This document shows positions 1 to 64,000 of a stretch of DNA of 64,000 nucleotides, one piece after another (the stretch's first letter is position 1; each line of letters begins with the position of its first letter). The translations under genes were made by a program, and so were the position numbers. This stretch comes from Sharpea porci (GTDB lineage Bacteria; Bacillota_I; Bacilli_A; Erysipelotrichales; Coprobacillaceae). The notes under the pieces were generated by a model. That model ran no database searches. It was not told where the DNA came from and saw only the letters and a list, made by a program, of their open reading frames with translations. The stretch is taken from positions 124,001-188,000 of the forward strand of contig NZ_VUNM01000001.1 of NCBI RefSeq assembly GCF_009695655.1, read 5' to 3'.

Positions 1-474
1 TTTCCACTTCTGGAATGATGAGAGTGGAGGATTGGGGATATTGTATTGTATTTTTAGATAGTAGGAAGCATTATCTTCATCGATTTTACTTTCTGCCACA
101 AACTTATTATTGTTGGATTTAATGAAATAAGCGTTGTATTCATTACTGATGTTGAAGGTTCTTACCTTCATTGCCTGACATAAGTCTGGTAATGGGTAGA
201 CTTCATGCATTCTCTCCTTCTGATCGATACCAATGAGATACCAATCGCCAGTATGCATAGGTTCTTCATTATTAAGTGACATCAAGTTAAAAGAAAGAGA
301 AAAATGATGATCTTGCCATTTGATATTGGTAGGGACTAAACGATCATTCGTCATATAATCCCTCAACAATAACTGTTTAATATCCAGATCAGGATTGGTA
401 TTTTCTCCTTCGATATGCACCATAATACGTTTTATTGATACATTTGTGATAATGAGATTTCTTTTTTCTCGCAT
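1..474 (-). CDS. Partial teichoic-acid biosynthesis protein, N-terminal 158 residues (probable CDP-glycerol glycerophosphotransferase type)
   Basis: An open frame runs without a stop from an ATG at 474 off the left edge of the window. The start has a good ribosome site (TTAGGAG, about 7 bases upstream) that overlaps the end of the tagH-like gene, so it is the last visible gene of that operon. The visible part is a beta-rich, non-membrane domain with no motif I can name. Such N-terminal extensions occur on TagF/TarL-type poly(glycerophosphate) or ribitol-phosphate transferases, and the position directly behind tagG-tagH fits that role. The catalytic domain is outside the window, so a teichoic-acid glycosyltransferase is equally possible. 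Confidence 0.45.
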   Translation of the reverse strand, partial: MREKRNLIITNVSIKRIMVHIEGENTNPDLDIKQLLLRDYMTNDRLVPTNIKWQDHHFSLSFNLMSLNNEEPMHTGDWYLIGIDQKERMHEVYPLPDLCQAMKVRTFNISNEYNAYFIKSNNNKFVAESKIDEDNASYYLKIQYNIPNPPLSSFQKWK

Positions 475-488
475 GAGATAACTCCTAA

Positions 489-1310
489 CTAACGGGTACG
501 GATTGCTGAGAAGAATTTGTCACCAAAAGTACGTTTAGAGTTCTTGATGATTCTCTTGGCAAATTTACGATCTCTTTCCGCATCCTTTTCTTTTTTCTTT
601 AAACCATTGTAATAATCAACATATTCAGCATAGTCATTACATACTTCATCGATATCGCCATATTCTCTCAGCATACCGCCTTCAATCCACATGGCACTAT
701 CACAGAATTCACGAACCTGGGAAAGGTTATGAGAAATAAAGACAATCGTCTTGCCTTCATCTCGTAATTCCTTCATTTTATTTAAGCACTTTGCCGCAAA
801 GCCTTTATCACCAACGGATAAGGCTTCATCAACAATCATAATATCGGGATTTAAACAAAGATTAATGGAGAAGCCAAGTCTTGATTTCATACCTGAAGAA
901 TAAGTCTTAACGGGCTGATAGAGGAAATCACCAATTTCCGCAAATTCAATAACCCCTGCTTTAATTTCATTAATACGACGCTTACTTAAGCCAAGTAAGG
1001 CACCTTTCAGCTCAATATTTTCCATGCCTGTCAATTGTTGGTTTAAACCCGTATTGATGGCAATAAGCGCCTGGCTACCATTGACGGTGATTTCTCCTTC
1101 ATCAGGATCACAAATGCCAGCGAGGATAATGGAAATGGTGGATTTCCCACTTCCATTTGTCCCTAGCACACCGACAACTTCGCCTTTTTCAATCGCAAAA
1201 TTTAAGTCTTTCAAGGCATAGAATTTCTGGCCTTGTTCATTTTTATTCTTTCCTCTTAGTTCATAGATTTTTGAGGCATGTTTTGCCACAATCGCATACT
1301 CAGTTTCCAA
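489..1310 (-). CDS. tagH: Teichoic-acid ABC exporter, ATP-binding subunit (TagH/TarH)
   Basis: This 273-residue ATPase powers export of lipid-linked wall teichoic acid (or a similar polysaccharide) across the membrane with the TagG permease encoded just upstream. It has a Walker A motif GTNGSGKST (about residues 50-58), the signature YSSGMKSRLGFS, a Walker B ending in VDEAL and a switch His in FISHN. The length matches staphylococcal TarH; it lacks the long C-terminal extension of Bacillus TagH. The start is a TTG, chosen because an AGGAGG lies 8 bases before it and the downstream frame begins with the usual N-terminal strand. It follows tagG by 11 bases. Confidence 0.88.
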   Translation of the reverse strand: METEYAIVAKHASKIYELRGKNKNEQGQKFYALKDLNFAIEKGEVVGVLGTNGSGKSTISIILAGICDPDEGEITVNGSQALIAINTGLNQQLTGMENIELKGALLGLSKRRINEIKAGVIEFAEIGDFLYQPVKTYSSGMKSRLGFSINLCLNPDIMIVDEALSVGDKGFAAKCLNKMKELRDEGKTIVFISHNLSQVREFCDSAMWIEGGMLREYGDIDEVCNDYAEYVDYYNGLKKKEKDAERDRKFAKRIIKNSKRTFGDKFFSAIRTR

Positions 1311-1321
1311 AACACTACCTC

Positions 1322-2137
1322 CTAAATAAAGTCTACAAACTTCGCTTTAAATTTATACATCATGGTACTACCAAAGATAAACAAGAAGATTGTAATAGCC
1401 CAGAAGCTCACCATCGAATACTTATAAAACATAAAGCCTTTATGATAGAAGAAGCAATCACGATAGCCCTGGACAATATAATAAATTGGATTTGTCAGCA
1501 TAATTCTTTGAAGATAACCAGGTAAGGTCTTGATATTCCAAAGAATGGGTGTCATATAAAGCAAGAGACGCATCAATGCCAGCACTAACTTACGCATATC
1601 ACGAGCAAGCATATTAAGAACACTTGTTGTAAGTGACAACGAAATCCCAAAGACAATGGCACAGAAACAATAATAAACTAAACCTAGCCAATGCAAAGAT
1701 GGATAATAGCCACCAAATGCCAACAAAACTGTCAAAATAATCATCAGACAGAAATGGTCAAAGAGCTTTGTAAAGACGACTGTTGCTGGTAAAACAGAAA
1801 CTGGGAATTTCATCTTCGTGATAATATTGATCTTGGAGAAAACCGCATTACAGCCATCGGTAATACATGGTGAAATAAAGAACCAGCAGACCATTCCACC
1901 AAGCATCCACCAGATATAAGTAATACCATCCACAGCCTTCTTATCAAAAACCAAGCCAAAGACAAACCAGTATGTCAGACACTGAATAACTGGATTGGCA
2001 AAGTTCCAGAAGAGACCAAGCTTACTATCTCGCGCTGTCGCTAGAACTTCATATTTTGAGATGGAATAGATACGGAAGGTATTATTAAGGTTTTCGCTGA
2101 TGACATATTTAACGCTCTTTTTGATATTGTCAAACAT
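1322..2137 (-). CDS. tagG: Teichoic-acid ABC exporter, permease subunit (TagG/TarG)
   Basis: This 271-residue ABC-2 type permease has about six membrane segments. The cytosolic N-terminus has the amphipathic start typical of the family, followed by the conserved LGLFWNFANPV region before the first membrane helix. It pairs with the ATPase encoded 11 bases downstream. The ATG is preceded by AAGGGGG. No terminator is visible between pyrE and this gene (31 bases), so the transporter may be transcribed from the pyrF promoter. Confidence 0.87.
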   Translation of the reverse strand: MFDNIKKSVKYVISENLNNTFRIYSISKYEVLATARDSKLGLFWNFANPVIQCLTYWFVFGLVFDKKAVDGITYIWWMLGGMVCWFFISPCITDGCNAVFSKINIITKMKFPVSVLPATVVFTKLFDHFCLMIILTVLLAFGGYYPSLHWLGLVYYCFCAIVFGISLSLTTSVLNMLARDMRKLVLALMRLLLYMTPILWNIKTLPGYLQRIMLTNPIYYIVQGYRDCFFYHKGFMFYKYSMVSFWAITIFLFIFGSTMMYKFKAKFVDFI

Positions 2138-2168
2138 GTGTTGACCCCCTTAAATAAATCTTTAACAC

Positions 2169-2810
2169 TTATTGATTAATCCAGCTTTCATCATGAGGAT
2201 TCATTTTCCAAGCTTTAAGCTTATTAAGTTCATTTTCATGAATATAATTTTCTTCTACAGCTACTTCAATAAGTGTATCGTAGTTTGATAATGTCATATA
2301 TGGACAATTCTTTTGGGCAAAGTTCTTGGCTGCATCAGGTAAGCCATAAGTGAAGATCGCAACTAAGCCTAAAACAATCACACCTGCTTCTCTTAAAGCA
2401 TCAACAACTTCTAATGAAGAACCACCTGTTGAAATAAGATCTTCCACAACAACAACCTTCATGCCTGGCTTATAGACACCTTCAATCTTATTTTGACGAC
2501 CATGGGATTTATTACTGCCACGTACATAACCCATTGGCATATCAAGAATATCAGCAGCTAAGGCAGCATGGGCAATACCCGCTGTTGAAGTACCAAATAA
2601 AGCTTCAGCCTGAGGGAAGCATTCTTTAACTAAATCAGCTAAACCTTGTTCAATATCATTTCTTACTGCTGGATAAGAGAGTGTTAAGCGGTTATCACAA
2701 TAGATTGGTGACTTAATGCCACTTGCCCAAGTAAAAGGATCACTTGGCTTTAAGAATACAGCTTTGATTGATAATAAGTCTTTGGCGATTTTTCTTTCTC
2801 TATTTTCCAT
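2169..2810 (-). CDS. pyrE: Orotate phosphoribosyltransferase
   Basis: The enzyme joins orotate and PRPP to form orotidine 5'-phosphate, the fifth step of UMP synthesis. The 213-residue protein carries the PRPP-binding motif [14 protein letters not shown] and the [14 protein letters not shown] substrate region. I place the start at the ATG at 2810 because an AAGGAG lies 10 bases upstream, within the pyrF stop region, and homologues begin here. A longer reading from 2843 would overlap pyrF by about 31 bases with no better ribosome site. It is the second gene of a pyrF-pyrE pair. Confidence 0.93.
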
Positions 2811-2812
2811 TT

Positions 2813-3523
2813 TTATTCTTCTCCTTGGAATTCTTTTAAGCATTGATGATAGGATGCAACAGGATCATCAGCCTTAGTGATTGAACGTCCTACAACAATC
2901 TCTGTTGAAGTGAGTTCTTTGGCTAAAGCAGGTGTTGTCACACGTTTCTGGTCATTGACAGAGCTTCCTGCAAGTCTAATGCCAGGAGTCACTGTCATGA
3001 AATCTAAGCCTAAATGATCATGAATGAGTTTAGATTCAAGTGGTGAGCAGACAACGCCATCAAGTCCGGCTTCTTTCGCATTACTTGCCCACTTGAGAAC
3101 GACATCATTAAGTGGTTCATGAATCAGTAATTGATGATCAAGAACATCCTGATCAAGTGAAGTCAAACATGTCACAGCAATAATCTTAGGACGATGTACG
3201 CCGACCTTGCCTTCTTCAAGGCCTTCTAGTGCTGCCTTCATCATGGCAATACCGCCTGATGCATGCACATTGACTAAGTCTACATCAAGTTTCGCAAGCT
3301 GTTTCATTGCTTGTTTAACTGTATTAGGAATATCGTGAAGTTTTAAATCTAAGAAGATACGATGTCCTCTATTCTTGATTTCTTCTACAATGCTTGCCCC
3401 CTCGCCATAAAAGAGTTCCATGCCGACTTTGACATATAGGGACTCATTAGGGAACTGATCTAAGAAGTCAAGCACTTCTTGTTTTGTTTGAAAGTCTAAA
3501 GCAATACATACATTACTTTTCAT
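2813..3523 (-). CDS. pyrF: Orotidine 5'-phosphate decarboxylase
   Basis: This 236-residue TIM-barrel enzyme decarboxylates OMP to UMP. The catalytic signature [13 protein letters not shown] is present, as are the N-terminal CIALDF strand and the C-terminal phosphate loop VVGRSIT. The start at 3523 is supported by GGAGG 9 bases upstream; earlier in-frame starts lie in the promoter. It is followed after 2 bases by pyrE. No PyrR attenuator fold is visible in the short leader. Confidence 0.93.
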
Positions 3524-3548
3524 TAGTACAATCCTCCATGCTATCGAC

Positions 3549-3577
3549 ATTATAGCATAATTCCCGCTAAAGCAAAC
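3549..3577 (-). promoter_or_regulatory. Promoter of pyrF-pyrE (extended -10)
   Basis: On the minus strand TGCTATAAT gives an extended -10 (TATAAT complementary to 3549-3554), with a weak TTTGCT-type -35 16 bases upstream. It lies about 25 bases before the pyrF start. No operator or riboswitch is evident. Confidence 0.6.
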
Positions 3578-3730
3578 AAACACTTAAGAAAATCCCATAT
3601 TCTCACATCAAAAAGTCCCCCTCTAAGTTGCCCATATAGGATAAATATAGGCTAAAGGGTCACATAGAGCGTAGAAAAAAAGACACTTTTGTGACAAAAA
3701 AGAGAATTCATAGCTTTTTCTATATGATAA

Positions 3731-3757
3731 TGGTATAATCAACCCATTAAGAGGAGG
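3731..3757 (+). promoter_or_regulatory. Extended -10 promoter and ribosome site of the flippase gene
   Basis: TGGTATAAT at 3731-3739 is an extended -10 with no good -35. GAGGAGG at 3751-3757 lies 8 bases before a TTG start codon at 3766. The strong ribosome site decides the unusual start. Confidence 0.6.
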
Positions 3758-3765
3758 AAATTGCT

Positions 3766-5367
3766 TTGAATAAATCACAGCGAATCGTCAAACAAGCTGG
3801 TATTCTGGCTCTCGCTGGCATACTTGTGCGTATTATTGGCGTACTGTACCGCAGTCCTTTAACAGCCATGATTGGTGATGAAGGTAATGGTTACTATTCT
3901 ACTGCATATAATATATATTCATTAGTCTTGTTGATATCATCTTATTCTATTCCTACTGCTATCAGTAAACTGATTAGTGAGAAGATTGTCTTAAATCAAT
4001 ACAATCATGCCAGAAAAATTTTCAAGTATGCGATTCTCTATGTCACCGTTGTTTCAGGGATTGCCGCCCTACTTGCCTTTGTGCTTGCACCTTGGATTGT
4101 TCCTAAAGGCGCTGTCTTTGCTTTGCGTATTCTTTGTCCAACAATTTTCCTATCTGGCTTAGTAGGTGTTCTTAGAGGTTATTTCCAAGCTTATTCAACA
4201 ACTGTCTATACATCCATCTCACAGATTCTTGAACAGATCTTCAATGCCGTTGTTTCTGTTCTTGCCGCTTACTTATTTGTCAAGCCCTATCTTAATCAGC
4301 CTCATTTAAAGGCAAGCATGGGTGCTGGTGGTAGTGCGTTAGGTACAGGTGCGGGTGTCGCAATTGCCCTGGCCTTCTTGTTCTTTATGTTCTTGACAAG
4401 AGGCAAGCATATGAGCGATGAAAGCAACGCTGATCCTTATGTCGAAGATGGCAAGCAGATTCTTCATGCCATTCTTACTATTGTCACACCTATCATCATT
4501 GCCACATGTGTCTATAACCTTGTTGCCACAATTGATATGTATATCTATCAGATTGGGATGGGCTTAAAAGGCATGAACCATACGGATATTATTAAGAGCT
4601 ATGGTGTATATGCTGGTAAATATGTCGTTCTTATGAATGTCCCTGTCGCTTTGGCAAGTGCAATGTCCACAGCTTCCATCCCTGCTATCTCAGGTAGCTT
4701 TGCCTTGAAGAATATGAAAGATGTCCGTTCTTCCATTGATTCAGCTATCTCAGTCACAATGCTTGTCATTATTCCTTGTGCTGTTGGTTTAGCTGTGCTC
4801 AGCTATCCAATTATGGGTGTCCTCTTCCCTCAGAAAGAAACCATCAAGATGGCTTCGCTCTGTTTAACGATTGGTGCACCTGCTACAATATTCTATGGCT
4901 TATCGACATTGTCCAATGGTATCTTACAGGCCATTGGGGCTGTCAATGTTCCTCTTAAGAATGCCGTTAATGCCTTAATTGTTCATGCAATTGTGCTTAT
5001 CTTGTTAATTATTGTAGTGCCTAATGCCTATGCCGTCTATACACTTCCAATTGGTACAATGGTCTATGCCTTCCAGATGTGTATTACTAACCAACGGGCA
5101 ATGAAGAAACTCACCCACTACAAATATCATCCAAAGCGTCTCTTCATGATTCCTATTGTTGCATCAGTTATTATGGGCGTAGGTGTCTATGGCATTTATC
5201 AATTACTCTTCATGTTGACAAGACGTGTCTTCTTGCCACTTATGCTAAGTGTTCTCCTTGGTATCGTTATCTACTTTGTTGTGATTATCTTCTTCTATCA
5301 TGGAAGAGAGGAACAGCTTAATCAGATTCCTTATTTAAATAGAATTCTGAGAAAATTAAAACATTAA
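3766..5367 (+). CDS. SpoVB/YtgP-family polysaccharide (lipid II) flippase, MOP superfamily
   Basis: This 533-residue integral membrane protein has about 14 helices. It belongs to the multidrug/oligosaccharidyl-lipid/polysaccharide exporter superfamily. The N-terminus (KQAGILALAGILVRIIG) and the motif LRGYFQAYSTT are typical of the SpoVB/YtgP branch, which in Bacillus and streptococci includes MurJ-type lipid II flippases. I infer lipid II or another undecaprenyl-linked precursor as substrate; the sequence alone does not separate MurJ from SpoVB roles. It starts with TTG and is monocistronic, ending at a strong shared terminator. Confidence 0.82.
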   Translation: MNKSQRIVKQAGILALAGILVRIIGVLYRSPLTAMIGDEGNGYYSTAYNIYSLVLLISSYSIPTAISKLISEKIVLNQYNHARKIFKYAILYVTVVSGIAALLAFVLAPWIVPKGAVFALRILCPTIFLSGLVGVLRGYFQAYSTTVYTSISQILEQIFNAVVSVLAAYLFVKPYLNQPHLKASMGAGGSALGTGAGVAIALAFLFFMFLTRGKHMSDESNADPYVEDGKQILHAILTIVTPIIIATCVYNLVATIDMYIYQIGMGLKGMNHTDIIKSYGVYAGKYVVLMNVPVALASAMSTASIPAISGSFALKNMKDVRSSIDSAISVTMLVIIPCAVGLAVLSYPIMGVLFPQKETIKMASLCLTIGAPATIFYGLSTLSNGILQAIGAVNVPLKNAVNALIVHAIVLILLIIVVPNAYAVYTLPIGTMVYAFQMCITNQRAMKKLTHYKYHPKRLFMIPIVASVIMGVGVYGIYQLLFMLTRRVFLPLMLSVLLGIVIYFVVIIFFYHGREEQLNQIPYLNRILRKLKH

Positions 5368-5385
5368 GACAATAAAAATTATTAA

Positions 5386-5415
5386 AAAACAGGTATGAAC
5401 GCTCATACCTGTTTT
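5386..5415. terminator. Bidirectional terminator
   Basis: A perfect 13-bp stem (AAAACAGGTATGA with its complement, loop ACGC) has A/T tracts on both sides. It separates the convergent flippase and TetR genes. Confidence 0.9.
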
Positions 5416-5418
5416 CTT

Positions 5419-5937
5419 TTAGAGTGATGCAGCCATTTGTGCCATCTCTTCTGGTGTTTCGCCCATATCATGACAAAGCCACAACACTAAACAGAAATAT
5501 ATACCACCAATACGATAAGCCATCGCATAATCTTCTTTATTAAGAGAAGATTGTTTTTCTGTCGGCAAAGAGAGCTCATGGAAATCAAAATAATCTTCTA
5601 ATACATGACTTAAAAGAGATGACAAATGAGCATGGTGAATACAAAGCATTTCTCTTTTATGATCATAAAGGGCTTGAAAGACAGGAAGGATATAGTCTTT
5701 AAAATTTATCTTAAGAATGGCTTGATCTTGTGATGAAGTAAGCAAGTTTGAGAGATATTGTACAACAACATCTTCTTTTGACGTAAAGTGTCGATAAAAT
5801 GTTGCCCGATGCACTCCTGCGACTTCAGCAATCTCCCCGACTGAGATTTTCTCAAAATCCTTCTTTTCCATCAATTTAAATAATGCTTCTTCGATATAGT
5901 CTTGTATTAATTTGTGATCTAGATTCTTTCTTCTCAT
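5419..5937 (-). CDS. TetR-family transcriptional regulator
   Basis: This 172-residue protein has an N-terminal helix-turn-helix (about residues 24-50) with the recognition segment GVHRATFYRHFTSKED. Its C-terminal ligand domain resembles the short TetR/DhaS-like type (TetR_C_8/33). It is transcribed away from a two-gene membrane-protein unit and shares a 133-base intergenic region with it that contains a clear palindrome, so it most likely represses that unit and perhaps itself. The ATG is preceded by AAGGGGG. The ligand is unknown. Confidence 0.85.
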   Translation of the reverse strand: MRRKNLDHKLIQDYIEEALFKLMEKKDFEKISVGEIAEVAGVHRATFYRHFTSKEDVVVQYLSNLLTSSQDQAILKINFKDYILPVFQALYDHKREMLCIHHAHLSSLLSHVLEDYFDFHELSLPTEKQSSLNKEDYAMAYRIGGIYFCLVLWLCHDMGETPEEMAQMAASL

Positions 5938-5991
5938 AATGCGACATCCCCCTTATTGTGTTGCGATTAGTATACATGAAATCATCCATTG

Positions 5992-6020
5992 TTGATTATA
6001 ACGACACTTGTCGCTATAAT
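5992..6020 (+). promoter_or_regulatory. Promoter of the divergent unit with a TetR operator in its spacer
   Basis: TTGATT (5992-5997), a 17-base spacer and TATAAT (6015-6020) form a promoter for the gene at 6071. A 24-base near-palindrome at 5996-6019 (half-site TTATAnCGACA, one mismatched pair plus the central pair) fills the spacer and overlaps the -10. Repressor binding there would block polymerase directly. Confidence 0.75.
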
Positions 6021-6070
6021 TATTATATAGCGATTAAGTTAATAAACAATAAAAAGTGAGGTAAAAAAAT

Positions 6071-6862
6071 ATGAATAGCTTTTTCATTATTTTAGTTTTG
6101 TCGCTTTTCGCAAGTGCGATTGGCTTCTACAAATATGTCTGGTTTATCTCGATTGGTTATGGTGCAGCCGTAGCTCTCATTGGAGCTGGCTTACTTGTAA
6201 TTTTTAGAAATCAGCTTACTATTGGCACACTTTTCGCTTCTATACTCTTTATTCTCTATGGCTGTCGTTTGGCTGGCTATTTGTCCTATCGTGAAGTCAA
6301 GACAGCTTATAATCGAAGAATGAAAGGTGAAGTGAAGGGCAATGATAGTGTGAATTTCATTGCCAAGGTCGGAATCTGGGTTTCTGCCGCATTGTTATAT
6401 GTTTTAGAAACATCACCCGTCTTCTTCCGCTTAGTCAATCATAAGGGTACGGATCTTTTCTGTATGATTGGTTTCATCATCTCACTTAGTGGTTTAATTT
6501 TAGAAACAACAGCTGATTTACAAAAAAATAAAGCCAAGAAAGTCAATCCAAGACGTTTTGTCGATAAAGGATTATTTCAATTAGTGCGTTGTCCTAACTA
6601 TTTAGGAGAGATGATCTTTTGGACTGGTGTCTTCATCTCCGGTCTTAATATCTATCATAATCCCCTTGAATGGATTTGTGCTCTTATTGGGTATTTAGGT
6701 ATTATTTATGTGATGTTTGGTGGTGCTCGTCGTTTAGAGATTCGCCAGGATAAGAATTATGGCAATGATCCTGAATATATCGCTTATAAGAACAGTACCC
6801 CTATTATGATTCCTTTTATACCACTCTATTCAGTGAAAAAACATAAATGGCTTGTGGCCTAA
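6071..6862 (+). CDS. DUF1295-family integral membrane protein (steroid 5-alpha-reductase/isoprenylcysteine methyltransferase fold)
   Basis: This 263-residue protein has six or seven membrane helices. The C-terminal block (GLFQLVRCPNYLGEMIFWTG, then the run ending EYIAYKN) is the conserved core of DUF1295 and of the isoprenylcysteine carboxyl methyltransferase/steroid reductase superfamily, which bind NADPH or SAM near such residues. The substrate is unknown. It is the first gene of a two-gene unit under a TetR-type operator; such units often answer to lipophilic or aldehyde compounds, which is inference here. Confidence 0.75.
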   Translation: MNSFFIILVLSLFASAIGFYKYVWFISIGYGAAVALIGAGLLVIFRNQLTIGTLFASILFILYGCRLAGYLSYREVKTAYNRRMKGEVKGNDSVNFIAKVGIWVSAALLYVLETSPVFFRLVNHKGTDLFCMIGFIISLSGLILETTADLQKNKAKKVNPRRFVDKGLFQLVRCPNYLGEMIFWTGVFISGLNIYHNPLEWICALIGYLGIIYVMFGGARRLEIRQDKNYGNDPEYIAYKNSTPIMIPFIPLYSVKKHKWLVA

Positions 6863-6879
6863 TAAAGAAGGTTGATTTT

Positions 6880-7374
6880 ATGAATATGGAAAGAAAAGAC
6901 AGTGTCCCGAATGGGTTTACACTGTCCATGGCTTTGATGGATTGTCTGCCTGTTCTATTCTTTACAATCAGCACCATCTTTATTGCTAGACATTTTCCTA
7001 GTTCACTATTTCTTACTGGGATATTCTTCGTTATTCTAGCTGCTTTATTAAAAGTCAGCTGGAAACTCATTATTGCCCTAGCCCATCGTGATATACGTTT
7101 CTTCAATATTCAATTACGCTATCTTATGCCCTTAGGCTTCTTGCTGGCTTTATTAGCTTTGTTTATTGATCATACAAAATGGTCAGTGACAGCCATCATT
7201 GCCCATATCACAAAGTTCCCTTCATCTTTATTCTTTCTTATCGGTATTGCCGGTCTGCTTTATCTTGGTTATCTTGGTAAGCATCATGATAGTCATAATG
7301 CCAAGGCGAACTGGAAAGAACAATGCATTAATACTTTGTCACAGTTTTGTATCATGTTAAGTATATTATTATAA
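6880..7374 (+). CDS. Small integral membrane protein, unknown function
   Basis: This 164-residue protein has four or five hydrophobic helices and few charged loops. I do not recognise the family. The ATG at 6880 is chosen over an earlier in-frame ATG at 6847 (inside the previous gene) because AAGAAGG lies 8 bases before it. It is co-transcribed with the DUF1295 gene and ends at a terminator that includes its stop codon. It may be a partner or helper of the DUF1295 protein. Confidence 0.65.
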   Translation: MNMERKDSVPNGFTLSMALMDCLPVLFFTISTIFIARHFPSSLFLTGIFFVILAALLKVSWKLIIALAHRDIRFFNIQLRYLMPLGFLLALLALFIDHTKWSVTAIIAHITKFPSSLFFLIGIAGLLYLGYLGKHHDSHNAKANWKEQCINTLSQFCIMLSILL

Positions 7375-7399
7375 GAAAAGGCCAGAAGTGCCTTTTCTT
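7373..7399 (+). terminator. Terminator of the TetR-controlled unit
   Basis: A 10-bp stem AAGAAAAGGC with its complement around a 7-base loop directly follows the last gene. Confidence 0.75.
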
Positions 7400-7650
7400 A
7401 TTTATCAGTAAAAACATCAAAGTGTGCTTTTCTAGCATCTCACAAAACACTTTATTCCTTCACCACTCCCGCCATAGCATCCCAATCCTGCCATACTTGC
7501 CAAGATACTATTGAGGATTGTTGTTAGAGAAGCATTAAGATAACTGCCATGATGTATTGTATCATCATCCCTATAGCCTCTCTAGTACATATTCTTCTCC
7601 ACATCTCCACTCGAATAAACTCCTCTCTCTATGAATGTTGTTGTAAAAAC
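7400..7650. other. Intergenic stretch without a supportable gene
   Basis: This convergent gap of about 250 bases lies between two terminators. On the minus strand one frame stays open for about 48 codons and ends with a Gly/Cys-rich stretch (ASMAGLGCYGGSGEG), but it has no start codon or ribosome site and a stop precedes it. I treat it as non-coding or as decayed sequence. Confidence 0.4.
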
Positions 7651-7677
7651 AAAAAAAACCAAACCTAATAGTTTGGT
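7651..7677 (-). terminator. Terminator of the hydrolase gene
   Basis: On the minus strand ACCAAAC, a 6-base loop, then GTTTGGT and a run of T residues form a classic intrinsic terminator just behind the hydrolase stop. Confidence 0.85.
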
Positions 7678-7694
7678 CTTTTCATATTGATATT

Positions 7695-8693
7695 TTATTT
7701 CTTTTCATCAACTAAGTACTGATCAAAGAATGCCTGAATCTTATCAAATGGGATATAGTGATGGTCACCACCATCATATAAATCTGTATGTGTAGCATTT
7801 TTCACAATCAATAATGACTTGTTGTCACCTTGTAGCTTCTTGAATGTGTCTTCTCCCATATAGCGGCTATGGGCTTTTTCTCCATGAACAATAAGTACGG
7901 CATTTCTCAAGTCTTCAGGATGAGTGAGAATGGCATTGTTCATCCAGCCTGTTGTTGACTGTAGGACCCAGCCGGCATTGGAATTCACTGAGCGAGGATG
8001 ATAGCCACGTTTTGTCTTATAGTAGGCACTATATTGTTTGACGAAGTCTGGAACATCATCAGGAGCAGGATATTCTAAGCATCCGCCTGCTTTTTCAAAT
8101 GTATCACTTAAATATTCCTTTGTACGTAATTGTGCAATGGTCTTTTTTGTTTCATAACGGGCATCAGCACTGCCTTCATCAAAATAGCCCCAGGCACCAA
8201 CACGTGGCATATCATACATTGTGATGGCTGCTGTTGCTTTAATACGTGGATCATTGGCAGCTGCATTTAAGGCAATACAACCCCAGCCACAAATACCAAT
8301 AATACCAATCTTCTCTTTATCTATATAATCTAGCTGACTAATAAAATCAATGGCAGCCTGAAAGTCTTCAGTATTGATATCAAGAGAATAAACATCACGG
8401 GCATTACCTCCTGATTCACCAGTAAATGATGGATCAAAGGCCATTGTGACAAAGCCTCTTTCAGCCATCGTCTGGGCATAAAGACCTGAAGCCTGTTCTT
8501 TCACAGCCCCAAAAGGACCACATACAACAAGAGCTTTCATCTTCTCTTCTTTATTCTTAGGTGTATAAAGATCAGCTGCTAAAGTGATTCCAAAATGATT
8601 CACAAAAGTGACTTTTTGATGATCTACAAGATCACTTTTTTCAAATGTCTTGTCCCATTCCTGAGTAAGTTTTAATTCTTCTTTCTTAAACAT
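7695..8693 (-). CDS. Alpha/beta hydrolase, YcjY/dienelactone-hydrolase-like, cysteine at the nucleophile elbow
   Basis: This 332-residue cytosolic hydrolase has the nucleophile elbow IGICGWG with Cys135 in place of the usual Ser, as in dienelactone-hydrolase and YcjY-like families. The fifth position is Trp rather than Gly. The likely catalytic His is H302 in NATHTDLYDG, and E272 after VHG is a candidate acid. The substrate is unknown. The ATG is preceded by AGGAGG. It faces a MerR regulator across a MerR-type promoter, so expression probably follows an effector sensed by that regulator. Confidence 0.78.
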   Translation of the reverse strand: MFKKEELKLTQEWDKTFEKSDLVDHQKVTFVNHFGITLAADLYTPKNKEEKMKALVVCGPFGAVKEQASGLYAQTMAERGFVTMAFDPSFTGESGGNARDVYSLDINTEDFQAAIDFISQLDYIDKEKIGIIGICGWGCIALNAAANDPRIKATAAITMYDMPRVGAWGYFDEGSADARYETKKTIAQLRTKEYLSDTFEKAGGCLEYPAPDDVPDFVKQYSAYYKTKRGYHPRSVNSNAGWVLQSTTGWMNNAILTHPEDLRNAVLIVHGEKAHSRYMGEDTFKKLQGDNKSLLIVKNATHTDLYDGGDHHYIPFDKIQAFFDQYLVDEKK

Positions 8694-8735
8694 AAGTTCC
8701 TCCTTTGCATTTCTATTTTTTTCTTGTACAATGGC

Positions 8736-8766
8736 ATTGTAAAACCTAAAGTCAACTTTATGTCAA
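8736..8766 (-). promoter_or_regulatory. MerR-type promoter (19-base spacer) of the hydrolase gene
   Basis: On the minus strand TTGACA (8766-8761), a 19-base spacer and TACAAT (8741-8736) match MerR-activated promoters, in which the spacer is too long for unaided polymerase. The spacer contains the dyad TAAAGT/ACTTTA (8747-8760). A second dyad, TACAATG/CATTGTA (8727-8741), overlaps the -10. Confidence 0.82.
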
Positions 8767-8784
8767 GTAAAATAGGAGGTTTTT

Positions 8785-9225
8785 ATGTATTCGATTGGTG
8801 AAGTGTCAAAGATGTTTGATTTACCTGTATCTACATTGCGTTATTATGATAAAGAAGGCTTATTTCCAGATATACAGCGTGTCTCAGGTATTCGTAAATT
8901 TAGCGACAATGAAATTGAAGCGGTCAGAGTGATAGAATGTTTGAAGAAGTCTGGACTAGAAATCAAAGAAATTAAACAGTTCATGGAATGGTGTTCTGAA
9001 GGTCCTTCAACTTATGAAAAGCGTAAAGCTTTATTTGAAGAGAGAAGAAAGGCTGTCGAAAAAGAGATGCAGCAGCTCCAAAAAACGCTTGATATGTTGT
9101 CATTTAAATGCTGGTATTATGAACAAGCGATGATTGATGGTAATGAAGAGCGTATTAATACTTTAATTCCTCATAACTTACCAGCCCCAATCCAACAATA
9201 CTATAATGCATCCCATGATAATTAA
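8785..9225 (+). CDS. MerR-family transcriptional regulator
   Basis: This 146-residue regulator has an N-terminal winged helix (MYSIGEVSKMFDLPVSTLRY) followed by a long dimerisation coiled coil (about residues 75-115) and a short C-terminal tail with one Cys. It lacks the clustered Cys residues of metal sensors, so an organic or aldehyde-type effector, as in AdhR/YyaN-like members, is more likely. AGGAGG lies 7 bases before the ATG. It is divergent from the hydrolase gene and presumably acts on the promoter between them. Confidence 0.88.
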   Translation: MYSIGEVSKMFDLPVSTLRYYDKEGLFPDIQRVSGIRKFSDNEIEAVRVIECLKKSGLEIKEIKQFMEWCSEGPSTYEKRKALFEERRKAVEKEMQQLQKTLDMLSFKCWYYEQAMIDGNEERINTLIPHNLPAPIQQYYNASHDN

Positions 9226-9257
9226 AAGGAGAGTAGGATTTGAAATCCTGCTCTCTT

Positions 9258-9260
<3 letters not shown>
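9223..9260. terminator. Bidirectional terminator between merR-type gene and glpK
   Basis: A long stem (about 18 pairs with one bulge) includes the stop codons of both convergent genes, with A and T tracts on the two sides. Confidence 0.8.
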
Positions 9261-10772
<1,512 letters not shown>

Positions 10773-10851
10773 TTATTCTAGCACAATCCTGAATAACACT
10801 TAAGTTTACAAAAAACTTTAAAAATTCTTTCTCACACATTTCTTATAAGAG

Positions 10852-10860
10852 TGCTACAAT
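10852..10860 (+). promoter_or_regulatory. Extended -10 promoter of the small gene at 10884
   Basis: TGCTACAAT sits 23 bases before the start codon, with AAGGAAGTGA as ribosome site between. No clear -35 is seen. Confidence 0.5.
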
Positions 10861-10883
10861 ATCCACAAAGGAAGTGAAATCCA

Positions 10884-11159
10884 ATGAGCAGACATGAAGA
10901 CATGAAAGCCTTCTTCAAAAAGACATTAGAAGATCAGACACTTATTCCTAGTGTACGTACTATTATTGAAAAAGGCTACAACGATCTTAATGCGAATAAA
11001 GACTACAACAGAGTTCTCTTAGAAACAAAGATTGCTTTGTCAGAGCTTGCCACGCAAAACAATCTTGGTGGCAGTGGCTTGAAATTCTTGAGTGAAATCA
11101 CTCGTCTTGAACCTTCCTCATCAGTAAGTTCGATGTGGAATTTCTTGGTAAAAAAATAA
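10884..11159 (+). CDS. Small helical cytosolic protein, possibly bacteriocin-immunity-like
   Basis: This 91-residue soluble protein is predicted to be nearly all helical, with no signal peptide. The C-terminal half (IALSELATQNNLGGSGLKFL) recalls the four-helix enterocin A-type immunity family, in which an A-x-x-N-x-L segment precedes the last helix. This is only a resemblance. It has its own promoter and terminator and no bacteriocin precursor gene next to it, so a different role is possible. Confidence 0.6.
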   Translation: MSRHEDMKAFFKKTLEDQTLIPSVRTIIEKGYNDLNANKDYNRVLLETKIALSELATQNNLGGSGLKFLSEITRLEPSSSVSSMWNFLVKK

Positions 11160-11185
11160 GACTTAGGCGTCAATACGTCTAAGTC
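11160..11185. terminator. Bidirectional terminator
   Basis: GACTTAGGCG, a 6-base loop and CGTCTAAGTC, with T and A runs on the two sides, separate two convergent genes. Confidence 0.82.
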
Positions 11186-11191
11186 TTTATA

Positions 11192-12316
11192 TTATCCCCA
11201 AACTTCTTCAGCGACAAGCTTAACAAGCTGGATTTTCTTCCATTGTTCATGTTCAGTAAGCTTGTTGCCAATCTCACATGAGGCAAAGCCACATTGTGGA
11301 GAAAGATAAAGACGATCCAATGGCACATACTTGCTGGCTTCATGAATACGGGCAATAATATCTTCTTTCTTTTCAAGCAATGGTGATTTTGTCGTCACTA
11401 GGCCAAGAACAACTTTCTTGTCACCTGAGACATACTTAAGTGGTTCAAAGCCACCACTTCTTGCATCATCGAATTCTAAGAAATATGCATCAACATTTTC
11501 CTTTTCAAACAAGAAACTTGCCACATCATCATATCCCCCGCTTGCCGCATAAGTCGAATGGAAGTTACCACGACAAACATGAGTTGTGATTGTAAGGTCA
11601 CTTGGCTGATTGTCAATAACAGCATTGTTGATATCTAAGAATTCCTGCTTGATCTTATCTAAGCCTGCCTGGTCTGTATTGAAGAACTGTGGGCCTCTTG
11701 GGTCAACTAAAAGTCCCCATGAACAGTCATCAAGCTGCAAGTTACGACATCCTGCTGCATAGAGTTCATCGATAAAGGCACGATAGACTTTAATCACGTC
11801 TTCATGGAATGCTTCTAAGTTATCATAATATTTTAATGTATTCTCTAAGGCAAAAGGCATTTCAAACTGTTCTAAGAACTGTGCTGGTGCAGGGATTGTC
11901 TGCTTAGCGACAGTCTTCTCGTCTTCAAATGACTGGACGAACTTGAAATGATCGACAAAGGGATGATGCTTATAGCTAAGCTTACCTGTGAGATATGTAT
12001 CATCAATCATTGCATCTTCTCCCGCAAATGGTAAACCTGTTGTTGTAGGCTGGTGGCCTACACCTTCAAATGCCCACATGAAGTCTAAATGCCATGTTTC
12101 TCTACGGAATTCACCATCTGTCAGAACTCCTAAGCCGGCTTCTTTCTGTTTTTGAATAAGGTCAGTGATGGCCTGATCTTCAATCTTATGTAATTCCTCT
12201 TCACTGATCTTTCCTGCTTTATAATTTTTACGTGCTTCCTTTAAATATTCTGGTCTTAAGTATGAACCCACGACATCAAATCTATGGGGTGTTTTTCTAT
12301 CATATGTAATTGCCAT
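11192..12316 (-). CDS. Cobalamin-independent methionine synthase-like protein (YxjG/YxjH family)
   Basis: This 374-residue protein resembles the C-terminal catalytic half of MetE. It retains RFDVVGSYLRP, TDGEFRR, the LQLDDCSWG segment, a zinc-type THVCRGN motif and SPQCGFAS with a second Cys. Bacillus YxjG/YxjH are of this size and act in methionine metabolism with an unknown methyl donor. The ATG follows AGGAGG. The genome also has a B12-dependent MetH in this window. There is no S-box leader; instead an inverted repeat lies just upstream. Confidence 0.85.
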   Translation of the reverse strand: MAITYDRKTPHRFDVVGSYLRPEYLKEARKNYKAGKISEEELHKIEDQAITDLIQKQKEAGLGVLTDGEFRRETWHLDFMWAFEGVGHQPTTTGLPFAGEDAMIDDTYLTGKLSYKHHPFVDHFKFVQSFEDEKTVAKQTIPAPAQFLEQFEMPFALENTLKYYDNLEAFHEDVIKVYRAFIDELYAAGCRNLQLDDCSWGLLVDPRGPQFFNTDQAGLDKIKQEFLDINNAVIDNQPSDLTITTHVCRGNFHSTYAASGGYDDVASFLFEKENVDAYFLEFDDARSGGFEPLKYVSGDKKVVLGLVTTKSPLLEKKEDIIARIHEASKYVPLDRLYLSPQCGFASCEIGNKLTEHEQWKKIQLVKLVAEEVWG

Positions 12317-12339
12317 AATGTTATCCTCCTGGTGATTCT

Positions 12340-12362
12340 TATCCTATCACTTTAGTAGGATA
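12340..12362 (-). promoter_or_regulatory. Inverted repeat upstream of the YxjG-like gene
   Basis: TATCCTA and its exact complement TAGGATA are separated by 9 bases, about 25-45 bases before the start codon. It may be an operator overlapping the promoter. No regulator gene is next to it. Confidence 0.45.
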
Positions 12363-12403
12363 TAGAAAAATACTTAAATCTTAATGCTTATTATAGGAAA
12401 TAC

Positions 12404-13255
12404 TTATATCAGCTTTAAGTATTTAAAGGCATTATAGAGACCATCTTCATTGACATCTGTTGTAATATAGTCAGCTGCTTCCTTAATTTCCTTGCCTCCA
12501 TTACCCATTGCAACATTATAATGACAGCATGCAAACATCGATAAGTCAATCTTGGCATCACCAAAGGCAATTGTATCTTTTGCATCTCTATTAAGATGTT
12601 TCAACAATACTTCAATCGCATATCTCTTCGTGATACCCTTTGGTCCTAAATCACCAAAGAGTGCCTGTTCATCCTTACCACCCCATGTATTCGCAATAAG
12701 ATCAGGGAATTCCTTCTTGCTATCAAGGTGATCCTGATAACTATGAAGGACAAAGGAAACTTTATTGACATCATTACGATAAAGCTGTTTTGTAGGTAAA
12801 TGGATATACTGATTGACACTATTGGTCTTGAAGGCTTCAATATCTTCAATCTTCTTTCCTTTACCTAGCACATATTTTGCCATTGCTTCAGGTCCATCAG
12901 TAAGGAAATAGTCGTTGATGTACATTCCTGAATTAGCTTCAAGATAAAAGCCAATATGTCTATTATTACACCAGTCTACAATATGTTTCACTTCTTCAAC
13001 ACTGATACTTTGATGAAGAATAACTTCACCATTATCTTCTACATAGCCACCATTCGCCCCTATCATGCCATCTAGCTTCATTGTACGAAAATCTCTTTGT
13101 AATATTTCTGCTTTAGAACATCCTGTACAGATATAGACAAGATGACCATTTTCTCTTGCCATATTGACTGCCTTTTCGGCTGAAAGTGGCAATTTGGCTT
13201 CATAGTCAATTAATGTCCCATCGACATCTAAAAATATAATCTTCTTTTCTTTCAT
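12404..13255 (-). CDS. Cof-type HAD-superfamily phosphatase
   Basis: This 283-residue phosphatase has motif I FLDVDGTLID with the nucleophile and acid Asp, motif II in VYICTGCS, a C2-type cap and the C-terminal motif IAFGDAKIDLSMF. Cof-type enzymes dephosphorylate sugar phosphates, flavin or pyridoxal phosphate; the substrate cannot be told. The ATG follows GAGGAG. It appears monocistronic. Confidence 0.88.
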   Translation of the reverse strand: MKEKKIIFLDVDGTLIDYEAKLPLSAEKAVNMARENGHLVYICTGCSKAEILQRDFRTMKLDGMIGANGGYVEDNGEVILHQSISVEEVKHIVDWCNNRHIGFYLEANSGMYINDYFLTDGPEAMAKYVLGKGKKIEDIEAFKTNSVNQYIHLPTKQLYRNDVNKVSFVLHSYQDHLDSKKEFPDLIANTWGGKDEQALFGDLGPKGITKRYAIEVLLKHLNRDAKDTIAFGDAKIDLSMFACCHYNVAMGNGGKEIKEAADYITTDVNEDGLYNAFKYLKLI

Positions 13256-13312
13256 AGTCTTCTCCTCTTTTTCATCCTAACATGAAAAGGATGGTATGGC
13301 ATGCCTGTTTCA

Positions 13313-13343
13313 AAAAAAGAAAACCTATAGCATGAGCTATAGG
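13313..13343 (-). terminator. Terminator of acpP
   Basis: On the minus strand CCTATAGC, loop TCAT, GCTATAGG and a T-rich tail directly follow the acpP stop codon. Confidence 0.88.
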
Positions 13344-13568
13344 CTACTTTACTTTCTTATCAATTAACTGACATAAATCTCTAACAGTTTTAATCTGCAT
13401 GAGTTCTTCATCTTCAAATTGAGTATTGAGTTCTTCTTCTAACTGGAAGACTAAATCTACTAAATCCAATGAGTCAATACCCAAAGCTTTGAATTCAGAA
13501 TCCATCGTAAGCTCTTTACCTTTAAGTTTATCAGCTAACCCTTCTTTAATCTTATCAAAATAATCCAT
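13344..13568 (-). CDS. acpP: Acyl carrier protein
   Basis: This 74-residue acidic four-helix protein has the phosphopantetheine attachment motif GIDSLDLVDL at Ser33. It carries acyl chains in fatty acid or phospholipid synthesis. It is not beside fab or plsX genes; instead it follows, after 35 bases, a gene for an uncharacterised 126-residue protein. It could be the housekeeping ACP or a second, specialised one. Confidence 0.88.
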   Translation of the reverse strand: MDYFDKIKEGLADKLKGKELTMDSEFKALGIDSLDLVDLVFQLEEELNTQFEDEELMQIKTVRDLCQLIDKKVK

Positions 13569-13603
13569 AACACTCTTACTCCTTTTATAATATTCATTAT
13601 AAA

Positions 13604-13984
13604 CTATTCATCATAAAACTCAAGAAAGAGGCTCATATAGCCTAAAAAAGCCTGCATCGCCAGCTTTCTTTTACGGTAGTAAGTGGCTTTAGAATAATAT
13701 TCTAAATACCAATACTTATCACTATGAAACATGAAGTCCTGTTGAATAATTGTATAATATTCTTCTCCAATATGTTCCTTTGCCTCTTCTACCACTTGAA
13801 TACATCTTTCTGCTCTCATCTTCTTTTCTAAGCGATGATTCATATAACATCCCTGAGATGATGGTGTACCATCTTTAATAAGATGGGTGGTAGCGGGGAT
13901 ATAGCAAAGAGATTCATAGTGGAGGTAATTACGTGCTTGATGATATTGTTTTATGAGTCTTAAGATTTCCTTCTTTTCTTCCAT
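13604..13984 (-). CDS. Uncharacterised protein, possibly MG284/MPN403-like with a sigma-region-4-type helix pair
   Basis: This 126-residue soluble, aromatic and basic protein ends in SKATYYRKRKLAMQAFLGYM, which resembles the recognition part of sigma-70 region 4 and of ArpU/RinA-type activators. Its size and this motif recall the MG284/MPN403 family of Mollicutes, which is encoded near an acyl carrier protein gene in Mycoplasma. That comparison is from memory and moderate. It probably forms an operon with acpP. AGGAGG-like GGAGGTG lies before the ATG. Confidence 0.6.
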   Translation of the reverse strand: MEEKKEILRLIKQYHQARNYLHYESLCYIPATTHLIKDGTPSSQGCYMNHRLEKKMRAERCIQVVEEAKEHIGEEYYTIIQQDFMFHSDKYWYLEYYSKATYYRKRKLAMQAFLGYMSLFLEFYDE

Positions 13985-14034
13985 GAAAAAACACCTCCTA
14001 TATATGTATAGTCATAAAAGAGGCATTTTTCTCA

Positions 14035-14769
14035 CTAAATTAGGAAAGCTTCTTTAATATCCTGAGCTTCTTCTTCACTAAAGCCAATATCGAGCAGATA
14101 GCCATAGGCTGAACCGTAGTGTTCTCTTAAATAATCCAACAGGATCAACATATAGCGTGGTGAGGAAGCAAGATATTTCTGGTTTTCTTCATCCATGATT
14201 TCTTCAAGTTTATCAATCATATCGAGATTATAGGCATAGGATTCTGAATAATCCTTAACAATATCATGTTCATGACAGCCTGCTAGATCCAATAATAATG
14301 CAGCAATCACTCCGGTACGATCCTTCCCTGCTGAACAATGGAAAAGAACAGCTTCATAGGGATGATTGAGAAAGATATCAAAGACTTTCTTGATAGCTGC
14401 TTTATGTGCTTCAAGCATAAAAATATAAACGCCACCTAAATCACGATATTCCCTGACTTCTTCAGGTACAACCTTGACCACTTCGCTGTCCATGAGATTG
14501 ACTTCATGATTTTCAATGCCTTCATAATGCTTAAATGGAGAAGGCTGAACTTGTTTTTCAAATTCACTTCTTAAATCAATCGTTACTCTTACGCCATAAT
14601 CATAGAGCTTCTTGAGATCTTCTTTTGTGGCATTGGCTGGTGAAGAGGCACGGATGAAATGGTGAGCCTTTGTATAACGGCCTTCTTGTGTTTCATAGCC
14701 TCCAAGATCTCTTGTATTCGTCATTTTATCAAGCTTAATTAAGCGTTCTTCACTTGTCATATACTGCAT
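14035..14769 (-). CDS. Tyrosine-protein phosphatase (Y_phosphatase3/LipA-like)
   Basis: This 244-residue protein has the catalytic loop HCSAGKDRTGV (nucleophile Cys about residue 145) and the N-terminal NTRDLGGY motif of the bacterial atypical protein-tyrosine/phosphoinositide phosphatases. It is expected to act in the cytosol on phosphotyrosine or lipid phosphates. The start lies 5 bases after the upstream radical SAM stop and uses GAGGGG within that gene, so the two are translationally linked. Confidence 0.88.
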   Translation of the reverse strand: MQYMTSEERLIKLDKMTNTRDLGGYETQEGRYTKAHHFIRASSPANATKEDLKKLYDYGVRVTIDLRSEFEKQVQPSPFKHYEGIENHEVNLMDSEVVKVVPEEVREYRDLGGVYIFMLEAHKAAIKKVFDIFLNHPYEAVLFHCSAGKDRTGVIAALLLDLAGCHEHDIVKDYSESYAYNLDMIDKLEEIMDEENQKYLASSPRYMLILLDYLREHYGSAYGYLLDIGFSEEEAQDIKEAFLI

Positions 14770-14774
14770 ATTTC

Positions 14775-15437
14775 TTACCCCTCATATGGGCGTACTCTTA
14801 ATGTTACGCCTAAATCATCACAAATCTTCTGACACATAGCAATTTCTTCATCACTGATGACAGTATCCACCACACTCATAACTACATGAGGTATATATTG
14901 CTTACATTCAAGTGCAAAAGCCTTGATATAATCCTGGGAATCAGGGCCAAAGTCACTACGTGTAATCTTATAGAATTCTTCTTTAGAAGGTGTATTGAGA
15001 GAAATGGAAACTGTATCAATACGTCCTGCCATCTCTGGGACAATATCACGTTTGTTGATAAGACTGCCTAGTCCTATTGTATTGATACGAATAGGTAAAT
15101 CTGGTTGTTGTTTTTTGATATAATCAGCAACCTGCATAAGATCATCGAATCTATTCGTAGGTTCACCATAACCACAGAAGACAACTTCCTTAAAGTTATG
15201 AAGATTATACTTCTTGAATTCCTCAAGTATCTCTTCTAAAGTTGGTTCTTCTTTAAGCCATAATGTATTGTCTTCATTAAGTTTCTTAATTTGTCTTTCA
15301 CAAAATGAACAATGACATGGACATCTGTTTGTCACATTCACATAAACCTTAATGCCGCTTTCAATTTCTTCTTTGGCTAAATTGTGCAAATTGATATAAA
15401 CACCACCAGGATGTACGGTATATAGTATTGTACGCAT
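14775..15437 (-). CDS. TatD-associated-type radical SAM protein
   Basis: This 220-residue radical SAM enzyme has the cluster motif C39-x3-C43-x2-C46 (RCPCHCSFC) and the SAM-contacting CGYGEPT. The compact size and the opening TVHPGGVYINL fit the TatD-linked radical SAM family, whose substrate is unknown. Here it is coupled to a tyrosine phosphatase gene rather than to tatD. The ATG has GGGGGAA just before it. Confidence 0.82.
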   Translation of the reverse strand: MRTILYTVHPGGVYINLHNLAKEEIESGIKVYVNVTNRCPCHCSFCERQIKKLNEDNTLWLKEEPTLEEILEEFKKYNLHNFKEVVFCGYGEPTNRFDDLMQVADYIKKQQPDLPIRINTIGLGSLINKRDIVPEMAGRIDTVSISLNTPSKEEFYKITRSDFGPDSQDYIKAFALECKQYIPHVVMSVVDTVISDEEIAMCQKICDDLGVTLRVRPYEG

Positions 15438-15509
15438 GATATTCCCCCTTTTTCACAACGATCCTTTCCACAATAAAGCAAGACACTTTATTCGTCAACT
15501 GATATACAA

Positions 15510-15995
15510 TCAGGATGCATTATTACGTTGTGCACGATTCACATCATTCGCAATCGCAATCAAGATAGCGAGTGCAAGAAGTTCCTGTTTTTCATCAAAG
15601 ATCTCAATTTCATACTTATCCCCAATAGAAATGAACTTGCGTTTTATACTGCCCATGACATGACCATGAGGATCTGCAATCTCGAAGTTTAAAGCTAAGA
15701 AATTACCATCTACTTTATATCCATTGGTGAGCTTATAGTCATTTTTAATGAGTTGAAATTTTTTCGCTATAGAACATACTAAATGATCATCCAAATAGAT
15801 ATCATAATGGGGCATAAGATGGAGAATACGCTGTTCAATGTAAGCATACTTCTCTCCCCGCATATCATATAATGTTGTTTTATCACCAATAGAAATCACT
15901 TTACTTGAAATCTCATATGCCTGCTTTCCTGCTTCATCATAGACATAAAACTTATGATGCAAAGAAATCAGTTTTTCTCGAATATAATATTTCAT
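15510..15995 (-). CDS. LURP-one-related (YxjI-type) protein
   Basis: This protein of about 161 residues has the tubby-like LURP-one fold. It has paired repeats of strand segments such as KVISIGDKTTLYD and KFISIGDKYEIEIFD. Function is unknown; family members may bind lipids or membranes. Longer readings from 16019 or 16046 are possible, but those starts lie in or just behind the terminator of the upstream gene and lack a ribosome site. MKYYIREKLISL matches the usual N-terminus of the family. Confidence 0.75.
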   Translation of the reverse strand: MKYYIREKLISLHHKFYVYDEAGKQAYEISSKVISIGDKTTLYDMRGEKYAYIEQRILHLMPHYDIYLDDHLVCSIAKKFQLIKNDYKLTNGYKVDGNFLALNFEIADPHGHVMGSIKRKFISIGDKYEIEIFDEKQELLALAILIAIANDVNRAQRNNAS

Positions 15996-16022
15996 CTCTT
16001 CACCAACTTTCTCTTCCATTAT

Positions 16023-16057
16023 AAAAAAGCAAGTCTCCTTTGACAATGGAGACCTGC
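16023..16057 (-). terminator. Terminator of the fibre operon
   Basis: On the minus strand GCAGGTCTCC, a 9-base loop, GGAGACTTGC (one G-T pair) and TTTTTT follow the last gene of the surface operon. Confidence 0.88.
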
Positions 16058-16071
16058 TTGATTGTTATGAT

Positions 16072-17133
16072 TTAACTTTTTTTCGCTGTAGCTTGTCTTG
16101 TTTTGACAAACATGATTGCTCCTGATGCAAGAGCTAGAATGACATTTGTGATGGTATATGAATCCACCATTGTCATTGACTTTGTCAAGTCTTCTGTAAA
16201 GAAGAAGAATCCTGTTGCGACAATCGCAAGTATCAGATTAAATGCTTTAAGCATTGTTGCTTCTTTTTCACTCTTGCCTGTTAATGTGAAGAGCGCAATT
16301 GCGATAGTGAGCACTGTCGCAATTAAGTTCACTAATGCGAAATGTCCACGTAATGTAGCACTCTGGCCAGCTGGTGTCTTGTTTTCATTCAACTGTCCCT
16401 GAGGTGTTTCATTTGGATTGATTTCTTCAGTTCCCTGTCCTTGTGTTGTACCTGCTGGTGGATTTGTCGTTGTCGTTGTTCCACCTGTAGTTGTACCGCC
16501 AGTAGCTGTACCACCTGTTGTTCCACCCGTTGTCTGATTAGCTGTACGGTTGGTTGTTGTGCCACTTGTTATAGCGACTGGATTGGCAACTGTTACAATG
16601 TTGTTGACAACTCTTGTCTCAACATTTGGTTGTAATGTCGAACTATAGACAAAGACAATTTCATCACCATTCTTCTCAATCTTCTTACTCTTTGTTGCTT
16701 GATCGACTGCATAATTTTCAATATTAATAGCATTAGCAGCAATAACATTGTTTTTTTCTGTATGTCCAATAACTGCTGTTCCAATTTCCGTGCCTTGTTG
16801 ATTCACATAGCGAATGCGATAAGAAACACTATTCACAATACGTCGATATTGTGCAACATAGCTTGTTGACTTTGTTGCAGGTTTAATCGTATAATTCCAG
16901 CCTCTAAAATAATATCCATCCTTTACTTTTAATTGAGCCGCATAATCATTCCAATCTGGTTTTTCCTGTGGCTGAAAGTCCTTAACAACACTTGTACCAC
17001 CATTTTCAAATGTTCCCTGAGAGCCTGCGAAAAAGCGAATCTTATATGTCTTTTGAGCTTTGACATCAACACTTAATGCCATCATCATGACAAAGGCAAT
17101 CAGTATTGAGGAGAGTAAACGTAATTTCTTCAT
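16072..17133 (-). CDS. MucBP-domain membrane protein of the fibre operon
   Basis: This 353-residue protein has a signal peptide (about residues 1-26), an InlB-repeat-like beta segment (YYFRGWNYTI region), a MucBP-type domain (about 103-165, starting YRIRYVNQQGTEIG), a Thr/Gly-rich linker of about 60 residues (TTGGTTGGTATGG type) and three C-terminal membrane helices. It would present a mucin-binding-like module outside a membrane base. It is the last gene of the operon and begins 1 base after the preceding stop. The three-helix end replaces a sorting signal, which is unusual for MucBP proteins. Confidence 0.75.
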   Translation of the reverse strand: MKKLRLLSSILIAFVMMMALSVDVKAQKTYKIRFFAGSQGTFENGGTSVVKDFQPQEKPDWNDYAAQLKVKDGYYFRGWNYTIKPATKSTSYVAQYRRIVNSVSYRIRYVNQQGTEIGTAVIGHTEKNNVIAANAINIENYAVDQATKSKKIEKNGDEIVFVYSSTLQPNVETRVVNNIVTVANPVAITSGTTTNRTANQTTGGTTGGTATGGTTTGGTTTTTNPPAGTTQGQGTEEINPNETPQGQLNENKTPAGQSATLRGHFALVNLIATVLTIAIALFTLTGKSEKEATMLKAFNLILAIVATGFFFFTEDLTKSMTMVDSYTITNVILALASGAIMFVKTRQATAKKS

Positions 17134-17134
17134 A

Positions 17135-17836
17135 TTACTTTTCCTCCTTCTTTCTTCTTGTCACAATCAAGAAAATGACGCCAATTAATGCCCCAGCTCC
17201 CAAAATCACAAATGAACTTAAAGCTGTTGGATCACCTGTTTTGACTGCATTATAGTATTGATTGACATATTTCTTTGTCGTTGTATATGTTGTCTGAACA
17301 ACATTACCTGGTGTTTCAGTTGCTGCTGTCTCAGCATAGAGTCTGAGTTTAATAGAACCACTTTGAGCCTGATATTCATTATTAGCACTATCACCATCTA
17401 GATGAAGACTTACAGTTATCTTTGTTTCTTCACCCTTATTAAGTGTTGCAAGTTTAATACGATTATCATCAGTTAGATATTCTTTACCAACAGTATTATC
17501 TTCCTTAGCACCAATCACTGTTCTAAAGAAAGGTTCTTCATCATTCTTTGAAACATTGAAATCATAAACTGCATTCTGATCACCCTTAGCAGCAACATTG
17601 TCAGGAATCTCAACAGAAAGATAGAAATCCAACTTCTCATCCTTATCATTCTTTAATATGACAATAGCATTTCTTGTTTCACCCGGATTCATGTTTTCAA
17701 AATCCTGAGAGTCCTTGGGAATTGTAAAGCTATTCGTATCACCCTCAAAAGTAATAGTTGTTTGAGCTGCCATGACTGGAGAAGCAGTGAAGAGAAGAGC
17801 TAGGACTGTGAATAAACTTATTACGATTTTCTTCAT
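17135..17836 (-). CDS. Secreted surface protein with degenerate V-x-T-G-D sorting signal
   Basis: This 233-residue protein has a Sec signal peptide ending ASPVMAA and a beta-sandwich-like ectodomain (MNPGETRNAIVILKND is typical of fibre-associated Ig-like folds). The C-terminus has AVKTGDPT, a hydrophobic helix and RRKKEEK. The layout is that of a sortase substrate, but LPXTG is replaced by V-K-T-G-D. It may anchor the fibre made of the TasA-like proteins encoded just upstream. No sortase gene is in the window. Confidence 0.75.
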   Translation of the reverse strand: MKKIVISLFTVLALLFTASPVMAAQTTITFEGDTNSFTIPKDSQDFENMNPGETRNAIVILKNDKDEKLDFYLSVEIPDNVAAKGDQNAVYDFNVSKNDEEPFFRTVIGAKEDNTVGKEYLTDDNRIKLATLNKGEETKITVSLHLDGDSANNEYQAQSGSIKLRLYAETAATETPGNVVQTTYTTTKKYVNQYYNAVKTGDPTALSSFVILGAGALIGVIFLIVTRRKKEEK

Positions 17837-17854
17837 AATTAACCCTTCCTTTCT

Positions 17855-18541
17855 TTACTGTTCTTCAATGTTAGTAATCTTACCACTATCATCCAATGTC
17901 ACATTTATACCCCATGATGCAAGAATAGCATCCTTTCCTGCAGACTGTTGCACACCTTCTGCAAAGAAATCAATACGAGTACTCATGTCGGCATAGTCAT
18001 TATCGGCATATTTCTCGTTGATCTTAAAACTATCCATGAGATGAGAAGTTTCACTATCACTGTTAACTGGTAATAGATAGTAGAAATAAACAACTTCAGG
18101 ATCATCTTCATCATTAATAACTTTCCAGTTCTCCTGATCCTTTGTTTCAATCTCAATTGCTTCAGGATCTAAATAACCTTCTTCTCCCTCAGCTTTTTCA
18201 ACTTTCTTACCTTCTTTATCGACCCAATAACGTGTTGCAGTTACTCTAATATAAGCTGGCTGACTATCTTCATCCGTCTTTACTGCAAGCTTCTCATTGA
18301 TTGTTTTGCCTGGAATGATATTTTTGTAAGAGACTTTTGCGCGATCTGAAGGCGTGCTTTCTTCATCTTTAGCATCAGCAAGACTTGCATCAGCAGTCTG
18401 TACTAATGAAATACCAAGAGTATTCAAAGAAACTTTTTTTGTATGATCCGCTGAAGTATATTGCGCTGCAAATGTAAATCCTGTTACAGCCACAATCAAT
18501 ACAGCTACAAGCAGCAGAGTTAACTTTTTCTTTTTACTCAT
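17855..18541 (-). CDS. TasA/camelysin-like secreted protein (SipW-type signal), divergent copy
   Basis: This 228-residue protein has a basic start (MSKKKK), a hydrophobic segment and TFAAQYTSADHT at the cleavage region, a variant of the SipW-type site. An acidic beta-rich domain follows, with the NIIPGKTINEKLAV block shared in type with the other pilin-like proteins here (PG-x-x-I). It is probably a minor fibre subunit or assembly partner. It is 17 bases downstream of the previous gene. Confidence 0.72.
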   Translation of the reverse strand: MSKKKKLTLLLVAVLIVAVTGFTFAAQYTSADHTKKVSLNTLGISLVQTADASLADAKDEESTPSDRAKVSYKNIIPGKTINEKLAVKTDEDSQPAYIRVTATRYWVDKEGKKVEKAEGEEGYLDPEAIEIETKDQENWKVINDEDDPEVVYFYYLLPVNSDSETSHLMDSFKINEKYADNDYADMSTRIDFFAEGVQQSAGKDAILASWGINVTLDDSGKITNIEEQ

Positions 18542-18558
18542 GATTTCACTCCTTCCTT

Positions 18559-19179
18559 CTATTTCTTATATTCTTTTATTGTAATATCATTGCCCCAACT
18601 TACAATATGACCATCTTCTAATTGTGGTGTAAAGTTATCTGACTGAATCAGTTCACCTTTAATCTTGATCTTCATATCAAGATTTGTCATAGTATTATCC
18701 CACTGTGCTCCTGGAATAGTGACTTTAGTAAAGATATTTTTACTTGTATCACCAGGATTTAAAATCTGATTATAGTAATAGTAACCTTTATCACCTTTAT
18801 ACCATCCTTCAGCATTATTAATATCCAAGTTATCTTTTACAAGTTCTAACTTCGCCTTCTGCTCACTATCTAGATCAGCATCACTATCTACCGTGATTGT
18901 AACCCTAGCATAAGCAGACTGACTTTCACCATCTAGAACAATATAAGGTTCCTTGCTGATAACATCTCCTGGTACAATCTTATCTAGATAAGTAATACCA
19001 TCTTCAGTCTGTTCCACGTTCTTCTCATTTGTTCTTTCTTCAAGAGAACCATCAACATGACCAATAGTCATCATATTAGATGTTTCATCAGTATCTGTGA
19101 AGTAGGCGAGTGTCCCGCCTACTGACAGTACTGCTGCTAGTGATAAGGCTAATAATAATTTTTTTGTCGTTTTCTTCAT
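18559..19179 (-). CDS. TasA/camelysin-like secreted protein (SipW-type signal)
   Basis: This 206-residue protein has the signal MKKTTKKLLLALSLAAVLSV followed by GGTLAYFTDTDET, the hallmark of SipW-dependent TasA/CalY proteins. The mature part carries DKIVPGDVISKEPYI and QSAYARVTI, conserved among such subunits. It is expected to form extracellular fibres. It is co-transcribed with its neighbours at short spacing (17-23 bases). Confidence 0.82.
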   Translation of the reverse strand: MKKTTKKLLLALSLAAVLSVGGTLAYFTDTDETSNMMTIGHVDGSLEERTNEKNVEQTEDGITYLDKIVPGDVISKEPYIVLDGESQSAYARVTITVDSDADLDSEQKAKLELVKDNLDINNAEGWYKGDKGYYYYNQILNPGDTSKNIFTKVTIPGAQWDNTMTNLDMKIKIKGELIQSDNFTPQLEDGHIVSWGNDITIKEYKK

Positions 19180-19202
19180 GTCTCATCACCATTATTTCGT
19201 AA

Positions 19203-19979
19203 TTATTGAGCTAATTTTAATAATTCTTCTGTAGCTTTTGCTAATGATGTAGCTGCATCATTTCCTAAATTCTTAGACTGAACTGCATAACCAGTAATCT
19301 TGATTTCGAATGATGGTAATTTAGTAGCTGTAGAACCATTTCCAGTAGCTGTTCCTAGTACACCAGTAATCTTACCATTTTCAACTTTGTAATAAGTAGT
19401 ACCTTCTTTAATATCGCCTTTTTCAACTTTTTTAAGAGCAGTTTTGTTACCATTTTCATCAGTCTCATATGTATAATATGTTGCCTGAGATGTACTTGTT
19501 TCTGTTGCTAAACCTGCACTTACTGTTACACTATTGAATAATGCTGGTGCTGATTGATCATTTTCACTAGTTTCTAAGACATTTCTATAAACGTAGAATT
19601 CATCACCATTGTCATAAGTTTTTGCTAAATTCCATTCAGTGTTTAAATCATCAATCTTTACAAAGTTTTCAAAATCTTTTTGATTAAAGTGTTTTCCATC
19701 AGCAATATATTCAACTTTCAAGCCAACATATGCAGATTCTGAATTAGCATTAATTTGAACTGTTGGATTCTTTTTAATAACCTGACCTGGTGTATAATTA
19801 GATCCACTTGTTTCTTTCCATTCTGTTTCAACTGTTTCACCAGTGATATTGTTTGTTGAAGTAAAGCTATTTACTTTTTCACCAGTTGTTGCAGTTAAAT
19901 ACGCGAATGTTCCACCTAATCCTAAAACTGCTGCTAAGCTTAAACCTAGGATTGTCTTTTTCATAGTCTGTTTTTTCAT
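19203..19979 (-). CDS. TasA/camelysin-like secreted protein (SipW-type signal)
   Basis: This 258-residue protein has the signal segment LGLSLAAVLGLGGTFAYLTA and then a beta-rich domain with YTPGQVIKKNPTVQ and SESAYVGLKV. I chose the ATG at 19979 because GGGGG lies 8 bases upstream; the earlier TTG and ATG codons at 19994 and 19985 overlap or touch that site. It is the second gene transcribed from the promoter at about 20760 and a likely major fibre subunit. Confidence 0.82.
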   Translation of the reverse strand: MKKQTMKKTILGLSLAAVLGLGGTFAYLTATTGEKVNSFTSTNNITGETVETEWKETSGSNYTPGQVIKKNPTVQINANSESAYVGLKVEYIADGKHFNQKDFENFVKIDDLNTEWNLAKTYDNGDEFYVYRNVLETSENDQSAPALFNSVTVSAGLATETSTSQATYYTYETDENGNKTALKKVEKGDIKEGTTYYKVENGKITGVLGTATGNGSTATKLPSFEIKITGYAVQSKNLGNDAATSLAKATEELLKLAQ

Positions 19980-20020
19980 GTTCATATCCCCCAAATTGAT
20001 ATTTTTATTATATTATTTTA

Positions 20021-20710
20021 CTATTTCATTAATTCTTTTAATGCTGTCTTGTAACTCTGATTTGTATCAGTACCAACAGCCTGTACTGCATAACCTTTTG
20101 CTTCAATCTTGAATGCTTTAGGAGCTGTTACATTATCATTAATTCTAACTGAATCAAATAAAGCTTCTGTTGTTGCACCCTCTGTAGCTGTTGGTTTCAA
20201 TGTACCTATGTAGTAGAAAATTGATGGATCTTTTTCATCCTGTTCCCAATTTGTAGTATTAAAGCCATCAGCACCATTTGTTTTAATTGTAGCTAAATTA
20301 TCCTTTAACACATCATAACTAATCTTTTCGGTATCTTCGATTGTTCCATTACCATCATTATCTAGATAGCATGTTAATTTCATTGCTACTCTTGACTCTA
20401 CATTACCTTTGTAGATTTTAATCTTTGGATCCTTAGCTTGTTCCTGAGTTGGTAAATACTCATTCCAAGTACCACCTTTGATATGTTCAACGGAAGCATC
20501 ATCATCATCTTTGAATTTGTCTTTTTCAGTATTAGTCACTCCATTACCTTTAAATGAATCTTCAAATAATGCACCAGAAATTTTCTGATTTGAAGTAAAG
20601 TTGTTTACAGCAGTATTAGTTGTCGTCTGTAGTAATGCGAATGTTCCTCCAGCTGCCATAGTTCCTACTAATGCGATACTAGCAATAAGTTTCTTGTGAT
20701 TGTTCTTCAT
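20021..20710 (-). CDS. TasA/camelysin-like secreted protein (SipW-type signal)
   Basis: This 229-residue protein has the signal segment LIASIALVGTMAAGGTFALL and TNTAVNNFTSNQ after it, as in the other subunits. The start at 20710 follows TTTGGAGGG. It is the first gene of a second transcription unit (20710 to 16072) with its own promoter that has two phased GTGAC boxes. An expression level separate from that of adhesin-sipW would fit a major subunit. Confidence 0.82.
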   Translation of the reverse strand: MKNNHKKLIASIALVGTMAAGGTFALLQTTTNTAVNNFTSNQKISGALFEDSFKGNGVTNTEKDKFKDDDDASVEHIKGGTWNEYLPTQEQAKDPKIKIYKGNVESRVAMKLTCYLDNDGNGTIEDTEKISYDVLKDNLATIKTNGADGFNTTNWEQDEKDPSIFYYIGTLKPTATEGATTEALFDSVRINDNVTAPKAFKIEAKGYAVQAVGTDTNQSYKTALKELMK

Positions 20711-20755
20711 AATTTTTCCCTCCAAATTATTTATTTGTTTTGTTTTTACACCTTT

Positions 20756-20787
20756 ATTATATTTAATAGTTGTCACATGCAAGTCAC
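20756..20787 (-). promoter_or_regulatory. Activated promoter of the pilin-like operon: two phased GTGAC boxes plus -10
   Basis: On the minus strand ATGTGAC boxes at 20787-20783 and 20776-20772 (11-base period) are followed, after exactly 10 bases, by TATAAT (20761-20756). No -35 consensus is present. The same arrangement precedes the adhesin gene. Confidence 0.72.
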
Positions 20788-20834
20788 ATATTGTGTTACG
20801 TAATATATTTCTTTATTTTATATATTTGAGTTAT

Positions 20835-21566
20835 TTACTGGCCATTGACATCCACTTTTGTGCCAATTGTACCATCGCTAGCATAGTTAATACCCCATGC
20901 CTGTTCTGCAAAACTATAACCATCTTGATCTTTGCCTTCTTGATCTTTACCTGGTGATGTATTATAGTTCACACCTTCAGTTAACACCTGAATTTCTAAA
21001 TGTGTGCCTGATGGAATACCACCTGTATAAGTAGCTGTGATGTTTAATGGTTGTGTTGTTTCATCTTTATTAATTGCTTTACTATAGTAATAGTATGTTT
21101 CACCATTTTGTTCATTGGCATACCAGTGAGAATCCTGTTCCTGAGTGACTTTCATTGTCAGCTTTGCCATATCCAATCCAGCAACAGTATTGTCATCATG
21201 AGCATTGCCTTCCTGATTATAGACAAGCATTGGGACTATTCTCGCTCTCACAAGTGTCTTACCTGTTGGATAATATTCTTTACCATTCGTATCATCTTTT
21301 AATTGATCATTAAGTTTATCAATATTCTTAATACGAAATGATTTCGATGCTTGATTGTTGTTGAGTTTTATACTACGTGATCCATCAGATAATTCTTCAT
21401 AAGTCTTATCTTCAACAATACCCACATTAACCTTGTTATGAATAGCACTAAATGTATTTTCAGCCTTATTCGTAGTTGTTGAAAGCAAAGCGAGTGTTCC
21501 AGATAGCGTTAAGGCAAAGATGCAGATCAATGCAATTGCCAGTTTATTCTTTTTCTTTTTAAGCAT
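20835..21566 (-). CDS. TasA/camelysin-like secreted protein (SipW-type signal), encoded with sipW
   Basis: This 243-residue protein has MLKKKKNKLAIALICIFALT, then SGTLALLSTTTNKAENTF as SipW-type processing region. The mature domain includes SKSFRIKNIDKLNDQ and ends QAWGINYASDG. The ATG at 21566 overlaps the last 8 bases of the signal peptidase gene and uses AAGGAGG inside it, so synthesis is coupled to the peptidase. It could be the fibre base or the adhesin partner. Confidence 0.82.
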   Translation of the reverse strand: MLKKKKNKLAIALICIFALTLSGTLALLSTTTNKAENTFSAIHNKVNVGIVEDKTYEELSDGSRSIKLNNNQASKSFRIKNIDKLNDQLKDDTNGKEYYPTGKTLVRARIVPMLVYNQEGNAHDDNTVAGLDMAKLTMKVTQEQDSHWYANEQNGETYYYYSKAINKDETTQPLNITATYTGGIPSGTHLEIQVLTEGVNYNTSPGKDQEGKDQDGYSFAEQAWGINYASDGTIGTKVDVNGQ

Positions 21567-22068
21567 CTCCTGCTGCCTCCTTATTGTCATCTTCATCCAT
21601 CTTTAAGATATCTGGTAAGAAAGTAAGTAGTAAGATGACGAGTATTAAAGTAACGAGAAGAATAATACCTGTTTTAGAAGTAATATTTTTCGCAATATAG
21701 CCTAAATAAGGAATTGTAAAGACAGCTACACCAATAACATTTGCCTTATTGACTGGTGCACCATCATCAGTATTGTTCGCATCACCCTTTGTCACAAAAG
21801 TACCATCACTGTTTACTTTGACAACACGGTGTGTAACAACAGCTTCTTCTGAAATCTTAAAGGTGATCGCATCGCCTGCTTTAATATTATCTTTATCAAC
21901 ATTCTTATTGCAGTACACAACGCTTCCTACATGATATGTAGGTTCCATAGATCCGGAAAGAACCACTAAGGGTTCTATTCCGAATATTCTAGGAACAAAT
22001 AACATACCTGCAAAAGCAACAAGGACTACAAGAATGATTGTTGAAAGAATGTTAAATACTTTTCGCAC
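21559..22068 (-). CDS. sipW: Signal peptidase I, SipW (ER) type
   Basis: This 169-residue membrane protease has the Ser box VLSGSMEPTYH and, in place of the bacterial Lys, His in VVTHRVV, which marks the ER/archaeal SipW class with a Ser-His arrangement. One membrane helix lies at each end. In Bacillus, SipW matures TasA and TapA. Here it lies between a large adhesin and five TasA-like genes and is likely dedicated to them. Confidence 0.92.
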   Translation of the reverse strand: MRKVFNILSTIILVVLVAFAGMLFVPRIFGIEPLVVLSGSMEPTYHVGSVVYCNKNVDKDNIKAGDAITFKISEEAVVTHRVVKVNSDGTFVTKGDANNTDDGAPVNKANVIGVAVFTIPYLGYIAKNITSKTGIILLVTLILVILLLTFLPDILKMDEDDNKEAAGDA

Positions 22069-22086
22069 AATCGTTCACCTCCCTGA

Positions 22087-25000
22087 TTATTTATATTTAT
22101 TGATTGCGATAGCGGCATCAGAATTCCAATACCAGCCAGTCTTTTTATTGTTTGTATAGATAGCATGTACATCTTGATTTGGTTCATAGCTATTGTTTGT
22201 TGTCATAACAGCCTTTGTAAAAGTTTTAACCTCTTTAAAGCCTTCAGCAGTATCAGTATCAACATATCCAACATTGTCTCCAGCATCTACATCTAAACCA
22301 GTGAAATAATCCTTTGTAGTATCTTCACGATAACCAATCTTCAAATTATTACCATCAGTTGTAGGATTAGCAGTTTTAGGATTAGAAGTTGTAGGATTAG
22401 TATAAAAGCTATGGTATGTTGTTTCACCATTAGTTGTACCATTAGTTGTAGAAGCATTGTAAAGACTATATTTTCTTGACCAGTCTGTTTCTTCAGTCAC
22501 TGAATAATCACCTTTCTCAAGATTATGAATTGTTACTGACTTTTCATTTGTAGTAGTATCTCTAGAATCAAATGAGATTGTCGCATAGAATGTTTCTTTC
22601 ACCTCATTCTTAACTTTTCTTTGAATCTTGTAGATGAAAGTCTGGTTAGACTGTGTATAGTCATTCGTAACTCCTTCTTTTTGCTTCAAGTCTTCAGCTA
22701 AACCACTGTCATCATCATCTAATGCAAGAAGTTGTGTTTTACCTGTTGTATACTGTTCATCAATCTTCTTTGTGATTTTTAATGAGCCCTTCTTGAAGTT
22801 GATTGCAAAATGACCTGTTGCAGTCATAATTCCTTTATCATTAACATCATTAGCATGATAATGAGTATTTAGATTAGACTCATCAGTTGCTATACCAGCT
22901 TTGTAAGAAAGTTCAAGAGTATACTGTGCATCTGTCGTAATGGCTTTCATTTCTTCAAGATTTGTTTCGTTGTTTTTAGCATCCTTCCAAACCTTTGTTA
23001 CTTCAGATTTGTCAAATTGTGGAGAAAGGATTTGACCAAGTGATTTATTATCCTTACTTTTAACACTATTTGCATCGAATGTTTCACCCGCAAATCTTGT
23101 TGTCCTATAGTCATTAGCTTTTAATTCTGCTTTGACATTAACATGAGGTAGATCAAACAGTTTCTTTGCCTTTGATTTTTCTATTAGAATATAAGAATCT
23201 TTTTCAACGTTAGTCGCAACATTATTACCACCGATGTAATCTGCTTTTGCTTTTACACGTAATACATATTTTGTAGAGCCATCAGTTTTAATTGTCTGAT
23301 CTGTCCATGTTACTGTCGTTGTACCATCGTCATTATCTTTAATTGTTGCACCACTATCTAATAAGCTATTACGTGATTCTTGTGTAAGTGCAAATTCTTT
23401 AGCAATTTTATCAACGACTGTTGCACCTGTAATATCCACTTTCTTCTCAGTAACTTCAATCTTTGTCTCGCTAGCAATCTCTTCAGATAACTCATTAAAG
23501 ATTGCACTTAAACCTTCGGCAGTTTCAGCTGTATATGCTTTATTTGAATCAGTTGCAATATAGGTCTCAAGCCATTTTGTTGCATTAGTGCCCATACCAA
23601 ATCCAACTGTATAGAGTGTCGATGGAATAGCCTTAACTTGCTGTGCAGCTGTTTCTGCATTATTTTTACTCTCCCAATATTTCATATTGTCAAGTTCACT
23701 GTCAGGAGTTCCTTTTTCACCTGTTGGCGATCCATCTGTAAAGAGAATTGTGAATTTGTGATTTTTACTACCATTACTCAACTGAGATAATGCATCATTA
23801 TCTATTCCGTCATTTTTATAACCTAATCCTCTTTCAGGAGAAGTCCCACCTTCAGCTTCTAAGCTATTAATGACATTGATAATGTTAGAGTAATTAGTTT
23901 CAACTTTTTCTAAAGGAATTGATTTTTCTTTTTCCCAATATGTCTTACTACTGAATGCTTTTAAACCAATTCTACTGTTAGGTGAAGCTACTTTCATTTT
24001 GTCGACAAATGCAATTGCAGATCTCTTCAAAGCTTGCAGTCGGGTTTCACTACTTGTTCTTGAATAGACAACATCATCAGATTTTAACTCATATTCGTAA
24101 ACTCCATCATCATAAAACCAACCCCTATATCCATAGTTATAACTATAATATTTCGTGAGTTTGCGGTATTCCCCATTATATTGAATGTAATACTCTTTCC
24201 TGCTACTCATATCACTTTGTTGAATTTGTGAATAAGTATATATTGGATCATTCATTGAGCCAGAGACATCTAGCACCAGCATAATATCTGCATAAGTTGC
24301 TTCTTGCCCTGGTGTCGTTGTTGTTGTAGTCGTTGTGATTTTTTTATTGGAAACTGGATTGAGCGTGATGTCATAGAGTCTGTCATTCCATGCATCAGTG
24401 CCATCTGTATAAGTGACTAGTTCTGCTTTTTTATTTGCAACAATGGAATCTTGTTCAACTTCTTTTTCTGATTTGTTGATAATTGTATTTTTGCTTAATT
24501 CACTCCAAGTATTATTTTCACTTGGTTGATAAAGTTTATAAGTTAGTTTTCCATCATTTGTACGACTTACAACAATCTTATACTGAACATTACCAGTTAA
24601 AACATAACTATCTGGGGCTTTTGTTTCAGTAACATAATAAGTACCTTCTCTTAGATCTTTGAGAGTCACTTTACCATTAGCATCTGAAGTAAATTCTCCC
24701 AAGCTAACCTTATTGTCATCAACTACTGAGAACTTAGCTCCAGCTAAAGCTTCTTGTTTAGAATTTTGTTTTGTGAATTCCACATTGATTTTCTGTGCTT
24801 CCTGGTAGTTGATTGGTGTGAGGTTTGGAATTGTAAAGTTCATAGCACAATTAGATTCATTACCACCACGTTCCATATAAAGCACAGTAATTTGATGCAC
24901 TGCGGATTTATCTGGTTTAGAACCTAACTTTTCTTTGATATTTACAGTCTTTTCAATAGCACCATGAATACCACCATCATCAAGTACTAGTTGTCCATCT

Positions 25001-26061
25001 AAGAAAACCCATAAGTCATCATCACCATTAAATGTATAATTCAATGGTCCATTATAATCACCTAATGTAAATGTAAAGTCATAACGCATACCGAAATAAA
25101 CATTATTTGTTCTATTTTCTCTATCTTCTCCATTATTTTTGACTGAACTAGCATGGTTCAATGGGAAGAAATTACTGCTACCAGTATAGCTTGGATTCGC
25201 ATTTTCCCCTTTTTCGTTGAGGACTTTTGTTAGTGTATAAGTATCACCTCTTCTTGAAAAGTTCAACTTATAGTTATCAATATTTGTTAATCCTTTAACT
25301 GTGATATCCTTATCGTTATTAAATAGTTTTGGTGCATATATAGCACTGTTGAAGTTAACTTGGCTATAGTTAGTGCCAGAAAGATTCGTAATAATACCAA
25401 GACGATCATCTTTTCCAGCAGTACCACCTGTCCAGTAATTCATATAAACAAAATTTCCATTTGTATCATAGAATCCAGAATTAATTGTATTGTTTTTTCT
25501 CTGAATATTGTTATTACCTATCGCAAAACGTTTATTAACTGAAGAAGTAGAACTATAGTTAGCTGAATCATTAATCCCATTTTTAAAAGAATTTGTATTG
25601 TTATCAGGATGTAATGTGTAGTCATAGAACTTTACAGGATTAATGACGTTTGAAGTAGATGCTTGATAGTTGACAACAATGGTATGAGATCCAGCTGTTG
25701 TCAGTCTTAAATCCTGAGGATTAGAAACTGTCTTATTGTCAAGTGTTACACTTGTGACATTGTAATTCTTGACTTTATTATAGTTATCAATAAAGTCACC
25801 GGGTTTAAGTGTTTGCTCATCTGCGGTATAAAACTCACTGTTATTGTTTAAGTGTTTAATTGTCAGATCAATACTGCCCTTAGAGTCATTTGTGACTTTG
25901 TAGCTTGTTTCTCCTCCTGCTGCTGAGGCAGGTGTTGTGGTTGAGAGAGACGTCACTGTAAGTACAGAGAGGACCATTGCCATTGCTACAAACAATGAAA
26001 CAAATCTCTTCAATGGTGTATCGATTGGTTGGTTAAGAAATCTTTTAATCTTGTTCATCAT
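22087..26061 (-). CDS. Large surface adhesin: fibro-slime/PA14-like, SpaA, von Willebrand A and Cna-B-like domains
   Basis: This 1324-residue secreted protein has a long signal peptide (about residues 1-48, ending TPASAA) and a fibro-slime/PA14-like domain around 290-390 with NGDDDLWVFLDGQLV. A SpaA-like prealbumin fold spans about 420-505. A von Willebrand A domain spans about 590-850, with MIDAS DVSGS near 596 and FTDGSPTG near 772. A Cna-B-like domain spans about 1092-1195. There is no LPXTG or membrane anchor; it ends KTGWYWNSDAAIAINKYK, so it probably attaches through the fibre. The ATG at 26061 follows GAGGAGG and overlaps the stop of a short leader frame. It is the first gene of the adhesin-sipW-pilin unit. 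Confidence 0.85.
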   Translation of the reverse strand: MMNKIKRFLNQPIDTPLKRFVSLFVAMAMVLSVLTVTSLSTTTPASAAGGETSYKVTNDSKGSIDLTIKHLNNNSEFYTADEQTLKPGDFIDNYNKVKNYNVTSVTLDNKTVSNPQDLRLTTAGSHTIVVNYQASTSNVINPVKFYDYTLHPDNNTNSFKNGINDSANYSSTSSVNKRFAIGNNNIQRKNNTINSGFYDTNGNFVYMNYWTGGTAGKDDRLGIITNLSGTNYSQVNFNSAIYAPKLFNNDKDITVKGLTNIDNYKLNFSRRGDTYTLTKVLNEKGENANPSYTGSSNFFPLNHASSVKNNGEDRENRTNNVYFGMRYDFTFTLGDYNGPLNYTFNGDDDLWVFLDGQLVLDDGGIHGAIEKTVNIKEKLGSKPDKSAVHQITVLYMERGGNESNCAMNFTIPNLTPINYQEAQKINVEFTKQNSKQEALAGAKFSVVDDNKVSLGEFTSDANGKVTLKDLREGTYYVTETKAPDSYVLTGNVQYKIVVSRTNDGKLTYKLYQPSENNTWSELSKNTIINKSEKEVEQDSIVANKKAELVTYTDGTDAWNDRLYDITLNPVSNKKITTTTTTTTPGQEATYADIMLVLDVSGSMNDPIYTYSQIQQSDMSSRKEYYIQYNGEYRKLTKYYSYNYGYRGWFYDDGVYEYELKSDDVVYSRTSSETRLQALKRSAIAFVDKMKVASPNSRIGLKAFSSKTYWEKEKSIPLEKVETNYSNIINVINSLEAEGGTSPERGLGYKNDGIDNDALSQLSNGSKNHKFTILFTDGSPTGEKGTPDSELDNMKYWESKNNAETAAQQVKAIPSTLYTVGFGMGTNATKWLETYIATDSNKAYTAETAEGLSAIFNELSEEIASETKIEVTEKKVDITGATVVDKIAKEFALTQESRNSLLDSGATIKDNDDGTTTVTWTDQTIKTDGSTKYVLRVKAKADYIGGNNVATNVEKDSYILIEKSKAKKLFDLPHVNVKAELKANDYRTTRFAGETFDANSVKSKDNKSLGQILSPQFDKSEVTKVWKDAKNNETNLEEMKAITTDAQYTLELSYKAGIATDESNLNTHYHANDVNDKGIMTATGHFAINFKKGSLKITKKIDEQYTTGKTQLLALDDDDSGLAEDLKQKEGVTNDYTQSNQTFIYKIQRKVKNEVKETFYATISFDSRDTTTNEKSVTIHNLEKGDYSVTEETDWSRKYSLYNASTTNGTTNGETTYHSFYTNPTTSNPKTANPTTDGNNLKIGYREDTTKDYFTGLDVDAGDNVGYVDTDTAEGFKEVKTFTKAVMTTNNSYEPNQDVHAIYTNNKKTGWYWNSDAAIAINKYK

Positions 26062-26156
26062 ATCAAAGCCTCCTCTTCTGATATTATTAGATCTGTAAAA
26101 CATGCAAGATTTTTAAACCATATAAAGCGTTTCAATATTGTCTTTCTCCTATTCAT
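26058..26156 (-). CDS. Short leader reading frame (32 codons) overlapping the adhesin start
   Basis: An ATG at 26156 follows GGGGAGG at good spacing and opens a basic, hydrophobic 32-residue frame (MNRRKTILKRFIWFKNLACF at its start). Its TGA stop overlaps the adhesin ATG as ATGA. The ribosome site of the adhesin lies inside its last codons. I infer translational coupling or a leader-peptide control; the peptide resembles nothing I know. Confidence 0.5.
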   Translation of the reverse strand: MNRRKTILKRFIWFKNLACFTDLIISEEEALI

Positions 26157-26212
26157 GTCCTTACCTCCCCATCAAAAATATATTTTGCCTGCTTTCGTGT
26201 TTTTACAATTTC

Positions 26213-26284
26213 ATTATAGAAATGGAAGGTCACGCGATAGTCACATTTTGTCACATGATGTGTTTTTCTCAAAAAAATTGTCAC
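26213..26284 (-). promoter_or_regulatory. Activated promoter of the adhesin operon: four phased GTGAC boxes plus -10
   Basis: On the minus strand GTGAC occurs at 26284-26280, 26254-26250, 26244-26240 and 26233-26229, with offsets of 30, 10 and 11 bases, so all lie on one face of the helix. TATAAT (26218-26213) follows the last box after exactly 10 bases. No -35 is present, which points to activator dependence. Confidence 0.75.
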
Positions 26285-26323
26285 AAGATATGTTGTTGAG
26301 AAGGAAATGAGTTAAATGAAGGC

Positions 26324-26352
26324 ACAAAAAAAGTGAGGAGTGACCTCACTTT
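26324..26352 (-). terminator. Terminator of proS
   Basis: On the minus strand AAAGTGAGG, loop TCACT, CCTCACTTT and a T run lie directly behind the proS stop. Confidence 0.88.
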
Positions 26353-26357
26353 GACTA

Positions 26358-27797
26358 TTAATATGCTCTTGCATAATAAATAATATGTTTTGCTTTTTTA
26401 CCACAACATGGACATACAGCATCATCACTGGCTTCATCTGGTTCATAACATCTTGATGTTGCCTGGTAATCTTCTTTGACTTTAAGCTCACAAGCCTGAT
26501 CACCACACCAGTTTGTCTTGATATAACCGCCTTTTGTATCCAGGATTTCACCAAACTGACTATAATCGTTTGTTTCTGTGATATGTGTTCTTAAGTGTTC
26601 TTCAGCTTTCGCATACATTTCTTCATGAATGATATCCATTGTCTTAAGAACTGTATTAGCTAAATCATCATTTAAGTCAACGGTTGTCTTTGTACCATCA
26701 TTTCTCTTAGCGACAACACAATGACCTGCTTCAATATCACGTGGCCCAAGTTCAATACGTACAGGAATACCTTTCATTTCAGCTTCCGCAAATTTGAATC
26801 CTGGAGATTTATCTGAATCATCCACAGATACACGAATACCAGCTTTTTCTAACTGTGCTTTGACTTCATAAGCCTTATCTAAAACACCTGGCTTTTGTGA
26901 CTGGATTGGGACAATGACAACCTGTGTTGGTGCAACTCTTGGTGGTAGAACGAGACCGTTGTCATCACCATGAACCATGATGATGGCACCAAGTAATCTT
27001 GTTGATGCACCCCATGATGTCTGATAGATATATTTCTGTTTATTATCTTTGTCTAGGAACTTGATATCGAAAGCTTTCGCGAAGCCCTGGCCAAAATAGT
27101 GTGATGTCCCTGACTGAAGCACTTTGCCATCATGCATTAAGGCTTCAATTGTATATGTCTCTTCAGCTCCGGCAAACTTTTCTTTTTCTGTCTTACGTCC
27201 AGTAATAAGTGGAATTGCTAGTAAGTCACGGCATGTTTCGACATAAATATCACGCATTCTTAATGTTTCTTCACGTGCTTCTTCTTCTGTCGCATGAACG
27301 GTATGACCTTCCTGCCATAAGAATTCTGATCCTCTTAAGAATGGTCTTGTTGTTTTTTCCCAGCGAACTACTGAACACCATTGATTATAGAGTTTAGGAA
27401 GATCACGATAGCTCTTAACCTGCTTAGCGTAAAGTTCTGAGAAGAGTGTTTCTGATGTTGGTCTAATGATAAGTGGGTCTTCAAGTTCATTTGTACCCCC
27501 TCTTGTGACAACAGCACATTCAGGTGCAAACCCTTCAACATGATCTTTTTCTTTTTGTAAGAGCGATTCAGGAATCAACATCGGCATATAAACATTGGAA
27601 TGTCCTGTTTCTTTGAAACGTTTGTCCATGAAATTCTTGATTTGTTCCCACATGGCAAAACCATATGGTAAATAAATGATGAAACCTTTCACATTAGAGT
27701 AATCCATAAGTTCTGCTTTACGGCAGATATCTGTATACCATTGTGCGAAGTTTTCATCTCTTGATGTAATAGCATCATTCTTGAAATTCTTTGCCAT
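26358..27797 (-). CDS. proS: Prolyl-tRNA synthetase (type lacking the INS editing domain)
   Basis: This 479-residue class II synthetase charges tRNA-Pro. Motif 2 is visible as VVRWEKTTRPFLRGSEFLWQEGHT and motif 3 near the GDDNGLVLPPRVAP anticodon-side junction. The C-terminal zinc-binding domain has CGDQAC and CPCCGKK and ends in a Tyr (YYARAY), as in the eukaryote/archaeon-like type found in Mollicutes and some Firmicutes. There is no T-box in the short leader. The ATG follows AGAGAGGAAAG-like spacing. Confidence 0.95.
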   Translation of the reverse strand: MAKNFKNDAITSRDENFAQWYTDICRKAELMDYSNVKGFIIYLPYGFAMWEQIKNFMDKRFKETGHSNVYMPMLIPESLLQKEKDHVEGFAPECAVVTRGGTNELEDPLIIRPTSETLFSELYAKQVKSYRDLPKLYNQWCSVVRWEKTTRPFLRGSEFLWQEGHTVHATEEEAREETLRMRDIYVETCRDLLAIPLITGRKTEKEKFAGAEETYTIEALMHDGKVLQSGTSHYFGQGFAKAFDIKFLDKDNKQKYIYQTSWGASTRLLGAIIMVHGDDNGLVLPPRVAPTQVVIVPIQSQKPGVLDKAYEVKAQLEKAGIRVSVDDSDKSPGFKFAEAEMKGIPVRIELGPRDIEAGHCVVAKRNDGTKTTVDLNDDLANTVLKTMDIIHEEMYAKAEEHLRTHITETNDYSQFGEILDTKGGYIKTNWCGDQACELKVKEDYQATSRCYEPDEASDDAVCPCCGKKAKHIIYYARAY

Positions 27798-27856
27798 ATT
27801 ATCTTTCCTCTCTAATATACTTGTTTATTATACGCATTTTTCAAAAAAAGTAAAAG

Positions 27857-27882
27857 AAAGTCGGTGGAATTCCATCGACTTT
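27857..27882. terminator. Terminator behind the DUF349 gene
   Basis: AAAGTCGGTGG, loop AATT and CCATCGACTTT form an 11-pair stem with one wobble and T-rich flanks on the minus strand. Confidence 0.72.
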
Positions 27883-27887
27883 TTCTT

Positions 27888-29075
27888 CTACCCGATATTT
27901 CTCAATAAATGATATTCACGAGCAATTTCAAAATAACGATCCATGACTTCTCTTAACTTATGCCAGAGAGCCTGTTCTCTTTCACGACCAGCAGCCCCAA
28001 TCGTCTTCCATTCCTTATTAATCTCTTTCATACGATTTGTACGTTCATATGAGAAATCATGATCATATTCTGCTTTATCAAGAATACTCTTAGCTTCATT
28101 GACAAGAGCTTTCTTTGCTTCATAGTGAGCATCTAATTCCTGGTTGATTTGATCATAATATGCTTTCTTCTTGTTGTAAAAGTATTGCTGATGAGTATTG
28201 AATTCATCCCAGAGCTTCTGATCATCCTTACCGGCATATCCTGCTTCTTTCCATCTTGCCATCAAGCTTTTAAAAGCGGCAGTGCCTTCTTTGAAGTTTT
28301 CAAGATTAGCGGCCTGAATGGCTTCTTCGACAAGAGCTTCTTTCTTAGCTTTAGCTTCTTCTTGAGCTGGGAGGACTGTCTGAGCCCACAGTTCATGTTT
28401 CTTATCAAAGAAAGCATCACATGCTTCTCTAAAGCTCTTCCATAAAGCTTCATCTGTTTCATGACCAGCTGAACCAGCTTCTTTCCATTCTTTCTGTAAG
28501 TCCTTGATGGCCTGTGTTGCCTGATCGAGATTTTCTGCTTCAAGCATAGCCTGCGCTTTTGCGACAAGTTCTTCTTTCTTTGCTTTGACATTTTCATGGT
28601 TTTCTTCTAAAGCTGCATAGAAGTCATCCATAGGTGCCTTGAAGAATTCCCAGATCTTTTGCTGGTATGGGAGATTGAAATTTCTAAGTGCCTTCCATTC
28701 ATCCATTAATTCTTTGTAGGCATGAGCAGTTTCACCCCAAGATGTACTTGTTGAGAGTTCTGTTGACTTATTGACAAGTTCATTACGCTTATTGATATTT
28801 GTATGTACTTCTTCAATTTCATCAACAACAATCTCGCCACCTTCATAGCTTGCACGCTTATGATAGATTTCATAATAGTTGTTTTCATCCAATAAGCCCA
28901 TCCATACACCATAATTATCTTTTGCTTCTGGTGAAACCTGCTGGCCATCTTCATCTCTAGCGCCATATCTGATTTCAATTAATGGAAGATGTGTAACGCT
29001 GTCTTCCTTCTCTTCCACAATAGCTTCTGGATCTCTAAAATCTGGTAATTCTCTTAATTTCTTCATGTTTTTCAT
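27888..29075 (-). CDS. DUF349-repeat protein
   Basis: This 395-residue, highly charged helical protein contains about four DUF349 repeats, each with a conserved W-K-x-x-G/A pattern (LQKEWKEAGSAG, MARWKEAGYAG, NKEWKTIGAAG). The function of DUF349 proteins is not settled. The start overlaps the sbcC stop as ATGA, so it is coupled to the SbcCD nuclease genes, which suggests a role related to DNA repair or simply shared expression. Confidence 0.85.
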   Translation of the reverse strand: MKNMKKLRELPDFRDPEAIVEEKEDSVTHLPLIEIRYGARDEDGQQVSPEAKDNYGVWMGLLDENNYYEIYHKRASYEGGEIVVDEIEEVHTNINKRNELVNKSTELSTSTSWGETAHAYKELMDEWKALRNFNLPYQQKIWEFFKAPMDDFYAALEENHENVKAKKEELVAKAQAMLEAENLDQATQAIKDLQKEWKEAGSAGHETDEALWKSFREACDAFFDKKHELWAQTVLPAQEEAKAKKEALVEEAIQAANLENFKEGTAAFKSLMARWKEAGYAGKDDQKLWDEFNTHQQYFYNKKKAYYDQINQELDAHYEAKKALVNEAKSILDKAEYDHDFSYERTNRMKEINKEWKTIGAAGREREQALWHKLREVMDRYFEIAREYHLLRNIG

Positions 29076-32000
29076 GCGGTAACAGTTAAGTGACTGCCCC
29101 TTTCTCCTTTTCTTACAATTATTCCACTTTCTATTCTATTCTTAAGTTCACCAACATGGGAAATAATCCCAATAACCTTGTCAGTTTCCCTTAATTTCAT
29201 TAATACATCAATAGCTTGTGACAACGACTCATCATCAAGAGTACCAAACCCTTCATCAATAAAGAGCGTATTCAATTCAATACCTCCTGAATAATTCTGA
29301 ATCATCGTTGATAAGCCTAAGGCTAAAGCTAATGACGCCTTAAAGGATTCACCACCCGATAAGGATTTTACATCACGATATGTCCCTGATTCATAATCAA
29401 GAATCTCTAAATCCAAGCCCTGTCCACCATTTCCCTTTGCTTCACTGCGTCTTCTAAATACATAACGTCCACTCGTCAACATTGCGAGTTCTGTGTTCGC
29501 AAAGGTAATGATATTCTCAAAATAGCTTGCCAAGACAAAGCGCTCAAATGAAATCTTGTTGGCATTGTTCTTTCCTGTTGTTGCCAACATGAGATTATGA
29601 TAGCGTTGATAGTCTTCAAGAACTTGCTTATTCTCTTTTTCAATCTTGACCATCTTCTTATAGATGGACATTGCATGATCATAACTATTTTCTAAGGCAT
29701 AATAGTGTGCATCTTGTTCTTTATTACTTCTTTCTTGTTGGAGAAGTTCTTCTTCTAAAGCACTAAGATCAACTTTCTTTTTACCTTCAACAAGCTTCTT
29801 ATTTGTTTCAATCTGCTTCTCTAAAGCACCTTTATGCACATGATAGGCATCAACTTCCGCTTTCATTTTCTCCAACATCGCTTTTTGTGCTTTCGCTTGG
29901 CGATAAGCATCGATATTTTCAAAGCGTTGTTGAATGGCTTCTTCAAAGTCATGCTTACTTGCTTCATATTTACTACGGGTCTTTTCTAGATTGGAACGGT
30001 TTGCTTGTTGCTTTGTCTCAAAGATGGCTTGATTGCGTTTGAGCTCTTCTCCCATCTTTGTAATGGCTGATAGTTTTTGCTTACAAGCCTCATAACGCTG
30101 AGTCAGTGATACAACACGGTCCTTCGAATAACTTTCTATATCCGGATACTGGCGCTTAATTGTGGCAATGGATGCCTTTGCGACATCAATAGCACTCTTG
30201 TAGCGCAGGATTTCCTTCTCCATATCAATTAGTCTTTGTTTCTGTCTTTCAAACTCTTTTAATGAAAGTTCAACAGACTTACTGAGATTTTCGAGAAATT
30301 GGATTTGGTCATAGGTTTCCTGGTAGCTCTTGCTAGCTTCTTGCTTCTTTTGCGTAATATCCGATAATAGACGAATAAAGACATCTTTATCTAGTTCTTC
30401 TTCAATTTTCAGATCACTCTTCAACAAAGCTATTTCCTGCTTGGACACAGTGATAGCTGTCTTCTTCTCATTAGCCTCATCATATCGTAAATCAACATCA
30501 CGCTTTAATGATCCAATGTTTTTCTCTAAAGCGGCAAGCCTATCATCAGAAAGCACATGTTCAATACGCTTAGCAGGATGTGGGTGTTCTAAGCTTCCAC
30601 ATACAGGACAAGCAACACCTTCTTTTAATTGCGAAGCAATGACTCCATAATTTCCCTGCATTCTAAGTTCATATTGCTTATTGAGTTCGCTTTCCTGCGC
30701 TTCATAATGCTTGAGTGTTTTGACATAGAGCTGATGGGCTTCATAATAATTCTCAACCTTATTATTATATTGATCAAATTGATCCGCTAGTGTATGAATC
30801 TTGCTTTTACGATCCGTATACTGTTCAACCTGCTGTTCCATCTTGCTTAAGGCCACCTTGAAATCAGGCAGTTCTGCTAAAGACTTTTGATCACGATGCA
30901 ATGTCTTCTCCTTCTTAACAATCGCTTGCTGGAGTGCTTCATACTCATGTTGCCTATTGTTCATGGCCTGTACGTTCTTATCAATAGCTTTTTGATTCTT
31001 ATCGATAGATGCGACAAATTCAAGAGCACGATTGGCTTGTTGGAGAGCATCATGGAGTTGTTCACTTTGCGCTGTGAGTTCTTCTTGATGGGACAAAGCT
31101 TCTTGGTAGGCAAGTGTTTGTTGATGTAAATTGTCTTGCATCGTCAAGAGTGCTTTTTCTTCATCCTGTAGTTGTTGAATGGTCTTTTCTAAATCAAGAC
31201 AGGCCATTTCTTGTGGGATGATGGCTATGGCTTTTGTGATTTGGTCGATTGTTTTTGTGGAAGCCGCAATAACATCTTGTTGGCGCAAGAGCTCATTTCT
31301 TTCTGCTTCGAGCTTTTCTAACTGTTCAAGACGTTCATTATCTTGCTTCAATAAGAAGTAATGATCATGTTTGTCTTTATAAAGCTGTGCTTGTTTGACA
31401 CGTTCGGCCTGCTTGATTGCCAGTTCGTCCTGCATCTTGTCAAGATAGTCCTTGACATAAGGCAATGTTGCACTGCTATAGTGCTCCTTTGTCTTTAATG
31501 ATAGTGACAAAAGCAAAGTATCCAGTTCGGTCTTTTTCTTTGTTGCTAGTTCACCAAGCTCTTTGTCCTTTTCCTTGAGTTTGTCTTCAAGTGCCTGCAA
31601 AGATGAGGTATGGAAGATATTACGGAAGATCTTGACACGATCGTTGGAAGAAGCATAAAGCAGTTTGGAGAATTCTCCTTGAGCAAGCATGACGATTTGT
31701 TTGAATTGTGTAGCATCCACCCCTAAGAGATTCTTAATCGCATTTGTGACTTCTTTCTTTCCTTTGACTAGCTCCTCACCAATCATCAGATAGTCATTAC
31801 TTGGCTTAGGCTTTCCACTTGAATAATAGGCCATTTCACGATGGACAAAATAGTCCTCTCCCCCCACCATAAATGTCAGTTCAACAAGAGTTGGGATATC
31901 ATTTGTGGCATATTCTGAACGAAAGACATCGCTAGAACGATTACTGCCGGATGCTTCTCCATAAAGGGCAAAGCAGATGGCATCAAAGAGTGTTGTCTTA

Positions 32001-32119
32001 CCCGCCCCAGTATCGCCTGAAATCAAATACAGTCCAGCACGATTAAGCCCTTCAAAGTCGACAACAGTTTTATCGAGATAGGTCGAAAAGGCCTGCATCA
32101 CGAGTTTAAGAGGCTTCAT
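29072..32119 (-). CDS. sbcC: Exonuclease subunit SbcC
   Basis: This 1015-residue SMC-like ATPase has an N-terminal Walker A ISGDTGAGKTTLFDAI, very long coiled coils around a zinc hook CPVC (about residues 501-504), the signature LSGGESFKASLALALG and Walker B LFIDEGFGTLDD. With SbcD it opens hairpins and processes double-strand breaks. The ATG at 32119 has GGGAGGTGA upstream and overlaps the end of sbcD by 14 bases. Confidence 0.94.
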   Translation of the reverse strand: MKPLKLVMQAFSTYLDKTVVDFEGLNRAGLYLISGDTGAGKTTLFDAICFALYGEASGSNRSSDVFRSEYATNDIPTLVELTFMVGGEDYFVHREMAYYSSGKPKPSNDYLMIGEELVKGKKEVTNAIKNLLGVDATQFKQIVMLAQGEFSKLLYASSNDRVKIFRNIFHTSSLQALEDKLKEKDKELGELATKKKTELDTLLLSLSLKTKEHYSSATLPYVKDYLDKMQDELAIKQAERVKQAQLYKDKHDHYFLLKQDNERLEQLEKLEAERNELLRQQDVIAASTKTIDQITKAIAIIPQEMACLDLEKTIQQLQDEEKALLTMQDNLHQQTLAYQEALSHQEELTAQSEQLHDALQQANRALEFVASIDKNQKAIDKNVQAMNNRQHEYEALQQAIVKKEKTLHRDQKSLAELPDFKVALSKMEQQVEQYTDRKSKIHTLADQFDQYNNKVENYYEAHQLYVKTLKHYEAQESELNKQYELRMQGNYGVIASQLKEGVACPVCGSLEHPHPAKRIEHVLSDDRLAALEKNIGSLKRDVDLRYDEANEKKTAITVSKQEIALLKSDLKIEEELDKDVFIRLLSDITQKKQEASKSYQETYDQIQFLENLSKSVELSLKEFERQKQRLIDMEKEILRYKSAIDVAKASIATIKRQYPDIESYSKDRVVSLTQRYEACKQKLSAITKMGEELKRNQAIFETKQQANRSNLEKTRSKYEASKHDFEEAIQQRFENIDAYRQAKAQKAMLEKMKAEVDAYHVHKGALEKQIETNKKLVEGKKKVDLSALEEELLQQERSNKEQDAHYYALENSYDHAMSIYKKMVKIEKENKQVLEDYQRYHNLMLATTGKNNANKISFERFVLASYFENIITFANTELAMLTSGRYVFRRRSEAKGNGGQGLDLEILDYESGTYRDVKSLSGGESFKASLALALGLSTMIQNYSGGIELNTLFIDEGFGTLDDESLSQAIDVLMKLRETDKVIGIISHVGELKNRIESGIIVRKGERGSHLTVTA

Positions 32120-33233
32120 GATTTTCACCTCCCTCAAGTAAATCTTGAATAATTTTCAACGAAGCTTCATCAATGGATGTTCCTGTAGATTGTTGATAGA
32201 AGTCTTCATAGAGTTCAACAAGACTTGTATGCCTGAGCTGATCCATATGATGAAGATCATTGACTTCATTGCCCATCAAGGCAGGATAGGTCAGCTGCAA
32301 GATATGGGGATAAAGCATGCGTAAATGTTCGATGGCATGGGGGATAATACTTGTATCCGTCAGTTCCACTGCAATAAGATCATTCTGATGTTCTTGATAG
32401 TTGGCAGGATTGTTGAGATTTTCAAAACAATCCTTTAGAATCACCACATCCTGGGACATTTTGAATTCTCTCTCTTCTATATGCATATTCTCTGTATCCA
32501 CAATGACATAGCCCTTCTTCTGTTTCACTTCATCAAATGAATATTTGGCAAGAGAACCAGAATAGCGGATATGTTTTTGATGGACATATTGTGGTGCATG
32601 GAGATGACCTAATGCTACATAATCAAAATCATCAAAAAGACTTGGATCAATCACTTCTGCATTGCCCACGGATAAGCTTTGTTCACTCTCACTTGTAATG
32701 GCATGAAAGCCGACAAATTGATGGGTGATGAGAATATTCTTGTAGTGATGATCTAAAGGCTCTTGTTGACTAAGATAGTAGGCAAAGGCTTCATTGTAGT
32801 TCGTTGTAGGGCACTCAGGATAGAGACGCCTGATATCAATTGGTCTTACAAAAGGCAACATATAGATACGTACATCTTCTTCTTGATGATAAACGATTTG
32901 TTTTTGTAATCGTGTTTCTATATAAAGCCCTGTTGATTCAAGAATTGATGATGCAAAATTCAAACGATCACTGGAATCATGATTACCTGAAATCATATAG
33001 ACCTTTTTATGCAGGTCATTGATGATTGTCGATAAGAATCTATTAAGGACATTGACAGCTTCCTGGGGAGGAATAGCACGGTCATAGACATCTCCCGCAA
33101 TAATCAAGCCATCGATATCTTCATTCTGCAGTGCCTCAGTCACTTGTTGCAAGCATTCTTCTTGAAGCGGTAAGAGATTATAAAGTTTAAGCATCTTGCC
33201 TAGATGCATGTCGGCTATATGGATGAACTTCAT
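32106..33233 (-). CDS. sbcD: Exonuclease subunit SbcD
   Basis: This 375-residue calcineurin-like phosphoesterase carries the Mn-binding motifs IADMHLGK, GDVYDRA, GNHD and GHLHAPQ. It is the nuclease subunit of SbcCD. The ATG at 33233 overlaps the stop of the acetyltransferase gene (ATGA) and has GGGAG 8 bases upstream. sbcC follows with an overlap. Confidence 0.94.
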   Translation of the reverse strand: MKFIHIADMHLGKMLKLYNLLPLQEECLQQVTEALQNEDIDGLIIAGDVYDRAIPPQEAVNVLNRFLSTIINDLHKKVYMISGNHDSSDRLNFASSILESTGLYIETRLQKQIVYHQEEDVRIYMLPFVRPIDIRRLYPECPTTNYNEAFAYYLSQQEPLDHHYKNILITHQFVGFHAITSESEQSLSVGNAEVIDPSLFDDFDYVALGHLHAPQYVHQKHIRYSGSLAKYSFDEVKQKKGYVIVDTENMHIEEREFKMSQDVVILKDCFENLNNPANYQEHQNDLIAVELTDTSIIPHAIEHLRMLYPHILQLTYPALMGNEVNDLHHMDQLRHTSLVELYEDFYQQSTGTSIDEASLKIIQDLLEGGENHEAS

Positions 33234-33640
33234 GGCATCAGCTCCCATCGATAAATTTCTTTCACATTTTCCCCTTCCGCAAACACCTTTCTATAGCGCT
33301 TAGGCACTTCTTCTACGCCTAATAATGTACATCCTAGCTTCATGATGGTCTTCTTGCTTGGAAGATTGGCTGGATCACAAGTTATCAGGACATGCTGATA
33401 ACCTAATTGAAGCATACTTTCCTTCAATAAGAGACAGGCCTGATAGGCATAATGATGACCACGATAAGCTTCTTCAATCGTATAAGCAATATGTCCATCA
33501 TAATAATGCTCTTGATCACTTCCCAATCTAAAAACAAGTGTCCCCACTTGTTTTCCTCCTTCATAAATTGCATAGATGTAATAGGGTGTGAAATTTGGTA
33601 ATAAATTGTCTTTGATAAAATCTATTTCTTTGATTTCCAT
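33230..33640 (-). CDS. GNAT-family N-acetyltransferase
   Basis: This 136-residue acetyltransferase has the acetyl-CoA segment EEAYRGHHYAYQACLLL and a following N-P-x-N-like NLPSKKTIMKLG. The substrate is unknown. It heads the coupled set GNAT-sbcD-sbcC-DUF349. The ATG has no visible ribosome site and lies only about 10 bases after a TATAAT, so its mRNA may be leaderless. Confidence 0.85.
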   Translation of the reverse strand: MEIKEIDFIKDNLLPNFTPYYIYAIYEGGKQVGTLVFRLGSDQEHYYDGHIAYTIEEAYRGHHYAYQACLLLKESMLQLGYQHVLITCDPANLPSKKTIMKLGCTLLGVEEVPKRYRKVFAEGENVKEIYRWELMP

Positions 33641-33686
33641 ATTATCTATATTATACTCAAAAAAATAGGGTTAGTGGTAGTTCTTT

Positions 33687-34589
33687 TTAATCTTTTGGTA
33701 CAATTAAATCAATGAGTCCGGCAAGACAATTGACTTCGATTGGGAAACCTTCTCCTTTTTCACCATCAATGTCATAGACAATATCCTGATCACATTCTAT
33801 TTTTATATGACTTGCCTGTGTATAGCGAATCATTGGATTCTTTGTATGAATCTGGAAACGATAGTCTTTTAAAAGATTGATTAAGTCGGCGACATTACAT
33901 TTCTTGATAATGAAGAGATCGAGCTTGCCATCACTTACATCGGCATAGGGCGTAATATCCCTAAAGCCACCAACTGATGAAGAGTTGGTAATAAGGAAAA
34001 GTGATGCGTCTTCTTCAAAATATTCGTTGTCAGCAGTGACTTTTAAATGCAGGTTCATAGCAAGCTGAGCAGGCAGTTCTTTAATTCCTGTGACATAATA
34101 AGCTAAAGGACCAAAGGTATTCTTGAGTTCTTTCGTAACCTGAAAAGCAATATCGCTAAACATGCCTCCGGAAAGTACATTCGCAAAGCAGATATCGGAA
34201 TGTGCTTCCTGCCCGACATCCGCCTTAATCGTCTTAAAATCCTTAATCATTTGGGCAAAGGCATCCGGTGTTGTAGGCAGTTTGAGATAATTCGCAAAGT
34301 CATTGACTGTCCCAGCGGGAATCAGTGCTACTGGAATAGCACTCTTGGAATTAATAAGGCCCATCAAGACCTCATTGACTGTTCCATCACCACCTACGGA
34401 TACCACAAAGTCATAATCACCAAGCTTAAGTGAAGCCGCTTTATTCATAGCATCATTCTTCTTTTGAGTATAGAAAATATCAACAGTTGATACATCCGTA
34501 TCAAGAATCAGTGTTCCAATAATACGGTCTAAGTTCTTCTGTATAACCTTTGTCCCCGATACAGGATTAATAATAAATAAGCACTTCAC
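33687..34589 (-). CDS. Diacylglycerol/lipid kinase (DgkB/YegS type)
   Basis: This 300-residue lipid kinase has the catalytic nucleotide site VSVGGDGTVNEVLMG and an N-terminal CLFIINPVSGT. It phosphorylates diacylglycerol or a related lipid at the membrane, which recycles lipid for phospholipid and lipoteichoic acid turnover. A GTG start at 34589 is chosen because AGGTGG lies 6 bases before it and the family N-terminus begins there. It is near pgsA, another lipid gene. Confidence 0.88.
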   Translation of the reverse strand: MKCLFIINPVSGTKVIQKNLDRIIGTLILDTDVSTVDIFYTQKKNDAMNKAASLKLGDYDFVVSVGGDGTVNEVLMGLINSKSAIPVALIPAGTVNDFANYLKLPTTPDAFAQMIKDFKTIKADVGQEAHSDICFANVLSGGMFSDIAFQVTKELKNTFGPLAYYVTGIKELPAQLAMNLHLKVTADNEYFEEDASLFLITNSSSVGGFRDITPYADVSDGKLDLFIIKKCNVADLINLLKDYRFQIHTKNPMIRYTQASHIKIECDQDIVYDIDGEKGEGFPIEVNCLAGLIDLIVPKD

Positions 34590-34659
34590 ACATATCCACC
34601 TTCCTTTACTCAATTCTAACAAATAATTCACATACATGCAAAAAGAGAGACACTTCAGA

Positions 34660-34683
34660 ACGAAAAAGGACCCTCAGGTCCTT
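34660..34683 (-). terminator. Terminator of pgsA
   Basis: On the minus strand AAGGACC, loop TGAG, GGTCCTT and TTT overlap the stop codon region of pgsA. Confidence 0.75.
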
Positions 34684-35275
34684 ACATGGATTTAAAGATA
34701 TAATCTTTGCAGGCAATAATATATTTGATGCCCGAAATGACTGAGAAGAATGTTGCCAGATACATTAATATCTGATCAAGAGGGAAGTCAAAGGCTGTAA
34801 AGAATGGATTATTCAACAAGATCAAAGAAATACCAACCATCTGTGTGACTGTTTTAGCCTTTCCCCAATAGCTTGCTGCAACAACCTTATTATTACCAGC
34901 CGCCACCATACGCACACCATCGACAAAGGTATCACGCAAAATCATAATCAAAAGCAAGACAATATTCATTCTTCCAGACATTGTCAAGAGAATCATCGAT
35001 GAGTTGACTAATGCTTTATCCGCAATTGGATCAATGAATTTACCGAATGTTGTAATCAGGTGATATTTTCTAGCGATATGACCATCCAACATATCTGTTA
35101 GAGATGCCCCTACAAAGAATAAGAAACAAACTATATCTAATACAGAAATCTCGGTCCATAAGATGCTATAGGATGGTATACTGATTCCAAATTGTCCATA
35201 TGGAAATAAATAGATAATGATAAAGAGCGGTACTGAAATCAATCGCGCTACAGATAACTTGTTGGGTGTATTCAC
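34682..35275 (-). CDS. pgsA: CDP-diacylglycerol-glycerol-3-phosphate 3-phosphatidyltransferase
   Basis: This 197-residue membrane enzyme makes phosphatidylglycerol phosphate from CDP-diacylglycerol and glycerol 3-phosphate. The CDP-alcohol phosphatidyltransferase motif is complete (DMLDGHIARKYHLITTFGKF, then DPIADK). The GTG at 35275 gives MNTPNKLSVARLI, the normal N-terminus, with AGGAGG 8 bases upstream. Confidence 0.92.
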   Translation of the reverse strand: MNTPNKLSVARLISVPLFIIIYLFPYGQFGISIPSYSILWTEISVLDIVCFLFFVGASLTDMLDGHIARKYHLITTFGKFIDPIADKALVNSSMILLTMSGRMNIVLLLIMILRDTFVDGVRMVAAGNNKVVAASYWGKAKTVTQMVGISLILLNNPFFTAFDFPLDQILMYLATFFSVISGIKYIIACKDYIFKSM

Positions 35276-35373
35276 ACAAGCCACCTCCTAACTACAATAC
35301 TTTAACACTTTTATGGAAAAATGAAAATGGCTAAGTGTAATTTCTATTGTATTGCTTTGACTACAAAGTAACG

Positions 35374-35404
35374 AAAAAGACAAAGAAGAAACCTTCCTTG
35401 TCTT
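35374..35404 (-). terminator. Terminator behind the nucleotidyltransferase gene
   Basis: On the minus strand AAGACAA and TTGTCTT form the base of a hairpin ending in TTTTT, directly after the stop codon. Confidence 0.65.
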
Positions 35405-36317
35405 ATTGTAAATCGAGATATAAATCTTCCTTATAAACACCTGATTCAATCAGTTCTCTAAAGCTATCAACAACAGTCTCTTTGTCTTCCTTATAAGTGA
35501 CACCAAACCACTTATCCTTTGTTTCTAAGACTTTAACACTCACTTGATGCTTTTCTAAGAGTTCACCAATATAGATTGGAATGAGGTATTCCCCTTTAAG
35601 AGGATCCTGGTTATTGTTTAAGAATTCCACAAATCCCTTTTCCAGCATGCCCATGAAATCAGGAGAAAGTGCCCACATATTCATCGAACAATAGCTATTA
35701 GGATCAAGGACTCTGCCATCGCTTTCTGCTCCTGTGGCAGTCTTGGCAATATTCTTTGTTTCATGAACATCTGTCAGATAGCCATTGGCATCGACGTCAC
35801 ATAACCCTCTTGTAACAACGCCATTATCTGAAAGTGTGTTCTTAAGAATGAAGCCAGCCATCGCAAACTCTGTTGCACCGTGTTTTTCTAATAAGAAGTC
35901 ATGGAGTTTCACGAAGGCATCTTTGCCATAATAGTCATCAGCATTGATCACAACGAATGGTTCGTTGATATAATCTTTTGCGGCTAAAACGGCCTGTCCT
36001 GTGCCCCAAGGCTTGCTGCGTCCTTCTGGTACACTAAAGCCTTCTGGCAAGTCATCCAGTGCCTGGAAACAATAGGCGACTTCGACATCATTAGCCTTGG
36101 CAACATCTTCAATACGATTACCGATTCTTTCTTTAAAGTCTTTTTCAATGTCCTTTCTAATAATGAAGACAACCTTATTAAAGCCTGCTTCAATTGCATC
36201 ATGAATAGAATAATCCATGATAATTTCATCATGCATGCCGACTGGTTCTAACTGTTTGATACCTCCACCAAATCTTGAGCCAATACCTGCTGCCATAATT
36301 AACAGTGATGTTTTCAT
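35403..36317 (-). CDS. Sugar-phosphate nucleotidyltransferase (NDP-sugar pyrophosphorylase family)
   Basis: This 304-residue protein has the nucleotide-binding start LLIMAAGIGSRFGGGIKQLE, the metal-binding VINADDYYG and a C-terminal helical segment. It resembles UTP- or CTP-using sugar pyrophosphorylases; the sugar cannot be inferred, and the gene stands alone. It may feed wall polysaccharide synthesis. Confidence 0.83.
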   Translation of the reverse strand: MKTSLLIMAAGIGSRFGGGIKQLEPVGMHDEIIMDYSIHDAIEAGFNKVVFIIRKDIEKDFKERIGNRIEDVAKANDVEVAYCFQALDDLPEGFSVPEGRSKPWGTGQAVLAAKDYINEPFVVINADDYYGKDAFVKLHDFLLEKHGATEFAMAGFILKNTLSDNGVVTRGLCDVDANGYLTDVHETKNIAKTATGAESDGRVLDPNSYCSMNMWALSPDFMGMLEKGFVEFLNNNQDPLKGEYLIPIYIGELLEKHQVSVKVLETKDKWFGVTYKEDKETVVDSFRELIESGVYKEDLYLDLQ

Positions 36318-36392
36318 AATATCTATCTTCCCTTCAATATCACGTTAACTCTATCATACACGAATTACAGCCATTTTACCATATAAAAATCA

Positions 36393-36950
36393 TCACTCAC
36401 CCTTTTTCAGTCGCAATCCATCATGAAAGGCTTTACCAACAACAGGTCCAATAATACGATAGCTCATTGAGGCAATATCAAAAATAATAGGCTGCAGCTT
36501 ATCATAATCAACTTTGCCATTAGTTAATATGGCTTCATCAGCTTGTTCACTGACAATCTGCCCTACTAAGATGCCTGTTGTATCATCATAGGATGTAACT
36601 AAGCATTCTAATGTTAATGGGTATTCTTCGATAATAGGGGCATTGACATGACTGCTCTTATGAACATGGATGCCAGCTTTTTCTATTTTATTTTCATGAT
36701 GACCACTCTCAATACCAAAATAATCCGAGATTTCAACAGTTTGAGCTGTCGCAAAGGCAACCGTGAAAGCTCCTGTTTTCTTAAGATTGTCGGTTGTTTT
36801 ATGTTGGCCTAAAAAGAATGTCACTTCGCCATAGTCGGATTGTGATCCCCATGCGGCATTCATGGCATTGGGCTGGCCATTTTCATCATAAGTACCAATG
36901 ATATAGACGCCTTCTGGTGCGATGGCGGCCTTTTTTGATTGTATTTCCAT
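36393..36950 (-). CDS. Flavin reductase-like (flavoredoxin) protein
   Basis: This 185-residue FMN-binding split-barrel protein of the flavin-reductase/flavoredoxin family has NAMNAAWGSQSDYGEVTFFL and KKTGAFTVAFAT as binding regions. It probably transfers electrons or reduces small oxidants. The ATG at 36950 has AGAAGGA upstream; earlier in-frame codons overlap the terminator of the next gene. Confidence 0.85.
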   Translation of the reverse strand: MEIQSKKAAIAPEGVYIIGTYDENGQPNAMNAAWGSQSDYGEVTFFLGQHKTTDNLKKTGAFTVAFATAQTVEISDYFGIESGHHENKIEKAGIHVHKSSHVNAPIIEEYPLTLECLVTSYDDTTGILVGQIVSEQADEAILTNGKVDYDKLQPIIFDIASMSYRIIGPVVGKAFHDGLRLKKGE

Positions 36951-36968
36951 ATCGTTCCTTCTTTCACC

Positions 36969-36995
36969 AAAAAAGGACAAGCCTTGCTCATCCTT
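36969..36995 (-). terminator. Probable terminator of the PTS IIB gene
   Basis: On the minus strand AAGGA...AGC...GCT...TCCTT is followed by TTTTT, just behind the IIB stop. Confidence 0.55.
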
Positions 36996-37003
36996 CTTCC
37001 ATA

Positions 37004-37312
37004 TTATTTTTTAAAATCTTCAATCGCTTTTAATGCATCATTTAAGACTTTTTCACCATCCATGCGGCCATATGAACGCATGTCGATATTCTGTACTGGC
37101 ATCTTGCCATCTACTAATTCCTTAACTGACTTTTCCGCATATCTGATCTGTGGGCCAAGCAAGATAATATCTGCATCTAAATGATCCTTTGCTTCAGATA
37201 CTGGATTAGCCCAGATATCAACATCTAGTCCCTTAGCAGCAGCTGCTTTTTCCATCTTTGTCACAAGCAAGCTAGTAGACATGCCTGCTGCACAACATAA
37301 CATTATTTTCAT
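37004..37312 (-). CDS. PTS lactose/cellobiose-family IIB component (orphan)
   Basis: This 102-residue cytosolic phosphocarrier has the active-site Cys7 in MLCCAAGMSTSLLV. It takes phosphate from IIA and passes it to the sugar through IIC, typically for beta-glucosides or chitobiose. No IIA, IIC or glycosidase gene is adjacent, so it must work with components encoded elsewhere or have a regulatory role. It stands under a cre site. Confidence 0.9.
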   Translation of the reverse strand: MKIMLCCAAGMSTSLLVTKMEKAAAAKGLDVDIWANPVSEAKDHLDADIILLGPQIRYAEKSVKELVDGKMPVQNIDMRSYGRMDGEKVLNDALKAIEDFKK

Positions 37313-37341
37313 CTCTACATAATCTCCTTTTTCTAGTTTTT

Positions 37342-37379
37342 ATTGTAAGGCTTTTTGAAAAAATTGCAATCGTTTTCAA
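37342..37379 (-). promoter_or_regulatory. Promoter of the IIB gene with a cre (CcpA) site over the -35
   Basis: On the minus strand TTGAAAACGATTGCAA (37379-37364) matches the cre consensus WTGNAANCGNWWNCAW at every position. Its last six bases, TTGCAA, serve as -35, followed by 16 bases and TACAAT (37347-37342). CcpA binding would block this promoter when good sugars are present. Confidence 0.85.
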
Positions 37380-37429
37380 AATAGCGACTTTTTCTCAACA
37401 AGAAAATCATGCATGACAAGAAGATAATT

Positions 37430-38497
37430 TTATTTGTCATAATAGTAATTGAGATCAATACGTTTCTTTGAAATACCTTGAATTTTAAAGTTATCGCCCA
37501 CTTGCCACATATCAGGAGCGAAGTTCTGATTATTGAGAGTTATGGTAGGCTTTGTGCCGACATAACCATAGCGGGCATACCATTTATGTTTGATCGAGGC
37601 AAAATAGGCATTAGAGAGATAGGTTTCATAATAGGATTTGTTGGCATAAATTCCCACATTCTTATAGCCTGCCTTGGCGAGCACATCAAAGAATTCCCTC
37701 GCTAATGATTCGACATAGGCAATCTTGATAACTTCTGGTACATTTCCATAGAGTGTATCACTTTCTAGATCGAGATAAAGTGGATATTTGAAATCATCAG
37801 GTTGCAGCTTGTTTTTCTTTAAAAGCTTGACAAAGCTATTCGCCTGATCAAGAACTTCTTGATCAGTAATAAGTGTTTTATTGTCTTTTGAAGAAAGATA
37901 CCAATAAAGGCCTAAGTCAATCTTATCTTCCTGACATTCTTTAATGAAGTGGCTGAAATTCTTTTCTGTTGAGTAGCCATGACCGGCGCGTACAATCGCA
38001 AAGCTAGCCCCAGCTTTCTTTAAAACATCCGCTTCTATTTTACCTTGATAACTTGATAAATCGACGCCAACTTTCACATGGTTAGGATTCGTAACTTTGA
38101 CTTTGATATCATAGCCATAGGTTTTCTGATTATATTGGCCTGTCACACGAACAGTTGTTTGTCCTGTTCCAGTAGGCACTAAGAGTACATAGCGCTTATT
38201 GCCCACTAAGTAGCTGACAAGCTGACAGATTGCTGTATTCTTGCAATCAACTGATGTGATTGTCATTTGATTATAGATAGGATCAGTCACGATTTTATTG
38301 ATGGCAGCTGTTGTGCCGACAATGCCGTTTGCCTGATAAGTCGCAGTGGCCTTGGTTTGAAAGATGGCTGGGGTTGTGAGTTTTGTAGCTTGCTTTTCTT
38401 TTGTGTTCTGATAGCCTAGTGTGCCAATAATGGCTACTGCAAGTACAACAATCGCAATAAGTAGACCAATCCCCCATTGTTTCAATTTCTTATTCAT
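37430..38497 (-). CDS. GH25 (Chalaropsis-type) lysozyme, membrane-anchored
   Basis: This 355-residue protein has an N-terminal membrane anchor (about residues 10-30), a beta-rich Ig-like stretch (about 50-145) and a GH25 muramidase domain beginning KVGVDLSSYQGKI. The second acidic site is in YPLYLDLES. It should cut the glycan strand of peptidoglycan at the outer face of the membrane. The ATG at 38497 has AAGGTGA 7 bases upstream and overlaps the MerR-methyltransferase gene by 8 bases. Confidence 0.85.
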   Translation of the reverse strand: MNKKLKQWGIGLLIAIVVLAVAIIGTLGYQNTKEKQATKLTTPAIFQTKATATYQANGIVGTTAAINKIVTDPIYNQMTITSVDCKNTAICQLVSYLVGNKRYVLLVPTGTGQTTVRVTGQYNQKTYGYDIKVKVTNPNHVKVGVDLSSYQGKIEADVLKKAGASFAIVRAGHGYSTEKNFSHFIKECQEDKIDLGLYWYLSSKDNKTLITDQEVLDQANSFVKLLKKNKLQPDDFKYPLYLDLESDTLYGNVPEVIKIAYVESLAREFFDVLAKAGYKNVGIYANKSYYETYLSNAYFASIKHKWYARYGYVGTKPTITLNNQNFAPDMWQVGDNFKIQGISKKRIDLNYYYDK

Positions 38498-39674
38498 CAT
38501 CAATCACCTTCTGACATATAAACATACCCGCGTCCTTTGTGATATGAAAGGACTTGGATTTCGCAAGCTTACGGTCTAAGAATTTCCTAAATTCATCATA
38601 TTTCTTAGAAATATATTCCCCCTGATTACCATGACAGGAGAGAATGTAGTTGGAAAGATCATCTCGGTTGGTGACTTCTAAGGCATCGTTGTAACGTACA
38701 AGCTCTACTTTTTTGAAGAATTCTGAAAGAACCTGTTGCCCATTTTCTAAGCCAAAGACATCATAGAGATTAATATTTGAGAGCGTAATACGGGTGTCAA
38801 ATTCTTTGACAAGATCTGTAATTTCATGCATATGCTTATGTCCATAGGCTGAAGCATAGAGCATACCATCAGGCTTAAGCACACGGTAGATTTCCTGCAG
38901 TGCTGTTGGTAAGTCTTTGATATAGAAAAGAACATGATTCGCAATGACGACATCAAAAGTATTATCATCATAAGGAATATCTTCAACATCAAAACTAGCA
39001 TAACGAATACCAGGGATATTCTTAAGATTCTCTCTGGCATCATTAACCATGCCTTCAGAAATATCCGATAAGGTCATAAAAGCCTGAGGTATCTCCTTGG
39101 CATTCTTCTTCCATAATGCCCCATTACCACAACCTACTTCTAGTATCCTCATACCATTCTTTAGATGATATTGATGAAAGAGCCAGTTAAACCATGATTC
39201 CTTATTTAAGGAATAGCGTTCATGTAGTCGTATTCTTATTTCGAGATTTGAGGCATCACGATATTGTTCGACAACAGAATCATTCATACTTGTCAGTTTA
39301 ATTAGTTTAATAAGCTGATTCCAATCAATAGCTTGTTCTTCATGTAAGACATTCTTGGTTTCAACTATTGCACTTTGTATGGCTTTGAGATGGTTGATTT
39401 TATTTTCAATCAGTGTTGACTGTAATTCAAGTGACTGCATGAGGGAATGGACATCATCATTGAGCGTCATCGAAAAGATTTCCTCTAATGAAAAGCCAAG
39501 CTGTTTTAATGAAAGAATCTGCTGGAGTTTCACAAAGTCTTTATCTGTATAAAGACGATAGCCATTATCAGCAATCATTGTTGGCTTAAGCAAGCCTTGA
39601 CGATCATACCAACGAATGGTACGTATGGAGACATTGGCCATTTTCGCAAATTCTCCTGTTTTATAATAATTCAT
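38490..39674 (-). CDS. MerR-type regulator fused to a SAM-dependent methyltransferase
   Basis: This 394-residue protein has an N-terminal MerR winged helix (about 1-70; YKTGEFAKMANVSIRTIRWY), a coiled coil to about 130 and a class I methyltransferase domain with motif I ILEVGCGNGALW and motif post-I/II DVVIANHVLFY. The methyltransferase sits where a ligand-sensing domain would be, so it may sense a methyl acceptor or modify one. It likely controls its own gene through a palindrome in a 19-base spacer promoter. The ATG at 39674 follows GAGGAGG. The GH25 gene overlaps its end. Confidence 0.87.
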   Translation of the reverse strand: MNYYKTGEFAKMANVSIRTIRWYDRQGLLKPTMIADNGYRLYTDKDFVKLQQILSLKQLGFSLEEIFSMTLNDDVHSLMQSLELQSTLIENKINHLKAIQSAIVETKNVLHEEQAIDWNQLIKLIKLTSMNDSVVEQYRDASNLEIRIRLHERYSLNKESWFNWLFHQYHLKNGMRILEVGCGNGALWKKNAKEIPQAFMTLSDISEGMVNDARENLKNIPGIRYASFDVEDIPYDDNTFDVVIANHVLFYIKDLPTALQEIYRVLKPDGMLYASAYGHKHMHEITDLVKEFDTRITLSNINLYDVFGLENGQQVLSEFFKKVELVRYNDALEVTNRDDLSNYILSCHGNQGEYISKKYDEFRKFLDRKLAKSKSFHITKDAGMFICQKVIDDE

Positions 39675-39721
39675 GGCATTCCTCCTCGCTTCCATTATAT
39701 CATCAAGTGGGAAAATAGGCA

Positions 39722-39753
39722 TATACTATAGGATAATCCTATTGTATACTCAA
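39722..39753 (-). promoter_or_regulatory. MerR-type promoter and operator of the MerR-methyltransferase gene
   Basis: On the minus strand TTGAGT (39753-39748), a 19-base spacer and TAGTAT (39728-39723) form a MerR-type promoter. A 27-base palindrome centred on 39735 (inner arms ATAGGAT/ATCCTAT, outer arms TATAC/GTATA, one mismatched pair) spans it. Confidence 0.8.
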
Positions 39754-39788
39754 TAATATAAAGATAAGCGAAAAGCGTTCATTCAAGC

Positions 39789-39817
39789 TATAATAGAGAC
39801 TAGCTTAATACAAGGAG
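39789..39817 (+). promoter_or_regulatory. -10 and ribosome site of the metF-to-S-component operon
   Basis: TATAAT at 39789-39794 and AAGGAG at about 39812-39817 precede metF. No -35 of note, S-box, T-box or cobalamin riboswitch is visible in the 150-base leader region. Confidence 0.55.
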
Positions 39818-39824
39818 AATAGAC

Positions 39825-40685
39825 ATGAAAATCATAGATATACTAAATCAGGATAAAGTAACGCTTTCTTTTGAAGTTTTTCCTCCAAAACTGACAAAGA
39901 ATTATGATGATGTGGCTTTTAAAGCCAAGGAAATAGCGAAATTACATCCGGACTTCATGAGTGTGACTTATGGTGCTGGTGGTGGAACGAGTGAATATAC
40001 CTTAAATATTGCCAAGGAAATAAAGGAACAAGAGAATGTTGAAGTGATGGCTCATCTCACATGTGTTTCTTCTTCTAAAGCCCATGTGCATTCAATGATT
40101 AATCGTTTGAAAGAAAATCATATTGAAAATATCATGGCTTTACGTGGAGATATTCCGGTAGGTGGCTCTCAATTCCACGACTACCAACATGCCTCAGAGC
40201 TTATTAGTGAAATTAAGGCAAGTGGGGATTTCTGTATTGGAGCAGCCTGTTATCCAGAGGGCCATCCTGAAGCAAGCAATAAGGATATGGATATCAAGAA
40301 CTTGAAGAAAAAGGTGGATGCTGGGGCAGACTTCTTAACAACCCAGATGTTCTTTGACAACAATGTCTTCTACAACTTCCTCTTCAGGGCAAGAGAAGCA
40401 GGTATTGATGTGCCTATTGTGGCAGGTATTATGCCTATCACAAGAGGCATTCAGGTTAAAAGGGCTAGAGAGCTATCAGGCTGTTCAATGCCACAGCGTT
40501 TTATCTCGATGGTGGATAAGTTTGGTGATAATGATGAGGCAATGAAACAAGCCGGTATTATCTATGCTTCTGAACAAATTATTGATTTGATTGCTTCTGG
40601 TATACAACATATTCATGTCTATTCAATGAACAAGCCTGATGTTGCCAAGGCTATTATGGAAAATGTATCGGAGATTATAAAATGA
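39825..40685 (+). CDS. metF: 5,10-Methylenetetrahydrofolate reductase
   Basis: This 286-residue TIM-barrel flavoprotein reduces methylene-THF to methyl-THF, the methyl donor of MetH. It has LSFEVFPPK at the N-terminus, MSVTYGAGGGT, LTCVSSSKAHV, ALRGDIP and FLTTQMFFD. It is the first gene of a six-gene unit and overlaps the next by 4 bases (ATGA). Confidence 0.93.
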   Translation: MKIIDILNQDKVTLSFEVFPPKLTKNYDDVAFKAKEIAKLHPDFMSVTYGAGGGTSEYTLNIAKEIKEQENVEVMAHLTCVSSSKAHVHSMINRLKENHIENIMALRGDIPVGGSQFHDYQHASELISEIKASGDFCIGAACYPEGHPEASNKDMDIKNLKKKVDAGADFLTTQMFFDNNVFYNFLFRAREAGIDVPIVAGIMPITRGIQVKRARELSGCSMPQRFISMVDKFGDNDEAMKQAGIIYASEQIIDLIASGIQHIHVYSMNKPDVAKAIMENVSEIIK

Positions 40686-41332
40686 TTAATGTTAGAAAAC
40701 ATGAAATCTATCGCTATCTTGGTTATTCTAAACGTAAGCAGGTGGAACCTACAGAAGAGATTGATGCCCTTATTGATGAGTGTATTCAAGATTTGCAGAA
40801 AGTGATAACGCCCCAAAGTGTCTATAAGCGGCTTAAGCTTAACTGGTTAGATCATGAGACCATTGAAGTCAGTGGTATGCAGGTAACTTCCAAGAGTCTT
40901 GCCAAGAATCTAGCAGGCTGTCAGGAAGTCTTTCTCTTTGGAGCGACGATTGGGATTGGCGTGGATCGCTTGATCAAACGTGCTGAATTGACCAAGATGG
41001 CAAAGGCTGCTATCTATCAGGCAACAGGAGCAGAGATGGTGGAATGTGTCTGTGATGAACTGAATGAAAAATTACGCCAGGAAGTTAGCCAAGAAGGCCT
41101 CTTCTTAAAGCCACGCTTTTCTCCTGGTTATGGGGGTACACCATTAACTTTACAAAGAGACTTTGAACGTATTCTCAAGATGAGTAGTATTGGGATTACT
41201 TTAACAGATACATGTTTAATGGTTCCAAGTAAGAGTGTGACAGCCTTTATTGGAATTACTGACAAAAAAACAAAGAGTCTAAGTGGATGTGCAGCCTGTG
41301 ATCAACAGGACTGTCCATCAAGAAAGGAGTAA
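40682..41332 (+). CDS. Stand-alone methionine synthase reactivation-domain protein
   Basis: This 216-residue protein corresponds to the C-terminal SAM-binding activation module of MetH, with RFSPGYGGTPL as the SAM site. The extra C-terminal CAACDQQDC motif is often seen in the stand-alone form of Firmicutes. It would reductively methylate cob(II)alamin of the MetH encoded 2 bases downstream, which lacks this domain. Confidence 0.88.
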   Translation: MINVRKHEIYRYLGYSKRKQVEPTEEIDALIDECIQDLQKVITPQSVYKRLKLNWLDHETIEVSGMQVTSKSLAKNLAGCQEVFLFGATIGIGVDRLIKRAELTKMAKAAIYQATGAEMVECVCDELNEKLRQEVSQEGLFLKPRFSPGYGGTPLTLQRDFERILKMSSIGITLTDTCLMVPSKSVTAFIGITDKKTKSLSGCAACDQQDCPSRKE

Positions 41333-41334
41333 GA

Positions 41335-43710
41335 ATGGCTTTACGAGATCGATTAGGAAAAGAATGGTTGTTTTTTGATGGTGGAACGGGCACCATTCTA
41401 CAAGACTGGGGACTTGGAGCGGGAGAATTGCCTGAAACCTGGAATCTTAACCACCAAGATGAAATCAGAAAGCTCGCTAAAGGTTACTTTGAAGCAGGCA
41501 GTGATATTGTCAACGCGAATACTTTTGGGGCCAATCGTCTTAAATATCCAGAACATCTTGAAGAGATTGTCAGAAATGCGATTACTCTCGCAAAAGAAGG
41601 ACGTCATGAAGCAAAACGTGATGAGGATGGCTATGTGGCTCTTGATTTAGGGCCAACAGGAAAGCTCTTAGAACCATTAGGTGACCTGCCTTTTGAAAAA
41701 GCGATAGAGCTTTATGGTGAAGTTGTGCGCATTGGGGCAAGTGCAGGAGCAGATCTTGTTCTTATTGAGACAATGACCGATGCCTATGAAATTAAAGCAG
41801 CTGTTCTAGGCGCAAAAGAAAATGCCCAATTGCCAATTCTTGTCACTGTTACTTTTGATGAGAAAGGCAAGCTTTTAACGGGAGCGACACCGGAAACTAT
41901 TGTGGCCTTGTTGGAAGGATTAGGAGTGGATGCCTTAGGGATCAATTGCTCACTTGGTCCTCAGCAACTCATGCCGATTGTTAAAAGAATGACAGAACTC
42001 TCATCACTGCCAATTATTGTCAATCCCAATGCTGGCTTACCTAAAAGTGTCAACGGCAAGAATGTTTATGACATGCATGAAGATGAATTTGCGCAATTAA
42101 TGGGAGAGATGGCAGAATTACCTGTGCAGGCACTAGGTGGATGTTGTGGTACAACACCAAGTTATATCCGTAAGGAAATTGCCGAAGTACGCAAGCATCC
42201 TTTCCCAAAACCTACAAAAAAACATCATACCTTTGTCACTTCCTTTTCAACAGCTGTCGAGATTGGGACAAAACCACGTATTATTGGTGAACGTATCAAC
42301 CCCACAGGCAAAAAGAAATTCAAGGAAGCTTTAAAGAATCATGATATCAACTATATTCTCTCCCAGGGCTTAGCCCAGGAAGATGCTGGTGCGGATATTC
42401 TTGATGTGAATGTTGGTCTTCCTGAAATTGATGAAGTATCAACCCTTGTTGAAGTTGTCAAGGAATTACAAAGTGTAACAGGCCTCCCTTTACAAATTGA
42501 TACCGGTAATGTAGAAGCAATTGAAAAAGCAATGCGTATTTATAATGGGAAATGCATGTTGAATAGTGTCAACGGGAAAAGGGAAACAATGGAAGCCATC
42601 TTCCCCATTGTCAAGAAATATGGTGCTGTTGTCGTTGCATTGTTGTTGGATGAAGAGGGAATTCCTGATAATGCTGACAAGCGTATAGAAATTGCCAAGA
42701 AGATTTATGCGACAGCTGATGAATATGGTATTTCCCATGATGATATTGTCTTTGATGGTCTTGCCATGACCGTTTCTTCTGATCCTCATAGTGCACTTGT
42801 CACATTAGAAACGATCAGACGTATACGTGATGAATTACATGGTCATTCTATTCTTGGTGTTTCCAATATTTCCTTTGGCCTTCCACAGCGTTCTATTCTT
42901 AATGCCAACTTCTTCACCATGGCGATGCAGAATGGTCTCTCCTGTGCCATTGTCAATCCGAATACAAAAGCAATGATGGATAGCTATCGGGCTTTCAATG
43001 CCTTAATGAACTATGATACTAATTTCACAGACTATATTGAAGCCTATGCCAATGTTGAAAGTGCTCCGGTTCCTAAAAATACGGCTTCCATGTCCCTTTA
43101 TGAAGCGATCAAGCGTGGTATGAGTCAAAATGCTGCAAAAGCTACAAAACTGGGTCTAGAAACAAAGGATGGTTTGACGCTTATTAATGAGGAGCTCATT
43201 CCTGCTCTTGATGAAGTGGGACAGGGCTTTGAAAAAGGCACCCTCTTCCTCCCACAGCTTTTAATGAGTGCTGAAGCTGCTAAAGCTGCTTTTGGTGTTG
43301 TCAAAGAAAGCATGGCCGATGTTGAACAGGATGTGAAAGGTCGTATTATTCTTGCCACAGTCAAGGGTGATATTCATGATATAGGTAAAAATATTGTTAA
43401 GGTCATGTTGGAGAATTATGGTTTTGACGTGATTGATTTAGGAAGGGATGTAGATCCTGAAATTATTGTTGAAACAGCTATTAAAGAGAATATTCGACTT
43501 GTAGGTCTCTCAGCCTTGATGACGACAACAGTTGTCAATATGGAAGAGACAATCAGACAGCTTAGAGAAAAGAAACCTGATACGCTTATTTGTGTTGGAG
43601 GAGCTGTTATGAATCAGGATTATGCTGATGAGATTGGGGCTGATGCTTATTGTAAAGATGCGATGGCAACAGTTCATTATGCCAATAAGGTCTTTGGCAT
43701 TGAAGAATAA
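41335..43710 (+). CDS. metH: Cobalamin-dependent methionine synthase without reactivation domain
   Basis: This 791-residue enzyme transfers the methyl group of methyl-THF to homocysteine through cobalamin. The homocysteine barrel occupies about 1-290, with zinc Cys residues in GINCSLGP and GGCCGTTP. The pterin-binding barrel spans about 310-575 (IIGERINPTGKK). The cobalamin cap and binding domains span about 585-791, with the Co-ligand His in KGDIHDIGKNIV near 680. The fourth domain of the E. coli enzyme is supplied by the preceding gene. Confidence 0.94.
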   Translation: MALRDRLGKEWLFFDGGTGTILQDWGLGAGELPETWNLNHQDEIRKLAKGYFEAGSDIVNANTFGANRLKYPEHLEEIVRNAITLAKEGRHEAKRDEDGYVALDLGPTGKLLEPLGDLPFEKAIELYGEVVRIGASAGADLVLIETMTDAYEIKAAVLGAKENAQLPILVTVTFDEKGKLLTGATPETIVALLEGLGVDALGINCSLGPQQLMPIVKRMTELSSLPIIVNPNAGLPKSVNGKNVYDMHEDEFAQLMGEMAELPVQALGGCCGTTPSYIRKEIAEVRKHPFPKPTKKHHTFVTSFSTAVEIGTKPRIIGERINPTGKKKFKEALKNHDINYILSQGLAQEDAGADILDVNVGLPEIDEVSTLVEVVKELQSVTGLPLQIDTGNVEAIEKAMRIYNGKCMLNSVNGKRETMEAIFPIVKKYGAVVVALLLDEEGIPDNADKRIEIAKKIYATADEYGISHDDIVFDGLAMTVSSDPHSALVTLETIRRIRDELHGHSILGVSNISFGLPQRSILNANFFTMAMQNGLSCAIVNPNTKAMMDSYRAFNALMNYDTNFTDYIEAYANVESAPVPKNTASMSLYEAIKRGMSQNAAKATKLGLETKDGLTLINEELIPALDEVGQGFEKGTLFLPQLLMSAEAAKAAFGVVKESMADVEQDVKGRIILATVKGDIHDIGKNIVKVMLENYGFDVIDLGRDVDPEIIVETAIKENIRLVGLSALMTTTVVNMEETIRQLREKKPDTLICVGGAVMNQDYADEIGADAYCKDAMATVHYANKVFGIEE

Positions 43711-43726
43711 GAAAAGGGGAAAAATG

Positions 43727-45202
43727 ATGAAAAAATATCTAGGAAGTTTATTTGTATTGCTTTTCACATGTGCACTGACGCTTACACCAGTCAATGCCGC
43801 TTACGATACCACAAAGCTTGATCAAGCCTACAACAAGGCTGTCAGCTATTACCAACAGAAATCTAAAAAAGGGCTAGAAAGCTATGATGATATACTTGCG
43901 AGTGAATCAGTTGGTGTCGAAGCTGACCAGGCGCTTAAAGCTGAAGAAACCCTCAACGAGTATATCGCAACAGTTCGTCTTGATGACCAAAGTAAGACAG
44001 ATATTGGGGCTTTAGGAAAGAATATTGTCCTTACATGTTTAATGGGCAAGGATCCTAAGAATATCAATGGTGTCAATCTTGTTGAGGAATTAGAAAAGCG
44101 TGTCCGTGATGATGGCTCTATCGTCAATTCAACTGGTGCCAACAATGATATTTGGGCACTCAATGGTCTATATGTCGTTAATTCAACTAAACAGAATGTC
44201 GTTGGTAAGCGCCTTGCCAAGGAAGCACTGAACAATGGAGCATACTGGTATGAATATCCAGCAGGTGTTAAGTGCGCCGATGCGGATACGACAGGCTGGG
44301 CAATTGAAACACTTTCCCTTGTCAATAAAACAGCTTACAAGACAACAATTGATAAAGCTGTTGCTTTCTTAAGAACAGCCACAAAGAATATAAACAATCA
44401 ATCAGTTTTCACTCAATATGATGATGGTAATGCCAATACACAAGGAGCAGTTCTTGAAGGACTGGCAGTCGCTGATCGTAATGGTTTATTAAATGATCAA
44501 TATAATGCCTTAAATGCCGCTAATCCGTATGATTATTTACTGACATGGCAATTGGATGACGGTTCATTTAAAGCTGAGAATTATGATGTGAACTATCAGC
44601 CATTGGGTATTGGTTACAATAATTATGCGACACGAGATGGTGTTCTTGCTTTAGGCACTTATAAGAATGGTTCTGTCTTTGATAAGGCAAAGCGTGACTA
44701 TGACAAGACATTACATCCTGTTAAAAACTATCAGATAACAAGCGGCCAAGATGCCAAGATTCAAAATGATCAAGACCATATACTCACAACGAACCTTCCA
44801 TCAACAAACATTCAAAGTATTCTTGTTGATGGGAAAAAGCTTGCTGCTTCAGACTACAATGTGAATACTTCAATTACCCTTTCAGCTCATTTCCTTAAAA
44901 ACTTACCTGATGGTAAACATACACTTATGATTGAAGGAACAGATGGCAATGCTTCAACAACATTCACACTCTTCACCAAGCAGACAAAACCCGCTCAAGT
45001 GACTGAAGAAAAGACTGAAAAGAAAGCAGAAATTCCTGGAACAGAAGTCAAGAAAAACACTGAAGCAGTAAGCAAGAAGAAAACAAATAAGGTTGTTGAC
45101 ACGGATGATGATACAGATATCATTATTTGGATTATGGGACTTGTTGTGGGATTATCTGGACTCATCTTATTAAGAAGATATAGATATGTGGAAAAAGCTT
45201 GA
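43727..45202 (+). CDS. Secreted alpha/alpha-barrel (prenyltransferase/transcobalamin alpha-like) protein with Ig-like domain and C-terminal anchor
   Basis: This 491-residue protein has a signal peptide ending TPVNAAYDT. An alpha-helical repeat domain of about 290 residues has the periodic pattern of squalene/prenyltransferase and transcobalamin alpha barrels (DIWALNGLYVV, DTTGWAIETLSLV, NTQGAVLEGLAVA, TRDGVLALGTY). An X2/Ig-like domain follows (about 325-405, NLPDGKHTLMIEG), then a charged linker, a membrane helix and a basic tail. The start has AGGGGA just upstream. It lies 16 bases behind metH and overlaps the DUF4430 gene. I infer external cobalamin binding; a role in other ligand binding is not excluded. 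Confidence 0.78.
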   Translation: MKKYLGSLFVLLFTCALTLTPVNAAYDTTKLDQAYNKAVSYYQQKSKKGLESYDDILASESVGVEADQALKAEETLNEYIATVRLDDQSKTDIGALGKNIVLTCLMGKDPKNINGVNLVEELEKRVRDDGSIVNSTGANNDIWALNGLYVVNSTKQNVVGKRLAKEALNNGAYWYEYPAGVKCADADTTGWAIETLSLVNKTAYKTTIDKAVAFLRTATKNINNQSVFTQYDDGNANTQGAVLEGLAVADRNGLLNDQYNALNAANPYDYLLTWQLDDGSFKAENYDVNYQPLGIGYNNYATRDGVLALGTYKNGSVFDKAKRDYDKTLHPVKNYQITSGQDAKIQNDQDHILTTNLPSTNIQSILVDGKKLAASDYNVNTSITLSAHFLKNLPDGKHTLMIEGTDGNASTTFTLFTKQTKPAQVTEEKTEKKAEIPGTEVKKNTEAVSKKKTNKVVDTDDDTDIIIWIMGLVVGLSGLILLRRYRYVEKA

Positions 45203-45926
45203 GAAACAGACAAAGTTTGTCATTGTTCTTGTCATTGTTGCCTTGATTGCGATTGCTGGTATTGGCATCTACCATAGTTTCCATCCACCTATCACCACTG
45301 CAATCAAACAACCTCATCCAAAGAAAAAGACAAGCAAGAAAGATGTTGTTGTAGAAAAGAAAAAGGAAGAAGAGACAACCCCCTCTTCTTCCTCTACAAC
45401 CTCATCACCTACCAAGCAGGAAGAAACACCATCCAATCCCCCTTCCAACAAAACAGCTGAAAACAGCCCGACAACATCATCTTCGCAAAAAGACACAAAA
45501 ACAAAGAAAAGCACAACTCCATCACAAGAAAAAAACCAATCCACCCCAACTCCACAAACAAACAATAATAACCAGAACCAAACAAAACAAACGACACAAA
45601 GTCAGCCTGTTCAAGAAGAACCGGTTGAAGAAAAGATTCATCTGACAATTACAGGCATTAATCAGAATTACTATGATCATGATATGACTATGAAAGAAGG
45701 CGCAACGGCCTATAGTATATTGACTGATACAGGTCTTCCTTATACAAAAACAGGTTTTGGTTCAGCAACATATGTGCGTTCGATTAATGGTCTTTATGAA
45801 AAAGATCATGGTCCCTTATCAGGCTGGATGTATAAAGTGAATGGTGTGGCTCCTAATGTCAGTGCGGCAAGTTATCATTTGAAAAAGGGTGATCAGGTTG
45901 TCTGGTACTACGTCAACTATAATTAA
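45186..45926 (+). CDS. DUF4430 (transcobalamin C-terminal-like) extracellular protein on a membrane anchor
   Basis: This 246-residue protein has an N-terminal membrane helix (about 10-28), a low-complexity Ser/Thr/Pro/Lys/Gln spacer of about 110 residues and a C-terminal domain of about 95 residues. That domain carries the DUF4430 hallmarks (GATAYSILTD, GPLSGWMYKVNGVAPNVSAA, KGDQVVWYYV). This domain is the bacterial relative of the beta domain of transcobalamin and intrinsic factor. The gene overlaps the alpha-barrel gene by 17 bases and the transporter gene downstream, so the three are made together. I infer that the two proteins clamp cobalamin as the two domains of transcobalamin do. Confidence 0.82.
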   Translation: MWKKLEKQTKFVIVLVIVALIAIAGIGIYHSFHPPITTAIKQPHPKKKTSKKDVVVEKKKEEETTPSSSSTTSSPTKQEETPSNPPSNKTAENSPTTSSSQKDTKTKKSTTPSQEKNQSTPTPQTNNNNQNQTKQTTQSQPVQEEPVEEKIHLTITGINQNYYDHDMTMKEGATAYSILTDTGLPYTKTGFGSATYVRSINGLYEKDHGPLSGWMYKVNGVAPNVSAASYHLKKGDQVVWYYVNYN

Positions 45927-46455
45927 ATATCGACCAGTTAAGGAAATTGCCTTAATTGGCCTCTTGTCCGCCTTTAATATTGCTTCCCGTATTGGCTTAC
46001 AAGCTTTACCCAATGTCAAGCCTGTTACATCGATTATTATTCTTTGTGTGATTCTATTTGGTTTAGATTTTGCTTTTAAAGTTACTGTTGTTACAACGGT
46101 TGTGTCGAATATTTTTCTAGGTATGGGTATCTGGACATTCTTTCAGATTCTCGCCTGGTTTGTGATTTGTATACTGACGGAGATCTTAGTACGTCTCTTT
46201 CATATTCGAGAGGATAAACCACATTATATGTTGATGGCTTGTTTTAGTTTTGTGATGGGCTATGTGTTTGGTTTTGTGGTATCGTTGGATCAGTTTTTGA
46301 TTGGTGGATTAGGGTTGTTTATTCCTTATTATCTGAATGGACTATTATTTGATACATTTCATGCTGTAGGGAATTTCTTCTTCTATTTGATGTTAGCACC
46401 AATTCTTTATAAAATATTTGAAAAAGATTTAAAAAAGAGTGAGCAGTATCATTAA
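45898..46455 (+). CDS. ECF transporter S component (substrate-binding membrane subunit), probably for cobalamin
   Basis: This protein of about 185 residues has five or six membrane helices. The N-terminal IALIGLLSAFNIASRIG has the small-residue pattern with which S components contact EcfT. The ATPase and T subunits must be encoded elsewhere. Substrate inference comes from the neighbours: MetH needs B12 and the two preceding genes are transcobalamin-like. The start is uncertain: TTG at 45898 has AGGGTGA before it, while a GTG at 45889 lacks spacing. Either overlaps the DUF4430 gene. Confidence 0.75.
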   Translation: MSGTTSTIIKYRPVKEIALIGLLSAFNIASRIGLQALPNVKPVTSIIILCVILFGLDFAFKVTVVTTVVSNIFLGMGIWTFFQILAWFVICILTEILVRLFHIREDKPHYMLMACFSFVMGYVFGFVVSLDQFLIGGLGLFIPYYLNGLLFDTFHAVGNFFFYLMLAPILYKIFEKDLKKSEQYH

Positions 46456-46463
46456 CTGTTCAC
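46439..46463. terminator. Bidirectional terminator of the metF operon
   Basis: GTGAGCAG, a 9-base loop and CTGTTCAC followed by a T-rich run overlap the S-component stop codon. Confidence 0.75.
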
Positions 46464-46471
46464 CCTTCTTT

Positions 46472-47131
46472 TTATCTCTTTTTGACAACTGTTCCGTCAT
46501 TCTTCCAGATTGAACCTTCAGGAACAACACCACGTACACATGATGTTGGATAGACATTGGAATGTCGGCCAATGACAGTACCTGGATTGAGAACGGAATT
46601 ACAGCCAACTTCTACATAGTCACCAAGCATGGCACCAATCTTCTTAAGCCCTGTTTCGATCTGTTCATCACCATTATGGATGACAATGAGCTTTTTATCA
46701 CTCTTGACATTGGATGTAATGGCACCTGCGCCCGTATGAGAATAATAGCCAAGAATACTATCGCCTACATAGTTATAATGTGGTGTCTGAACATGGTCAA
46801 AGAGAATGACATTCTTGAGTTCTGTTGAGTTACCCACAACACAATCAGCTCCCACAAGAGCACTGCCTCTAATAAAAGCACACTGTCTCACTTCTGTTCT
46901 AGGGCCGATGATACAAGGTGCTCCTAGATAAGCTGAAGAGAAGACGGTAGCTGTCTTATGAACCCATACATGTTCTGATACTTCTTCATATTCATTCTTA
47001 TCCAATGTTTCTCCTAAGGCAATAATGAAATCTTTAATGCCTTTTAAAGCTTCCCATGGATAAGTGAATTGGGATAAATAATCTTTTGCGAGTGTATGAT
47101 CTAAGTCATATAAGTCATGAATTGTATACAT
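46472..47131 (-). CDS. Left-handed beta-helix (hexapeptide repeat) protein, GlmU C-terminal-like
   Basis: This 219-residue protein has hexapeptide repeats from about residue 60 on (AYLGAPCIIGPRTEV, SALVGADCVVGNSTE, GDYVEVGCNSVLNPGTVIG). The closing region resembles UDP-GlcNAc pyrophosphorylase-related acyltransferases. There is no nucleotidyltransferase domain. The substrate is unknown. Confidence 0.8.
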   Translation of the reverse strand: MYTIHDLYDLDHTLAKDYLSQFTYPWEALKGIKDFIIALGETLDKNEYEEVSEHVWVHKTATVFSSAYLGAPCIIGPRTEVRQCAFIRGSALVGADCVVGNSTELKNVILFDHVQTPHYNYVGDSILGYYSHTGAGAITSNVKSDKKLIVIHNGDEQIETGLKKIGAMLGDYVEVGCNSVLNPGTVIGRHSNVYPTSCVRGVVPEGSIWKNDGTVVKKR

Positions 47132-47182
47132 TTCTTATTCCTTCTTTCTTTCAATTCTATTTTAAAGGAAATGATGAATTTT

Positions 47183-49810
47183 TTAAAGTCTCGTTTTGTT
47201 TGTAATGATTTTTCTTAATTGAATAAGGGTTGTTGGAATGAGTGCGAGAAGGAAGATGGATAATATTTGTGTACGATTCATCATTGCCACTCTAAACATG
47301 CTTCTGCCTAAAGGTGTAAAGATAATCAAAAGAACAAGAGCTAAACCAATCAAGAAGGCATACAAGCTAAACATATTACGCTTAAATCCTAAAGCGAAGA
47401 TACTCTTTTGATCACGGCAATTGAAGCCATGAAGCAAGCGTGACATTGTCAATGTCAAGAAAGCCATTGAACAAGCCATTGCTGGTGATGTCTGAAGGCC
47501 TAAATGGAAGGCAATAGCAACCACAATACCTATTAAAATTCCCTGTAAGACCATTCTTCTTACAAAGACTTTGTCCATAATACCAGCATGGGGATCGCGA
47601 GGCTTTTGTTTTAAGACATCATGATCACCAGGTTCCATACCAATTGCTAAAGCTGGAAGTGAATCTGTCACTAAGTTAATAAACAGCAATTGTACTGCTA
47701 AGAAAGGTATAGGTAAACCGACAATTGATGTATAGAGCACAACAAGAATAGCCGAAAGATTACCGGACAAGAGATACAATACTGCATTCTTGATATTCTT
47801 ATAAACAACACGTCCATTGGCTACTGCTTTAATGATTGTTGCGAAATTATCATCACTAAGAATCATACTAGCAGCATCTTTAGAAACCTCCGTTCCGGTA
47901 ATACCCATCGCAACACCAATATCTGCTTTCTTAAGAGCTGGTGCGTCATTGACACCATCACCCGTCATGGAAACGATACGTCCTTTTTTCTGCCATGCAT
48001 CAACAATGCGAATCTTGTTTTCTGGTGAAACACGGGCATAGACAGAAATATGTTCCACTCTTCTCGCAAGCTCTTCGTCACTCATTGCATCAAGTTCCAT
48101 ACCAGTTACGGCTTCATCACCTTCATTGAAGATGCCAATCTTCTTGGCAATCGCTGTTGCTGTTACTTTGTGGTCACCAGTAATCATCACTGTTCGTGTG
48201 CCTGCTTCCTTAGCATCCTGAACAGCTTGAATAGATTCTGCACGCGGTGGATCAATCATTGAAATAAGGCCAATGAAGATATAGTTGTTTTCTGCTTCTA
48301 GTGTTAAGTCTTCATCACTTTCTTTATAGGCAAAAGCAAGAACTCGTAGACCATTTTGCGAAAATGCATCATTTTGTTTCATGATGGCTTCTTTATCTTG
48401 ATCCGTCATTTCATGAATTCCTGTATTGTCTCTAATCTTTGTACAACGATTAAGCAGTACATCGATTGCTCCCTTGGTAAAGATTGTTGGGACGCCATGA
48501 ACGACATGCTTTGTACTCATGAGTTTACGATCACTATCAAAAGAGAGTTCCTGGACACGTGGCAGGGTATCACGAAGCATACTATCTGTAAGAACGCTAG
48601 CCCCATCGTTAATAGAAATACCTTTGACATGATAGAACATATCAATAAGTGCATATTCTGTTGGATCACCTATCCCCTGGCCATCCACAATTGTCGAATC
48701 ATTTGCCAATATCGCATCCAATAAAAGATAGCGATGTAGCTGATTTGTGAGCTTTAATTCCTCTTCTTTTAATAATTCCCCACCAATATAAATATCTTGA
48801 ACAGTCATTTTATTCTGTGTCAATGTTCCTGTCTTATCCGAACAAATCACTGAAACAGAACCTAAGGATTCAACCGCAGCTAAGTCTTTGATAATCGCAT
48901 TTTCCTTAGCCATTTTCTTTGTCCCCATTGCCTGAACAATTGTCACAATCGAACTTAAGGCCTCAGGAATGGCAGCTACGGCTAACGCTACAGCAAATAG
49001 CAGAGCATCCATAATCTTCATACCACGCCACATTTCTAATCCAAAGACAATCACAGAGATTATCATAATGCCAGTCGCAAGTTTACCAGAGAAGTCATCA
49101 AGACTTTTCTGTAAAGGCGTCTTATGTTCTTTTGTGTCATTCATCAGCTGAGCAATCTTACCTATTTCTGTATGCATGCCCGTCTCTGTCACAATGACAA
49201 CAGCACGACCATAAGTGACAAGTGAACCAGAGAATACCATATTTGTGCGGTCTGCTAATGCGACATTACCCTGAAGAATTTCATCTTTCTTTTCCACATT
49301 TGTCGACTCACCTGTTAGTGAGCTTTCATTGACTTGTAAGGAAAAGCTTTCTAATAGACGTCCATCAGCACAGATCATATCTCCCGCATCAAGCATGACA
49401 ATATCACCTGGTACAACATCTATAGAATCAATTTCTAAACGCTGGCCATGACGGATGACTTTGACATGGGGCGATGAAAGTGACTTCAAGGCAGCAAGTG
49501 ACTTTTGGGCATTGACTGTTTGAACGGTACCTAAAATGGCATTTAATATCAGTACAGCAATAATAACCAAAGTACTTTCCATATCCCCAGTAAACAGTGA
49601 AACACTAGCGGCAATAATTAAGATAATAACTAATAAATCCGCAAACTGTGATAAGAATATCGCCAATGGACCCTTTTGTTTTGTTTCTTCAAGCTTATTA
49701 GATCCCTTTTCTGCCCTGATTTTTTTTACTTCTGCCTCATTTAAGCCATCACGTCCTGAATGTAAAGCATCTAGGACTTCTTGATGATTCATCTCATACC
49801 AATTTTTCAT
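47183..49810 (-). CDS. P-type cation ATPase, SERCA/PMCA type; probable Mn2+ (or Ca2+) exporter
   Basis: This 875-residue P2-type ATPase has an N-terminal cation-ATPase domain, the TGES actuator loop, phosphorylation site CSDKTGTLT (about residue 325), KGAIDVLL in the nucleotide domain, TGDGVNDAP and ten membrane helices with VAAIPEALSS in M4. The sequence type is that of calcium ATPases. The yybP-ykoY-type riboswitch in its leader argues for Mn2+ export, as for Lactococcus YoaB and streptococcal MgtA. AAAAGGAG precedes the ATG. Confidence 0.9.
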   Translation of the reverse strand: MKNWYEMNHQEVLDALHSGRDGLNEAEVKKIRAEKGSNKLEETKQKGPLAIFLSQFADLLVIILIIAASVSLFTGDMESTLVIIAVLILNAILGTVQTVNAQKSLAALKSLSSPHVKVIRHGQRLEIDSIDVVPGDIVMLDAGDMICADGRLLESFSLQVNESSLTGESTNVEKKDEILQGNVALADRTNMVFSGSLVTYGRAVVIVTETGMHTEIGKIAQLMNDTKEHKTPLQKSLDDFSGKLATGIMIISVIVFGLEMWRGMKIMDALLFAVALAVAAIPEALSSIVTIVQAMGTKKMAKENAIIKDLAAVESLGSVSVICSDKTGTLTQNKMTVQDIYIGGELLKEEELKLTNQLHRYLLLDAILANDSTIVDGQGIGDPTEYALIDMFYHVKGISINDGASVLTDSMLRDTLPRVQELSFDSDRKLMSTKHVVHGVPTIFTKGAIDVLLNRCTKIRDNTGIHEMTDQDKEAIMKQNDAFSQNGLRVLAFAYKESDEDLTLEAENNYIFIGLISMIDPPRAESIQAVQDAKEAGTRTVMITGDHKVTATAIAKKIGIFNEGDEAVTGMELDAMSDEELARRVEHISVYARVSPENKIRIVDAWQKKGRIVSMTGDGVNDAPALKKADIGVAMGITGTEVSKDAASMILSDDNFATIIKAVANGRVVYKNIKNAVLYLLSGNLSAILVVLYTSIVGLPIPFLAVQLLFINLVTDSLPALAIGMEPGDHDVLKQKPRDPHAGIMDKVFVRRMVLQGILIGIVVAIAFHLGLQTSPAMACSMAFLTLTMSRLLHGFNCRDQKSIFALGFKRNMFSLYAFLIGLALVLLIIFTPLGRSMFRVAMMNRTQILSIFLLALIPTTLIQLRKIITNKTRL

Positions 49811-49835
49811 AACCTATCTCCTTTTCAAACAAAAA

Positions 49836-49957
49836 GAGACTCTTGCATCCAAAAAGATTTTGAATGCAAAAGTCTCACTATTTCAACCTCAAGCGGGGCA
49901 ATACACCCGTGAAATGACGCTTTGAGATACAGCTAGGCTGCTAGTTACTCCCTTTTG
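49836..49957 (-). ncRNA. Mn2+-type (yybP-ykoY) riboswitch with terminator platform
   Basis: On the minus strand the leader contains AAAAGGGAGTAACTAGCAG, then CAAAGCGTCATTTCACGG and CCCCGCTTGAGGTTGAA. These are the two conserved arms of the yybP-ykoY aptamer. The outer stem pairs CAAAAG (49957-49952) with CTTTTG (49872-49867). That CTTTTG is also part of the 5' arm of a terminator hairpin (49876-49862 with 49850-49836, followed by TTTTT). Ligand binding should therefore prevent termination and switch the exporter on. Confidence 0.85.
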
Positions 49958-50001
49958 TTTCCTCTATTCTACAAAAAAGTTTCTTAGTTTTCAAGATAAA
50001 A

Positions 50002-51402
50002 TTAGCTTTGGGCAGTGATCACTTCTTTTGTGGACCAGTTGCGTTTAGAAAGACGCCATAAGAAGAGAATCCCACGAACAGATAATTCAATGGCCATCGC
50101 ACTCCATACACCAACAAGACCAATTTGTGGTGAAAGCAAGGAAGCTAATGGCAAGCGCACAAGCCACATTGAGACAAGGTTAAAGAGCGATGGAATCATT
50201 GTATCCCCTGTTCCTCTTAGAACACCTGTCGCTACTATCGAAGCGGCAAACAAAGGTTCAGCGAAAGCTTCAATACGTAAGACTCTTACACCTAGCATTT
50301 GAATAGAAGAATCAGGTGTTAATGTTGCAAGCATGAAAGGGGCAAAGATATACATTAATATGCCTGTTATACTCATGACTACCATGCCTAGTATTGTCAC
50401 AAGCCAGCCGAGGCGATAAGTTAAATCCTCACGCTTAGCGCCAATTGACTGCCCAATCATTGTTGTAGCGGCGACGCCTATTCCATAACCCGGCATATAG
50501 CATAGTGACTCAGCTGTCACGGAAAAGCTATTGGCAGCAATGGCCTTAGTGCCTAGCGGGGCAACAATACGTGTTGAGACAATCTGGGCACCATCCTGAG
50601 CAATCTGTTCTAAAGCGACAGGCAGAGCAATGCGAAAGGCGCTTATAAAATAGCCCTTAGAAAAACGCATTTTTTCCCCTTTTCTAAGCTTCAGCATTTC
50701 ACTTCTTCTAAGCAGCCAATACAACATAATAAGAGAAATGATTGCTTGTGAGAAAGCCGTACCCAACGCTGCCCCAGCAACTCCTAAATTCCATCCTGGC
50801 AAGCTTCCTACTGTGCCACTTGGAAAAATCAATAAGAGATTGAAGAGAATATTCAACAAACACATCAAGATATTTAAAAGACTTGGTGTTTTCATATTAC
50901 CACTAGCCTGAAGCATACCACCAGCAACATTATTAAGCTGCTGGAAAGGCAGCTGACAGGCAAAGACCATAAAATAGACTGAGGCATTATGAACAATAGC
51001 CTTGTTGCCCCCTAGCCAAATTGGGAGAGGTTTTGCGACACTTAAGGCAAGAATAAGCATAATGAAGGAAAAGAGAAGTGTTGAAAACAAGCCAATCTTC
51101 ATGATGTTTCTTGCTTCTTTATTGTCTTTAGCACCAATTCGATGAGCGAGCTGAACACTAAAGCCTAGTGATGCTGCATTTAAGAGACCACCAATCAGCC
51201 AGGTTGATGAGGAGACTAAGCCAATTGAAGCAGAATCATGTGCTCCAAGACGACCAACCATACTTGCATCCGCATATTCCATGACAATAGTTGATATTTG
51301 TGACATGATGGCTGGTAATGAGATTTGTATTGTAAGCCTGATGGAGTCTTTGATGGTGAGTTTGTCACCATTTCTTAGTTTAATCAACAATTCTTTATGC
51401 AT
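50002..51402 (-). CDS. MATE-family efflux transporter (first of two)
   Basis: This 466-residue transporter has twelve membrane helices in two related halves. It has the family pattern LPAIMSQISTIVMEYADASMV in helix 1 and VALEQIAQDGAQIVSTRIVA at the start of the second half. MATE proteins export cationic drugs with Na+ or H+. The gene lies 30 bases behind the MBL-fold gene on the same strand and may be co-transcribed with it. Confidence 0.9.
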   Translation of the reverse strand: MHKELLIKLRNGDKLTIKDSIRLTIQISLPAIMSQISTIVMEYADASMVGRLGAHDSASIGLVSSSTWLIGGLLNAASLGFSVQLAHRIGAKDNKEARNIMKIGLFSTLLFSFIMLILALSVAKPLPIWLGGNKAIVHNASVYFMVFACQLPFQQLNNVAGGMLQASGNMKTPSLLNILMCLLNILFNLLLIFPSGTVGSLPGWNLGVAGAALGTAFSQAIISLIMLYWLLRRSEMLKLRKGEKMRFSKGYFISAFRIALPVALEQIAQDGAQIVSTRIVAPLGTKAIAANSFSVTAESLCYMPGYGIGVAATTMIGQSIGAKREDLTYRLGWLVTILGMVVMSITGILMYIFAPFMLATLTPDSSIQMLGVRVLRIEAFAEPLFAASIVATGVLRGTGDTMIPSLFNLVSMWLVRLPLASLLSPQIGLVGVWSAMAIELSVRGILFLWRLSKRNWSTKEVITAQS

Positions 51403-51432
51403 ATTTCTTCTCTTTCTTTCTAAATCTTATCA

Positions 51433-52494
51433 TCACTGAACCTTTTCCCACCAATGATCCTGATAATCCTCTATATTTCTTATATCAACCGTTGTTCCTA
51501 TAAGCGGCGTAATAACAGGTATTTCTGAATGATGTGCAGTTAAACGTACTAAAGGATCATCCCAGGGATGCACTGAAAGGCAATAAGCACCATAGTGAAC
51601 AGGAACAAAATAACGGGCATGAAGAATCTTAGCCGCTTGTTTTGCATCTTCAGGAAACATATGAATATTCATCCAACGTCCATCATATTGAGCACATTCT
51701 AGAAAAACAAGATCAAAATTCTGATATCTTTTCTGGATATCAGAAAAGTGATGACCAAAGCCTGAATCCCCACCAATAAAGAGACGATAAGCACTCGTCT
51801 CTATGACATAAGAACACCAAAGTGTTTTATTGCGATCAAAGAGATTTCTTTGTGAGAAGTGTCTTGCCGGCTGACAACCGAATGTTATATCTTCTATTTC
51901 CACTTCTTCTCCCCAAGCCATATTGATGATACTTGATTGAGAAATATGCCATCGTTCTAAGTCCTTTTCCACACCTAGGGGTACAATAAAATGATGAACC
52001 TTGTCCTTTATCCTCATAATAGAAGAATAATCTAAGTGATCATAATGATTATGGGTAATAAGACAAAAATCTATTTCAGGTAGATCCTTGACATTTATAA
52101 CTGGTCGATCAAAACGCTTAAAAAGACCAAATGGTAGAGGTGAAGGATAGTTGGAAAAGATGGGATCAACAAGAATCGTCTTATCTTGTATTTGAATCAA
52201 TAAAGTAGAATGTCCAAACCAGGTAAATGCTAAAGGACTATTCTTAGAAAAATCAGGTTTTTGGGTTGGTAAAGGGGATTGAGGGTGTTTTCCTTTATGC
52301 GAAAGAATGCTATTGGCATGAATGCTGTACTTCTGGTCTTGATCTAAATGATCATCATAGAAAAACTTCCCATTTTTGTAATTATGACTTCTTTGGGCAT
52401 AGTTTTGGCGATCTTTCTTGCCCGGACTTTTTCCAAATACGGGATCCATGCGATAAGTTACTAGGATTATACATATTATTACAATTAAATACAT
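51433..52494 (-). CDS. MBL-fold metallo-hydrolase, NAPE-PLD/UlaG-like, with membrane anchor
   Basis: This 353-residue protein has one N-terminal hydrophobic helix and a metallo-beta-lactamase domain with the dinuclear site THNHYDHLD, a further His in PARHFSQR, GDSGFGHHF and VPVHYGAY. The FTWFGHSTLLIQ strand is typical of the RomA/NAPE-PLD-like branch, which may act on phospholipids. The ATG at 52494 follows AGGTGAT. A promoter (TTGCTT, 16 bases, TACAAT at 52517-52512, minus strand) lies just upstream. Confidence 0.82.
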   Translation of the reverse strand: MYLIVIICIILVTYRMDPVFGKSPGKKDRQNYAQRSHNYKNGKFFYDDHLDQDQKYSIHANSILSHKGKHPQSPLPTQKPDFSKNSPLAFTWFGHSTLLIQIQDKTILVDPIFSNYPSPLPFGLFKRFDRPVINVKDLPEIDFCLITHNHYDHLDYSSIMRIKDKVHHFIVPLGVEKDLERWHISQSSIINMAWGEEVEIEDITFGCQPARHFSQRNLFDRNKTLWCSYVIETSAYRLFIGGDSGFGHHFSDIQKRYQNFDLVFLECAQYDGRWMNIHMFPEDAKQAAKILHARYFVPVHYGAYCLSVHPWDDPLVRLTAHHSEIPVITPLIGTTVDIRNIEDYQDHWWEKVQ

Positions 52495-52547
52495 CTTTAT
52501 CACCTAGGCGTATTGTAACACATTGACATTTCTAAGCAACAGAACTG

Positions 52548-52575
52548 TTGACAACTCTATTTCTTCAGGTATAAT
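52548..52575 (+). promoter_or_regulatory. Promoter of the second MATE gene
   Basis: TTGACA (52548-52553), 16 bases, TATAAT (52570-52575): one of the best matches to consensus in the window. It drives a structured leader of about 110 bases. Confidence 0.82.
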
Positions 52576-52581
52576 GACAAC

Positions 52582-52671
52582 CAATATAGAAACTCTGCCG
52601 CCGGGTAGAATATGCATTAAGTCCCCCATCGATAGGCCTTAGCAGATGGGAATTATGGCTTAATGCTTTTT
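52582..52671 (+). ncRNA. Structured leader RNA with terminator before a MATE gene: candidate guanidine-IV (mepA) riboswitch
   Basis: A small hairpin (TCTGCC, loop GCCG, GGTAGA; 52594-52609) is followed by GCATTAAG (52614-52621), an inner CCCATC/GATGGG stem and CTTAATGC (52659-52666) with TTTTT. The outer stem is an intrinsic terminator inside the 5' leader, so the leader is an attenuator or riboswitch. Guanidine-IV RNAs are found in front of MATE (mepA) genes and act by termination. I assign the class from context, not from a checked alignment. Confidence 0.62.
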
Positions 52672-52688
52672 ATGTGGAGGAAGCATCT

Positions 52689-53999
52689 ATGACACTAAAA
52701 CAAAAATTTATTCATTACGTCTCAGCCAATATGATTTCAATGATTGGCTTATCTCTTTACATTCTTGCCGACACCTTCTTTATCGCCAAAGGAATAGGCG
52801 CTAATGGTTTAACAGCCCTTAACCTTGCCTTACCTATTTATAATTTGATTTCTGGTTTAGGAATGTTGATTGCGATAGGTGGGGCTGCTCAGTTCATCAC
52901 CTATAAAGCAACAAAAAATCGCCATGACGCTAACAATGTTTTTCTGCATGGTCTTATTCTTGTGCTTTTATTTGGCGCGGTATTTGTCTTTTTTGGCTTA
53001 GCTTATTCAAGTGAGCTCGCTTCAATACTTGGGGCCACTAAAGCCATTCACGGCATGACTTCAACATATCTTAAATATGTGATGATTTTTGCGCCTGCTT
53101 TTATGTTAAACAATGTCCTGTCTGCCTATACAAAGAATGATGGGGATCCTCATCTAGCAATGATCGGGATGCTGGCGGGGAGTTTATTTAATATCATCTT
53201 TGACTATATTTTCATCTTTCCTTGTCATCTTGGAATGCTGGGTGCTGTTCTCGCAACTGCCTTTTCTCCTGTTATAGGGATATTGATACTTTTAACACGT
53301 TTTATCAATCATAAATCAAGCATTCATTTTGAACATATACATTTCAATATCAACCTTGTAATTAAAACTTTTACTCTTGGGTTCCCTTCTTTGATCAATG
53401 AGATTTCTGGTGGGGTTGTTATGTTGGTATTTAATTACTTGATTCTTCATATTGCAGGTAATATTGGTGTAGCAGCCTACGGTGTGATTGTCAACATCTA
53501 TCTTGTCATTCTTGCCTTCTTTAATGGTATTGCTCAAGGTGTACAACCTCTAATGGGTGAATGCTATGCAAAGGGGAATCATGAAGATTTAGAGAAAGTT
53601 CGCCATCATGCTTTAATTCTTGGTATTGTGATTGCTATCATTGTTTATCTCTTAACAGTTTTCTTTAAATCTCCAATTGTCTCAGCTTTCAATAGTGAAC
53701 ATAACAAAACATTACAAAGCTTAGCAGAAACTGGACTCTTACTTTACTTCATTGCCCCATTATTTGCTAGCTTCAATATCATTACAATTATGTATTTGAT
53801 TTCTATCAATCAGCCATTACCCGCCCAACTTGTCACTTTGCTCAGAGGGATAATTATTCTCATACCTGCTGCTCTTATTCTAAGTGCAACAATGAAAATG
53901 ACAGGTATCTGGCTAACTCTCCCACTAACAGAATTACTCACAGCACTCATAGCAATTAAATTTAAACATCAACCAAAAAGAAGCGGGACGCAATATTAA
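52689..53999 (+). CDS. MATE-family efflux transporter (second), MepA-like
   Basis: This 436-residue, twelve-helix MATE protein has NMISMIGLSLYILADTFFIA in helix 1 and LNLALPIYNLISGLGMLIAI, typical of the MepA/DinF-like branch. The ATG at 52689 has GGAGG 8 bases upstream; an in-frame GTG at 52674 would overlap that site. Expression is probably set by the terminator-containing leader. The substrate could be guanidinium-like compounds if the riboswitch assignment holds. Confidence 0.88.
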   Translation: MTLKQKFIHYVSANMISMIGLSLYILADTFFIAKGIGANGLTALNLALPIYNLISGLGMLIAIGGAAQFITYKATKNRHDANNVFLHGLILVLLFGAVFVFFGLAYSSELASILGATKAIHGMTSTYLKYVMIFAPAFMLNNVLSAYTKNDGDPHLAMIGMLAGSLFNIIFDYIFIFPCHLGMLGAVLATAFSPVIGILILLTRFINHKSSIHFEHIHFNINLVIKTFTLGFPSLINEISGGVVMLVFNYLILHIAGNIGVAAYGVIVNIYLVILAFFNGIAQGVQPLMGECYAKGNHEDLEKVRHHALILGIVIAIIVYLLTVFFKSPIVSAFNSEHNKTLQSLAETGLLLYFIAPLFASFNIITIMYLISINQPLPAQLVTLLRGIIILIPAALILSATMKMTGIWLTLPLTELLTALIAIKFKHQPKRSGTQY

Positions 54000-54030
54000 T
54001 ATAGAGGTTTTGATGAGCTATAACTTTTCT

Positions 54031-54054
54031 AGGGCAGGCTTACTGCTCTTTTTT
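54031..54054 (+). terminator. Terminator of the second MATE gene
   Basis: AGGGCAG, loop GCTTA, CTGCTCT (one G-T pair) and TTTTTT. Confidence 0.78.
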
Positions 54055-54059
54055 GCCTA

Positions 54060-54200
54060 TTATGTTTTATAGAGTATTTCAGGTCTTACAGAAGTAATCA
54101 AGTTTTCATCTGCTACAACAACCTCCTTTACAAAGCCAAACATATCACACTGGAATTCTGCTCTTTGAAGAGTGTCTACAAATGTCAGTGTTTCCCCTTC
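54060..54200 (-). pseudogene. Possible gene remnant (47 codons, no start)
   Basis: The minus strand is open for 47 codons with a coding-like composition (TLQRAEFQCDMFGFVKEVVV in the middle) and ends in TAA at 54060. It is cut off by a stop upstream and has no start or ribosome site. I read it as the end of a decayed gene; the family is not recognised. Confidence 0.35.
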
Positions 54201-54221
54201 TCAAAAACTAGAAGCTACTAA

Positions 54222-54419
54222 ACCGCTACATTCTGTTCACCCTATGATGATACATCTAAAAATAAAGAAACAATAGATTTCCTGTTTAAAGAAATAGATA
54301 GTATTGCCAACTTTAGTCTATATCTCTACATTACTTTTTTTCCGATTATTCTATTAAGTCTCTTTGAAACTTATAAAAGCAATGAAATGTTATTACCATT
54401 CTCTAAACTTTTAATATGA
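54222..54419 (+). pseudogene. Possible gene remnant with one membrane segment (65 codons, no start)
   Basis: The plus strand is open from 54222 to a TGA at 54417-54419. A charged stretch is followed by a plausible membrane helix (FSLYLYITFFPIILLSLFET). There is no start codon with a ribosome site and a stop precedes it. It is probably the 3' end of a lost membrane protein gene. Confidence 0.35.
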
Positions 54420-54425
54420 CCTCTT

Positions 54426-54626
54426 CTACAATTGAGCACTTTTGATGTATGCTTTCGCCTCTTCTTCACTAAGATCATATGCTTCCATGATGTATGTTAG
54501 TATTTCCTCATTAGTCATGTTTTGATTCTTCTTCTTTTTGAGAACATTCATAATCATATAGCTAAGTTTCTCTTTAACATATTCTTCAACTTCTTTACAC
54601 ATTTCTGCTCTGCCCCCTTTCATCAT
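54426..54626 (-). pseudogene. C-terminal fragment of an Rpn/PD-(D/E)XK gene
   Basis: Sixty-six codons correspond to the C-terminal end of the full-length Rpn-type protein encoded at 54754-55713, from GRAEMCKEVEEY to the terminal DLSEEEAKAYIKSA. The nuclease domain and most of the coiled coil are missing. It lies directly downstream of the full copy. A start codon can be found (at 54626), but it appears to be a remnant of the motif YDERGRAEM. Confidence 0.75.
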
Positions 54627-54688
54627 ATTTATAGCTTATCAAAGATCCACATGATTGAAATTCATCTTATTAATGACAAAAACTAATA

Positions 54689-54720
54689 GACAGGTAATGA
54701 TATACTTATCATTGCCTGTC
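54689..54720 (-). terminator. Terminator of Rpn copy A
   Basis: GACAGGTAATGATA, a 4-base loop and TATCATTGCCTGTC form a near-perfect 14-pair stem behind the gene. Confidence 0.78.
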
Positions 54721-54753
54721 TCCGAATCATCAATAAATTAATGTAAAAGACTA

Positions 54754-55713
54754 CTAAGCACTTTTGATGTACGCATCTGCCTCTTTTTCATTGAGATCAT
54801 ATACATCCATGATAAACGACTTGATTTCTTCTTCTGTCATTTTCAGATTTCTTTTCTTCTTGATCGTATTCATTATCATATCGTCAAACTTCTGCTTCAT
54901 CTTTGCCTCGTTCTCTTTGGCTCTTATTTCATTCTCTTTAGCTGTAGCTTCATTCGCTTTGGCCTCTTCCGCTTGCTTTCTGTATTCTTTAGCGTATTCT
55001 TCAGCGTATTCTTTTGCGTATTCTTCAGCGTACTCTTTTGCGTAATCTTTTGCATATTCTTCAACTTCTTTACACATTTCTGCTCTGCCCCTTTCGTCAT
55101 ATTTATAGTATGCCACCGATTTCTTTAGCTCGTCATAATACATCTCACTTGCCTCACGGCACAGGAGATCATGTACAAGTCTTCCGATTTCCGTACTGCT
55201 GTCCTTGTAAGCACAGTTAACGTAGATGATGTGATTGCCGTCATCGAAGCGCACGTTCATTGACAAATTGATGCGCTCAATCTCATAAACCGGCTTATTG
55301 CCCCTGAGATAGTCCTCCTCCATGAACATGATCACATAGGAGTCCTTCATGTCCCTGTAGTCCTCGCCTTCCTTAAGCATCACATGATCCAGCGCTGCGC
55401 TGTAATACCGTCCACGCTTCTTCAGCACCAGGACCCCTCCTGAACGCTGCATCTCGATGTCATATCTCTTTCCACTATTATCTCTCGCATAGATGTCGAA
55501 GGCAATATCTTTGCCCCCTGTTTCAGGATTAATCATGGTCTTCTGGACTTCCAGCCTTTCAACAACGATGCCCTGCTTTGCAAGGATGATGCTGAGTATG
55601 AGCTCGACTGCCTTGAGGTTGCCCTGAAAGACCACATTCATGAATGTGTCGTCAATAAGACGGAACCCATCGATGAGCTTGTCGACGCGCTGCTTGTTAT
55701 GATTGTTTTCCAT
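54754..55713 (-). CDS. Rpn-family/PD-(D/E)XK nuclease-type putative transposase, copy A
   Basis: This 319-residue protein of the recombination-promoting nuclease/PD-(D/E)XK transposase family has the likely catalytic core KDIAFDIYARDNSGKRYDIE, with MQR after it (Asp, Glu and Gln in the family pattern). A helical middle, a Lys/Glu/Ala/Tyr-rich repeat (KEYAEEYA type) and a conserved C-terminal cap follow. Such proteins cut DNA and promote RecA-independent recombination in E. coli. The N-terminal half is richer in G and C than its surroundings. It is 90 percent or more like copy B at 59654. Confidence 0.82.
   Translation of the reverse strand: MENNHNKQRVDKLIDGFRLIDDTFMNVVFQGNLKAVELILSIILAKQGIVVERLEVQKTMINPETGGKDIAFDIYARDNSGKRYDIEMQRSGGVLVLKKRGRYYSAALDHVMLKEGEDYRDMKDSYVIMFMEEDYLRGNKPVYEIERINLSMNVRFDDGNHIIYVNCAYKDSSTEIGRLVHDLLCREASEMYYDELKKSVAYYKYDERGRAEMCKEVEEYAKDYAKEYAEEYAKEYAEEYAKEYRKQAEEAKANEATAKENEIRAKENEAKMKQKFDDMIMNTIKKKRNLKMTEEEIKSFIMDVYDLNEKEADAYIKSA
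54985..55070 (-). repeat. Short tandem coding repeat in Rpn copy A
   Basis: A unit of about 24 bases encoding KEYAEEYA recurs three times here. Copy B and the fragments have fewer units, so the number varies between copies. Confidence 0.75.
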
Positions 55714-55926
55714 GGAATTTCACCTTCCTAACTGATAAGTTACACATGAGATTTTTATATATACAAGATTTCCTCTACAGCCATATAATATCATAGGCAA
55801 AACATCAAGTAAACATAATTGTTCTTTTTGTGATATATTTATTTAGTAATATAACATTCAAAATATACATATTTATATCTAACATGTAATTTATAGCATT
55901 CTCATATTTTTCTCACAGAAAACAAA

Positions 55927-55959
55927 AAAGACAGAGAACAGTTAGTGTTCTTTGTCTTT
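55927..55959 (-). terminator. Terminator of the glutaredoxin-like gene
   Basis: On the minus strand AAAGACA-A-AGAACA, a 5-base loop and TGTTCT-C-TGTCTTT then TTT. The same hairpin ends the large surface-protein gene at 60740-60772. Confidence 0.85.
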
Positions 55960-55965
55960 AACATG

Positions 55966-56244
55966 TTATTCAAAGGCCTTTGCCAGTACTTCTTTGAAAT
56001 GTTGCTTGATGTCATTAAAGCTATCTTGAGGACTACATTCATAAGCTTTTTCTTCATCAAGATAGAGTGTTGGCACATAGTAATAATCATGTGCATCCGC
56101 AAATGCAACTTCTTTTCTTTCATCCACTTTTTGAATTGGAATATCCTTATATTCTGGATGTTCTGTTAGAATTTCAGCAAATGCTTTTTCTCCATTACGG
56201 CAATAAGGACAACCTTGCATATAGAACCATGTGATTTTCTTCAT
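55966..56244 (-). CDS. Glutaredoxin/thioredoxin-like protein
   Basis: This 92-residue protein has the redox motif C12-P-Y-C15 (MQGCPYCRNG) and the cis-Pro segment VPTLYLDE. It is expected to reduce disulphides or glutathionyl/coenzyme mixed disulphides in the cytosol. The ATG at 56244 has GAGGTG about 9 bases upstream; a GTG 12 bases earlier overlaps that site. It lies between the two long direct repeats. Confidence 0.83.
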   Translation of the reverse strand: MKKITWFYMQGCPYCRNGEKAFAEILTEHPEYKDIPIQKVDERKEVAFADAHDYYYVPTLYLDEEKAYECSPQDSFNDIKQHFKEVLAKAFE

Positions 56245-56313
56245 ATGTTTTTTCACCTCTTGCCTTTATTATAGCTTTGAAAGCTTGTTTATTGAAATGA
56301 AACGCCTCAATAA

Positions 56314-58374
56314 TTATTCTTCATCAAGAATATACTGTGCTGCAGATTCTCCAGCCATTCTTCCAGAGTTAATCGCAAAGCCCATTGTGTTCCCTGGTAA
56401 TGTGAAGTTATAGGAATCTCCATAAATAGTATTGGCATCAGATCCTGCAGAGTATAAACCAGGAATTGGTAAATAGTCTTCGCCTAGAACTTCACAATAC
56501 TTGTTGATACGGATACCACCAATAGTACCATAAGCACCTAGATAGAATTTACCAACAAGATACTTTCCTTTACCTGTGATCTTATGAAGGAAATCTGGAT
56601 TCTTTCCAAACTGAGTATCCCTTCCAGTTTCACAAGCTTCATTATAAGCTTCAACTGTATTCTTTAATGTATCGGGATGAATATGAAGTTTCTCAGCTAA
56701 TTCATCAAGTGTGCTTGCTTCAATATAAGCATCATATTCTTGCTCTACTGCACGTTTAGCTTCAGCTTCAAAACCAAAGAAACAGTCAGCTGGATGGACG
56801 ATATCGAAAATATCTGGTCCATTTTTCTTATAATGATTCAAGATTGCACCATCCATGATACAGTAGGCATAATGACCTGGCTGTAAGGCTATGGCGTTAC
56901 CTGTGAAAGTTGTATTGCCCATACGGTCTTCATTCATGAAACGTTCACCATACTGGTTGATTAATAAATTAGGTTGTCTTAATACGGCATCCAATAAGAA
57001 CCAGTTCATATTATCAGGCAGCTGATAAATAGCTTCAATTCCTGCACCAAACTTCATTGCGCCTGCACGCCACATCATCTTTAATCCATCACCAGTAATA
57101 CCAGGAATCTGGAATGGATAATAATCCTCACCTAGATGGAGATTGAATTCTTCTTCAATCATTTCTTTGTTGTTACCAAAACCACCAGTAGCTACAATAA
57201 CAGCCTTGCCACGGGCTTCAATTTGTTGTCCAGCCTGGTCAACAGCACGTACGCCTACGACTTTTTCGCCTTCTTTAATTAAATCAACAACTGTTGTTTC
57301 CATGACAAACTGAGCACCCAATTCCTTTGCACGTGCAGTCATTGCTTTAATCATTCCTCCTGCAGCACGTGGGCCAATAACGCCATTTTCTGGTTTAACG
57401 ATATGCCATGTTGCTTCTGACTCTGCAAAATACTTAAATGCTCCCGCAAATTCCACACCCATGTCTTCTAACCAGCGAATAGTATCCGCTGATTTATGGA
57501 AATATGTTGAAACTAAATCTGCATCAACTCTCCAGTGCGTATAGTCCATATGCATTGCTAGGGCATCTTTGACAGTAATCTGATTGAATTTTTTTTTCTG
57601 GACATCAGTATCAATGCCTAATGGTCCCATACCCATATTCGCTGCGCCACCTGTTGTATTGGATTTTTCAAATACAATTGTTTTCAGATGCTTTTCTCCA
57701 GCGGCAATAGCTGCTCCCAAGCCAGCAGGTCCAGCTGCTACAACAATAACATCGGCATTCATTTCCTTCATCTTTCCATTTCCTTTCCACTCTATTGTTT
57801 GTTCAACCTTTGTTTGTAAGTTCTTTCTAAAGAGTACAGCCTGTGGTCTAACACGCTTTCTTACCACACGTTTCTCTTTAACTCTCTTTTTCCTTTTAAG
57901 ACTAATTGGTTCATCAGGTAATTCTGGAAGTACACCTGTCATACATTTCATTGCATTTGTTTCACACAAATGAAGACACTTACCACACTTGACACAATTA
58001 AAATCATCAATGACATGTATATCATCCTTTTCTCCAAGTATGGCATGTACCTCACAGATATCATGACATCCATTACATAGCTTTGGATCAATATAATAAT
58101 GAATAAGATCTTGGCATTGCAGCGTTGGGCATTCCCCTTTGATATGCGCCTGTACTTCTTCATTGAAATTCTCTAATAAGCTTAACAATGTCTTCTTCCC
58201 ATTTGTACCTACAGAACAATTCGAATAGACATCCATCGCATTCACAATGTCTTTCATTACATCAAAACCCTGTTCCTTGCACTTTCCACTTGTAAGATCA
58301 CTAAAGAGAGCGGCTAACTGCATATAGCCTTCACGACAGAAGACACAACGACCACAGCTTTTTTCTTGATTCAT
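56314..58374 (-). CDS. FeS flavoprotein: NuoF C-terminal module + two [4Fe-4S] sites + fumarate-reductase-like FAD domain, probably 5'-truncated
   Basis: This 686-residue protein starts with the NuoF-type cluster motif SCGRCVFCREG and its helical domain (to about 90). A ferredoxin region follows with CNGCHDIC and CVKCGKCLHLC, then a basic linker and an FAD_binding_2/fumarate reductase flavoprotein domain from about residue 215 (VIVVAAGPAGLGAAIAAGE; GTIGGIRINKYC near the end). In NuoF-like proteins the FMN/NADH domain precedes SCGxCxxC; here the frame begins at that motif. The ATG has no ribosome site and the upstream DNA is the middle of a lysR gene. I infer loss of the N-terminal part and promoter. 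Confidence 0.75.
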   Translation of the reverse strand: MNQEKSCGRCVFCREGYMQLAALFSDLTSGKCKEQGFDVMKDIVNAMDVYSNCSVGTNGKKTLLSLLENFNEEVQAHIKGECPTLQCQDLIHYYIDPKLCNGCHDICEVHAILGEKDDIHVIDDFNCVKCGKCLHLCETNAMKCMTGVLPELPDEPISLKRKKRVKEKRVVRKRVRPQAVLFRKNLQTKVEQTIEWKGNGKMKEMNADVIVVAAGPAGLGAAIAAGEKHLKTIVFEKSNTTGGAANMGMGPLGIDTDVQKKKFNQITVKDALAMHMDYTHWRVDADLVSTYFHKSADTIRWLEDMGVEFAGAFKYFAESEATWHIVKPENGVIGPRAAGGMIKAMTARAKELGAQFVMETTVVDLIKEGEKVVGVRAVDQAGQQIEARGKAVIVATGGFGNNKEMIEEEFNLHLGEDYYPFQIPGITGDGLKMMWRAGAMKFGAGIEAIYQLPDNMNWFLLDAVLRQPNLLINQYGERFMNEDRMGNTTFTGNAIALQPGHYAYCIMDGAILNHYKKNGPDIFDIVHPADCFFGFEAEAKRAVEQEYDAYIEASTLDELAEKLHIHPDTLKNTVEAYNEACETGRDTQFGKNPDFLHKITGKGKYLVGKFYLGAYGTIGGIRINKYCEVLGEDYLPIPGLYSAGSDANTIYGDSYNFTLPGNTMGFAINSGRMAGESAAQYILDEE

Positions 58375-58827
58375 TCGAATACGCTTGAAGCTTCTTCCTT
58401 AACACATTACCATTTCTTGGAAATTGATAAGATTCCTTATTACCTTGTCGTATCTAGAAATCATCCACTCGCCAAAAGAAATAGTGTTAAGCTTAAGGAT
58501 ATTGAACAAGAGCATCATTTCATTCTATGTCAAAAATCAACATTCTCAACGCTAGAATTTGCGAAACAGACATGGGATATAGAAAACCTTCATCCAACCT
58601 TCGAAAGTGTTGACAACCGCCTCACTCTTTTGATGAAGCTTTCACAAAATGCAGGTGTTAGCCTCCTACCCGCTTATATGATTAAAGGTTATGAAGACAA
58701 GCTAACATTAATTCCACTAGAAGACTTTCATTCTACAGTCTATCGTATCATGGGAATTAATGATCTTCATTCATTTAGAGGACGGCTAATTTTTCTAGAA
58801 GAAATGCGCAAACTTCTCCATATCTAA
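58366..58827 (+). pseudogene. LysR-type regulator, C-terminal half only
   Basis: This frame of about 153 codons matches the effector-binding domain of LysR regulators (YYLVVSRNHPLAKRN, NAGVSLLPAYMIKG) without any helix-turn-helix part. No plausible start with a ribosome site exists. It begins at the same place where the divergent flavoprotein frame begins. Such regulators usually face their target gene, so one deletion across the shared promoter would explain both truncations. Confidence 0.8.
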
Positions 58828-58854
58828 AAAGGGCAACTCATGAGTAGTCCTTTT
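58827..58854 (+). terminator. Terminator behind the lysR remnant
   Basis: AAAAGG and CCTTTT enclose an imperfect stem around ACTCATGAGT. Confidence 0.6.
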
Positions 58855-59043
58855 AGCATGATTATTATATTATTGCTTAACTTATAAAATAGATCATTAT
58901 GCAAAAGAATCAATTTAGACAAAGCTCTTTCTATTTATACGTTTTCCAGAATAAAGCCATCATCAGCTATTGACCATTCTTTTGATAGAAAAAGATAAAC
59001 TTATCTTTGCCTTTTCCGATAATAAATAAATTACTGCCAAATT

Positions 59044-59349
59044 CTATTGAACTCTTTTAATGTACGCATCTGCCTCTTTTTCACTGAGATCATATACATC
59101 CATGATAAACAACTTGATTTCTTCTTCTGCCATTTTCAGACCTCTTTTCTTCTTGACCGCATTCATTATCATATTGTCAAACTTTTTCTTCATCTTTGCT
59201 TCGTTCTCTTTAGCTTTAGCTTCATTCTCTTTGGCCTCTTCCGCTTGCTTTCTATATTCTTTAGCGTAATCTTCAGCGTATTCCTTAGCGTAATCTTTTG
59301 CATATTCTTCAACTTCCTTACACATTTCTGTTCTGCCCCCTTTCGTCAT
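59044..59349 (-). pseudogene. C-terminal fragment of an Rpn/PD-(D/E)XK gene, second module
   Basis: A 101-codon piece matches the end of the Rpn proteins, from GRTEMCKEVEEYAKDYAK to DLSEKEADAYIKRVQ, with one KEYAEDYA repeat. It lies downstream of Rpn copy B as the 54426 fragment lies downstream of copy A. The sequence behind its start (TTTATAGCTTA, AAAGATCCACATG) matches that behind the first fragment, so the fragment-plus-gene module itself was duplicated. Confidence 0.75.
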
Positions 59350-59392
59350 GTTTATAGCTTACCAAAGATCCACATGGCTGATATTCATCTTA

Positions 59393-59593
59393 CTAATGAC
59401 AAAAACTAGTAAATATCCAACGGCTAAGCCAATGGCTTTTCAATTCCATGCATAGCTCTGCATCTACCAGCTGGTTTCTATTGTACTCTTCGATTTTCTT
59501 TGTATTCTTACCTACTGTATCTACGTAACATCTTCTGCACAAGAAAGATTTGTTTGGACCACCAGACAATCTGGGAGGGTGTTTTAAAATCAA
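59393..59593 (-). pseudogene. Possible inserted gene fragment with a C-x-x-C pair
   Basis: This stretch of about 190 bases is present only in the second Rpn module. On the minus strand it encodes RLSGGPNKSFLCRRCYVDTV and a charged continuation, coding-like but with no true start and not recognised. It may be a remnant of a mobile element that entered between fragment and gene. Confidence 0.4.
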
Positions 59594-59622
59594 CAGGCAA
59601 TGATATATTTGTCATTGCCTGT
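59593..59622 (-). terminator. Terminator of Rpn copy B
   Basis: ACAGGCAATGA, an 8-base loop and TCATTGCCTGT; the counterpart of the hairpin at 54689-54720. Confidence 0.7.
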
Positions 59623-59653
59623 CTCTGAAACATCAATAAATTAATGTAAAAGA

Positions 59654-60526
59654 CTACTGAACTCTTTTGATGTACGCATCTGCCTCTTTTTCACTGAGAT
59701 CATATACATCCATGATAAACGACTTGATTTCTTCTTCTGCCATTTTCAGATTTCTTTTCTTCTTGACCGCATTCATAATCATATCGTCAAACTTTTGCTT
59801 CATCTTTGCTTCGTTCTCTTTGGCCTCTTCCGCTTGCTTTCTGTATTCCTTAGCGTAATCTTTTGCATATTCTTCAACTTCCTTACACATTTCTGTTCTG
59901 CCCCTTTCGTCATGTTTATAGTATGCCACCGATTTCTTTAGCTCGTCATAATACATCTCACTTGCCTCACGGCACAGGAGATCATGTACAAGTCTTCCGA
60001 TCTCCGTACTGCTGTCCTCGTAGGCACAGTTAACGTAGATGATGTGATTGCCGTCATCAAAGCGCTTGCCTGTTAAAATATCCATTCGCTCAAAAGCATA
60101 GATAGGTCTACTGCCCTTGAGATAGTCCTCCTCCATGAACATGATCACATAGGAGTCCTTCATGTCCCTGTAGTCCTCGCCTTCCTTAAGCATCACATGA
60201 TCCAGTGCTGCGCTGTAATACCGTCCACGCTTCTTCAGCACCAGGATCCCTCCCGAACGCTGCATCTCGATGTCATATCTCTTTCCACTATTATCTCTCG
60301 CATAGATGTCGAAGGCAATATCTTTGCCCCCTGTTTCAGGATTAATCATGGTCTTCTGGACTGCCAGCCTTTCAACAACGATGCCCTGCTTCGCAAGGAT
60401 GATGCTGAGTATGAGCTCAACTGCCTTGAGGTTGCCCTGAAAGACCACATTCATGAATGTGTCGTCAATAAGACGGAACCCGTCGATGAGCTTGTCGACG
60501 CGTTGCTTGTTATGATTGTTTTCCAT
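59654..60526 (-). CDS. Rpn-family/PD-(D/E)XK nuclease-type putative transposase, copy B
   Basis: This 290-residue paralogue of the protein at 54754 has the same catalytic core (KDIAFDIYARD, YDIEMQR). It is shorter because it has fewer KEYAEEYA and KENEAK repeats. One block differs sharply from copy A (KGSRPIYAFERMDILTGKRF against RGNKPVYEIERINLSMNVRF), while both flanks are almost identical, which suggests mosaic exchange. The start follows GGAAGGTGA. Confidence 0.82.
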   Translation of the reverse strand: MENNHNKQRVDKLIDGFRLIDDTFMNVVFQGNLKAVELILSIILAKQGIVVERLAVQKTMINPETGGKDIAFDIYARDNSGKRYDIEMQRSGGILVLKKRGRYYSAALDHVMLKEGEDYRDMKDSYVIMFMEEDYLKGSRPIYAFERMDILTGKRFDDGNHIIYVNCAYEDSSTEIGRLVHDLLCREASEMYYDELKKSVAYYKHDERGRTEMCKEVEEYAKDYAKEYRKQAEEAKENEAKMKQKFDDMIMNAVKKKRNLKMAEEEIKSFIMDVYDLSEKEADAYIKRVQ

Positions 60527-60739
60527 GGAATTTCACCTTCCTAACTGATAAGTTACACATGAGATTTTTATATATACAAGATTTCCTCTACAGCCAAATA
60601 ATATCATAGGCAAAACATCAAGTAAACATAATAATGCTTTTTATGATATATTTATTTTATTATATAACATTTAAAATATACATGATTATATCTAATATGT
60701 AATTTATTACATTATCATTTTTTTCTCACAGAAAACAAA

Positions 60740-60772
60740 AAAGACAGAGAGCAGTTAGTGTTCTTTGTCTTT
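60740..60772 (-). terminator. Terminator of the large surface-protein gene
   Basis: AAAGACA and TGTCTTT with an inner stem and a T run on the minus strand, just behind the stop codon; part of direct repeat B. Confidence 0.8.
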
Positions 60773-60783
60773 CTATGAAATGC

Positions 60784-63700
60784 TTAACTTATTGAGTCTC
60801 TTCTTTTCTTTCTTAAGACAAAAGCCATTCCAGCTGATGCAATAAGTGTAAGCATCCAGGATTCTAGAGATGTGTTGTCACCAGTAGCAACCACCTTTGT
60901 TTGTTCTTTTGTTGGAGCTGAAGTTGTTGCCTTTGGTTGTATTGTTGTAGTAGGTATATCTTTGTAACCTAATAAGAATGATGAATACTTATCATTAGTA
61001 AAGATAAGTGTATTACCTTCTTGTTTTAAGTCAATACATTCTATTAAACCATTATGCAGACGTAAAAGATAGAAAGTACGCCCTGGCTTGAGATAAGAAC
61101 TTATATCAATACTAAATGTTATAGGCTGGCTAAGCGAAGTTATGGATGAAATACCATCAGCCGTCTTTAACATAATAGAAAGTGTGAAATAGTCAAGTGG
61201 ATTAATTGCATTCATATGAGCATACTCACTTAATTGATAAACATCATCACTATTAGCATCTTTGTCATAAATAACTTTCACTTCAATATTTTCTTTGTTG
61301 TAGAGTCTATTCGCAATATCATCCTGATCTAAACCAGACTTAGCATTTTGTAATGTCATAATCTGTACATCAAGATCATGATCCTTAATATCATAGTGAT
61401 GTTGTATTTCACTATCTACATTAAGAATAGCAAACAGTTCTTTTAGTTTATCATTATATGCTTTTGTTTTTACTTCTAAATCTTGTTTTGCTTCAATGAG
61501 CTGTTGATTTATAGTTTCAGCTTGTTGCAGAGCTTTTTCATAGGCAATTCTTGCATTAGCTTCAACAAGTACAGCTTGCTGATAAAGCTGCATAGCTTGT
61601 TGATATTCATTGAATAATGAGGAATCATTATTCAAAAGATTGTGATCGTGAATCGCATTGTAGCTCGTGAGATAGCGTTGATATGTATTATTGTTTTGAT
61701 AATATGCTTCTTTAAGAGCCTCATTAGTTTTCTTCACTTCAGCAATCTTTTCTTCTAATCCACTCTTTTCCTGTTCTAACACCTTTACTTCTTCACTCGC
61801 AAGTTCTTTCTTTTCCAACGCCTCTTTTAAATTATCATGCGCATTGACCAATTCAGTTAGAATACGCGTTGCTTCATCAAGCTCTTCTTTTTTAGCTTTT
61901 GTCTGCTTTCTTGCTTCTTCATACTGCTTTATTGCTTGTGTAACTTTGTCTTGTGCTTCTGTCTGAGATGTTGTTGCACTTTTAAATTCAGTTTGTTTAA
62001 AAGTGAGATCAGCCTGAGCTTTATCCTGTTCTTCTAAAGCCTTCTTATAAGCATTCTGCTTGCTTATAAGATTCTTTTGGGCAAGTTTTTGATCATTATG
62101 AAATTGATTCAATGTCTTTGTTGCTTCATCATATGCAGTCTTATAGCTATCAACAGCATGATCTTTCTCTTTAACAATATCTAACTGCTGATTATAGTTA
62201 CTCACAGCCTCATCCTTCTTGGAAGTTAAGATTGCTAAGTTTTGTTGTAATGTAGCTAATGTATTCTTTGCATCTCTTAGTTCATTTTCAACACTTTCTA
62301 GCTTTTTCTCAATAGCTTCTTTAGCATCAGTTGGACTACCATTTTGTTTAATTTCATCAACTCTCTTTTGGCCTGATTCTTGTGCAACCTGTGCTTGTTT
62401 AACAGCATTATCTTTCTGTTGAACTGTTTCTTGTCGTGTTTGTATTTCCTTTTCTAGCGTTGATTTCTTGTTGGTGAGTGATGTAAGTTGAGTATTAGCA
62501 TTGTCATAGTTTGTCTTTGTATTATTTAAGTATGTTTGATAATCATTTAGTTGCTGTTCAAATTCATCAACACTCATGGCATAGCCATACTTTGGATAAT
62601 TATTGAAACGTTGTGCATAATAAGTATAGATATATGTAAATGATTTGCCATTAGCATTTGTGCCTTCTTTAGGAACATTTATATAAGCTACACCAGTTGT
62701 TTCATATTGGTCTAATAAGTTCTCTAAATGACCTGTAGCACTATGATAATCTTGATCTGAATTTTTCTTATCTTTTCGATTATCATAATCGGCCTGCGTT
62801 GGATATTTGGTTTTTACAGCTTGTTCCAGATTGTACCAGTAGAGGTAGGGCTCAGTATAGTTTGTAAAGCCAACCTTCTGATAAAGCTTAATACCATTCT
62901 CATCTATACCTTTATCAACATCATCCTTAATTAAACCATTATGTGTCATAGTATCACTAAGCATATATTTAAGAAAATCAGGATTATTATAATCAGCCTG
63001 ACTTACACTTTCAGGATCATTGATCCATACTTTATCCTTGTTATACTTATAGTAACGATATGCTTCAAAGAGATGTCCCTTGCCTGCGGAAGCGACATAG
63101 GCAATATTCTCTCCACCCCATAAAGCACCTGTATGACCGTATTTGTATCTACCATTGGCATTCGCATTAATAATGGCCGATGCCATTTCTTCATAAGAAA
63201 CTTTTAATGGCTTAATATCTGGATCATTCTTGCTTGCTCTTAAAGCATTGGTCATCTTTAGCATTTCTATGGAATTTTTGATATTCTCTAAGCTTGATGC
63301 ATCATCCTTCTCTCCCATATGGGTAAACTGTGTAATTTCTACAAATTCATTCCACATACCATATGGATCAGAATATGTCTTATCACTAAACATCTGCAGT
63401 GTATAATCGATAGCTTTTACCAATGTACTATTTGATGCATTCTGTGCCTTCACATAGTTTAAGAAACCTTTAAAGCTATTAGCTTCAGCAGTAGTACTAT
63501 TCTCATAAGCTGTTTTAAGTGTAGCAACATTCTTTTCCTGTTCAGCAATCTCATTATTAAGTTCATTATGATTATTCTGAGCTGTTTTTAATGATGCATT
63601 AGCTTGGTTATAATCATCTTGAGCTTGTTGTAATGCTTTTTGTGCATTTTCTAATTCTTCTTGAGCTTGAGTAAAATCAACAGTTTGTGTGAGTGAGGCA

Positions 63701-64000
63701 AGTTCTTGTTCTAAGTTCTTCTTTTCTGTTTCTTTCGCAAGGACATCTTTTTGAGCCTGTTCAACAGCACCTTGTGCTAATATTACAGCTTGTGTTTTCT
63801 CATCCAATACAGCTTTGCGTTTATCCGCTTCTTCTTTCGCCTTTGTCTGATCAGAAAGTGCTAGTTGATAATTTGTATTGGCTGTTGTGACATTCTGTAC
63901 TAAAGCTGTATCATCTTTGTAAAGATTAGCTTGTTTTACTGCTTCATCCAATGCCTTCTTTGTTTCAACAACAAGATGGTTTTTTTCTTGATAAGTCTTA
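60784..64000 (-). CDS. Large coiled-coil surface protein with CAP/SCP-like domain and V-x-T-G-D sorting signal (partial)
   Basis: The frame is open to the right edge, so the N-terminus lies outside the window; about 1070 residues are visible. Long Ala/Gln/Lys/Glu-rich coiled coils flank a globular part of about 280 residues (63490-62580). That part has CAP/SCP-like features: EMLKMTNALRASKND, then RYKYGHTGALWGGENIAY with a His and the G-E-N-I motif, and a GHLENLL segment. A second coiled-coil region leads to a beta-rich domain and the end VVATGDNTSLES, a hydrophobic helix and RKKRRDS. The layout is that of a wall-anchored adhesin or rod with a CAP head. Confidence 0.8.
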   Translation of the reverse strand, partial: KTYQEKNHLVVETKKALDEAVKQANLYKDDTALVQNVTTANTNYQLALSDQTKAKEEADKRKAVLDEKTQAVILAQGAVEQAQKDVLAKETEKKNLEQELASLTQTVDFTQAQEELENAQKALQQAQDDYNQANASLKTAQNNHNELNNEIAEQEKNVATLKTAYENSTTAEANSFKGFLNYVKAQNASNSTLVKAIDYTLQMFSDKTYSDPYGMWNEFVEITQFTHMGEKDDASSLENIKNSIEMLKMTNALRASKNDPDIKPLKVSYEEMASAIINANANGRYKYGHTGALWGGENIAYVASAGKGHLFEAYRYYKYNKDKVWINDPESVSQADYNNPDFLKYMLSDTMTHNGLIKDDVDKGIDENGIKLYQKVGFTNYTEPYLYWYNLEQAVKTKYPTQADYDNRKDKKNSDQDYHSATGHLENLLDQYETTGVAYINVPKEGTNANGKSFTYIYTYYAQRFNNYPKYGYAMSVDEFEQQLNDYQTYLNNTKTNYDNANTQLTSLTNKKSTLEKEIQTRQETVQQKDNAVKQAQVAQESGQKRVDEIKQNGSPTDAKEAIEKKLESVENELRDAKNTLATLQQNLAILTSKKDEAVSNYNQQLDIVKEKDHAVDSYKTAYDEATKTLNQFHNDQKLAQKNLISKQNAYKKALEEQDKAQADLTFKQTEFKSATTSQTEAQDKVTQAIKQYEEARKQTKAKKEELDEATRILTELVNAHDNLKEALEKKELASEEVKVLEQEKSGLEEKIAEVKKTNEALKEAYYQNNNTYQRYLTSYNAIHDHNLLNNDSSLFNEYQQAMQLYQQAVLVEANARIAYEKALQQAETINQQLIEAKQDLEVKTKAYNDKLKELFAILNVDSEIQHHYDIKDHDLDVQIMTLQNAKSGLDQDDIANRLYNKENIEVKVIYDKDANSDDVYQLSEYAHMNAINPLDYFTLSIMLKTADGISSITSLSQPITFSIDISSYLKPGRTFYLLRLHNGLIECIDLKQEGNTLIFTNDKYSSFLLGYKDIPTTTIQPKATTSAPTKEQTKVVATGDNTSLESWMLTLIASAGMAFVLRKKRRDSIS

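Follow-up and report, generated by a model that had tools for sequence, protein, structure and literature searches.

Six genes follow one another on the forward strand of a 64,000-nt stretch of the Sharpea porci genome (NZ_VUNM01000001.1, 124,001–188,000; the window, to whose positions all coordinates below refer), and a terminator-like hairpin closes the series (Table 1). metF, a gene for a stand-alone reactivation-domain protein, and metH are followed by genes for a secreted α/α-toroid protein, a DUF4430 protein, and an ECF S component. The junctions are tight: metF overlaps the reactivation gene by 4 bases, a gap of 2 bases precedes metH and one of 13–16 bases (depending on the toroid start) follows it, the toroid and DUF4430 genes overlap by 17 bases, and the DUF4430 and S genes overlap by 29–38 bases (depending on the S start). 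The co-directional six-gene operon proposed in a preliminary description of this DNA is thus real, all six genes being found on one strand. The limit of 16 bases that it had set for the junctions holds for the gaps and the first overlap but is slightly too small in view of the two longer overlaps.

Table 1. Genes and terminator of the S. porci operon, in window positions.
Feature	Position	Strand	Basis
metF, methylenetetrahydrofolate reductase, operon gene 1	39825..40685	+	PF02219 (MTHFR) E 3.6e-86; TIGR00676 above cut-off
Stand-alone methionine-synthase reactivation-domain protein	40682..41332	+	PF02965 Met_synt_B12 E 1.2e-7
metH, cobalamin-dependent methionine synthase	41335..43710	+	PF02574, PF00809, PF02607, PF02310
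Secreted membrane-anchored α/α-toroid protein with Ig-like domain	43727..45202 (start 43724 or 43727)	+	AlphaFold, fold match, profile, hydropathy
Membrane-anchored DUF4430 protein, transcobalamin β-domain type (modeled)	45186..45926	+	PF14478 E 4.9e-21; AlphaFold
CbrT-type ECF S component (by sequence)	45898 (TTG) or 45889 (GTG)..46455	+	Profile to 6fnp_A
Terminator-like hairpin closing the operon	46439..46463	+	Consensus scan

The homocysteine, pterin, and B12 domains of MetH were recognized by Pfam, and the activation domain was absent from MetH in the same domain search. As CbiD was found neither in the S. porci genome nor in its relatives, and no full-length MetE was found in the S. porci genome, this gut bacterium is probably unable to make B12 and probably needs to import it. 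The sole MetE relative found in the genome is a MetE-like protein of 374 aa (Meth_synt_2; 11192–12316), which may provide B12-independent methionine synthesis. The genome also encodes FecCD-type ABC importers, of which one has sulfite-reductase-like genes and another iron-uptake-like genes as neighbors (identified by visual inspection of their N-terminal residues), and one of these importers could be a BtuCD.

When a profile of the S component (20 homologues) was compared with all PDB sequences, a single strong match was obtained, CbrT (6fnp_A; E 1.3e-30, 110 bits), and no other S component appeared up to E 10. The match to the Pfam family ECF_trnsprt (E 1e-5) remained under Pfam's cut-off. 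The ECF S component of the preliminary description thus matched CbrT and no other vitamin's S component in the PDB. Judged by sequence, it is of the CbrT type and predicted to import cobalamin. The structure 6FNP is that of ECF-CbrT from Lactobacillus delbrueckii, which imports cobalamin as well as cobinamide, and which imports B12 in vitro without partners of the toroid or DUF4430 type (PMC5997447). That substrate range would also suit a system importing a corrinoid precursor or another cobamide (e.g., cobinamide) instead of cobalamin itself, an alternative that we regard as improbable, given that MetH of the same operon requires a complete cobamide and that CbiD is missing. Genes for an EcfA-EcfA′-EcfT motor are located elsewhere in the genome, in an rplM-rpsI-truA cluster (EcfT, G000:C77, E 2e-49, with two adjoining ABC ATPase genes).

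At the sequence level, the link between the DUF4430 protein and transcobalamin is weak (full-protein profile, E 0.13) or absent (transcobalamin was not found with the domain-only profile), and structure comparison was therefore used. The AlphaFold model of the domain (approximately residues 148–246; pLDDT 94) matched the β domains of haptocorrin, transcobalamin, and intrinsic factor with Z 12.7–14.4 and an rmsd of ∼2.2 Å over 94–97 residues, whereas the best unrelated fold reached Z 7.9; one uncharacterized DUF4430-like structure from Ruminococcus gnavus also matched above Z 8. According to the model, then, the DUF4430 protein has the fold of the β domain of the animal B12 carriers, as the preliminary description had supposed. 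Hydropathy predicts an N-terminal membrane helix (residues 11–29), followed by a long low-complexity linker, as its anchor.

The toroid protein was modeled as an α/α toroid with a pLDDT of 93. The model superposes on the barrel of intrinsic factor (Z 18.5, 3.8 Å, 238 residues), with class II terpene cyclases scoring slightly higher (Z up to 21.9; squalene-hopene cyclase, Z 21.8). The sequence profile likewise retrieved squalene-hopene cyclase (E 5e-13) and did not find transcobalamin. Pfam recognized no toroid family in the protein itself; one homologue weakly matches PF01122 (E 0.0034), and a CBM_X2 match in the protein is just under Pfam's cut-off. None of the 18 toroid homologues has, within its first 360 residues, the catalytic DxDD motif that marks class II terpene cyclases, which disfavors a terpene-cyclase function. 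Because the fold is common to many families, it does not by itself prove B12 binding. The protein is predicted, from hydropathy, to carry a signal peptide and a C-terminal membrane helix (residues 464–482); LPXTG is not present in it. Of what had been said earlier about this pair, the placement of the two domains on separate anchored proteins agrees with two genes whose products each have a predicted membrane anchor, and the likeness of the α barrel to that of transcobalamin is borne out by the superposition on intrinsic factor, although terpene cyclases score higher.

The order toroid–DUF4430–S component (the cassette) is shared by 21 genomes of the family to which S. porci belongs and is, therefore, not due to chance. 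In 15 of these, a cobalamin riboswitch is located 27–94 bp upstream of the first gene of the cassette, that of the toroid protein, and this is the sole cobalamin riboswitch found in the respective genome. Five of the six family genomes lacking it carry the cassette directly after metF-act-metH (the S. porci genome itself, G000, and G001, G009, G016, and G017); the association between riboswitch absence and metH linkage has a Fisher P of 3e-4 when relatedness of the family genomes is ignored. A tree of the S component leaves room for one origin of this linkage as well as for several. Neither the window, nor the S. porci genome, nor the metH-linked relatives contained a cobalamin riboswitch (RF00174). 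A further set of 245 genomes, drawn from the phylum, contained 49 DUF4430 sites in 39 genomes. Of these sites, 36 (in 28 genomes) were preceded on their own strand, within 4 kb, by a cobalamin riboswitch, compared with 0.08 expected by chance. Related operons adjoin genes for corrinoid proteins, EcfA/EcfT, or a cobO-type adenosyltransferase. The search for co-occurrence with B12 riboswitches and metH, which the preliminary description had suggested, was thus strongly positive, and it is this conserved context of riboswitches and corrinoid enzymes that points to the ligand of the cassette. Nor did either of the two outcomes that would have spoken against that description and that computation could address occur: the barrel has a structural match among the B12 carriers, and the S component does not side with another vitamin's family. 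The preliminary description is, in essence, supported, and the last three genes of the operon are very probably a cobalamin-uptake cassette. The toroid protein might instead act at the surface as an enzyme or bind polysaccharides, with no relation to B12 and only incidentally placed in the operon. Such a role would accord with the proximity of its fold to terpene cyclases and sugar-active toroids and with the CBM_X2-like domain, but its being the first gene after a B12 riboswitch in 15 genomes, the missing DxDD motif, and its fusion to DUF4430 elsewhere (see below) make this very improbable.

The composition of the cassette varies among lineages. A complete dedicated version in the genera g4 and g8 consists of a riboswitch followed by genes for DUF4430, EcfT, EcfA, the S component, and then a toroid or a β-propeller protein, with a cobO-type adenosyltransferase (L041) or metF-act-metH (L045 and L046) nearby. 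In families of other Bacilli (f3, f6, f9, and f19), DUF4430 and toroid are fused, DUF4430 first, in lipoproteins encoded in a context of riboswitch and CbrT-like S component; the next gene encodes another small protein (identified, where at all, as DUF4430), and the S-component gene comes after it. Support for cooperation of the two halves is indirect, coming from the adjacency of their genes and, above all, from this fusion. Alternatively, the S component could import B12 while the DUF4430 protein alone, perhaps as a dimer, binds or chaperones it, with the toroid serving as a scaffold that binds the cell wall or a partner. Consistent with such a division of labor, the toroid is nearer to terpene cyclases than to transcobalamin, a structure of the isolated human transcobalamin β domain with cyanocobalamin bound is in the PDB (5np4), the β-propeller protein takes the toroid's place in genus g8, and at three loci (L064, L101, and L102) riboswitch-linked DUF4430 and S genes have no recognized toroid nearby. 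Against it, most lineages have toroid and DUF4430 side by side or in one protein, and the toroid lacks the DxDD motif found in class II terpene cyclases; we consider this division of labor unlikely.

Several further observations were made on related loci. The riboswitch-led DUF4430-EcfT-EcfA-S operons with the propeller (L045, L046, and L047) encode it as an anchored PQQ_2 protein of ∼787 residues; BtuG of Bacteroides is likewise a B12-binding propeller. At two loci (L062, 3045–8721; L037, 1449–6175), DUF4430 and S genes adjoin genes for corrinoid proteins with MetH-like B12-binding domains, and these gene sets look like corrinoid methyltransferase clusters. In Christensenella (L086, 3250–7923), a DUF4430-domain protein of 1557 residues is encoded directly 5′ of a CbrT-type S component. 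CbrT-like S components were also present in nine genomes in which TGA is a sense codon (G136, G095, G093, G194, G169, G082, G152, G133, and G159), mostly with a riboswitch 0.1–1.7 kb upstream; DUF4430 was not found there. Three small genomes (G212, G248, and G224) each contained several weak cobalamin riboswitch matches, one of them near a DUF4430-Ecf-S operon. Between two Sharpea species (window 43727–45926 versus L066 5869–8026), dN was 0.31 for the toroid and 0.27 for the DUF4430 protein, compared with 0.04–0.06 for the S component, metF, and metH (dS saturated or similar); the exposed proteins thus change 5–7 times faster.

Taken together, the operon probably encodes a split transcobalamin-like capture pair that feeds a CbrT-type S component for the benefit of MetH. 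The toroid and DUF4430 proteins would be exposed at the outer surface of the membrane, held by opposite kinds of anchors, and, as separate counterparts of the α and β domains of transcobalamin, would probably close on one molecule of cobalamin. The cobalamin (corrinoid) would then be handed over to the S component, which is predicted to dock on the shared EcfA-EcfA′-EcfT motor and to carry it inside to the MetH encoded in the same operon. Against this reading stand the higher scores of terpene cyclases for the toroid, the absence of a B12 riboswitch from the S. porci genome, the presence of FecCD-type importers, and the in vitro activity of ECF-CbrT without such partners. As commonly described, ECF importers operate with no external binding protein; if the two ectodomains do clamp cobalamin jointly, such an importer would gain a capture step outside the membrane, with implications for the bacterial origin that has been proposed for the animal B12 carriers. 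More tentatively, and as a possibility that we would not yet favor, a conserved two-part extracellular clamp of the transcobalamin type may load ECF S components, and the animal carriers may descend from it with the halves joined. B12 uptake by many gut Firmicutes has been described as unsolved, the assignment of B12 transporters in a large number of human gut genomes being called “an open problem” (PMC6593275). The cassette is a specific, widely conserved candidate for such uptake in Erysipelotrichaceae and other Bacilli.

A transcobalamin-like (SLBB) clade in low-GC Gram-positive bacteria was described by Burroughs et al (2007). Its domains are fused to toroids in either order or stand alone, occur at times as a second paralog, and have CbiO/CbiQ genes as neighbors, and B12 synthesis is frequently absent; these authors predicted that the domains scavenge B12 and that the animal proteins arose from bacterial ones (PMC1796856). 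The novelty implied by the preliminary description is reduced accordingly. New here are the separation of the two domains, a partner of the CbrT type, the figures on riboswitch association, and the linkage to metH in one operon; the cassette thereby joins the prediction of 2007 to a transporter of proven function. The S. porci system shares with those earlier ones a secreted β-grasp DUF4430 domain, an α/α-toroid partner, nearby transporter genes, and a probable lack of B12 synthesis, but differs in that toroid and β domain reside on separate, oppositely anchored proteins, that transport falls to a predicted CbrT-type S component with no motor genes of its own, and that metF-act-metH belong to the operon. 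In the literature searched, which covered few subscription journals, no experimental work on B12 uptake by way of a bacterial DUF4430 protein was found. ECF-CbrT of L. delbrueckii resembles the present system in its homologous S component, the shared group II ECF module, and an adjoining gene for a B12-dependent enzyme; toroid or DUF4430 partners are not described for its cluster, nrdJ-cbrS-cbrT-pduO (PMC5997447). BtuFCD is comparable in that B12 captured outside the membrane feeds an ABC-type importer, the capture being predicted in the present case. Its capture proteins and membrane subunit we take to be unrelated to those found here. With transcobalamin, intrinsic factor, and haptocorrin, finally, the fold of the β domain (Z 12.7–14.4) and a toroid superposing on the α barrel (Z 18.5) are held in common, but where the animals have a single soluble chain S. 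porci has two proteins, each with a predicted membrane anchor, and the toroid model scores higher against terpene cyclases than against the animal barrel.
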